Shown piece after piece: positions 1-38,067 of a DNA stretch of 38,067 nucleotides. The notes under the pieces are model-generated. The model worked only from the letters and a program-made list of their open reading frames with translations. It had not been told where the DNA came from and ran no database searches. This stretch comes from Nitrospirota bacterium (lineage in GTDB: Bacteria > Nitrospirota > Thermodesulfovibrionia > UBA6902), in contig JACQXG010000014.1 in assembly GCA_016208905.1 (NCBI GenBank), positions 1-38,067 on the forward strand. Direction: 5' to 3'. Positions within the stretch are counted from its first letter, which is position 1; every line of letters begins with the position of its first letter. Both the position numbers and the translations under genes were made by a program.

Positions 1-2
1 AC

Positions 3-620
3 GAATATCGCTATGCACCCGGTCGGGCAGAGGCAAATTCATTAAACACTCTTCTTGATGCATATGAACTTGCTGAAGACAGAAGGTATCTGACAAGGGC
101 TGAAAGTATAATCAAGAAGTTCATAAGCCCATCAGATGACATAGATAAATTAGATCAGCAGGAGATGGAACTACGGTGGTTTTACCTTATCTTTCTTCAA
201 GCCCTCTGTAAATATCTCGACATGAGAGACAATCTTGGTGAAAGAGATAAAATGTTCGAATATGCCAGAGAAAGTATGATCCATCATGTCAAGTGGATGC
301 TGGAGAATGAAAGACCGTATAAGGAGATCTTTCATAGAGTTGAAATACCCAGCTCCACGTGGTGTGCGCATGATATTCGCAAAAGTGTTATCTTCGATTA
401 CGCATATAAATATACTGAGGGGGCACTGAAGCAGTCGTGCAAGACAAAAGCGGAATTCTTCTATAATAAATCCATTGAGGATATTCTGTCTTTTAAAGAT
501 GAATCCAGGACGTTTGTCCGTCCGCTGGCGCTTCTGATGAATTTTGGTGTAATGCATAATTATTTTAATGGCTTGCCTGATGACGCTAAGCAGACTGAGT
601 ATGGCCATGTAACTAAATAA
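3..620 (+). CDS. Unrecognised helical protein, 3' part only (5' end outside window)
   Basis: The ORF track starts this at an internal Met (165), but the frame is open from base 3, so the gene enters from the left edge and only its last 205 residues are visible. The sequence is almost entirely helix-forming, with the start RYAPGRAEA, then blocks such as SIIKKFI and a WCAHDIRKS segment. The pattern of paired helices with conserved aromatic and charged turns resembles alpha/alpha-toroid carbohydrate enzymes (epimerase or lyase type), but I see no catalytic motif that would fix the family. It lies upstream of methyltransferase, glycosyltransferase and exosortase genes, so a role in exopolysaccharide synthesis or modification is inferred from position only. 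Confidence 0.65.
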   Translation, partial: EYRYAPGRAEANSLNTLLDAYELAEDRRYLTRAESIIKKFISPSDDIDKLDQQEMELRWFYLIFLQALCKYLDMRDNLGERDKMFEYARESMIHHVKWMLENERPYKEIFHRVEIPSSTWCAHDIRKSVIFDYAYKYTEGALKQSCKTKAEFFYNKSIEDILSFKDESRTFVRPLALLMNFGVMHNYFNGLPDDAKQTEYGHVTK

Positions 621-686
621 AGAGCAGAGGTTCCGATGTTATATAATCGGAAATGTCTATTGATGACTGCCTGATCAACAAGCTAA

Positions 687-1439
687 ATGACAGAAACAAA
701 GAAAAGGATAGAGAGTGAGTCGGAATTTCAAAACGCAAGAATAGAAAAGGGGGGAAGTCCAAGAAAATTCCAACACCTTATCCGTGACGAGTACCCATTT
801 CTGCTGAAGGTATTGGGAGATGTGAAGGATAAGAAAATCCTTACTATGGGATGTTCTACCGGGGGAGTGACACCCTTTGCAAGGCAAGGGGCTTGGAATC
901 TTGGAGTTGATATATCATCACTTGCAATAAAAGAGCTTTTAAATGCAATCAAAGAAGAAAATTTGAAGGATTATGCTCAGGTAGGAATAATGGATTGCGA
1001 AAATCTTGCGTTAACTGACAACTATTTTGATGTTGTACTGTTTTTGGGCGTATTGCATCATCTCGATATAGAGAAGGCTATGATGGAGTCTTATCGGGTT
1101 TTGAAATTTGGCGGTAAAATATACATGACCGAACCACTTGGTCTGCACCCACTTGTAAATCTATATAGGTTGTTAACGCCCGGGGCAAGAACCAGTTTCG
1201 AACATCCTCTAAGACCGAAGGACTTTAAAATTATTAAAAAATATTTCAGGGTTGATTTAATTAAAGGTTTTTGCCTTACATCTATATTTTCTCTTATACC
1301 TTTGTATATCTTTAAAAGCGAAAGGCTGTACGAAGTGTTCAGAAAATTATTCATAAAACTGGATGATTACCTTTATGATAAATTTCCATTTCTTTGCTAT
1401 TGCTCATGGTCTGCTGTGATTGTACTGAATAAAGAGTAG
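687..1439 (+). CDS. Class I SAM-dependent methyltransferase (Methyltransf_11-like)
   Basis: This 250-residue protein has the layout of a small-molecule methyltransferase with a Rossmann core. Motif I is ILTMGCSTGG at residues 51-60 (a degenerate form of the E/DxGxGxG SAM loop), the acidic strand-2 end is GVDISS at 73-78, motif II/III is DCENLAL followed by FDVVLFLGVLHHL at about 114-126, and the post-motif strand is LKFGGKIYMTEP. The second half (about 150-250) is hydrophobic and basic, possibly membrane-associated. No strong Shine-Dalgarno precedes the ATG. It sits 20 nt ahead of a glycosyltransferase, so it probably methylates a sugar or lipid-linked intermediate of the polymer; the substrate cannot be read from the sequence. 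Family assignment is fairly safe, substrate is open. Confidence 0.8.
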   Translation: MTETKKRIESESEFQNARIEKGGSPRKFQHLIRDEYPFLLKVLGDVKDKKILTMGCSTGGVTPFARQGAWNLGVDISSLAIKELLNAIKEENLKDYAQVGIMDCENLALTDNYFDVVLFLGVLHHLDIEKAMMESYRVLKFGGKIYMTEPLGLHPLVNLYRLLTPGARTSFEHPLRPKDFKIIKKYFRVDLIKGFCLTSIFSLIPLYIFKSERLYEVFRKLFIKLDDYLYDKFPFLCYCSWSAVIVLNKE

Positions 1440-1459
1440 ATTTCTGAAGGATTAGAAAA

Positions 1460-2407
1460 ATGACAGATGATTCTGTATTAATTTCCTTTATTATGCCGGC
1501 ACTGAATGAAGAAGAATGCATAGGTACATCTATAAGGGCTATAAAGTCTTATTCACAAGGATACAAATGTGAAATCATCGTAGTCGATAACGGATCAACT
1601 GACAGGACTGCTGAGATTGTGCGTTCGGAACATGTCACCCTGCTTCAAGCGAGAAACACCACAATTGCATATGCTAGGAATAAAGGTGTTGAGGAATCGA
1701 ATGGCCGGATACTCATCTTCTTGGATGCTGATGTTATTGTAACCGCAAGCTGGGGAGATTAATTAGAGAGTACCTTGAAGTTGTTATTAACCGATCCCTT
1801 AATTATAACCGGTTCTCGTTGTGCTGTTCCGAATGAAGACAATTGGCTTTTGAGGTATTGGTTTGCCAGAATGCAACACGAAATGCCTAATTATATAAAT
1901 TCTGGACATTTGATAACAACCAGGGAATTATTTGATAGAATCAATGGATTTAATCCAATGTTTAATACTGCCGAGGATTACGATTTTTGCATCAGGGCTA
2001 AAGACATTGGCGCCAGGATAATAAACAATTTACGGCTGAAAGTTATTCATACAGGATATCCATTATCAATAAAGGATTTTATTGTCCGTGAAAAATGGCA
2101 TGGAACACAGGATTTTCATAGCTTATGGAACATCATTCATTCTAAAGTAGCAATGCTTTCTTTGGTAAATATCTCTTTGGCTGTTGCTCTATTAATTATG
2201 ACAATCATTACGGGAAATATTTTCTATATGCTATGTTATTTTTGTCTGATGTATGCGGTCTCATGTATGTCAACTCTTATAAAGTTTGGCTTTGGAAACC
2301 CAGTTTTGCTTTTAAATACCACTTTAATTTTCTTTTTTTATTATTCAGGTAGATCTCTTGCTTTCATAGATAGGGTTAAACTTGGGTTGACTCATATTCA
2401 ACACTGA
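1460..2407 (+). pseudogene. Family 2 glycosyltransferase with one in-frame TAA
   Basis: The track shows two ORFs (1460-1762 and 1775-2407), but both are in the same frame and are separated only by a TAA at 1760-1762 and four codons (LEST). Read through, they make one protein of about 315 codons. The N-terminal half carries the GT-A signatures PALNEEE (13-19), VVDNGSTDRT (41-50) and the metal-binding FLDAD (87-91). The second half carries the acceptor/base motif TAEDYDFC, then hydrophobic segments near the C-terminus. The stop falls inside the catalytic domain, between the DxD and ED motifs, so neither half should be active alone. The second ORF begins at a TTG with no good ribosome site. Either the gene is dead by a single nonsense change, the stop is suppressed, or it is a sequencing error. 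Confidence 0.85.
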
Positions 2408-2553
2408 TGTCAAAACTATAACAGTTATCGCTCATCTGTTGTTTTACATGAACATTATATATAGGCGTGTTTTTTACAATGAAAATTAGGAATATTTTCT
2501 TTGGTTCTAAAATGGATAGTCCAATTTGATATTGCTGGCATTACACTTGCAAT

Positions 2554-2573
2554 GCAGTGATTTGAATCACTGC
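2554..2573. promoter_or_regulatory. Palindromic operator candidate, CRP/FNR-like
   Basis: A perfect 9-bp inverted repeat with a 2-bp centre, GCAGTGATTTGAATCACTGC, lies 76 bp upstream of the probable start of the secreted protein gene. Its core GTGAT-N4-ATCAC has the spacing of CRP/FNR-superfamily sites (FNR is TTGAT-N4-ATCAA, CRP is TGTGA-N6-TCACA). The same 14-nt core, differing at one position, recurs at 10453-10466 upstream of another exported protein. The regulator is not in this window. Operator function is inferred. Confidence 0.45.
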
Positions 2574-2648
2574 TAATGAAAACAATCTGTATTATCTTAA
2601 TATTAGATGTTTATGAATGACTTAAAAATTGTTAGGAGGAAGAAGGAT

Positions 2649-3716
2649 ATGAAGTTTATATATATTTTATTTGCAATTACTCTGTTAGTGTTTCTGATAC
2701 CATTTGATTGTATGAGTGGTGTCATCTTTGAGGATGATTTTAATGGGTTTACTTCGGGGTGGACTCCAATCGAAAAATGTTGTGCACACCGTGTTTACGG
2801 TAGCCCCAGTGGAAGAGGAGAGCCTACTGGCTGGACCGGGTACATTTGGGAAGAATCATCTACCGAAAGTGATTTAAGAATTGTAACCGGCGAAGGACGC
2901 GGTGGTACGCCAGCCTTTAGGGTACAGCCTAATGTTTTAACAGGGGTTAGCGGACAAATGGGTTTAACCAAATGGCTTGGGCCAACTGGATATAATGAGA
3001 TTTATATCAGATATTTTCTTAAATATAGTGATTCAAGATTATGGGGAAATGGACAGGGTGGCTCATATTCTTATCAGAAATTAAATCGGGTATGGCAAAA
3101 CATAACCTCGACAAATTTACAAAACATTCCGACAGGTGTCATGAGCAATGAGCACGGTAAGGGATGGATGTTATTTGGAATTGCTGATGATGATTATAGT
3201 ACATTCGATCCTTTCGCCAGAATAACACTTGCTACAAATAGCACAGATGATTCTTTAGGCCAAGGTATCAGCCGATTTACTTATCAGTGGAATAGTGCCA
3301 ATACTGTCTCATTTGTTGAAAACCATTTTGGAGCTATTAACACAAATGGTTCATGGGCTACCACACAGGGTTGGCACTGTATAGAAATTCATCTTAAACT
3401 TGCTTCAGCATGGGGACAGGATGATGGTATTTATGAACTTTGGATAGACGGGATTAAACAAAATGCCCCTACTTACACTTTGCCTCAGTATGGGTATGCC
3501 GGCGGTTTAACTAAAATGCCGACAGCAAAGATAGGAACGGGGATTAATTATGTAACGTTTTCAGATAACTTGGACCAGAAGTCAGGTCTTCCAAAATGGT
3601 CATATTGGATAGATGATGTTGTAATTAGTACTTCCTATATCGGCCCTAACTATGTCATTGGCGGTGGCTCTGCTCCTGACACAATGCCGCCTGCAGCGCC
3701 AACATCTTTAAGATAG
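2649..3716 (+). CDS. Secreted jelly-roll-like protein, possibly polysaccharide-binding or lyase-like
   Basis: I place the start at the ATG at 2649 and not at 2607: it follows AGGAGG with good spacing and gives a normal signal peptide (basic MK, then a hydrophobic stretch ending near FDCMSG). The 355-residue product is exported. The mature part is rich in beta strand, aromatic and glycine residues, and contains a WHCIEIHLKLA segment followed by DGIYELWIDGIKQ. That pairing is typical of concanavalin-like jelly rolls such as LamG domains and heparin-lyase-type folds. I see no certain catalytic residues. The protein stops at DTMPPAAPTSLR, a sequence that usually opens a fibronectin type III domain, so it may have lost a C-terminal module. 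A palindromic operator candidate lies upstream. Its place among glycosyltransferase and sulfotransferase genes suggests it binds or trims the exported polymer. Confidence 0.6.
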   Translation: MKFIYILFAITLLVFLIPFDCMSGVIFEDDFNGFTSGWTPIEKCCAHRVYGSPSGRGEPTGWTGYIWEESSTESDLRIVTGEGRGGTPAFRVQPNVLTGVSGQMGLTKWLGPTGYNEIYIRYFLKYSDSRLWGNGQGGSYSYQKLNRVWQNITSTNLQNIPTGVMSNEHGKGWMLFGIADDDYSTFDPFARITLATNSTDDSLGQGISRFTYQWNSANTVSFVENHFGAINTNGSWATTQGWHCIEIHLKLASAWGQDDGIYELWIDGIKQNAPTYTLPQYGYAGGLTKMPTAKIGTGINYVTFSDNLDQKSGLPKWSYWIDDVVISTSYIGPNYVIGGGSAPDTMPPAAPTSLR

Positions 3717-3926
3717 TAATTTTTTATATTCAGTGAATAGTTAACTCCTTATGAAAAAGCAAGTATGTTCTTGAACTCTCAAGATATAATCAAATTACTC
3801 TTGACGTATTAGTGCCTTCATATTTTCTTTAATCGACAGAAATCCTCGAAGCTCTGCTGCTGGGTAGTTTATTTTAACTCTGATTTTCAAATTAATTTGG
3901 TTTAAACATTATGATAATTAAATGAA

Positions 3927-4844
3927 ATGATAAAAAATTCACTATTTATTTTAGGATGCGAAAGGTCTGGAACAACAATGCTTGCCGGTTTACTAAAAAA
4001 CACGCCTTATGGTGAGCCTATAGAGACCCACTTTATTACCAAATACTATAGAAAGTTGAATGACTATGGAAACCTTGAAAATAAAGATAATTTTACACGC
4101 CTCTTAAAAGATTTTTTAAGTGAAAGGCCTGTTATGCAATGGAAGCTAAATATTGGCATTGATGATTTCTATAGAGAATTTGATGACTTTAGCTATCAAA
4201 ATATAATCAATAAGATATGCATAAAACAGGCGGAGAAAAAAGGATATAAATTATGGGGAGACAAGACCCCTCATTATATTCTGGACATAGATGTACTCTA
4301 TAAATTATTCCCCACGGCCAAATACATTTATATTGTCCGTGACGGAAGGGATGTAGCGCTTTCCCTTTTAAACGTGGAATGGGAGCCATATAACATCCTG
4401 ACATGTGCTGAACGCTGGAAGAGATATAACAGACAGAATGATGTCCTGGACAAGTTGAAGAGCAGTAACCAGCTTTACTCTTTACGATATGAAGATCTGC
4501 TTGATAACGCTGAACGAATTGTTCCAGATGTATATAAGTTTTTAGATGAAGAATACAATGAAAACAAAATGAATGAATTAATAGGCAGAATAAGAAAAGG
4601 CAATTATGGCAAATGGAAAAGTAAAATGAATACACGCCAGATAAAGTTATTTGAAAGCATCGCTGCAAACACACTGAAGAGATTCGGTTATGAAACTACT
4701 TATGAAGAATCAGAAATTAGCGGGCTTACTAAAGCAGTATATAATTCCCATGAATTATTAATGAGGACAAAGTTTTTATTCAAAATCAATATCGTAGATG
4801 GAATTAAAATAAAATTCTTCGGCAAAGAGCCCTTTGCGGATTAA
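3927..4844 (+). CDS. PAPS-dependent sulfotransferase
   Basis: The 305-residue protein transfers sulfate from 3'-phosphoadenylyl sulfate to an acceptor. The 5'-phosphosulfate loop is at the very N-terminus, GCERSGTTML (10-19), and the 3'-phosphate motif is IVRDGRDVALSLL (136-148). Both match the Sulfotransfer_1/Sulfotransfer_3 families. No signal peptide or membrane segment is evident, so it acts in the cytoplasm. The neighbouring cysC gene (9272) makes its donor PAPS, and the surrounding genes make and export a polysaccharide, so the acceptor is probably a sugar in that polymer or its lipid-linked precursor. A second ATG-like region just upstream gives no longer credible frame. Family confidence is high; acceptor is inferred. 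Confidence 0.87.
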   Translation: MIKNSLFILGCERSGTTMLAGLLKNTPYGEPIETHFITKYYRKLNDYGNLENKDNFTRLLKDFLSERPVMQWKLNIGIDDFYREFDDFSYQNIINKICIKQAEKKGYKLWGDKTPHYILDIDVLYKLFPTAKYIYIVRDGRDVALSLLNVEWEPYNILTCAERWKRYNRQNDVLDKLKSSNQLYSLRYEDLLDNAERIVPDVYKFLDEEYNENKMNELIGRIRKGNYGKWKSKMNTRQIKLFESIAANTLKRFGYETTYEESEISGLTKAVYNSHELLMRTKFLFKINIVDGIKIKFFGKEPFAD

Positions 4845-4862
4845 TTCAAAACCTTCTTCCTT

Positions 4863-7655
4863 ATGCGAGATACTTCCAATCGAGATTATTTAATATTCAT
4901 CAAGAAAATTATTACAATCGTTATTCTTTTTTTACTATCTGCTTTCCCTGATCATGCCAATGCTGCTACTGCAAAGTTTTATGCAACTAAAGATGTATGG
5001 ATATCGGCATATCCCGGAGAAGAAAATTACAATATGGGCGCATCTAGTAAATTGAAGCTCAAAGGTATACAGGAAATGGCAATCATGGATTTTGATTTAT
5101 CTTCTTTGAAGGGTAAAAAAGTTGATAACGCCAGGTTGTATCTTTGTAATGCTGGCGATAATAAATTAAGGAAAATCGGACTTTCAACAGTTTCGTCTCC
5201 ATGGATTGAAGGGAAATCCAGGGGGTATTTCGTAGATATATTTGGAAAGGGGGCCACATTTAATTACTCAAGTTATAAGAGCCAAAGATGGGCAGGAGAA
5301 GGCTCTGATTTAACTGATGTGACCATGGGGAATGGGAATACATGGCAGCACCATAGTGAGATACAAAATGAGAGTGACTTATGGTGGTCTGTGGATATTG
5401 CTCCTGAATTAATTCAGGCCTTGATAACAAAAAAGTCTTATGGACTTCTGATTATGGATGAGTCAGGGCAGACATTTGCCAATAATTATGTGTTTTCCAG
5501 AGAATCAGAATATTCACCTTATATTCTGATTAATTTTACAGAGGCTGAAAAGCCGAAGCCGAATAAACTCGATATTGAATTATTTCCCTCAGTAAAGAAT
5601 GCACATATGGAATATGGCGCGGTCGTTTTGAGGATTCCAATTAAAGAAGATATTTTTGCTTTTGATATGTTTATTAATAATGAGGAGGTCCCTATCTGGA
5701 GGGTCCCTAAACCACAATCAAAAGATACGGTGCAGGAGATAATAATAGACTGGCTGCTACCTCAGGAAAAGATAGATATACAGATAGTGGCTGTAGATAA
5801 GCTAGGGCAAAGATCTGAACCTGCGATTGTCAGAGGATATGCATCAAAGTCATTACACCGAATAGCTTTGCCGGACTACCTCCCTGTATCTTCTCCTGCT
5901 AATGAGAGAATGAAAAAGGTGGCATCAAATAATTTCAGAGTATGGGTGCTACCTGATATAACAAAGGTCGATCCTGTTTCTGGCCGGGTGCTTTCGGAAA
6001 TAAATACTGAAGGATTTGACAAAAAAAATCCGATATGGTCAGAAGAAAAAAGGGGAATCACGCTGTTAGGAATAAAAGGTGAAATTATTGGGTTTCAAAT
6101 ATGTATAGAAGCAGCAGATCGGATTGATGATGAATTGGAATTTAATTTAATTCCGTTGAAAAGCAGTACAGGTAGCAAGATATCTGCTGACAGATTTTCA
6201 TTATTTCAAATTCATTATTTGAAAGTGAAAGATAAATGGTATCCGGAGCTGGCAATCCCTATGCGTGACGGGAAAATAGTTTTTGCAACTGAAAGAAGAC
6301 AGATAGGAAATCAAAAGAACCAGATAATATACGTTGATCTTTCCATTCCTTCCGAAATAGAAGCAGGATCCTATCATGGAGATATTGTAATTTCAAGAAG
6401 TGGTATTAAAGAAGAATCTCTTCATATTAATCTTAATGTAGCTAATGTAGTAATGCCCCGGACACTGACATTCGTTCCTGAGCTGAACATTTATGGAGGT
6501 CCTGGAAAAGCAGGGTCGGAGAAATTTATGAATGCCCATCGCATAGCCCATGAACATAGGACGGTTATTAATAGAGTTCCCTATTCGCAGGATGGAAGGG
6601 TTCATACAGACATGATTCCGGAAATATCCTTCTCGGAGAACGGTCAAATCAAGATTGACTGGACGGATTATGACAAGAGGCTTGGGCCTCTGTTTGACGG
6701 CTCAGCTTTTATTAAAGGAAATAGGAAAGGGATTCCTGTAGAAAAGTTTTATCTCCCATTTTTTGAGAATTGGCCGTCTGAATTAGCCTCTCATTATAAA
6801 TATAAGTTTGAAAGTAAAAAGACACAGGAGATAATCTCAAGGCACGCATTGGAATCGCCGATATTGAGTGAAGCGATAACATTTGACTATAAAGAGAAAT
6901 TTGTTCGTATAATCAAGGAATTTGGAAAACATTTTGAGGAGAAGGGATGGAGTCAAACCGAATTTCAGTTCTATCTTAATAATAAATGGGAATGGGAGAT
7001 GGCCTCGTCATGGTGGAACCTGGATGAACCTATGTCTTATGATGACTGGATGGCCTTGAAGTTTTACGGCGTATTATTTCAGCAGGCAATTGGTACAAAG
7101 CCGGCTCAATTTATTTTCAGGGCGGACATCTCGAGACAGCGATGGCAGCATGACTGGTTAAATGGAATATTGAACAGGATGTATGTGCAAAGTGAAGATT
7201 TTTTCAGATATCCGGCTCGTGCACGGCAATTGAAAGAGAAAGGACAAATTAGTTACTCTGTTTATGGCTCACTCAACGACATAGATACCTCTAATCAACA
7301 GACTGTATTGTGGTGCATGAGAGCTTATTTAGAAGGCGCTGACGGAGTATTACCGTGGCAGAGTTTGGGAGGACCTAAGGCTTTTTCAATACCTGACAGG
7401 AATGCTCTTATTGTTGATGCCGGAAAAGGATTGAACATTGATTGGGTTGTCAGTTTGCGTGTCAAGGCATTGCGCAGGGGACAGCAAAATGTTGAGTTGT
7501 TGGCCTTGCTGGAGAAAAAATATGGTTATAATAGAGAGCAGATGCGTGACTTGTTTTATAGATATTTTAATTTTGTTGATGTTAACGATGTTGATAAACA
7601 AATAAATACTGATAAAATGGAAAATTTCAGAAAAATACTGATTGAGATGCTGTAA
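4863..7655 (+). CDS. Large secreted DNRLRE plus DUF4091 (GH123-like) protein
   Basis: This 930-residue exported protein starts with a signal peptide (hydrophobic IITIVILFLLSAFP, then DHANAATA). Residues about 35-225 look like a DNRLRE/CBM96-type domain: paired strands with TKDVWISAYPGEENYNMG and a conserved MDFDLSSL. A beta-rich middle section (about 230-540) follows. The C-terminal half resembles DUF4091/GH123 catalytic regions, with FFENWP, WWNLDEP (Asp721-Glu722) and RYPARARQLKEKG. GH123 beta-N-acetylgalactosaminidases use an adjacent Asp-Glu pair in substrate-assisted hydrolysis, and the LDEP pair fits that position. It probably acts outside the cytoplasmic membrane on the polymer made by this locus, as a trimming or release enzyme. 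The gene follows the sulfotransferase by 18 nt. Domain calls are from pattern memory and need a profile search. Confidence 0.7.
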   Translation: MRDTSNRDYLIFIKKIITIVILFLLSAFPDHANAATAKFYATKDVWISAYPGEENYNMGASSKLKLKGIQEMAIMDFDLSSLKGKKVDNARLYLCNAGDNKLRKIGLSTVSSPWIEGKSRGYFVDIFGKGATFNYSSYKSQRWAGEGSDLTDVTMGNGNTWQHHSEIQNESDLWWSVDIAPELIQALITKKSYGLLIMDESGQTFANNYVFSRESEYSPYILINFTEAEKPKPNKLDIELFPSVKNAHMEYGAVVLRIPIKEDIFAFDMFINNEEVPIWRVPKPQSKDTVQEIIIDWLLPQEKIDIQIVAVDKLGQRSEPAIVRGYASKSLHRIALPDYLPVSSPANERMKKVASNNFRVWVLPDITKVDPVSGRVLSEINTEGFDKKNPIWSEEKRGITLLGIKGEIIGFQICIEAADRIDDELEFNLIPLKSSTGSKISADRFSLFQIHYLKVKDKWYPELAIPMRDGKIVFATERRQIGNQKNQIIYVDLSIPSEIEAGSYHGDIVISRSGIKEESLHINLNVANVVMPRTLTFVPELNIYGGPGKAGSEKFMNAHRIAHEHRTVINRVPYSQDGRVHTDMIPEISFSENGQIKIDWTDYDKRLGPLFDGSAFIKGNRKGIPVEKFYLPFFENWPSELASHYKYKFESKKTQEIISRHALESPILSEAITFDYKEKFVRIIKEFGKHFEEKGWSQTEFQFYLNNKWEWEMASSWWNLDEPMSYDDWMALKFYGVLFQQAIGTKPAQFIFRADISRQRWQHDWLNGILNRMYVQSEDFFRYPARARQLKEKGQISYSVYGSLNDIDTSNQQTVLWCMRAYLEGADGVLPWQSLGGPKAFSIPDRNALIVDAGKGLNIDWVVSLRVKALRRGQQNVELLALLEKKYGYNREQMRDLFYRYFNFVDVNDVDKQINTDKMENFRKILIEML

Positions 7656-7697
7656 ATGTAATAATGACATGCAGTACCTATTTTTTACTGGATTAAT

Positions 7698-8534
7698 GTG
7701 AAAAGACAAAATAATGTAACTATCTTTCTGGTCGTTTTATTTATAGGTGCCTTCGGGTTTTTGTACTGGAAGTCTATCTATGACATGGTTTGGGATTGGT
7801 ATAATGATCCTAATTACTCTCACGGATTTCTTATCCCTTTTATATCAGGCTATTTTTTATGGCAAAGAAAAGATGATTTGAAGTCGTCTGATTTTGTACC
7901 GTCGAATATGGGGCTGATAATATTAATTTGTGGACTGATTTTTTATCTTATCGGGAATATTGCCGGAGAATTATTTACAATGAAGATTTCGATGCTTGTT
8001 GTCCTCGGAGGCGCAATAATATTTATATGTGGGATTGGATTTTTCAAAATGATAATGTTTCCATTCTTATATTTGATTTTTATGATTCCTTTACCTTACA
8101 TCCTATATGATTCTGTAGCGTTTCCATTAAAAATATTTGTTTCTAAATTTTCAGTCGATTTTTTATCACAGATTGGTGTTCTCGTCTTAAGAGAGGGCAA
8201 TATTATCCATCTTGCTGATATCTCACTTGAAGTAGCCGATGCTTGCAGCGGAATAAGGTCTATTATATCGCTTCTTGCGCTGTCGACTGCCCTTGCCTAT
8301 CTGACTCAGGAGGGATGGCTAAAAAGGGGGGCACTTATTGTACTGGCGGTGCCAATTGCCGTGATCGTCAATTCAATCAGGGTTATAGGGACCGGCATTC
8401 TGGCAGACAAATACGGATCTGAGGTCGCACAGGGCTTTTTTCATGAGTTTGCAGGGCTCGCGATTTTCGGGATTGCTATAGTTATGTTGATTATCTCGGC
8501 AATTTTGTTAAGAAAGATAGGTAAAAAGAGTTAA
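7698..8534 (+). CDS. xrt: Exosortase, membrane transpeptidase/protease
   Basis: The 278-residue protein has about eight hydrophobic segments and the exosortase catalytic triad in order: Cys183 in VADACSGIRS, Arg228 in VNSIRVIG and His249 in FFHEFAG. The early NYSHGFLIPFIS block (39-50) is also a family hallmark. Exosortases recognise C-terminal PEP-CTERM-like tails, cut them and pass the protein to the surface; their genes commonly sit in exopolysaccharide loci, as here. The start is a GTG inside an ATGTGA string. EpsI follows after 94 nt. No protein in the window ends in a PEP-CTERM-type tail, so its substrates must be encoded elsewhere or this enzyme serves polymer export directly. The subtype letter cannot be assigned by eye. 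Confidence 0.93.
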   Translation: MKRQNNVTIFLVVLFIGAFGFLYWKSIYDMVWDWYNDPNYSHGFLIPFISGYFLWQRKDDLKSSDFVPSNMGLIILICGLIFYLIGNIAGELFTMKISMLVVLGGAIIFICGIGFFKMIMFPFLYLIFMIPLPYILYDSVAFPLKIFVSKFSVDFLSQIGVLVLREGNIIHLADISLEVADACSGIRSIISLLALSTALAYLTQEGWLKRGALIVLAVPIAVIVNSIRVIGTGILADKYGSEVAQGFFHEFAGLAIFGIAIVMLIISAILLRKIGKKS

Positions 8535-8612
8535 GGAGTCAGGGAGTTTGAAGCGTAAGAAAAGTTGAGAGTAATTTAATTGACTCCATAGCTCCACAAC
8601 TCCGTTACTCCT
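8534..8612. repeat. Imperfect inverted repeat in the exosortase-epsI gap
   Basis: AGGAGTCAGGGAGTT (8534-8548) is matched in inverted form by AACTCCGTTACTCCT (8598-8612) with 13 of 15 positions paired. TGACTCC at 8582-8588 offers an alternative partner. The arms start in the exosortase stop codon and fill most of the 94-nt gap. There is no T-run after the right arm, so a simple terminator is unlikely. It may be an mRNA hairpin tuning epsI, or a member of the short intergenic repeats seen elsewhere in the window. Confidence 0.55.
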
Positions 8613-8628
8613 AAACTAGAAAGAAATT

Positions 8629-9255
8629 ATGAACAAAAGATTACTCTTAATTTCAATAATAATATTATCACTTGCGCTCTATCTTCACGTAGTTCCGTTT
8701 CACGAGAGTATACCGCTTAAGAAAGCATTTACTGATTTTCCACATAATTGGAAGGGGTGGAAGAGCGATGCTTATTATTTTGATGCTGCTGTTCTTGATA
8801 AACTGCGTGTAAATGAATATATCATGAGGGAATATAAGAGAGGAGATGACAGATTTACTCTTTATATCGGTTATTACGGGACGCAAAAGGAAGGCGCTCA
8901 AATCCATTCGCCAAAACATTGTTTACCCGGAGCGGGCTGGTTTAAGTTGCTTGAGAGAAAAAGTAGTATGAACATTGACGAACTGGGTAAAATAAATTTC
9001 ATCGAAGCCTTATATAAAAAAGGTAATGAAAGGGAAATCTTTATCTATTGGTATAAGATGAAAAATGCTTATATTACGAATGAATATGTTTTGAAATTAT
9101 ATATGATATTAAATTCATTAAAATACAGGAGGAACGATGCAGCATTTATAAGGTTTTCAGCGCCGGTTACTACAAGCGAAGATGTTACTATTCGGATGAC
9201 TGAGAATGCTATGAAAGATTTCCTTCCGTTACTAAAAGATTTTTTACCTGAATGA
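8629..9255 (+). CDS. epsI: EpsI family exosortase-associated protein
   Basis: The 208-residue protein has an N-terminal signal-anchor (residues about 4-22), then a compact domain with the conserved EpsI block IHSPKHCLPGAGW (92-104). In many exosortase loci this domain is either fused to the exosortase C-terminus or encoded directly after it; here it is a separate gene just downstream, which supports both calls. The protein should sit in the cytoplasmic membrane with its domain facing outward. The conserved Cys-His pair in the PKHCLPG block suggests a catalytic or metal-binding role, but the biochemistry of EpsI is not established. The ATG has only a weak GAAAG ribosome site. Confidence 0.88.
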   Translation: MNKRLLLISIIILSLALYLHVVPFHESIPLKKAFTDFPHNWKGWKSDAYYFDAAVLDKLRVNEYIMREYKRGDDRFTLYIGYYGTQKEGAQIHSPKHCLPGAGWFKLLERKSSMNIDELGKINFIEALYKKGNEREIFIYWYKMKNAYITNEYVLKLYMILNSLKYRRNDAAFIRFSAPVTTSEDVTIRMTENAMKDFLPLLKDFLPE

Positions 9256-9271
9256 AATAGGAGTTAAAAAA

Positions 9272-9877
9272 ATGGATAAAAAAAATGTGATCTGGCATGA
9301 CGGATATGTTGAGAGGCAGGAAAGAAACCGATATTTTAATCATAAGAGCGGCCTCTTATTGCTGACAGGACTGTCCGCCTCCGGAAAGTCTACTATTGCG
9401 CATTATATCGAAAGAGAATTATTTAATCAAAACGCTCATGTTTATGTCCTGGACGGTGATAACATCAGGCACGGGCTGAACAGCAATTTAAGTTTCAGCA
9501 GGGAGGATAGGAGAGAGAACCTTCGACGAATTGTTGAGGTTTCTAAACTCTTTGTAGATGCGGGTATGCTTGTATTAGCAGCGTTTATATTTCCTTACAG
9601 GGAAGACAGGGAGTATATGAGGAAACGTTTTGAGGGGGACAATTTTCTGGAAATATATGTTAAATGTCCTATTGAAATTTGTGAAATGCGTGACCCTAAA
9701 GGACAGTATAAAAAGGCACGGGCTGGAATTATAAAGGGTTATACAGGGATTGATTCTCCATATGATGAACCCAAAAAGCCGGATTTAATCATTGATACGG
9801 AGAAGACAGATATTAAGAATGCAGGGCAGATGGTTATTCAATTGCTTAATGACAGGAAATACCTGTCTTTGGATTAA
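9272..9877 (+). CDS. cysC: Adenylylsulfate (APS) kinase
   Basis: The 201-residue cytoplasmic enzyme phosphorylates APS to PAPS with ATP. It has the P-loop GLSASGKST (33-41), the DGDNIRHGLN substrate block (61-70), the FSREDRRENLRRI helix and the late KGYTGIDSPYD segment, all in APS-kinase order and at full family length. It stands alone, without ATP sulfurylase or PAPS reductase genes beside it. The nearest PAPS consumer is the sulfotransferase in the same gene run. That argues it feeds polymer sulfation and not sulfate assimilation. A GGAG ribosome site precedes the ATG, 16 nt after epsI. It ends the exopolysaccharide run. Confidence 0.95.
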   Translation: MDKKNVIWHDGYVERQERNRYFNHKSGLLLLTGLSASGKSTIAHYIERELFNQNAHVYVLDGDNIRHGLNSNLSFSREDRRENLRRIVEVSKLFVDAGMLVLAAFIFPYREDREYMRKRFEGDNFLEIYVKCPIEICEMRDPKGQYKKARAGIIKGYTGIDSPYDEPKKPDLIIDTEKTDIKNAGQMVIQLLNDRKYLSLD

Positions 9878-10001
9878 GATATTGAGGAAATTTATCACGG
9901 TATTAATGGATTAGTCTAGATTTGATTAATAATCACTTATTGTCATAAATCGGACAACAATGTTGTTATTGGGTTAGTAAAAAAACTTTCTGGCAGGGGA
10001 T

Positions 10002-10418
10002 CTACCCGATTGTTGTACAAAATTCGCTTGAATAACCGCTTTCATTGCCCGAATTATCATAAGCGGTTACAGAAAAACACCATGGCCCATGTGATAAATT
10101 GTTGATTACGGCACCTGTAAAATTACCGACATCAACTGTCTGAGTGTAGTTATTTGAGGACACACCATAATGTACTTTATATCCAGCAAGATCAGTTAGT
10201 GGAGATCCGTCGCTATTTGTTGTTGATGCATCCCACGATAAGGTTACAGAGTCAACTATAGTAACACTTGACCCACCGGTGTTGTCCGCAGTAGATTTAC
10301 TTCCTTCATTTCCGTTGTTTCCGCTTCCTCCGCTACCACACCCCAAAAGTGTTAGTAAGAAAAAAAGTGCTGTGCAAGCTTGTAATTTAAATATGTTTAT
10401 TAATTTTATTCTCCCCAC
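10002..10418 (-). CDS. Small lipoprotein with one fibronectin type III domain
   Basis: The 138-residue product has a hydrophobic signal sequence ending in a lipobox (TLLGC), so it should be lipid-anchored in the envelope. A flexible Gly/Ser/Asn linker follows (GSGGSGNNGNEG and so on). The rest is a single FN3 domain: VTLSWDAST, a YKVHYGVSSNNYT strand and FSVTAYDNSGNESGYS. Such lipoproteins usually bind polymers or partner proteins at the surface. The frame opens at a GTG; the GGGGAG just after it could instead serve as a ribosome site for a start further in, so the exact N-terminus is uncertain. A CRP/FNR-like palindrome lies about 35 bp upstream. It is transcribed towards the exopolysaccharide genes. 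Confidence 0.75.
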   Translation of the reverse strand: MGRIKLINIFKLQACTALFFLLTLLGCGSGGSGNNGNEGSKSTADNTGGSSVTIVDSVTLSWDASTTNSDGSPLTDLAGYKVHYGVSSNNYTQTVDVGNFTGAVINNLSHGPWCFSVTAYDNSGNESGYSSEFCTTIG

Positions 10419-10730
10419 GATTTAATATTAATAGAAATTTCTAATGATAAATGTGATGTGAATCACGAAATTTAATTTATTATAACTTCCTTGATCTAAA
10501 AGTTTTATCAAGTAGTATGGCATGGGAGAGGAGAACAATATTTTTGCGTTATTTATAATCACTGTAATCGAAGCATACAGTTTAATAAAGAGAGTTTTGA
10601 GAGCATTCGCATGGTAAGGAATAATAATATAATGAAATAATTAATATTATTTTTAAACCCCGCTGGAATAACCATATTCATTTGGGAAGTTAAAGTTACA
10701 ATCATAGATTTATTTTGCCTGATATCCCTC
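10419..10730. other. 312-bp non-coding gap between two minus-strand lipoprotein genes
   Basis: AT-rich and without a credible ORF. On the minus strand it holds a TATAAT (bases 10479-10484) that could be the -10 box for the FN3 lipoprotein, though no good -35 hexamer is spaced with it. The operator-like palindrome at 10452-10467 lies between that box and the gene. I see no other structure. Confidence 0.5.
10452..10467. promoter_or_regulatory. Second copy of the CRP/FNR-like palindrome
   Basis: TGTGATGTGAATCACG fits TGTGA-N6-TCAC and shares the core GTGATKTGAATCAC with the site at 2554-2573 at all but one position. It lies just downstream of a minus-strand TATAAT and about 35 bp before the FN3 lipoprotein, a position expected to repress. 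The cognate regulator is not in the window. Confidence 0.45.
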
Positions 10731-11123
10731 CTATTTAAGAGCTGGAAAACCGCTTTTTAGAAACCATCTCTTATGATCTCTATCAAATTCCCAGAACTGT
10801 TTGTCAATGAGGGTTTTTTCAATCATATCATTCGTGTTGTAGTATTTGATCTCCACGGTCTGGTATGCCTGCAGCTCGTTTTCTGTAATTCTACTTTTCA
10901 ATAATTCATAAGAGGTTACTTTGATTTCCTGAAGATTATCGAAATCCAGTGTTTTCTGATCTGTCCCGTCAACTTTTATAAAATCATTTGCAAGCTCGTA
11001 ATATCCCCACCGTATGGCATTTTCGTACTTATAAGTTGTCGTTTCAAACAGCTCCAGCCTTTTTTCTAAAGAAGCGCATCCTGCAAACAATAATAAACAG
11101 AAATGTAAAATATATTTAGCCAT
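10731..11123 (-). CDS. Small lipoprotein of unknown function
   Basis: This 130-residue protein has a short signal peptide (YILHFCLLLFAGC) with a clear lipobox LFAGC, so the mature chain begins at Cys15. The rest is a compact mixed alpha/beta domain with strands such as YQTVEIKYYNT and a C-terminal KRWFLKSGFPAL. The arrangement (helix with FETTTYKYENAIRWGYYELA, then four or five strands) is like small NTF2-like or DUF4440-type lipoproteins found in many diderms, but I cannot name a family. It is transcribed away from def, with the AT-rich gap 11124-11310 holding both divergent promoters. Confidence 0.7.
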   Translation of the reverse strand: MAKYILHFCLLLFAGCASLEKRLELFETTTYKYENAIRWGYYELANDFIKVDGTDQKTLDFDNLQEIKVTSYELLKSRITENELQAYQTVEIKYYNTNDMIEKTLIDKQFWEFDRDHKRWFLKSGFPALK

Positions 11124-11310
11124 TTTTTCCCAAAAAAATAATTTACCCTGTTATCTCTAATTTGCGTATTTTGAAATCTGGCATCTGTTAGATAAGAATT
11201 ATATATAAAAACAATTTTTTTTACAGCAATTATGAAACAATTATATTTTTTATATTTTGTTTTACTATGTGTAACTTGTTATTTTCATTGAAAAGGGGTT
11301 AAATTAAACC

Positions 11311-11823
11311 ATGGCAATACGTGAAATTAAAAAGTATCCTGAAAAAATATTGAGGACAAAAACTGAGCCTGTAAATGAGTTTAATTCCGAACTACAAAAA
11401 CTCGTTGATGACATGATAGAGACAATGTATGCAGCGCCCGGTGTTGGGCTTGCTGCTAATCAAGTCGGGATATTAAAACAAGTAGCTGTTATCGATGTCG
11501 GGTCCAGTGAGGGAAAGAGCTCACTAATTGTGCTTATAAATCCTGAAATTATTAATGAAGAAGGCGAGAATAACTCAGAGGAAGGTTGTCTGAGCATACC
11601 TGACTATACGACAATCGTTAAAAGGGCTGAGAGGGTAAAGGTGAAAGGTCTTGACAGGGATGGCAAACCAATTGAGATAGATGCAGACGGACTTCTGGCA
11701 AAGGCCCTACAACATGAATTGGATCATCTCAACGGCTTATTGCTGATTGACAGGATTGGTCGCATTAAGAAGGAGTTTTTTAAAAAAAGGTATGCAAGGG
11801 AACATGCGGCAAGCAAAGAATAA
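11311..11823 (+). CDS. def: Peptide deformylase
   Basis: Removes the N-formyl group from nascent proteins. All three family motifs are present: GVGLAANQVG (44-53), EGCLSIP (91-97) and QHELDH (134-139). The metal ligands would be Cys93, His135 and His139, with Glu136 as catalytic base. At 170 residues it has normal bacterial length. The ATG follows AAAGGGG. The gene is paired with fmt downstream, which adds the formyl group that Def removes; this def-fmt order is common. A hairpin with a T-run between the two genes suggests partial termination. Confidence 0.97.
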   Translation: MAIREIKKYPEKILRTKTEPVNEFNSELQKLVDDMIETMYAAPGVGLAANQVGILKQVAVIDVGSSEGKSSLIVLINPEIINEEGENNSEEGCLSIPDYTTIVKRAERVKVKGLDRDGKPIEIDADGLLAKALQHELDHLNGLLLIDRIGRIKKEFFKKRYAREHAASKE

Positions 11824-11886
11824 CAAAATCTGACCACTTCAATAATACTAGTCCTAATTTAACAATCAGATCAGTATATTTTTGGT

Positions 11887-11944
11887 AAAAGGTTCGAGTG
11901 AATGTGAATTATATTTCCATCACTTGCCCACTTGAACCCTTTTT
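11887..11944 (+). terminator. Possible rho-independent terminator after def
   Basis: GGTTCGAGTG (11891-11900) pairs with CACTTGAACC (11929-11938) with one G-T wobble, and flanking AAAA/CTTTTT extends the stem into a T-run. The 28-nt loop is long for an efficient terminator, so this could be an attenuating hairpin between def and fmt. Confidence 0.45.
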
Positions 11945-11997
11945 ATTTTACATTTAGAATATACTCGGTTTAACTTATTATAGTGAGAACGGATATT

Positions 11998-12921
11998 ATG
12001 AGAATTATTTTTTTCGGTACACCTGAGTTTGCAGTTTTGCCTCTCAGGACATTGCTTGGATCGGGTCATGAAGTCCTTGCTGTAGTGACACAACCCGATA
12101 GACAAAGCGGACGCGGAAGGCGTCTGAAGAGCTGTCCTGTGAAGGAAGAAGCTCAGAAGGCAGGGCTTAAAATTTTACAGCCAAAAAGAGTAAGAGATTC
12201 GGAGTTTATTAAGGACCTGAAGAGATTAGATCCATTTATCATTGTAGTTGCTGCATATGGCCAGATACTTCCTTCGGAGATAATCAATTTGCCGAATATG
12301 GGGTGCGTTAACATTCATGCGTCACTTTTGCCCTCTTACCGTGGAGCCGCTCCGATAAACTGGGTCATTATTAATGGAGAAAAAAAAACGGGCATTACTA
12401 CCATGTTGATGGATGAAGGCATGGATACAGGTCCTATTTTACTGCAGAAGGAGACAGAGATATCGGCAGAGGATAGTGCCGGAAGTCTTTCCCTGAAGCT
12501 ATCAAAAATCGGAGCTGCTCTTTTAATAACTACTTTACAGGGTCTGGAAAACGGGGAGCTAAAAGCCACCCCTCAAACCAGTGAGGCATCATATGCGCCT
12601 TTATTGAAAAAGGACGACGGGCTCATTGACTGGTCAAAATCGGCGGAAGAATTATGTAGTTTTATAAGAGGAATGAATCCCTGGCCGGGCGCCTATAGTT
12701 TTCTTGAAAAGGAGAGGATTAAAATCTTTAAGGCCGTGCCTGTGGAAGGAAATGGAGAAGCAGGTATCATATGCAGGTCTGGTAAAGATCAAATCCTTAT
12801 TGGTACAGGCAGTGGCATGCTTTCCATTCTTGAGATTCAACCGGCCGGCAAACCGGTTATGCCGGTCAAGGCTTATTTGCAGGGAAGAAGGATTGAAGAA
12901 GGGATGAAGTTCGGTATTTAG
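11998..12921 (+). CDS. fmt: Methionyl-tRNA formyltransferase
   Basis: Formylates initiator Met-tRNA using 10-formyltetrahydrofolate. The track opens the frame at GTG 11983, but the family N-terminus is MRIIFFGTPEFA, which begins at the ATG at 11998; I use that start (307 residues). The formyl-donor site is VNIHASLLPSYRGAAPINW (within about 105-125), with catalytic Asn, His and, further on, the Asp of MDEGMDTG. The C-terminal region from about 205 is the OB-like tRNA-binding domain (FIRGMNPWPGAY). Length and order match the family. The gene ends 96 nt before the PASTA gene, in a gap filled by 14-nt repeats. Confidence 0.96.
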   Translation: MRIIFFGTPEFAVLPLRTLLGSGHEVLAVVTQPDRQSGRGRRLKSCPVKEEAQKAGLKILQPKRVRDSEFIKDLKRLDPFIIVVAAYGQILPSEIINLPNMGCVNIHASLLPSYRGAAPINWVIINGEKKTGITTMLMDEGMDTGPILLQKETEISAEDSAGSLSLKLSKIGAALLITTLQGLENGELKATPQTSEASYAPLLKKDDGLIDWSKSAEELCSFIRGMNPWPGAYSFLEKERIKIFKAVPVEGNGEAGIICRSGKDQILIGTGSGMLSILEIQPAGKPVMPVKAYLQGRRIEEGMKFGI

Positions 12922-12941
12922 AAAATGAGAATCGGAGGGGT

Positions 12942-13010
12942 GTTAGTTGTTAGTTTTTAGACTAATAACTAAAAACTGACAACTAAAAACTGACAACTAA
13001 AAACTAATAA
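12942..13010. repeat. 14-nt tandem repeat with inverted copy, fmt-PASTA gap
   Basis: Three tandem units of the form AYAACTAAAAACTR run from 12965 to 13006, preceded by an inverted relative (GTTAGTTGTTAGTTTTTAG, 12942-12960), so the array can fold into a long AT-rich hairpin. It ends 8-10 nt before the ATG of the PASTA gene and occupies the place of the ribosome site. A related block lies before rodA. Confidence 0.8.
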
Positions 13011-13017
13011 ACTATCA

Positions 13018-13722
13018 ATGATTAAAAATTTCTTTAAAATATCCGGGTACGTAATATCTTTCATTGCTCTTGGGGCAGTGGCTGCATTTCTTGTTTTTAA
13101 AATCATTGATTTTGATAAAACCAGCGAAGTCCCTTTGCTTACAGGGATAAACTTGACAGAGGCTGCAGAGCGCCTAAATGAAAGAAAATTAATTTTGAGG
13201 ATTAAAGGAAAAGAGTTTCATGACGAAATTCCTGAAGGTCACATAATAAGCCAGAAAATAAAAGATGGAGAGAAGATCAGAGTCGGCGCCGATGTAGAAG
13301 TTATAGTAAGCATGGGTCCGGAGATATATTCAATGCCCTCTTTTGAGGGACAGGTCCTTGAGGATGCGAAACTGACTTTAATAAATCTTGATATCAAAAT
13401 AAAAAAGGTTACATGGGTGCATTCAGATTCTGTGGCAAAAGGGGAAATTATTGCTCAGAGACCTCTGTCGGGTAATATACCGGGCAATGAAATCAATTTT
13501 CTTGTAAGTCTTGGGCCATACACTGTATCTTATAAATGTCCTGCTTTTGTTAATATGACGATAGATGATGCAAAAATACTGGCAAATGAGCTTGGTATTC
13601 AATTGCTGGAACAGGATAGCGGCAGCCGGGTCGTATTTCAGAAGCCGGAAGCAGGAGCTATTATTAACCAAGGAGATACTGTAGAGATTAAACTTGGCCG
13701 CGGGCGGGGAATGTGGTTTTAA
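13018..13722 (+). CDS. Membrane-anchored protein with three PASTA domains
   Basis: The 234-residue protein has a short cytoplasmic N-terminus, one transmembrane helix (about 10-30) and three PASTA domains outside the membrane: about 36-98 (VPLLTGINLTEAAERL), about 103-167 (MPSFEGQVLEDAKLTL) and about 172-229 (CPAFVNMTIDDAKILA). PASTA domains bind peptidoglycan fragments or beta-lactams. They are usually part of Ser/Thr kinases or PBPs, but here no kinase or transpeptidase domain is attached. Position between fmt and rpe, a few genes before mreB-rodA, fits a cell-wall sensing or scaffold role (inferred). No Shine-Dalgarno precedes the ATG; the repeat array sits there instead. Confidence 0.88.
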   Translation: MIKNFFKISGYVISFIALGAVAAFLVFKIIDFDKTSEVPLLTGINLTEAAERLNERKLILRIKGKEFHDEIPEGHIISQKIKDGEKIRVGADVEVIVSMGPEIYSMPSFEGQVLEDAKLTLINLDIKIKKVTWVHSDSVAKGEIIAQRPLSGNIPGNEINFLVSLGPYTVSYKCPAFVNMTIDDAKILANELGIQLLEQDSGSRVVFQKPEAGAIINQGDTVEIKLGRGRGMWF

Positions 13723-13726
13723 TAAT

Positions 13727-13746
13727 GGCTGATAGCTGTCAGCTGA
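13727..13746. repeat. Short CTGATAGCTGTCAGCTGA-type repeat before rpe
   Basis: GGCTGATAGCTGTCAGCTGA lies in the 37-nt gap between the PASTA gene and rpe. It shares its words (GCTGATAGCT, CTGTCAGCT) with the block before rodA at 20354-20384. Here, unlike the other two places, a proper AGAGGAGG ribosome site follows it. Confidence 0.6.
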
Positions 13747-13759
13747 AAGAGGAGGTTTT

Positions 13760-14416
13760 ATGGTGAAGATAGCGCCGTCGATATTGTCAGCAGATTTTTC
13801 CAGGCTTGGTGAGGAGATTATAGCAGCCGAAAGGGCAGGGGCTGATCTCGTTCATATAGATGTGATGGATGGTCATTTTGTCCCGAATATAACAATTGGA
13901 CCACTTGTTGTAATGGCAGTAAAGAAGGTGGCATCCATTCCGCTTGATGTGCATCTTATGATCGAAGACCCCGATAAATACATTAAGGATTTTGCAGACA
14001 GCGGAGCTGATATCATTACAGTACATGAAGAAGCCTGTAAACATTTGCACAGGACAATACAGAATATAAAAGAATGCGGGGTCAAGGCTGCTGTATCAAT
14101 CAATCCCGCAACCCCGGTCAGTAATATTGAAGTTATACTCCCATATGTCGATATGGTATTAATTATGTCTGTAAATCCCGGATTCGGCGGTCAGAAATTT
14201 ATACCTGAAGCCCTTACTAAAATTAAACGGCTGAAAGACTTAATCAATGAAAATAATTATAAGGCAGAGATTGAAGTTGACGGCGGGGTCAATATCGATA
14301 ATGTTGCTGAGGTTGTGAAAGCCGGCGCTGATATTATAGTAATGGGCAGCGCCTTTTACAATTCTAAGAACTATGCCGATACTGCTAAAATTGTCAGGGA
14401 AAGATGCAAAATATGA
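13760..14416 (+). CDS. rpe: Ribulose-phosphate 3-epimerase
   Basis: Interconverts ribulose-5-phosphate and xylulose-5-phosphate in the pentose phosphate cycle. This TIM-barrel enzyme of 218 residues starts with the family signature KIAPSILSADFSRLG. It continues with HIDVMDGHFVPNITIGP (metal and catalytic Asp), DVHLMIEDP, the phosphate-side VNPGFGGQKFIP and EVDGGVN (second catalytic Asp). The AGAGGAGG ribosome site fixes the ATG at 13760, directly followed by a GTG that is not needed. It is complete and intact. Co-location with the PASTA gene and fmt is common in related genomes but has no clear functional link. Confidence 0.97.
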   Translation: MVKIAPSILSADFSRLGEEIIAAERAGADLVHIDVMDGHFVPNITIGPLVVMAVKKVASIPLDVHLMIEDPDKYIKDFADSGADIITVHEEACKHLHRTIQNIKECGVKAAVSINPATPVSNIEVILPYVDMVLIMSVNPGFGGQKFIPEALTKIKRLKDLINENNYKAEIEVDGGVNIDNVAEVVKAGADIIVMGSAFYNSKNYADTAKIVRERCKI

Positions 14417-14479
14417 GTTAAGAGTCATGAGGTAAGAGGTAAACTTGCAAACCGTTACGCGTAATTAAAGAGGAACATA

Positions 14480-15511
14480 ATGTCAGAAAAAAAACATTTC
14501 CAGAAAGCTGAAGAACACAGAAGAAGAGCGGAATACAATAAGGCGATTGAGTTATACGATAAGGCGCTGATGGCCTGCAAAATAGAAGCGGACATTCCCT
14601 GCACCCTCGACTGCTACTTATCAATGGGAGACACATTCAGGGCAAAAGGCGATTTCACAAAGGCAAAGGACAGCTACATGAAAGGGCTTGATCTGGCAGA
14701 GGCAATAAATGAGAGGTTTTCCCTGGCTGATGCTATGGTAGGGCTTGGTCTGAGTTTGCGGGCCCTTGGTGATTGGCGTGAAGCATTTAAAATGATTAAT
14801 AAGGCCGGCAGGATATATAAGACGCTGAATGACAGGAAAGGAGAAGCGTTTTCTTTATGGGCCAGGGCAGGAACATACAGGATAAAGGGTGATATAAAGC
14901 AGGCTGTCAATACTTATCATTTATCACTTGAAGCGTTCAGGGCGTTAAAGGACAGATCGGGCATGGCTTATTCATACTGCGGTCTTGGAGGAAGTTCAAG
15001 GGTGGACAACAAGTTTGAAGACTCAGAGAGATATTACAAAATGGCAAACAGGATGTTTGGCCGGCTTGGTGACCGGTTTGGACTTGCCTATTCATTTTGC
15101 GGTCTGGGTAATGCGCGAAGGATGAATGATGATTACAAAAACGCGCTGATATATTTTAAGAAAGCTGAAACCTTATATAAGAAAATAGGCGACAGAGTAA
15201 GTTATGCTTATACACTCTGGAGCGTTGGCACTACCTACAAGATGCTTGGGAAAATGAATAATGCGCTTGGGAGTTTTAAGGCGTCCGCTGAATTATTCAA
15301 ACAAACGAAAGACCCGAGAGGGAAGATATACTGCGTTCTCGGAATCGGCGAAGTGAATTATTTATGTGGAAAAAGGAATAAGGCAAAAAAGTCTTATTCA
15401 GAGGCCATAAAACAAGCTGAAAGTTATGGGTTTATGATTGAGAAAAAATATGCCGAGAGGCTGCTTAAAGCATGTCCACAGGGGGAAGTAACACCCTATA
15501 ATCTTCCATAG
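14480..15511 (+). CDS. Tetratricopeptide repeat protein
   Basis: The 343-residue protein is made almost wholly of TPR-like helical hairpins with a period near 40 residues. This is the longer spacing seen in LGN/Rapsyn-like TPRs rather than the classical 34. Repeats carry GDRFGLAYSFCGLGNARR, GDRVSYAYTLWSVGTTYK and similar blocks; I count about seven. There is no signal peptide or membrane segment, so it is cytoplasmic. TPR stacks bind partner proteins, and the neighbouring RDD protein and MreB suggest a scaffold linked to envelope growth, but that is inference from position only. An AGAGGAAC ribosome site supports the start. Confidence 0.85.
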   Translation: MSEKKHFQKAEEHRRRAEYNKAIELYDKALMACKIEADIPCTLDCYLSMGDTFRAKGDFTKAKDSYMKGLDLAEAINERFSLADAMVGLGLSLRALGDWREAFKMINKAGRIYKTLNDRKGEAFSLWARAGTYRIKGDIKQAVNTYHLSLEAFRALKDRSGMAYSYCGLGGSSRVDNKFEDSERYYKMANRMFGRLGDRFGLAYSFCGLGNARRMNDDYKNALIYFKKAETLYKKIGDRVSYAYTLWSVGTTYKMLGKMNNALGSFKASAELFKQTKDPRGKIYCVLGIGEVNYLCGKRNKAKKSYSEAIKQAESYGFMIEKKYAERLLKACPQGEVTPYNLP

Positions 15512-15631
15512 GTAAAAGCTTATAAATAACAGGTCAAAAGCAAGTCGCTGGATTGAAGCAGCCGTTGATAAATTCAGGGTATCTCATTATACTGTTTATT
15601 GAAATAACAAAGACTATTTGTTAGTATTTGG

Positions 15632-17150
<1,519 letters not shown>

Positions 17151-17163
17151 TAAATAACAGGGG

Positions 17164-17931
17164 ATGTTAAAAAAAAAAATATTCTTCTTCGCTGTCTTTG
17201 TTGTTCTTGTTTTTGGTCTGCTTACATACCAGAGTACCCGGGGTGAAAGAGGTATCATCGATTTCCCTATCTATCCGTTAAAAATTCTTGAACAGGGCGG
17301 CTCCTCCCTTATAAAATTTTTCAGGAACTACATCCCATTTCTGGGAAAAGATGAACGGGTCCTCCGGTTGGCCGAATGTGAAGAGGAGAGAAACAGATAT
17401 AAAGAGGCCGCTTATGAAAATGAGAGGCTCCGCAGTATTCTCCAGTTGAAATCCGAAAGGGCTGATTACATTGCAACGGCTGAGGTATTTGCGAGAGATC
17501 CGACCAACTGGTTCCAGATTATGTGGATAAACAAAGGACTGAGCAGCGGCATCGCCAAGAATATGGTTGCTGTAACACCGCTCGGGCCTGTCGGGAAGAT
17601 CCACAGGGTGTTCAATGAGAGGGCCAACATTATCCTTATCACCGACGTTAATTCTTCCGTAGCCGTCAGACTTCAATCTACAAGGGTAGAAGGCATCCTT
17701 GAAGGAAGAGGAGACAACAGGTGCTATTTGAAATATATAGTAAAGGACATCGATGTAGCTGTTGGAGAAAATGTTATAACTTCAGGACTGGACGGGATAT
17801 ACCCCGAGGGGCTTTTAATCGGGTATGTCACTGATGTCGATAAAGAGGGCGGCGAGATTTTCCAATTAATTGAAGTTGCCCCTTCACAATATCTCAACAG
17901 GGTTGAAGATGTGGTGATACTCAAAAAGTGA
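17164..17931 (+). CDS. mreC: Rod shape-determining protein MreC
   Basis: The 255-residue protein has an N-terminal membrane anchor (FFFAVFVVLVFGLLTY), a coiled-coil stretch around 65-95 (AECEEERNRYKEAAYENERLRSI) and two C-terminal beta domains with FARDPTNWFQIMWINKG and TDVNSSVAVRLQ. It links MreB to the penicillin-binding protein and RodA on the outer face of the cytoplasmic membrane. Length is somewhat short but normal for the family. It lies 13 nt after mreB, and its stop codon overlaps the GTG of mreD (GTGA). Confidence 0.95.
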   Translation: MLKKKIFFFAVFVVLVFGLLTYQSTRGERGIIDFPIYPLKILEQGGSSLIKFFRNYIPFLGKDERVLRLAECEEERNRYKEAAYENERLRSILQLKSERADYIATAEVFARDPTNWFQIMWINKGLSSGIAKNMVAVTPLGPVGKIHRVFNERANIILITDVNSSVAVRLQSTRVEGILEGRGDNRCYLKYIVKDIDVAVGENVITSGLDGIYPEGLLIGYVTDVDKEGGEIFQLIEVAPSQYLNRVEDVVILKK

Positions 17932-18398
17932 ACAAATTTTTGATATATATATTTTTTGCATACCTTACCCTGTCTTTACAAACGGTTTTTTTTAGAGGGA
18001 TTAAACCTGATTTTATGCTTGTGCTCGTATGCTTTTATTCGTTCAAGTACGGACAGGCAAGGGGGATGACATACGGGGCGTTGGCAGGCTTGTTAATTGA
18101 TACCGCGAGCGGTTTTATCATCGGGCCGAATATCATCAGCAAATCCCTTGCAGGATTTCTCACGGCAATGCTCAAAGAGAATATATTCCAATGGAACATC
18201 ACCGTCAATACTATAGTAATAACAATTCTTTCAATAATGGATATTTTTATCGTATACATATGTTTTGAAACTTTCTCAAAAATGTCTTTCCATAACAGGC
18301 CATGGGGAATTTCAGTCATGGAGATTATCTATACGGTTGTTGCCGCATTGATATTGTACCCTGTATTCAGCAAAGATAAAGATGCAGGATTACAGTAA
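17928..18398 (+). CDS. mreD: Rod shape-determining protein MreD
   Basis: The 156-residue integral membrane protein has about five hydrophobic helices. Family-like features are the FFRGIKPDFMLVLVCFYSFKYGQ segment and the GALAGLLIDTASG loop, both typical of MreD. It completes the MreBCD membrane complex. The GTG start overlaps the mreC stop by four bases, so it is translated by coupling. Sequence conservation of MreD is low in general, and identity rests as much on position as on motifs. Confidence 0.92.
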   Translation: MNKFLIYIFFAYLTLSLQTVFFRGIKPDFMLVLVCFYSFKYGQARGMTYGALAGLLIDTASGFIIGPNIISKSLAGFLTAMLKENIFQWNITVNTIVITILSIMDIFIVYICFETFSKMSFHNRPWGISVMEIIYTVVAALILYPVFSKDKDAGLQ

Positions 18399-18447
18399 AG
18401 GAATGCAAGTGACAGGTTCGTAAGGCAAGAAATTATAAGCGGCTGCT

Positions 18448-20319
18448 ATGGACAAAAAAATTACCGTTGCTTTTTATATTGTCATCTCCGTATTCGGTAT
18501 CTTTCTGTTGAGACTCTGGTATCTCCAGATAATAAAGGGGGATGAATACAGAAGGATCGATGAGAGAAACAGGATAAGGGTCATAGATATCCCTGCGCCG
18601 AGGGGCATAGTTTATGACAGGAACAATAATGCCCTCGTTAAGAACGTAATATCCTATGATATATCAATGGTCAGGGAAGATATGCCTGATGACAATGAGG
18701 CGCTGGCTGAGCTGGGCGGGCTTATCGGACTTCCGCTGGAGCATGTGCTGAAACTGGCAAAGGCCTCGGCAAGTCCATATGAGACGGTCAAACTCAGACG
18801 CAATGTATCATTTGAGGAGGTTGCCAGGATAGAGGCCAGGAAGAACGATTTCCCGGGGTTGCTTGTGGAGGTGACAAGCGCCAGAGGGTATCTTTACGGA
18901 CGAACGGCGAGTCACCTGCTTGGTTATCTGAGCAATCCTACTCCGAAACAATTAAGCCGGCCCGAATTCAGCAATGTGCCGAGACAGGCATTTATAGGGC
19001 AGACCGGTATTGAAAAAAGCTATGACAGTATATTGAGGGGAGTCGCAGGTAAAAAAATAGTGGAAGTCGACGCCCTCGGTAACACAATAAAGTTTGTCAG
19101 GATACAGAAGCCCCTGAGGGGAAAAGATATAAGGCTGTCCATAGACATCAACGCCCAGATGGAGGCGGAAAAAAGTCTTGAAGGGCAGGCCGGCGCTGTT
19201 GTGGCGCTTAAAGCCGATACCGGAGAAGTCCTTGCGATGGCCAGCGCCCCGTCTTTTGATCCCAATCTTTTTGTAGCGGGCATAGAGCGCAGCGAGTGGA
19301 GGGCGCTTGTTAATGATCCGGACAAACCACTGATGAACAGGGCCATACAGAACCAGTATCCGCCCGGTTCGACTTTTAAAACGATGACCTTGCTTTCCGC
19401 GCTTGAAACCGGGCTGGTGTCGGAGGGCACATCGGTTTTTTGCGGCGGCTCTACATATTTCGGAAGGATGTTCAGGTGCTGGAAGGAAGGGGGCCACGGG
19501 GGCGTTGGTACCCACAGGGCCATTGTCGAATCGTGCGACGTCTACTTTTATGAAATCGGGAAAAGGATAAACATAGATACGATTGCAAAGTATGCGTCGG
19601 CCTTCGGCCTTGGCAGGCCGACCGGGATAGATCTTGACGGAGAGGCATCGGGCAACCTGCCATCCTCCCAGTGGAAGCTTAAGACAAAAAAAGAGAAGTG
19701 GTACCAGGGCGAGACCCTCAGCGTTGCGATTGGCCAGGGGTATCTGACTGTTACCCCTATACAGATGGCGAAGCTGACCGCGGGGCTGGTCAACGGCGGC
19801 AAAATATATAAACCCCATTTGCTGGCCGGTGAGACCCCGGAACTTGAAAGGACAGTCGACGTTGATCAGGGCCATCTGGATTTCATAAAAAGGGCCATGC
19901 TCGGGGTCGTATATGAAGGCGGAGGAACAGGCGGCAGGGCGCGCTCGAACATTGTGAGCATAGGTGGAAAGACAGGCACGGCCCAGGTCATCGCAGGGGC
20001 GATCAGGGGGAAAAAGCTTTCTGCCCAAACTCAGGACCATGCATGGTTTATTTCATATGCCCCGCAACACGACTCACAGATAGCCGCAGCCGTCTTTGTT
20101 GAACACGGCGGCCACGGAGGCAGTGCAGCCGCGCCGATAGCGAAGCGGGTCATTGAGGCATATTTCAATCCCCCGAAACCGGAAAGCGAAGAAGAAAAAC
20201 AGGAAGCGGCAGGCGGTGAGGAGCAGAAGTTGGAAGAACAGAAGCCTGAAGAGCAGAATCAGGCTAATCAAAATCAGCCAACAGAAGCACAGGATAATCA
20301 GCAAGTGGAAGGAGATTAG
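18448..20319 (+). CDS. mrdA: Penicillin-binding protein 2 (elongation transpeptidase)
   Basis: The 623-residue class B PBP cross-links peptidoglycan during cell elongation. It has one N-terminal membrane helix (about 6-25), a dimerisation domain that opens with RVIDIPAPRGIVYDRN, and a transpeptidase domain with Ser308 in PGSTFK (SxxK), SCD at 362-364 (the SxN position) and KTGT from Lys508. The last 50 residues are an unusual Glu/Gln/Pro-rich tail with EEQK-type repeats, probably disordered. GC content looks higher here than in the left part of the window. It precedes rodA, its glycosyltransferase partner, with a repeat-filled 68-nt gap. Confidence 0.97.
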   Translation: MDKKITVAFYIVISVFGIFLLRLWYLQIIKGDEYRRIDERNRIRVIDIPAPRGIVYDRNNNALVKNVISYDISMVREDMPDDNEALAELGGLIGLPLEHVLKLAKASASPYETVKLRRNVSFEEVARIEARKNDFPGLLVEVTSARGYLYGRTASHLLGYLSNPTPKQLSRPEFSNVPRQAFIGQTGIEKSYDSILRGVAGKKIVEVDALGNTIKFVRIQKPLRGKDIRLSIDINAQMEAEKSLEGQAGAVVALKADTGEVLAMASAPSFDPNLFVAGIERSEWRALVNDPDKPLMNRAIQNQYPPGSTFKTMTLLSALETGLVSEGTSVFCGGSTYFGRMFRCWKEGGHGGVGTHRAIVESCDVYFYEIGKRINIDTIAKYASAFGLGRPTGIDLDGEASGNLPSSQWKLKTKKEKWYQGETLSVAIGQGYLTVTPIQMAKLTAGLVNGGKIYKPHLLAGETPELERTVDVDQGHLDFIKRAMLGVVYEGGGTGGRARSNIVSIGGKTGTAQVIAGAIRGKKLSAQTQDHAWFISYAPQHDSQIAAAVFVEHGGHGGSAAAPIAKRVIEAYFNPPKPESEEEKQEAAGGEEQKLEEQKPEEQNQANQNQPTEAQDNQQVEGD

Positions 20320-20325
20320 AAAAAG

Positions 20326-20384
20326 TTGTCAGTTTTCAGTTGTTAGTTTTCAGACTGACAGCTGACAGCTGATAGCTGATAGCT
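20326..20384. repeat. 14-nt and CTGACAG-type repeat block before rodA
   Basis: Two 14-nt units TTGTYAGTTTTCAG (20326-20353) are followed by ACTGACAGCTGACAGC and GATAGCTGATAGCT words (20354-20384), which are inverted relatives of the first units, so the block can form a hairpin. It ends 3 nt before the rodA ATG, so rodA has no Shine-Dalgarno. The same family occurs at 12942-13010 and 13727-13746. Confidence 0.8.
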
Positions 20385-20387
20385 ATT

Positions 20388-21509
20388 ATGATAGACCGAA
20401 GGATATTAAAAGGTTTTGACTGGAGTTTTCTGGCGGCAGTCGTTGTCCTGTCCCTGATAGGGGTAATGACTATCTACAGCGCCACCAGGCCCCTCCTCGA
20501 AACCCAGCAGTCGTCTTTTTATGTGAAGCAGTTAAACTGGATAATGCTGAGTCTCGTTGTTTTTTTTCTGGCCGTAAGTTTTGACTACATGTGGTTTATA
20601 AGATCTGCATACCTGCTATATATAATCGGGGTGATTCTCCTGATAATTGTTCTCGTGGCAGGCAGGAAGGGGATGGGGGCGCAGAGGTGGATTGACCTCG
20701 GTTTTTTATCATTTCAGCCCTCCGAATTTTTCAAGATTTTTGTTGTACTGGCCCTTGCGCGTTATTTTTCACGCGTAGAGCATGGAGAAAAACTCGGGAT
20801 AAAAAAGTTATCAAAAATTGTCGGCATTTTTTTTATTTTCCCTGCAATCCTTATCCTGAAACAGCCTGATCTGGGGACAATGCTGATGGTCCTGTTCATA
20901 TTTACATCAATGGTCCTGACATACGGGGTCAGGAAAAAAATCCTTATAACGGTCCTCGTTATCGGGCTCATCGCTGCGCCGTTTGCCGGCAAATATCTTT
21001 GGGGAGGTTTAAAGGATTATCAGAAAAACAGGATCATAGCATTTATAGACCCGCAGGCAGACCCTCAGGGCGTCGGTTATCATATAGCTCAATCAAAGGT
21101 CTCCATAGGGGCAGGCGGTTTTCTTGGCAAAGGATACACGAAAGGCACCCAGGGACCTTACAGGTTTCTGCCGGAGCACCATACTGATTTTATTTTTTCC
21201 ATATTCTCTGAGGAATGGGGGTTCGTCGGCAGTGTCCTCCTGTTTGTACTGTACCTGTTCATTATATGGAAAGGCTTTGATACGGCAAGAAACGCACGGG
21301 ACATTGAGGGGACTTATCTGGCCCTTGGCGTAACGTATATGTTTACTTTTTATTTTGTCATTAATATCGGGATGACTGTCGGACTGATGCCTGTTGTCGG
21401 CATCCCTCTTCCTCTGATGAGTTACGGAGGGACGGCGCTGCTTTCCAATTTTCTGGCGCTGAGTATTATAGAAAACGTAAGGATACGGAAGTTTGCTTCG
21501 TATTATTAA
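20388..21509 (+). CDS. rodA: RodA, SEDS peptidoglycan glycosyltransferase
   Basis: The 373-residue polytopic membrane protein (about ten helices) polymerises glycan strands from lipid II together with PBP2. SEDS features seen are GMGAQRWIDLGFLSFQPSEFFK, the large loop with GAGGFLGKGYTKGTQGPYRFLPEHHTDFIFS and the end VGIPLPLMSYGGTALLSN. These match RodA rather than the longer FtsW. It closes the mre operon. The stop codon is followed after one base by a CRISPR-type repeat and then a minus-strand island, so the operon ends abruptly without a visible terminator of its own, unless the GC-rich repeat palindrome serves that role. Confidence 0.97.
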   Translation: MIDRRILKGFDWSFLAAVVVLSLIGVMTIYSATRPLLETQQSSFYVKQLNWIMLSLVVFFLAVSFDYMWFIRSAYLLYIIGVILLIIVLVAGRKGMGAQRWIDLGFLSFQPSEFFKIFVVLALARYFSRVEHGEKLGIKKLSKIVGIFFIFPAILILKQPDLGTMLMVLFIFTSMVLTYGVRKKILITVLVIGLIAAPFAGKYLWGGLKDYQKNRIIAFIDPQADPQGVGYHIAQSKVSIGAGGFLGKGYTKGTQGPYRFLPEHHTDFIFSIFSEEWGFVGSVLLFVLYLFIIWKGFDTARNARDIEGTYLALGVTYMFTFYFVINIGMTVGLMPVVGIPLPLMSYGGTALLSNFLALSIIENVRIRKFASYY

Positions 21510-21510
21510 C

Positions 21511-21542
21511 GTTTCAATCCACGCGCCCGCGCGGGGCGCGAC
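21511..21542 (-). CRISPR. Single orphan type I-C-like CRISPR repeat
   Basis: A 32-nt unit reading on the minus strand GTCGCGCC...TGGATTGAAAC. Length, the GTCGC start, the GTGGATTGAAAC end and the internal 7-bp stem (CGCGCCC/GGGCGCG) are those of type I-C repeats. Only one copy is present, so this is not an array. It lies 1 nt after the rodA stop and downstream (minus sense) of a leader-like segment and a cas1 fragment, which supports a true CRISPR origin over chance. Confidence 0.85.
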
Positions 21543-21600
21543 AGCTTAATCTGTAACAAAAAAATTTTAAAAAACAAATTCGCTGCTTTTGCGAACATAT
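21543..21600 (-). promoter_or_regulatory. CRISPR leader-like segment
   Basis: On the minus strand this 58-nt AT-rich stretch runs straight into the repeat and contains a TTCGC-N7-GCGAA hairpin followed by T-rich sequence. I recall GCGAA-type inverted words near the cas2-array junction of I-C loci, so it may be the retained leader. This is judged from position and recollection, not from an alignment. Confidence 0.5.
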
Positions 21601-21753
21601 TTATTTTGTTACTCCAAAGCATACAGTTGTCAGCGTGTGGACTGGAATACGCAAGGATACTTCTCCGTCTATCTTGACGACAACGGTCTCGCCTTCCTTT
21701 GAAAGATATGCGCCCTGAGTTGTGATAAATAATGTGTTGAGATGTTTTTTCAT
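21601..21753 (-). pseudogene. cas1: cas1 N-terminal remnant (type I-C-like)
   Basis: A 50-codon frame too short for the ORF track. Its product starts MKKHLNTLFITTQGAYL, continues with SKEGETVVVKIDGE and LRIPVHTL, and ends VCFGVTK. This is the N-terminal beta domain of I-C-type Cas1 (family pattern MxxLLNTLYVTTQGAYL...GETVVVRVEGE...RLPIHTL..IVCFG). The match stops after CFG; the integrase domain of about 290 residues is missing and a stop follows three codons later. One residue also seems lost in the HTL-to-VCFG stretch. Direction agrees with the repeat and leader downstream, so a deletion probably fused the cas1 start to the end of cas2 or to the leader. The ATG lies 1 nt after the rhuM stop. 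No catalytic residues remain. Confidence 0.82.
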
Positions 21754-21754
21754 A

Positions 21755-22797
21755 TTATTTGTGTCTCTGTTTCTTCTTTCTTTTGATAGCCGATTCTATC
21801 TTTTTCAACTCTTCATCGTCAGCAAGAGCTTCCTCCTCCGCCTCTATTGCAAGCCGGTTATGGTTAAAGACCTCATAGTGATCAAGAGCCAGTTTACCCG
21901 CTACTTCTTTGGCGACCTTGCCGGCGTTAGTCAGAATGTCCCGTTCGTTAAAGTGCAGGAAGGCATCCAGTTTTTTCCGCCAGTCGCGCATGAATATTTG
22001 CCTGTGCCGCTTTGTCTGATCTTCTGTATAGTCCAGATACATGTTGACAATCCGGTTAAGCACTGCAATCTCGTTCTCATTCAGATAATTCTTGCTATAG
22101 TAACATCCCCCTTGCGGACTTTTGATCCCTTCCATGAGGTCAATCCCATATTGGGCTTCGATGCATCCGCCCGTTCGAAGATTATTTCAGCCGCAGTCTT
22201 GCCTGAAACGGAAAAATGAAGCTTATTCTGGACTATGCTGAAAAATTCGAGCGTTTCCTCCGCAGTCGGATCATAATCAGCAGCAAGTTTATAGATGTCC
22301 CGGATTTTCTGATAAAAGCGCTTTTCACTCGACCGGATGTCCCGGATGCGTTCAAGCATCTCATCAAAGTAATCCGAGCCGATGTTATTGACTTCTTTCA
22401 GGCGCTCATCATCCATGGTAAAGCCTTTGACCAGATACTCGTTTAGCCGTTCAGTCGCCCATTTGCGAAACTGTGTGCCGTGGGGGGATTTCACCCGGTA
22501 GCCAACTGCTATAATCGCTTCAAGGTTGTAGAATTTTATGCGGTAATTCTTGCCGTCAGCAGCAGTTGTCAAGTATTCCTTGACAACTCGTTTTTCCTGC
22601 AGTTCCTCTTCCTCAAAGACATTCCTGAGATGCAGGCTGATATTCTGCTTACTTGTTTGAAATAAATTTGCCATCAGTTGCTGTGAAAGCCAAACGGTTT
22701 CATCCTCAAGGCGTACTTCTATTTTCGTCTGTCCGTCTTCTGTCTGATAGAGAATTAAATCACTTTTGACTGGAATGTTTTCTTTCTTTTTCTTCAT
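21755..22797 (-). pseudogene. rhuM: RhuM family protein, broken by a single-base frameshift
   Basis: Two overlapping track ORFs (22081-22803 and 21755-22135) are halves of one gene. The first half holds the RhuM N-terminus: IEVRLEDETVWLSQQLMANLFQTSKQNISLHL, a winged-helix-like DNA-binding part, then YRVKSPHGTQFRKWATERL. It runs to GDVTIARII and stops. Adding one A to the GCAAG near 22091-22095 restores GDVTIAKNYLNENEIAVLNR and continues through YLDYTEDQ and DWRKKLDAFL to the normal end. I set the start at the second ATG (22797), which has AAAGG at proper distance. RhuM was named from a Salmonella pathogenicity island and often sits near type I restriction genes; its activity is unknown. Frameshift or sequencing error cannot be separated here. 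Confidence 0.88.
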
Positions 22798-22902
22798 GGG
22801 CATCCTTTCTCTATTTCACTTGAGACGCATCAATCATTATCAAATAAAATGGGAGTAGTATTAATTGTGGTGTTTGGACCCACGGTATCAGCTTATAGGA
22901 CT

Positions 22903-25017
22903 TTATCCCTTTCCATATCGCCAACGTAGCTGGCCACATTGGCACTGAACCCATTCAGCTCCCTCTGCGTCAGCAAACCATACGCTCTTGCCGCATAATA
23001 AACATTTAAAAGACTCGAGAGCTTTCTCACAGGCATCGATTAGCTTTACGGCTTCGGGACGAACAATATCAAAGGTATGTGTTCCACGGTTGGCCCATGA
23101 CACAAGCAGGCTATCTGTCTTTTCAAAGGCTATTATTGCGTCGCGGTAGGATTCATAGACAGTATCGGTTTTTTTCTGAAAACACGTCTTCCCATCTGCT
23201 ATGATGCGTTCGAGAAAATCATGAGCCAGCCTTTTGTCTTTTTTGTCGGCTCGAAGGTAGGGCATTCTTATCTGTAAATGCTCAGCAATGAATGCGAGTT
23301 CAATGTCCATTATCTTTCGTGCATCGGTCCCCGCTGAGTCTGGTCGAATAATGAGCAGAGCTCGTGCATCATCGAAAGTCGTCGTCTTGTGTGACCAACG
23401 AATACCTAAGTTCGGATTCTCATAAGGTAAAAGTGCCTTGAATATCCACTGATTGTTGTCAAGCTGTTGGCGTAACTCTGTGTACCACTCACGGTCATGG
23501 GTAAGTAGTATCACCTGCCGCTGGCCAAATTCTTTATCAAGCAGTTCTTGGATCATTCCTCGATGGTGACGATCCAAGCTGACGACGACGTCATCAAGGA
23601 ACAGCGGCCGATCATTATCCGCTTCTCGTTTGGCCATAGATAGAAAGATGCATAGGCCGAGGCTGTTTCTGTTTCCCTCAGAAAGTGTGAGCCTCGGAGA
23701 GTCTTGTTCTACGCCGTGAAACTTCAGACCAATATCAATTGCTTTGTCGGAGTCTTCGGGTAGATAAAGCTTGACATCATCAATTGACTCACCCGGATGC
23801 AAGATGGACCACATGGATTGAACGTCTGTAGAAATCTCATCTATCACCTTTTCAGATTGTGACCTGATTTCTTCACGGATGCCCTGCTCAAGAGTATCGA
23901 GGAATGAAACTAATACAGAAGTACGAGTCACTGCGGCGGCAATTTCACTAATCTCTATCACTGTATTAGCTGCATCGACTGTCAGCTTATCATTCGAAAG
24001 TTGTCGAACATCGAGTGGAGCGTCTTTCGAGCCTGTCACCGCAGCTTCGACTATGGGCACCAGCTTGTCCTCGATGTCTTTGAGATCAACCTCAGTACAT
24101 GAGGTTCTGAGTGTCTCGGAGTCAATACCATTAAGGTATGTGAAACAATCAACAAGAATCCCCTCAGAGATTTCGTCACGCCATGACTTCACGTCCTCTT
24201 TGTTCAAGCTGGACTTGAGTGATTTCAGGTCATCGCATAGAGTCCCAATGGAAGCCTTACGCTTATTAAAAGTATTGAGGATATCCTGAAGTCGTTCCTT
24301 CTCGTCAATGATGTGTGCTTGGAACAATTCGACCGATATTAAACGTCCACAAGCGGGACAATTAATCTCCTTCTCTTTTCCCAGCTTATCTGCGAATCGA
24401 CTTGCAGCTTTGAGGATTTCCAATCTTTCGATTATAAATGGTTCCACTACTTCTGATAGCTTGGCACTATGTGATCGTACTGTAGCAATTTGCCCTTTGA
24501 AATCCAAGCTCGCTACATCTCGTAGAGTAAGATATCTTTTCTGATCTGTGGAAAAATTGGTTACTTTAGTATCGAGAGCCGTTTTGATCTCTTTGCAGCA
24601 TGCTATGGTGTCTGTTGTTTTATTTTTATCTGAGCAGTATCTCAAATAGAGAACATCGAGTGTGTCAAAAATATCCTTGTCGGAGGCATTGCCAAAGACC
24701 TTTTTCCGTTTGGTGTCTGCATCGTTCAATACCGTATTATTCTGAATAAGATTCGATTCTTTTTTGACAGACTTCACAAGTTGTCGGAGATTTTCGGCTG
24801 CCACTTCCATCTGATTAAGGCCGAGGAGTGGCAGAAGAGCTGAGTATTTACTACCCTTAGTGTCTCGGATAAAATTCGCAACCTCGTCTTGCCTAAGTAT
24901 CGTGCGTTGATAATCCCAATTATTAATTATATCTACTGCAGCCGCCTTAAGGGTGAATGTGCCGTTCTTCTCGATCTCGGCCATTAGTTCCGACCCATCC
25001 TTAAACTTGATCTTCAA
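22903..25017 (-). CDS. Rad50/SMC-like ATPase lacking its Walker A N-terminus
   Basis: The 704-residue frame opens at a TTG and starts inside an SMC-type head domain: the Q-loop LRQDEVANFI is at 41-50, where about 100-150 residues with a P-loop should come first. No GxxxxGKS is found upstream in any minus frame; this frame meets a TAG near 25134. The rest is orderly: coiled-coil stretches, a Rad50-type zinc hook CPAC (220-223), the ABC signature LSEGN (445-449), Walker B LFLDD (472-476) and an LLTHD switch. A C-terminal domain of about 190 residues contains SWANRGTHTFD and a last zinc ribbon (CLLC...CQC). Such proteins occur in defence islands (RloC-like, OLD-like), but I cannot assign a known system. 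Without Walker A it should not hydrolyse ATP alone; it is probably a truncated gene. Confidence 0.75.
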   Translation of the reverse strand: MKIKFKDGSELMAEIEKNGTFTLKAAAVDIINNWDYQRTILRQDEVANFIRDTKGSKYSALLPLLGLNQMEVAAENLRQLVKSVKKESNLIQNNTVLNDADTKRKKVFGNASDKDIFDTLDVLYLRYCSDKNKTTDTIACCKEIKTALDTKVTNFSTDQKRYLTLRDVASLDFKGQIATVRSHSAKLSEVVEPFIIERLEILKAASRFADKLGKEKEINCPACGRLISVELFQAHIIDEKERLQDILNTFNKRKASIGTLCDDLKSLKSSLNKEDVKSWRDEISEGILVDCFTYLNGIDSETLRTSCTEVDLKDIEDKLVPIVEAAVTGSKDAPLDVRQLSNDKLTVDAANTVIEISEIAAAVTRTSVLVSFLDTLEQGIREEIRSQSEKVIDEISTDVQSMWSILHPGESIDDVKLYLPEDSDKAIDIGLKFHGVEQDSPRLTLSEGNRNSLGLCIFLSMAKREADNDRPLFLDDVVVSLDRHHRGMIQELLDKEFGQRQVILLTHDREWYTELRQQLDNNQWIFKALLPYENPNLGIRWSHKTTTFDDARALLIIRPDSAGTDARKIMDIELAFIAEHLQIRMPYLRADKKDKRLAHDFLERIIADGKTCFQKKTDTVYESYRDAIIAFEKTDSLLVSWANRGTHTFDIVRPEAVKLIDACEKALESFKCLLCGKSVWFADAEGAEWVQCQCGQLRWRYGKG

Positions 25018-25049
25018 CTCGGTTCTTCTGTCGTTTGGTGTATGAGTGT

Positions 25050-25250
25050 TTATGATCCCGAAGGAGTGGGGAGCATATCTGAGAGGAGATCCTTTGTAAT
25101 GGCCGTCAGTTCTGCAGGGCGTAAAGGGCGCTCGCTAAGCTGGTTGTCCAGCAACTTATCTATCCTGGCTAAAAGAGGATCCGTCACCGAGGGATGACTA
25201 TTATGAGCTTCCGCGATTAGGGTGGTGATCCAGTGTTCGTTATTCCTCAT
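25050..25250 (-). CDS. Small hypothetical protein upstream of the ATPase
   Basis: The track starts this at TTG 25301, but the ATG at 25250 has AGGAG at the right distance, giving 66 residues: MRNNEHWITTLIAEAH, a helical middle (LLARIDKLLDNQLSE) and LTAITKDLLSDMLP. It is helical and soluble, with no recognised family. It ends 32 nt before the ATPase TTG. It may be the original small partner gene of the ATPase, or host sequence joined by the deletion that removed the ATPase N-terminus. Confidence 0.45.
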   Translation of the reverse strand: MRNNEHWITTLIAEAHNSHPSVTDPLLARIDKLLDNQLSERPLRPAELTAITKDLLSDMLPTPSGS

Positions 25251-25335
25251 GCTCATTCTCCTCAGAAAATCTCTCGTAATGCTGGATCGGGAAGGGATCA
25301 AGTCTTGTTTTTATCATTCCGCATATATCAGTCAA
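25240..25335 (-). CDS. Possible 31-codon ORF with good ribosome site
   Basis: TTG at 25335 follows GAGGAG by 6 nt. The 31-residue product (LTDICGMIKTRLDPFPIQHYERF, then an acidic end) overlaps the start of the 66-residue gene by 11 nt, as coupled genes do. It is below the track limit and could be chance, or the tail of a lost gene. Confidence 0.25.
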   Translation of the reverse strand: MTDICGMIKTRLDPFPIQHYERFSEENEHEE

Positions 25336-25520
25336 ATCACTTCTCCTCTTATAGCCATCCTGATACAATTACTGCCCTAAATATTTTGGGACTAATCCCC
25401 CTTTTTCTCCCGCTGCTTTATCTTGTCGAAAACATTATAAACATTTCCACTCATTCTTTTCTCTCCAAATCATGCCGCAAGCCTGCTAAAGATTAGTTGT
25501 CAGCCTTCAGCAATCAGCCC

Positions 25521-26033
25521 TCAATTCTCAGACTCCCTCCCAAACCCGATCTTCTTTTTTGGATTCTGTGAAGGCTCAATTAACTGTTTTATAACTTCAA
25601 AAACAACCTTGAACTGATGGTCGTATTTCTTTTCCATATCTTCTATCTTCTGCCTCAGTTCTTTATGCGTTGTCAACATCTCACGCAATTTTACAAACGC
25701 CCTCATTATCGCAATGTTTACCCTGACCGCCAGTTCACTGTTGAGAACACTTGACAGCATGGCTACTCCCTGCTCGGTGAACGCGTAAGGAGCAACTGTG
25801 GAATGTTTAAGTGTCTTGAACCGGTCACAATTTGTGACCAGTTCATTTCTCTCAATTATTGATAACTGAAACATGAAGTCTTCAGGAAAACGAGAGAGGT
25901 TCCTTTTAACTGCCTGATTCAGGGCCTTTGTTTCTACGCCATAAAGCGCAGCAAGGTCTCTGTCCAGCATTACCTTCTTGCCTCTGATAATAAGTATTTT
26001 GCCTTCGATAACCTGCTGCGGTATGATCTCCAT
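25521..26033 (-). CDS. ORF6N domain protein, intact
   Basis: The 170-residue protein has a complete ORF6N domain: [33 protein letters not shown] (about 13-45), [11 protein letters not shown] and, after a variable stretch, [20 protein letters not shown] coiled-coil C-terminal part follows ([22 protein letters not shown]) and ends with [15 protein letters not shown]6N proteins are KilA-N-related DNA-binding proteins found in phages and widely in bacterial genomes; their role is unsettled. A GGGGGG ribosome site four bases before the ATG supports the start. A second, damaged copy lies just upstream on the same strand, with matching leader sequence. Confidence 0.9.
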
Positions 26034-26106
26034 ATGTCCCCCCCTGGTTAAAAGTTTGTTGAAACATTTTATCCCTCAATATAATTAGTATAAACACGCC
26101 CGCTTC

Positions 26107-26508
26107 TCATAAAATCTCCCTTATCCCTTTGCCAAAGAGGGGCATATTCCAGCCTTCAGACTCCCCCTTAAACCCTATCTTCTTCCTCTTCGTCTCCGGC
26201 GGAGCCATCAACTGCCTTATGGCATCAAAGATCAATTTAATCTCTCCATCATGTTTCTCTATCTTCCGCTCAAGCTGCGCCAGATTGTGGGCAAGCTCCT
26301 TATGTGTTATTAGTATTTCTCGAAGTCTTGTGAATGTTCTCATTATCTGGATGTTTACCGTTATCGCCCGTTCACTATTAAGAACACTTGATAACATTGC
26401 AACGCCATTTTCAGTAAAAGCAAACGGCATTTTTCTTAATCCCATCTTTTCTTTAGATTTCTGATGTCCCCATGTTGCCCCCTCCTGATTAAAAGTTTGT
26501 TGCATCAT
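26107..26508 (-). pseudogene. ORF6N copy lacking its N-terminal DNA-binding domain
   Basis: The 133-residue frame shows [18 protein letters not shown] and the same LREILITHKEL coiled coil and KKIGFKGESE end as the neighbour, but the first ~80 residues (RGKKVMLD...FMFQLS) are gone. The frame's first 15 codons (MMQQTFNQEGATWGH) correspond to the untranslated leader of the intact copy, whose leader reads AACAAACTTTTAACCAGG in the same place. The ancestral start ATG, right after GGAGGGGG (26471-26473), now leads to TAA after six codons. So a deletion removed the domain and shifted the frame. Expression from an inner Met (MGLRKMPF) is possible but not shown. The tail also carries extra residues (WNMPLFGKGIREIL). 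Confidence 0.8.
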
Positions 26509-26637
26509 TTTATCTCTTAATTTTTATATTATCAAGACAATTCAGGAGGGCTTCTGAGCATCAGAAACAGAGGCAGATTTTCAATCAATAATGCAATACA
26601 CTTCAGTCTGAAAAAATAAACGTCAGAAAAAATAAAT

Positions 26638-26666
26638 TTCAAGAAATATTCAAAATATCGTATAAT
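26638..26666 (+). promoter_or_regulatory. Candidate promoter of the mla operon
   Basis: TATAAT at 26661-26666 has a weak -35 (TTCAAG, 26638-26643) at 17-bp spacing. Transcription would begin about 9 nt before the mlaE ATG, which has no Shine-Dalgarno, so the message may be nearly leaderless. The match at -35 is only 3 of 6. Confidence 0.4.
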
Positions 26667-26681
26667 CTATTTCCATATAAA

Positions 26682-27455
26682 ATGCTTATTAAATTTATCG
26701 AATATATCGGCGCGCTCATAGAGCGACCTGTCTTGGGTCTCGGCAGGCTGATGCTTCTGTTGTATTCCACTATAAAAGCAATGTTAAGGCCTCCTTTTGA
26801 AATAAGGAACATTGTGAGGCAGATGCTTGAAATAGGGGTCAACTCGCTTCCTGTAGTTTTTATAACAGCCGTATTCACCGGGATGGTCCTTGCACTGCAG
26901 AGCTACACAGGATTCAAGAGGTTCGGCGCCGAAGGGTTGGTAGGGACTGTAGTTGCGCTTTCAATGACGAGGGAACTTGGTCCTGTGCTTGCCGCGCTTA
27001 TTGTTACAGGGCGCGCCGGAGCTGCTATAGCTGCCGAACTGGGAACAATGAGGGTCACGGAACAGATTGACGCCCTGGAGGTCATGGCCGCAAATCCTAT
27101 AAAATACCTTGTTGTTCCGAGGTTCCTGTCAGGCATGATTATGCTTCCGGCCCTTACGGTCCTGACTGATATTGTGGGTATAATCGGCGGTTACATGGTC
27201 AGTGTTCTTATGCTTGGCGTTAATTCCAAATCTTATATGAGGGCGACATGGGATTTTCTGGATGCAGAGGATATCTTCAATGGTCTTATCAAGGCTTTTT
27301 TTTTCGGGGCCGCATTTACCCTTATCAGCTGCTATAAAGGATTTTATACAAAAGGCGGGGCCGAAGGTGTCGGAAGGGCATGTACGGGCGCTGTTGTTTA
27401 TTCATCCATGACTATTCTTGTATCGGACTACTTTCTCTCGGTATGGTTATTCTAA
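26682..27455 (+). CDS. mlaE: Mla-type lipid ABC transporter permease MlaE
   Basis: The 257-residue membrane protein is the permease of the MCE lipid transporter that moves phospholipid between inner and outer membranes. Family marks are an amphipathic interfacial N-terminal helix and the five-helix core with VFITAVFTGMVLALQ, ALSMTRELGPVLAALIVTGRAGAAIAAELGTMRVTEQIDAL and the C-terminal GAEGVGRACTGAVV. Length is normal. mlaF follows with no gap (27455/27456) and mlaD overlaps mlaF by four bases. It is the first gene after the accessory island, and a promoter candidate lies directly before it. Confidence 0.97.
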   Translation: MLIKFIEYIGALIERPVLGLGRLMLLLYSTIKAMLRPPFEIRNIVRQMLEIGVNSLPVVFITAVFTGMVLALQSYTGFKRFGAEGLVGTVVALSMTRELGPVLAALIVTGRAGAAIAAELGTMRVTEQIDALEVMAANPIKYLVVPRFLSGMIMLPALTVLTDIVGIIGGYMVSVLMLGVNSKSYMRATWDFLDAEDIFNGLIKAFFFGAAFTLISCYKGFYTKGGAEGVGRACTGAVVYSSMTILVSDYFLSVWLF

Positions 27456-28214
27456 ATGATAGAGATAAGAGACCTTCATAAATCATTTAAAGACAATTAT
27501 ATCCTTCGCGGAGTTAATCTCAGGGTGAAAAAGGGGGACAGTGTTGTTGTAATCGGAGGCAGCGGTTCAGGAAAGAGCGTGCTTTTAAAACATATCATCG
27601 GACTGCTGCAACCCGACAGAGGCACAGTGCTTGTGAATTCTACAGACCTGTCCGGGCTTGATGAGGATGGATTGAATGAAATCAGAAAAAAGTTCGGCAT
27701 GCTTTTTCAGTCGGCAGCTTTGTTTGATTCAATGACAGTATGGCAGAATGTAGGATTCAGTTTGCTGCGCCATACCGGTATGACCGATTCAGAGGTCAAA
27801 GAAGTTTCCATACGGAAGCTCAATATGGTCGGGCTTACAGGTGTTGAAGATAAAATGCCGTCGGAAATGTCAGGCGGTATGCGTAAAAGGATCGGGCTTG
27901 CCAGGGCCATTGCCATGGAGCCCGAGATAATCCTTTATGACGAGCCTACAACAGGCCTTGATCCTATAATGGCTGATGCCATAAATGACCTGATTATAAA
28001 AATGAGAGAAAAGCTGAATGTAACGTCTGTGACGATCACGCATGATATGAAAAGCGCTTATAAGATTGCAGATACAATTGCCATGCTTTATAATGGTGTG
28101 ATTATTGCCGAAGGTTCACCCGCCGAAATACAAAATAGTCCGGACCCTGTTGTCAGGCAGTTTGTCGAAGGCCGCGCAGAGGGCCCGATAATTTTAGAAG
28201 GAGTAGATAAGTGA
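27456..28214 (+). CDS. mlaF: Mla-type lipid ABC transporter ATPase MlaF
   Basis: The 252-residue ATPase drives MlaE. It has Walker A GGSGSGKS (about 34-41), a Q-loop at MLFQSAALFDSMTV, the signature MSGGMRKR, Walker B IILYDEPTTGLDP and the switch VTITHDM. The signature SGGMRKR and the AALFDSMTVWQNV block are typical of MlaF rather than general importers. It starts immediately after the mlaE stop and its TGA lies within the GTGA that starts mlaD, so the three are one transcript with coupled translation. Confidence 0.97.
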   Translation: MIEIRDLHKSFKDNYILRGVNLRVKKGDSVVVIGGSGSGKSVLLKHIIGLLQPDRGTVLVNSTDLSGLDEDGLNEIRKKFGMLFQSAALFDSMTVWQNVGFSLLRHTGMTDSEVKEVSIRKLNMVGLTGVEDKMPSEMSGGMRKRIGLARAIAMEPEIILYDEPTTGLDPIMADAINDLIIKMREKLNVTSVTITHDMKSAYKIADTIAMLYNGVIIAEGSPAEIQNSPDPVVRQFVEGRAEGPIILEGVDK

Positions 28215-29686
28215 AAAAATCATCTACGGAATTGAAAGTCGGGCTCTTTGCAATAATAGTCATTATTTTTCTTACTTATATGACTTTTAAAGTCGGCGGC
28301 CTGCCTCCTATATGGGAGAAAGGGTATAGACTGTATGTCGTATTTGACGATATAAGCGGCCTTGATGAACAATCACGGGTCAAGATAGCCGGCGTTGAGG
28401 CGGGTATAGTCGAAAAGATTGAACTGATAAACGGAAGGGCGAAACTGACACTTATAATGGAGCCGGACATCAAGATATACAAAGATGCAAAGGCATATAT
28501 GAGAATGGCAGGACTTTTAGGAGACAGGTATCTTTCTCTGGAGGCAGGGACCCCTGATGAACCGGTTCTTGGAAACGGCGATACGATAGCGGACAGCGTG
28601 CCTGCTATAGATGTCGGAATGCTTGCAAATCAACTTACATCAGCAGCCGTTTATTTAAAAGAATTGACCGGAAACCTTAACAGCATACTGGGTGAAACAC
28701 AGAAGGAAGAGATCAAAGATTCTATTCATAATCTGAAAGTCATTACCGCGAATATAAAAGAGATCTCGATAGATAATAAAGAGCCCCTGACCAGAACGAT
28801 TGCGCAGCTTGAGGATTTTACAAAGTCGCTCAGTGAGCAGGGGCCGGGCTTTATGAGTGATATGAGAAAGCTGGCAAAGAACCTGGGAGACAAAGGCCCT
28901 GAACTCGTTGATAACCTGGACAAGGCGGCAAGGGAATTTAAAGATGTTATAGCTGAAAACAGAAAGACGTTCAAAGACAGTATGGATAACATCAAAGACG
29001 TATCCAAATCGGCAACCAACATTGCCAGGAAAATGGAAGAAGGCGAGGGGACTCTGGGGAAACTTATGAAGGATGACACCCTCTATAACTCCCTGACCAG
29101 TGTTTCGAAGCAGGCGGAAAAGTCATTCGATTTTGTCGGAAGGCTCAGGACGTATCTGGATTTTCATACAGAGTATAACACCGGGGAAAGTGAATGGAAG
29201 GGATACTTTGATCTGACGCTGCGGCCGCAGGAAGACAAGTATTACATACTGGGAATCGTTACTGACCCCAGAGGATCGGTAAAGACAACAGAGACAACAA
29301 TAAATGGTTTAGAAGTGACCGAGGAAGAGGTGGAAAGCAAAGTAGAATTTACTGCGCAATTTGCAAAAAAATTTAAGGACCTGGCCCTGAGGATCGGGTT
29401 GATGGAAAACACTTTCGGTGTTGGAGCGGATTATTTTTTTGACAGCGAAAAAGGCAAAATCAAGTTTGATATGTGGGACCTCAGCGCCAGGGAAGCGGAG
29501 TCAAAGAGGGCGCATGCAAGGATAGGGGTCGATTACAGGTTCTTTAAATTCTTTTTTGTAAGCAGCGGTGTCGACAATCTGATTAATTCCAACCGCAGGG
29601 GAATATACGTGGGAGGCGGGATAAAATTCGAGGACGAAGACCTTAAGTACCTCCTTGGAAGCACGCCTAATATATCAATGAAATGA
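28211..29686 (+). CDS. mlaD: MCE-domain lipid-binding protein (MlaD-like) with C-terminal strand-rich extension
   Basis: The 491-residue protein has one membrane helix (about 9-27) and an MCE domain (about 40-117; LYVVFDDISGLDEQSRVKIAGVEAG, then MAGLLGDRYLSLEAG). A long helical and coiled region follows (about 140-300, with ANIKEIS and NIKDVSKSATNIARKMEEG). The last 180 residues are beta-rich with alternating hydrophobic residues (VEFTAQFAKKF, ALRIGLMENTFGVGADYFF, HARIGVDYRFFKFFF) and look like outer-membrane barrel strands. E. coli MlaD is only about 180 residues. The start is the GTG overlapping mlaF. I infer a periplasm-spanning arm that might meet the outer membrane; the barrel reading is not proven. 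Confidence 0.85.
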   Translation: MKKSSTELKVGLFAIIVIIFLTYMTFKVGGLPPIWEKGYRLYVVFDDISGLDEQSRVKIAGVEAGIVEKIELINGRAKLTLIMEPDIKIYKDAKAYMRMAGLLGDRYLSLEAGTPDEPVLGNGDTIADSVPAIDVGMLANQLTSAAVYLKELTGNLNSILGETQKEEIKDSIHNLKVITANIKEISIDNKEPLTRTIAQLEDFTKSLSEQGPGFMSDMRKLAKNLGDKGPELVDNLDKAAREFKDVIAENRKTFKDSMDNIKDVSKSATNIARKMEEGEGTLGKLMKDDTLYNSLTSVSKQAEKSFDFVGRLRTYLDFHTEYNTGESEWKGYFDLTLRPQEDKYYILGIVTDPRGSVKTTETTINGLEVTEEEVESKVEFTAQFAKKFKDLALRIGLMENTFGVGADYFFDSEKGKIKFDMWDLSAREAESKRAHARIGVDYRFFKFFFVSSGVDNLINSNRRGIYVGGGIKFEDEDLKYLLGSTPNISMK

Positions 29687-29716
29687 CAAGGCATTATTTA
29701 TGGAGATATATACTGA

Positions 29717-31552
29717 ATGAGAGATAAGGTGAAAATATATTTATTATTGGCGGCTGTAATTGCAATTTTTGTGAACGGTTGTTCACTTAACAAAGTCTCT
29801 CAGGATGCTGATCACGCAGATTTGGGACCAATAGTCAGCACGACCCTCCCGGACGCTGTTACCGGTAAGGAATTAGAGGCAAGAGATATGGTCCTTGATT
29901 ATTTCAATCCTCTAAACGGCGTCATAGAAAAAATCGAGAACAGTGTCGTCAAGGTCAGGCTTGAACAAGCCCATGTTAAAAAGGGCATACGGCTTTCTGT
30001 CTTCAGGGAAAGCAGACCCTTTTATCACCCTGTGACCAATGAACTGATCGGCAATGCAGATGATTTTGCAGGCAGGATCGAGGTCATAGAGGAAAATGCG
30101 GTTGATGGATTGTACCTCTGTGGCATAGTAAGCGGCGACATTAAAGAAGGCGACAAAGTCAGGATCAGTTCTTCAAGGATAAAGCTTGCTTTTTTTCAGG
30201 ACAGGAATGCTGACTGGTCTGTATCGGAGACTTTTAACGGGGCTTTAAAAGATTCCGGCCGCTTTGATATTGTTGAACTGTATACTCCGGACTATAAACC
30301 TGAGACTCTGTCGAAACTTGCGCGGGGTCATGGCGCAGAGGCTGTCCTGATGTTTTCGACGCCTGAAGAAGACGGGAAGATAATGTTGAAGGTAAATTTA
30401 TATTGGACCGAAGATGCAAAACTATTTGGAGAGCTGGAAAAAACAAGTCAGAATGCCGCGGCAAGCGCGCCTGATGAGGAATTTATTTCCAGGACTTTTA
30501 AGGATGCGGAGTTGTGGCAGAGGTACCAGCTTCCGGGAGGACAATTGATCGCAATGGGAGATGTTGACGGCAACGGCACAGATGAGTTTGTGGCCAGTGA
30601 CGGGAGAAGCATCAGGATTTATGCCGTAAAAGAGGAATTGCAGGAAATATGGAAGATCAAGGCGGACGGGGGCACCCACCTTTCTATGGACATACTCGAT
30701 TTAAACAATAATGGAAGGGCGGAAATATTTGTGACCTCCGCAGTGGACCCCGGCACGATAAATACGGGTGACGGCGAAATTTTTTCAAATGAAATTAGAG
30801 CAAGTTCATTTGTGATTGAATACGATCCCTCCGGAGGATATAAGAGGATTGATGACAATATACCATTTTTTCTAAGGGTCATGGGGAAAGCCTTACTGAT
30901 GCAGCGCGTAAGCAGAGATGCCATATTCAGCGGTCCTGTTTATAACGGGGTGTGGAAAGACATGCATTACAAACCTGATGGGCCGCTTGGGCTTCCTGAC
31001 AAAGCGAACATTTACGGATTCACTTATGTTGACTGGAAGAATGAGGGCCGGTTTGATCTTATGACATATGATGACCTTGGTTATTTATATCTTTATGATG
31101 CGGAAGGGCATTTAAAATGGAGAAGCGATGATTCATACGGGCCCTTTGCATTGACATTTGAAAGCAGGACGCGTTCAATAGCGACCCCTAAAGTGAAGTG
31201 GTCGGTAAGAAGCAGGCTTGCAATTATAAAAACAGGGCGCGGACAGGAAGTCGTCGCAATCAGCAGAAAACCGAGACTGACAGGATTGCCGGGGTTAGGG
31301 GCTAATGAAGTCGATGTTTATTCATTATCGTGGGATGAAGGCGTAATGAAAGAAAACCTGGTCCTCGGCAAAGTACCGGGATCAGTGACCGATTTCTGGA
31401 TACAGGGAAGTGAATTATTTCTTGTTGCCAGTGGAGACTTCAATTCGCTGATAAGTAATGTGACTGAGGGCGAATTTTCAATCAGCAGCATTCTTTACTA
31501 TTACAATTTTGCCCCAAAAGATAAGCAGGAAGTTAAGGAAAGAGGGAAATGA
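29717..31552 (+). CDS. Large lipoprotein with FG-GAP/VCBS-like repeats
   Basis: The 611-residue protein has a signal peptide with lipobox VNGC (Cys22), so it is a lipid-anchored envelope protein. Residues about 60-150 form a beta domain (DYFNPLNGVIEKIENSVVKV, then EGDKVRISSS) similar to the C-terminal part of FlgT-like proteins. A second alpha/beta part resembles a GNA1162/TolB-N-type domain (SGRFDIVELYTPDYKPETLSKLARGHGAEAVLMFS). The rest is a beta propeller with Ca-binding-type repeats: GDVDGNGTDEFV, DLNNNGRAEIFV and DWKNEGRFDLMTYDD. It sits between mlaD and uppS and overlaps uppS by four bases (ATGA). Its role in lipid transport or surface display is unknown. Confidence 0.75.
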   Translation: MRDKVKIYLLLAAVIAIFVNGCSLNKVSQDADHADLGPIVSTTLPDAVTGKELEARDMVLDYFNPLNGVIEKIENSVVKVRLEQAHVKKGIRLSVFRESRPFYHPVTNELIGNADDFAGRIEVIEENAVDGLYLCGIVSGDIKEGDKVRISSSRIKLAFFQDRNADWSVSETFNGALKDSGRFDIVELYTPDYKPETLSKLARGHGAEAVLMFSTPEEDGKIMLKVNLYWTEDAKLFGELEKTSQNAAASAPDEEFISRTFKDAELWQRYQLPGGQLIAMGDVDGNGTDEFVASDGRSIRIYAVKEELQEIWKIKADGGTHLSMDILDLNNNGRAEIFVTSAVDPGTINTGDGEIFSNEIRASSFVIEYDPSGGYKRIDDNIPFFLRVMGKALLMQRVSRDAIFSGPVYNGVWKDMHYKPDGPLGLPDKANIYGFTYVDWKNEGRFDLMTYDDLGYLYLYDAEGHLKWRSDDSYGPFALTFESRTRSIATPKVKWSVRSRLAIIKTGRGQEVVAISRKPRLTGLPGLGANEVDVYSLSWDEGVMKENLVLGKVPGSVTDFWIQGSELFLVASGDFNSLISNVTEGEFSISSILYYYNFAPKDKQEVKERGK

Positions 31553-32244
31553 AGCTTAAACACGTTGCGTTAATTATGGATGGAAACGGCCGATGGGCCA
31601 AGCTCAGGGGACTTCCACGGATTGAGGGACACAGAAACGGTGTCAAAAGGGTAAACGAGATTATAGACACAGCTATTGAACAGCGCCTTAAGGCCGTTAC
31701 CTTTTATACTTTTTCAATGGAGAACTGGCAGAGGCCCAAGGCTGAGATAAACGCCCTTATGCGTCTGCTGAGGAACTTCATTAAAAGCGAAATGCACCGG
31801 CTGCATAAAAACAATATAATCTTCAGGGCGGTCGGCGACATTAAAAGACTCCCTTCCGGAGTCCAGAGTGTGCTGAGGGAATTTGAAGATCTTACAAGAC
31901 ACAATACAGGCCTGATTGTTTCAAGCGCCCTGAGTTATGGGTCTAGGGCGGAAATAGTAAATGCCCTGAAAAAGATTGTGGAAATGGGTGTCAGGGCTGA
32001 AGATATAAATGAAGAGCTGCTGGAATCCTGTCTTTATACGGCCGGTATACCCGATCCCGACCTGATAATACGCACAAGCGGTGAGATGCGGCTCAGTAAT
32101 TTTCTTCTCTGGCAGTCTGCATATTCCGAGTTCTATTTTACGGACATTCACTGGCCGGATTTCGGCAGGGATGAATTTATTGCGGCTATAAAGGAATATA
32201 ACGGGCGGGAAAGGAGATTCGGCGCTTTGCCTGCAAAGGACTGA
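31549..32244 (+). CDS. uppS: Isoprenyl transferase (undecaprenyl diphosphate synthase)
   Basis: Cis-prenyltransferase that builds the C55 carrier lipid for peptidoglycan and polysaccharide synthesis. The 231-residue protein opens with HVALIMDGNGRWAKLRG (catalytic Asp and P-loop-like region), then FYTFSMENWQRP, and ends with PDLIIRTSGEMRLSNFLLWQSAYSEFYF. These are the conserved regions in order. Start overlaps the upstream lipoprotein stop. The next gene in the common bacterial order, cdsA, follows after 90 nt. The polysaccharide locus at the left of the window also depends on its product if it uses the C55 carrier. Confidence 0.97.
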   Translation: MKLKHVALIMDGNGRWAKLRGLPRIEGHRNGVKRVNEIIDTAIEQRLKAVTFYTFSMENWQRPKAEINALMRLLRNFIKSEMHRLHKNNIIFRAVGDIKRLPSGVQSVLREFEDLTRHNTGLIVSSALSYGSRAEIVNALKKIVEMGVRAEDINEELLESCLYTAGIPDPDLIIRTSGEMRLSNFLLWQSAYSEFYFTDIHWPDFGRDEFIAAIKEYNGRERRFGALPAKD

Positions 32245-32334
32245 AAAATCAGCCGCTGATTAACACAAATACTCCGGAATTACAGATCATTTTCAATCAG
32301 CTAAAGTCGTTGGCAATTATTCTTTATTAACAAA

Positions 32335-33147
32335 ATGCAAAATAAAAAAAATAAAAGCTCAGTAGTGAAAAGACATATTGTAGCAGCGCTTTTTCTGCCG
32401 TTTCTTATTGCATATTTATATTATTTGCCTGCGTCACCATATTTCATGGCCCTGCTTATTATTGCCGGTATGATCGCGATGTGGGAATTTTATTCAATGT
32501 ACAAGGTCCCTGCAAAGCTCTATGTTCCCGGGGTCCTGATAGGGGGGGTGTTTATTTATCTGTTATGCCTTTATCCTTCATTCGTTATGGAAGTTATTTT
32601 TATCAGTCTTTTTATTTTGTTATTGTTAAGGCTCTTTTCGGAAGCGACACCATCGGGCTGCATGTCGGCAATAGGCCCTCTCAGCGCGGGATTATTTTAT
32701 GTGGCCGGATTTTTAAGTTTTCAGTGGCTGTTGCGGACTGAGGCCCTGGGCATGGAATATATATTTCTCCTTTATACCTCGGTATGGCTTGCAGACGGAG
32801 GGGCCTTTTATATCGGGACATATATGGGCAAACATAAACTGTATCCTTCGATCAGCCCTAATAAAACCTGGGAAGGCGCATACGGGAGCCTGCTTGGAGG
32901 CGCTCTTGGGGCTGTAATTATTAAGACTATTTTCAATATGCCTGTTTCATTTACCGGCGCAGCGGCAATCGGAGCTGTGATAGGAGTATCAGCGCTGATA
33001 GGTGATTTAATTGAGTCTATGTTCAAAAGGGACGCGGGCGTTAAAGACTCGAGTGTATTTATTCCCGGACACGGCGGGGTGCTTGACAAGCTTGACGGTA
33101 TGCTTATCGCCGGGCCTGTTCTTTATATTATTGTGAGGTACTTTTGA
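32335..33147 (+). CDS. cdsA: Phosphatidate cytidylyltransferase
   Basis: Makes CDP-diacylglycerol from phosphatidate and CTP, the branch point of phospholipid synthesis. The 270-residue membrane protein has about seven helices and the family signatures SPNKTWEGAYGSLLGG (near 182-197) and the C-terminal IPGHGGVLDKLDGMLIAGP with the catalytic Asp residues. Its stop codon overlaps the TTG of dxr (TTGA). The short N-terminal basic segment (MQNKKNKSSVVKRH) has no clear ribosome site in front; an inner start is possible but less likely given helix 1. Confidence 0.95.
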   Translation: MQNKKNKSSVVKRHIVAALFLPFLIAYLYYLPASPYFMALLIIAGMIAMWEFYSMYKVPAKLYVPGVLIGGVFIYLLCLYPSFVMEVIFISLFILLLLRLFSEATPSGCMSAIGPLSAGLFYVAGFLSFQWLLRTEALGMEYIFLLYTSVWLADGGAFYIGTYMGKHKLYPSISPNKTWEGAYGSLLGGALGAVIIKTIFNMPVSFTGAAAIGAVIGVSALIGDLIESMFKRDAGVKDSSVFIPGHGGVLDKLDGMLIAGPVLYIIVRYF

Positions 33148-34292
33148 AAAATATCGCGATATTAGGTTCTACAGGCTCTATAGGTAAAAATACCCTCGAG
33201 GTAATATCCAGACATCGTGACAAGTTCAGGGTAACTGCCCTGGCTGTCAAGAACAATGTGTCGATACTGGAGGAGCAGATTGCTGAATTTAAACCTGATG
33301 TAGTAGCTGTGTTCGATGAAGCGGCGGCCGGGAGACTTAGAAAAAAGAACCCTTCCGTTAAAATACTTTCAGGAGAGCAGGGGATGATTGATGTTGCAAC
33401 CCTTGACGGGGTAGAAACGGTGGTATCTGCCATTGTGGGTTCTCCCGGTCTGGTCCCGACGCTTGAGGCCATAAAGGCGGGGAAAGACATAGCGCTTGCG
33501 ACAAAGGAAGCGCTGGTGATGGCAGGGCATTTAGTCATGTCCGAAGCCTTAAAAAGAGGAGTCAGCATAATCCCTGTGGACAGCGAACACAGCGCTGTTT
33601 TCCAGTGTCTGGAAGGAAGGGACATGGAAGAAGTTGAAAAAATCGTATTAACTGCGTCAGGGGGGCCTTTTCTGAAGAAGAGTGTACAGGAACTCATGAA
33701 TGTCACACCTGCTGAGGCATTAAATCATCCAAACTGGAATATGGGGAAAAAAATTTCGATAGACTCGGCCACGCTGATGAACAAGGGACTTGAAGTTATA
33801 GAGGCCCGATGGCTTTTTAACATTCCGGTTGAAAAGATCGGGGTAATACTTCATCCCCAGAGCATAATTCATTCAATGGTCAGGTTTATAGACGGCAGTG
33901 TAATTGCGCAAATGTCGGTGCCGGACATGAAGGGGCCTATAAGTTATGCCCTGTCATATCCGGAGCGGTTTAGTAATGTCCTGCCTCCGCTCAACCTGGC
34001 GGAAATAAAAGAGCTGACATTTGAGGACCCTGACATTAATAAATATCCCGCTCTTGCTTTGACTTATAATGCGCTTAATGCAGGCGGGACTATGCCCTGT
34101 GTTATGAATGCAGCTAATGAAATCGCCGTGGAGGCGTTTCTCAGCGAAAAGATTTCGTTTACTAAAATATCCCGTGTGGTATCAGATACCATGGCAGAGC
34201 ATAAGGTCATGAAGGGAAATACCATTGAGGAAATAATCAGCGCCTCGGAGTGGGCAAAGCAAAGGGCCGGGGAGTTTGTAGATAAAAATTAA
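33144..34292 (+). CDS. dxr: 1-deoxy-D-xylulose 5-phosphate reductoisomerase
   Basis: Second enzyme of the MEP isoprenoid pathway; converts DXP to MEP with NADPH and a divalent metal. The 382-residue protein has the NADPH loop ILGSTGSIGKNTLEV at the N-terminus, ATKEALVMAG, the metal site region IPVDSEHSAVFQCL, TASGGPF and the flexible-loop region LNHPNWNMGKKISIDSATLMNKGLE. The start is a TTG inside the cdsA stop overlap, the only frame-consistent start giving the full Rossmann motif. It feeds isoprenoid precursors towards UppS two genes upstream. Complete and intact. Confidence 0.97.
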   Translation: MKNIAILGSTGSIGKNTLEVISRHRDKFRVTALAVKNNVSILEEQIAEFKPDVVAVFDEAAAGRLRKKNPSVKILSGEQGMIDVATLDGVETVVSAIVGSPGLVPTLEAIKAGKDIALATKEALVMAGHLVMSEALKRGVSIIPVDSEHSAVFQCLEGRDMEEVEKIVLTASGGPFLKKSVQELMNVTPAEALNHPNWNMGKKISIDSATLMNKGLEVIEARWLFNIPVEKIGVILHPQSIIHSMVRFIDGSVIAQMSVPDMKGPISYALSYPERFSNVLPPLNLAEIKELTFEDPDINKYPALALTYNALNAGGTMPCVMNAANEIAVEAFLSEKISFTKISRVVSDTMAEHKVMKGNTIEEIISASEWAKQRAGEFVDKN

Positions 34293-34311
34293 TTTAAGAT
34301 GTATTGATGAA

Positions 34312-34474
34312 AAGCCAGCGGAGGGCGAATTTTAAATTCATAATTCGATAAGACATTAAATATATATTGCTTGCCATTATCCTTTATATACCGCGGATCA
34401 AATATTGATTATGCAGGTTCAAGGTTGCGCTTAATGTATCGAGATGACTTTTAAAATTAGCCCTCCACTGGCTT
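34312..34474. repeat. 163-bp MITE-like element or long hairpin, dxr-rseP gap
   Basis: AAGCCAGCGGAGGGCGAATTTTAAA (34312-34336, given here as its first 20: AAGCCAGCGGAGGGCGAATT) is repeated in inverted form at 34450-34474 with 23 of 25 matches. Inside, TCGATA/CATTAA words also pair partly, so the arms may reach about 45 bp. I see no coding sequence and no clear target-site duplication. It fills most of the 249-bp gap between dxr and rseP, so it may be a small non-autonomous transposable element. Confidence 0.75.
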
Positions 34475-34541
34475 GCATGCATATGTTGGACAGTAATGAT
34501 ATGATATTACAAATGGAAATTAATAGCGGAGAAAATAAAAT

Positions 34542-35648
34542 ATGACAATTATATGGGCTGTAATTCTTTTTGGTTTGCTGATTTTCTTTCATGAGCTGGG
34601 CCATTTCATTGTGGCCAAGCTTGTGGGAGTGAAGGTCTTGAAATTCTCCCTTGGTTTCGGGCCGAAGATAATAGGTAAGAAGATCGGAGAGACGGAATAT
34701 CTGATTTCAGCGATACCTCTCGGAGGGTATGTGAAGCCTCTTGGCGAGGAACCAGGCGAGGAAATTAAAGAGGAAGAGAAGCAGAGGGCGTTTAATAACC
34801 AGCCGGTCTGGAAGAGGGCGGCGATTGTAATCGCGGGGCCTGCATTTAATTTAGTGCTTGCCTTCCTTATATTTACAGTCTTTTTAGGTTTGAAACTTCC
34901 TGTTGCTATACCTAATCTGGACAGCATTACAACTACTATTGAAAATGTGAAAGAAGGTTCACCGGCCATGAAAGCCGGATTGAGAAGTAATGATACTATA
35001 GTTTCTATTAATGGATCAGCTGTCCATGAATGGAATGAAATGGCCGAACTATTTTCAAAGAATCCCGGAAACGAATTGAAAATTAAAGTAAGAAGAGATA
35101 ATACCTTAATAGATGTCATAATTACTCCTGAACCCGCGAAGGTCAAGGATGAGAAAGGCAAAGAGATCATCATCGGCATGATAGGGATCTCAAAGAAAAT
35201 GGATGCAAAGGTGATACAGAGCGCCAGTATATTAGATGCGCCGTTTAAAGGCATAGAGGCAGTCTACGACTGGTGTGTCCTTACGCTGGAAGTTGTGGTC
35301 AGGCTGTTCTCCGGGGCATTATCTGCAAAGCAGATCGGAGGGCCTATATTAATCGTTGATGCTGCTGCAAAGGCGGCATCGGTTGGGGCGTTTACATATT
35401 TTAATTTTATTGCTATTATCAGCATTAATCTGGCTATTCTAAATTTACTGCCGGTGCCGGTGCTTGACGGAGGGCATATAATGTTTCTTTCAATTGAGGC
35501 ATTGAAGGGCAAACCGTTGAGTGATAAAATTGTGGGTGCGGCAAACAAGGTAGGCATGGCCCTGTTATTACTCTTAATAACTTTTGTTTTTTACAACGAC
35601 ATTATGAGGATTGTGGTCCCATGGGCGCAGAAGACCCTGCACCCGTAA
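34542..35648 (+). CDS. rseP: Site-2 intramembrane metalloprotease RseP
   Basis: The 368-residue protease cuts membrane-spanning anti-sigma factors and spent signal peptides. It has the zinc site HELGH (17-21) in the first helix, the GFGPKIIGKKIGETEYLISAIPLGGYVKP strand loop, one PDZ domain (about 115-205, with VKEGSPAMKAGLRSNDTIVSING), and the second motif LLPVPVLDGGH with Asp309. About four helices are seen. A TAGCGGAG ribosome site precedes the ATG. One PDZ domain is normal for many phyla, E. coli has two. It follows dxr as in many bacteria, but the MITE-like element separates them. Confidence 0.96.
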   Translation: MTIIWAVILFGLLIFFHELGHFIVAKLVGVKVLKFSLGFGPKIIGKKIGETEYLISAIPLGGYVKPLGEEPGEEIKEEEKQRAFNNQPVWKRAAIVIAGPAFNLVLAFLIFTVFLGLKLPVAIPNLDSITTTIENVKEGSPAMKAGLRSNDTIVSINGSAVHEWNEMAELFSKNPGNELKIKVRRDNTLIDVIITPEPAKVKDEKGKEIIIGMIGISKKMDAKVIQSASILDAPFKGIEAVYDWCVLTLEVVVRLFSGALSAKQIGGPILIVDAAAKAASVGAFTYFNFIAIISINLAILNLLPVPVLDGGHIMFLSIEALKGKPLSDKIVGAANKVGMALLLLLITFVFYNDIMRIVVPWAQKTLHP

Positions 35649-35823
35649 ATTTTGATGACTACTCAGGTGAATAGTCTGTAGGTAGATAGGGTGAATAACC
35701 ATGCAGGATCACACAAAGCTCAGAGCAGCAGTCCTGACAGACTACGGTCTAAACAACCTGATTAGTTATAAATTTTGTAGTGTCTCTGTCTACGCCCGGT
35801 AGGGTGGCGTACGGTATAAAATT

Positions 35824-36291
35824 TTGGTAAGGCCTCCTGCAATAAAACAGCGGATATCTTCAGGCGGTGTAATATTTCGTTCAGGAGCGGGTCGCAGTGA
35901 AAATCCGGCAGACAACATCGAAGTTGCAATTATAGTCGTGAAGGGTGGAAAAATGTGGTGCCTGCCAAAGGGCATTATTAATAAAGGAGAAGACCCCCCG
36001 GCTGCTGCGTTAAGAGAGGTGAGGGAGGAGACAGGACTCAGGGGCAGGATTGTTGATAAAATAGGCCGGATTTCGTACTGGTTTTTTTTAAAAGAAGATA
36101 TGGTGAGGATACATAAGACCGTCCACTTTTATCTTTTGCAATATGTTGAAGGAAGCACGGATGATCACGACCATGAAGTTGAAGAGGCAAAGTGGGTTTC
36201 AATAGACGACGCAGAAAAGAAATTATCTTATAAGAGTGAAAGAGAAATAATGCGTAAGGCGAAAGAGATGATGGAGAAGATACACAAATAG
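35824..36291 (+). CDS. NUDIX hydrolase
   Basis: The 155-residue protein carries a full Nudix box, GIINKGEDPPAAALREVREETGL (matching Gx5Ex7REVxEExGL), preceded by KMWCLPKG. It hydrolyses a nucleoside diphosphate linked to some other group; the WCLPKG preface resembles diadenosine polyphosphate or MutT-like subfamilies, but the substrate cannot be settled by eye. It is cytoplasmic. The frame opens with TTG at 35824; no ATG lies before the domain and the ribosome site is poor, so the N-terminus is uncertain by a few codons. It converges on the cold-shock gene across a shared terminator. Confidence 0.9.
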   Translation: MVRPPAIKQRISSGGVIFRSGAGRSENPADNIEVAIIVVKGGKMWCLPKGIINKGEDPPAAALREVREETGLRGRIVDKIGRISYWFFLKEDMVRIHKTVHFYLLQYVEGSTDDHDHEVEEAKWVSIDDAEKKLSYKSEREIMRKAKEMMEKIHK

Positions 36292-36310
36292 GAACAATCC
36301 GGTATATCAA

Positions 36311-36337
36311 AAGGCCCCCTGCCGGACAGGGGGCCTT
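36311..36337. terminator. Bidirectional rho-independent terminator
   Basis: A perfect 11-bp stem AAGGCCCCCTG/CAGGGGGCCTT with a 5-nt loop lies between the convergent NUDIX and cold-shock genes. On the minus strand it is followed by TTTTGAT, so termination of the cold-shock transcript is the stronger direction; on the + strand the T-run is interrupted (GTTAGTTT). Confidence 0.88.
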
Positions 36338-36347
36338 GTTAGTTTGC

Positions 36348-36548
36348 TTAAATCTTAACTACGTTTATTGCCTTAAGACCTTTTGGACCTTCTTCAATGT
36401 CAAAGTTTACAGAATCAAATTCGGCAAGAGACTTGTACCCGTCGCCCGTAATGGATGAGTAATGGACGAATATATCACTGCCGTCCTCGCTTGATATAAA
36501 CCCGTATCCTTTGGATTCGTTGAACCATTTTACTGTTCCGCTCGGCAT
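36348..36548 (-). CDS. Cold-shock family RNA/DNA-binding protein
   Basis: The 66-residue protein is a single cold-shock (OB-fold) domain. RNP1 is KGYGFISSE and RNP2 is DIFVHYSSI, with the usual start [14 protein letters not shown]. It binds single-stranded nucleic acid and melts RNA structure. The end [13 protein letters not shown] is standard. It has a GGAGGGC ribosome site. A hairpin with a T-run in its upstream region could attenuate or regulate it. Copy number or cold induction cannot be judged from one window. Confidence 0.96.
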
Positions 36549-36849
36549 GTGTTGCCCTCCTAGCTTATAAAATAGAGTGTTAGAATAAATTTATTAGAAA
36601 TAAAAAAAGCCGCAAAGCTAAAAGTCTTTGTGGCCTTTACAGTTGCAAAAACTTCTGAACCTGGCATAGAGAATAACATTTCTGAAATTATTAAGCAATA
36701 AAGAACCGGGGACTCTGGTAACCGCTCAGTTACGGACTCTGCAACTAAGGGATTACATCAGGCAAAATACTTTTGTTGAAAAAAACAGTTGCTTGCATTA
36801 AACTTTCTTCTATTAAAATATTTTTACTTTACTTCGGAGGAGATTCCAA
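36549..36849. other. 301-bp divergent intergenic region, csp/aconitase
   Basis: AT-rich and without an ORF. It must hold the divergent promoters. It also contains a stem (36609-36617 with 36626-36634), followed on the minus strand by seven Ts, and two copies of GGACTCTG (36710-36717, 36734-36741) each followed by an AAC. I cannot connect the latter to a known riboswitch. Confidence 0.55.
36602..36634 (-). terminator. Terminator-like hairpin in the cold-shock leader
   Basis: Minus strand: GCCACAAAG-N8-CTTTGCGGC followed by T7, with one A-C mismatch in the stem. It lies about 55 nt upstream of the cold-shock start, so if the promoter is further out it would act as a leader attenuator. Otherwise it is a remnant or a weak terminator for antisense transcription. 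Confidence 0.4.
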
Positions 36850-38067
36850 ATGAACGCAGCACAGAAACTAATATCATCGCATCTTGTATCAGGGGAAATG
36901 AAGGCAGGAGGGGAGATTGCGATATCGATTGATCAGACTTTGACTCAGGATGCTACCGGTACTATGGCATACCTTGAGTTTGAAGCAATGGGTGTACCTA
37001 AGGTCAGGACAAAAATCTCGGTCAGCTATGTTGACCACAATACTCTTCAGACAGGATTTGAGAATGCAGACGACCACAGGTTTCTACAAACAATCGCCGC
37101 CAGATACGGCATATATTTTTCAAAGCCTGGAAACGGCATATGTCATCAGGTGCATCTTGAAAGGTTCTCAAAACCCGGGCAGACACTTCTCGGATCTGAC
37201 AGCCACACCCCGAATGCAGGGGCAGTCGGGATGCTTGCAGTCGGCGCAGGCGGACTTAACGTTGCCCTCGCAATGGCGGGAGAACCGTTCTATCTGGTTA
37301 TGCCGGAGGTCGTCCGTGTCACACTGAAAGGGAAATTGCAGACAGGTGTTACGGCAAAGGACATAATCCTTGAAGTCCTCAGGAGGCTGACTGTAAAAGG
37401 CGGCGTAGGCAGGATAATAGAATACGGCGGTGACGGCATAAAGTATCTCACTGTGCCGGAGAGGGCGACGATAACAAATATGGGAGCGGAGCTTGGCGCG
37501 ACCTCTTCAGTATTTCCGTCCGATGAACAGACAAGGGCGTTTTTCAGGGCGCAGAAAAGGGAGAAAGACTGGACAGAGCTTAAACCGGACAAAGGCGCGG
37601 CATATGATAAGGAAGTGGTTATTGATTTAAACAAGCTCGTGCCGCTTATTGCGGCCCCTTCAAGTCCCGACAATGTAAAACGTGTTAAGGAAGTAAAAGG
37701 CGCTCCGGTCAGGCAGGTATGCATCGGAAGCTGCGTGAATTCATCCTATGCCGATCTTATGCTTGCAGCGCGGATACTCAAAAACCAGAAGGTGCATCCT
37801 GATGTGAATCTCGCAATCAGTTCTGGTTCACGCCAGGCCTTTCAGATGATTTCACAAAACGGGACGCTGGAAATCCTCGTCTCAGCAGGCGCGAGGATAC
37901 TCGAATGCGCATGCGGCCCGTGCATTGGAATGGGGCAGGCCCCTGCCACAGGCGTTGTTTCACTGAGAACGTTCAACAGGAATTTCCCCGGCAGAAGCGG
38001 CACTGCAAACGACAAGGTTTATCTTTGCAGTCCCTTGACTGCCGCGGTGTCCGCGATTACCGGAAAG
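36850..38067 (+). CDS. Aconitate hydratase, 5' part (runs off the window)
   Basis: Missing from the ORF track because no stop is reached. The ATG has GGAGGAG in front, and the frame stays open for 406 codons to the window end. Aconitase isomerises citrate and isocitrate using a [4Fe-4S] cluster. Cluster cysteines are in VCIGSCVNSSYADL and CACGPCIGMG. Other family blocks are LLGSDSHTPNAGAVGMLAVGAGG, ISVSYVDHN and DDHRFLQTIAARYG. The N-terminus is close to the mitochondrial-type aconitase group, as found in several anaerobes and diderms, rather than AcnA/AcnB of E. coli. The swivel domain is outside the window. The gene diverges from the cold-shock gene. Confidence 0.94.
   Translation, partial: MNAAQKLISSHLVSGEMKAGGEIAISIDQTLTQDATGTMAYLEFEAMGVPKVRTKISVSYVDHNTLQTGFENADDHRFLQTIAARYGIYFSKPGNGICHQVHLERFSKPGQTLLGSDSHTPNAGAVGMLAVGAGGLNVALAMAGEPFYLVMPEVVRVTLKGKLQTGVTAKDIILEVLRRLTVKGGVGRIIEYGGDGIKYLTVPERATITNMGAELGATSSVFPSDEQTRAFFRAQKREKDWTELKPDKGAAYDKEVVIDLNKLVPLIAAPSSPDNVKRVKEVKGAPVRQVCIGSCVNSSYADLMLAARILKNQKVHPDVNLAISSGSRQAFQMISQNGTLEILVSAGARILECACGPCIGMGQAPATGVVSLRTFNRNFPGRSGTANDKVYLCSPLTAAVSAITGK

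Follow-up and report, generated by a model that had tools for sequence, protein, structure and literature searches.

In an uncultured bacterium from groundwater, a member of a sulfate-breathing lineage, a run of five genes probably serves to sulfate a polysaccharide exported into an exosortase/PEP-CTERM matrix, drawing on respiratory APS. The run (3927-9877) is co-directed, with intergenic gaps of 16-94 bp, and comprises genes for a sulfotransferase, a CBM96/GH123-N protein, an exosortase, EpsI and an APS kinase. It lies in the window, the whole stretch of DNA analysed (1-38067), which is the entire contig C5 of an assembly (G000) of 2.19 Mb in 107 contigs that is 86% complete. An earlier note had claimed these five genes; all of them lie where they were placed and score above curated cut-offs (Table 1). 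The locus is real, non-random and functionally coherent.

Table 1. Features of the window.
Feature	Coordinates	Strand	Evidence
Large gene, 3' end, cut by contig edge	3..620	+	Frame open to contig start
SAM-dependent methyltransferase	687..1439	+	PF08241 57.5 bits
GT2-type glycosyltransferase, one in-frame stop 1760-1762	1460..2407	+	Two ORFs, same frame
Sigma-54 -24/-12 type site TGGCATTACACTTGCA, putative PrsR-type promoter	2536..2551	+	<=1 mismatch
Secreted protein, no assigned family	2607..3716	+	No Pfam match
PAPS-dependent sulfotransferase (PF13469)	3927..4844	+	Sulfotransfer_3 94.2 bits vs cut-off 27
Secreted CBM96 + GH123 N-terminal-domain protein	4863..7655	+	930 aa, hydrophobic N-terminal leader
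Exosortase, XrtA class by NCBIfam cut-off	7698..8534	+	TIGR02602 207.5 bits; TIGR03109 217 vs 208
EpsI, exosortase-associated	8629..9255	+	TIGR02914 116 bits (EpsI_fam cut-off 42.8); PF11984 158.5 bits
APS kinase CysC (PAPS-making)	9272..9877	+	TIGR00455 apsK 246 bits vs cut-off 138.7

The sulfotransferase keeps two PAPS-binding motifs, GCxRSGTT (5'-PSB loop) and IxRDGRDxALS (3'-PB), which are invariant across four homologues, as is the Glu/His pair E33/H35. A sulfotransferase fold is seen in its predicted structure, a model of low confidence (pLDDT 61). Motifs, profile and fold searches settle the enzyme class and leave the acceptor undecided, and gene context favours a glycan. Of the sulfated extracellular polymer or glycoprotein proposed earlier, the sulfated product stands as the best-supported reading, with protein sulfation as a rival to polysaccharide sulfation. 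In that rival, which we consider rather unlikely, the enzyme would modify tyrosine residues of a protein destined for export, such as one of PEP-CTERM or 2607 type, in a RaxST-like manner coupled to exosortase sorting. Tyrosylprotein sulfotransferases are indeed the best Foldseek matches of the model (E 6e-8), TPST1 is matched in the profile search at 50 bits, and a protein-sorting enzyme and a secreted protein gene are co-encoded. However, PF13469 is a general family, CurM tops the profile search and the model confidence is low. RaxST and the tyrosylprotein sulfotransferases share the PAPS-dependent fold and motifs with the present enzyme, but its context is that of glycan synthesis: glycosyltransferase/Wzx/Wzy clusters, with a sulfatase gene in one carrier. 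It is quite improbable that the acceptor is a small metabolite or lipid and the placement in the locus coincidental. The structural likeness to CurM and olefin-synthase sulfotransferase domains would fit such an acceptor, and sulfation of Nod factors and mycobacterial glycolipids is established in bacteria and offers precedents; nevertheless, the surroundings in the carriers are glycan-related, and neither the block nor the carrier clusters showed polyketide or lipid synthesis genes.

Sulfation of a polysaccharide agrees with the setting of the block in relatives, where the earlier note had proposed to look for the same gene set. Of the 61 genomes examined from the class, G000 has the combination, and so do three that belong to a different genus in its family (G024, G036 and G028), where it lies in Wzx/Wzy exopolysaccharide clusters. 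The named relatives of the carriers are Thermodesulfovibrionia/Nitrospirae (Nitrospirota) MAGs from groundwater and mines (L089-L091). The gene order in G024 (L069) is sulfotransferase, GH123-like, exosortase, EpsI and CysC. The same set is present in G036 (L040/L056), with a divergent sulfotransferase (31% identical) about 10 kb upstream, and in G028 (L055/L085) the GH123-like, exosortase and EpsI genes share a cluster with a cysC-sulfotransferase pair some 8 kb away. Identities of block proteins across these carriers range from 31 to 76%: relative to the window, 63-66% for the GH123-like protein, 73, 63 and 31% for the sulfotransferase homologues and 73-76% for the block-type CysC, which is also present on its own in G017. 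The carrier clusters also contain Wzx, Wzy_C, GT4, AsnB, carbamoyltransferase, PcRGLX-like and nucleotide-pyrophosphatase-type genes, and the sulfatase gene belongs to the cluster of G036.

The gene run in the window probably starts upstream of the sulfotransferase, earlier than first stated, since the 2607-3716 gene and the sigma-54 site precede it. This gene likely starts at ATG 2649, behind the ribosome-binding AGGAGG at 2635-2640; divergent homologues (27-33% identity) occupy the same place in two relatives, and its AF2 model is too poor to use (pLDDT 31). At the contig edge, the C-terminus of the truncated product, FVRPLALLMNFGVMHNYF, matches L056:4231-6672 and L084:5418-7943 when compared by eye, and is similar to that of a protein of 813-841 aa encoded in the clusters of the relatives, one copy of which has PcRGLX-like domains. 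The contig begins inside the cluster, and the polysaccharide genes of G000 are mostly out of view. Positions 1-11200 have a GC content of 36.9% vs 44.3% in the remainder of the contig, which carries housekeeping genes (deformylase, fmt-like, mreB, mreC, PBP2, rodA-type, Mla, dxr); the low-GC stretch fits an acquired island joined to them. Based on this low GC and on the lack of canonical cysC in all four congeners, one of them 100% complete, the block is probably accessory and acquired.

Uninterrupted proteins of 316-329 aa similar to the glycosyltransferase are encoded in L056 and L085, and its in-frame stop is either a pseudogene mark or an assembly consensus error. Together with the lack of a PEP-CTERM gene in view, this stop could point to decay or inactivity of the block in G000. 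This is very doubtful, because all five genes of the block are intact and their motifs invariant, and the stop may be a metagenome consensus error.

The C-terminal part of the large secreted protein of the block contains an invariant LDEP motif. The label GH123-like given to it earlier holds in part: CBM96 and the GH123 N-terminal domain pass their cut-offs, the latter at 28.7 vs 27 bits, but the catalytic domain PF13320 was not recognised in the profile search. Near distant GH123-like relatives (Planctomycetota, Acidobacteria and others), the block profiles find no exosortase or sulfation genes.

CysC retains the P-loop GLSASGKST, LDGDNIRHGLN and KKARAGIIKGYTGIDSPY, and its nearest solved structure is the APS kinase domain of human PAPSS1; the usual Ser of FISPY is replaced by Phe (FIFPY) in four of the five block-type kinases. 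It is the sole canonical APS kinase of G000. Another cysC-like gene on contig C22 (L013:5053-5571) was considered as a second APS kinase and rejected, being devoid of DGDN and ENLRR; judging by its sequence, the product probably phosphorylates something other than APS. It adjoins a YjbQ-like-looking gene, and a similar gene occurs in most genomes of the family.

The use of PAPS can be judged from the sulfate genes present, the absences stated for G000 resting on family profile searches. No CysH-type PAPS reductase was found in G000, whose only PF01507 protein is CysD/FAD-synthase-like, and the only PF01507 protein above cut-off in the carriers G024, G028 and G036 is of the same non-CysH type. 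CysD exceeded its cut-off in none of the 61 genomes and CysN in none of the G000 proteins, where the CysN candidates were dismissed with a SelB-like GTPase as best match; no CysDN was found in the carriers. Since CysH was not found, the simplest explanation for the PAPS is a role as donor of sulfate. ATP sulfurylase (PF01747), which the earlier note had suggested seeking elsewhere, was not found in 86%-complete G000 and is present in 49 of the 61 genomes, including all four congeners; its absence is therefore most likely an assembly gap. The order sat, aprB, aprA, qmoA, qmoB, qmoC was read in carriers G024 and G036, congener G002 and G017 (L104, L105, L108 and L109), the apr-qmo genes being assigned by reading the sequence, without a model search, where sat flanks were read. 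From this we infer the direction of APS flow, in which APS from the respiratory Sat would be the natural substrate of the block CysC.

It is unlikely that CysC serves assimilation, and scarcely credible that it does so with its place in the locus incidental: it is indeed the only canonical APS kinase of G000, as the earlier note had considered, but neither a CysH-type match nor CysDN was found in G000, G024, G028 or G036, the four congeners do without canonical CysC, and cysC is linked to sulfotransferase genes. The observation that no assimilation genes accompany cysC was borne out, with no further sulfate gene among the scanned window genes.

This linkage was quantified for 31 unfused canonical cysC genes and 43 non-canonical cysC-like paralogues in the 61 genomes, with random placement as expectation. 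A PF13469 sulfotransferase lies within 3 kb of 12 of the 31 canonical genes (~0.19 expected) and within 6 kb of 14 (~0.37 expected), vs none of the 43 paralogues, and an exosortase lies within 3 kb of 3 of the 31 (0.07 expected) and within 12 kb of 8 (0.27 expected), all counts coming from related genomes and hence from non-independent events. The clustering of cysC with sulfotransferases is not due to chance. Polysaccharide-like loci with no sulfotransferase nearby also hold several canonical cysC genes, so cysC by itself is no proof of sulfation. The description of such sulfation as uncommon in bacteria was overstated, given PF13469 sulfotransferases in 32 of the 61 genomes and published sulfated capsule clusters with PAPS genes (PMC11641403; PMC11766843). 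A second sulfation pair of the lineage was also seen: in other genomes of the family and in unrelated surroundings, a compact sulfotransferase (232-250 aa, GLPRSGTS) lies directly beside another type of cysC (L015, L016, L017, L018 and L022).

The exosortase reaches 256 bits with Exosortase_EpsH (cut-off 25.7); the XrtW and XrtD models outscore XrtA on it, yet stay below their own cut-offs. PEP-CTERM proteins are the typical substrates of exosortases. None is encoded within the 38-kb window, and PEP-CTERM genes adjoin the block or its exosortase in L069, L040, L055, L049 and L050. The regulators PrsK (538 bits) and PrsR (618 bits), both over cut-off, are encoded on contig C10 of G000. In the whole window, a single sigma-54 -24/-12 match has no more than one mismatch: TGGCATTACACTTGCA, which lies 113 bp before the likely start codon at 2649. 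Only 0.1 occurrences of the relaxed motif TGGCAY-N5-TTGCW are expected in the window; a scan at two mismatches gave no excess over chance. The same motif precedes PEP-CTERM genes by 85-86 bp in L040 (two genes), L049 and L069, where these genes sit beside cysC or an exosortase. A second exosortase and EpsI-like pair, with no sulfation genes, is present in G000 (L058:4725-6278, contig C101). The congeners have one exosortase each, of similar score, so the window exosortase may have arrived as an extra copy with the block.

Taken together, gene identities, motifs, co-conservation, the promoter motif, the failure to find CysH or CysDN and the Sat operon of relatives point to a sulfated matrix. 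The block would be an accessory cassette for sulfation and sorting, belonging to the exosortase/PEP-CTERM exopolysaccharide system of a Thermodesulfovibrionia lineage with a sulfate-respiration operon. APS would be supplied by the respiratory ATP sulfurylase Sat (sat-aprBA-qmoABC operon of relatives) and phosphorylated to PAPS by CysC, and the sulfotransferase would then act in the cytosol and sulfate a sugar within the repeat unit of the exopolysaccharide, presumably prior to Wzx/Wzy export. Exosortase and EpsI would process PEP-CTERM proteins destined for the same matrix, the secreted GH123-N/CBM96 and 2607 proteins may trim or bind the polymer, and the PrsK/PrsR two-component system may turn the set on via sigma-54 promoters. 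Counted against this reading are the lack of a PEP-CTERM gene in the window and of Sat in G000, the tyrosine and polyketide-chain sulfotransferases as nearest folds of a pLDDT 61 model, the G036 sulfotransferase that is 31% identical and ~10 kb from the exosortase, and the cysC loci lacking a sulfotransferase. As a tentative extension, for which we claim low confidence, dissimilatory sulfate reducers might tap respiratory APS for a sulfated matrix, with an exosortase cassette that has its own APS kinase coupling sulfation to PEP-CTERM sorting in one PrsK/PrsR sigma-54 regulon, and a PAPS-reductase-superfamily protein flanked by PrsK and PrsR may be its dedicated nucleotide/sulfate sensor or activator.

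Each part is of a known kind, and the combination appears undescribed: no description of an exosortase/PEP-CTERM system combined with sulfation was found in the open-access literature, which leaves out most subscription papers. PAPS genes and sulfotransferases in a polysaccharide cluster are a hallmark of sulfated polysaccharide synthesis (PMC11641403), and the capsule clusters of Vibrio sp. KMM 8419 (PMC11641403) and Cobetia marina KMM 1449 (PMC11766843) likewise hold both. Those clusters have cysD, cysN and cysC, for local APS, and ABC export, whereas the present run has cysC alone and includes an exosortase/EpsI pair, and its surroundings in relatives are of the Wzx/Wzy type. Sulfotransferases also lie within the exopolysaccharide cluster xss for synechan in Synechocystis 6803 (PMC8205485), which is cyanobacterial and for which cysC and PAPS are unmentioned in the main text. 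The PEP-CTERM/EpsH (XrtA) system (PMC1569441) shares the exosortase, EpsI, PrsK, PrsR, the sigma-54 motif before PEP-CTERM genes and the polysaccharide genes, but no sulfation genes were described for it, whereas they stand in the same run here. Pontiella, anaerobes with glycosaminoglycan-like exopolymers whose sulfation was measured, also has PF13469 sulfotransferases (PMC7356697); these are fermentative Kiritimatiellae, and PEP-CTERM and PAPS synthesis are unmentioned. Sulfated exopolymers have been measured in other bacteria (PMC8205485; PMC7356697).

Extracellular sulfated glycoconjugates have been measured in granular sludges, with producers and pathways remaining unclear (PMC10483923). 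The locus names candidate producers of such compounds in the anaerobic subsurface and gives the exosortase system a specific chemical partner. It also suggests that APS is an intermediate for cell-surface material as well in lineages with a sulfate-respiration operon, and a sulfated matrix in Nitrospirota becomes directly testable.

The protein flanked by PrsK (L012:1229-3292) and PrsR (L012:5713-7116) on contig C10 of G000 is a 274-aa member of the PAPS-reductase superfamily (CysD/CysH/FAD-synthase-like; L012:3530-4354). It was considered as an APS source on account of this position and of its location about 8 kb from the block cysC in G036. It was rejected: the CysD model gives 50 vs 396.6 bits and no CysN was found, and it is also disfavoured by FAD synthase as nearest solved structure and by its occurrence in genomes with no canonical cysC. 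No link of this protein to exosortases was found in the literature. The gene has this PrsK-PrsR position in about a dozen inspected genomes, and across most of the family's genomes the protein is 62-89% identical. It is often accompanied by a type I phosphodiesterase-like gene and sometimes comes right after exosortase-EpsI-PrsK (L059 and L061).
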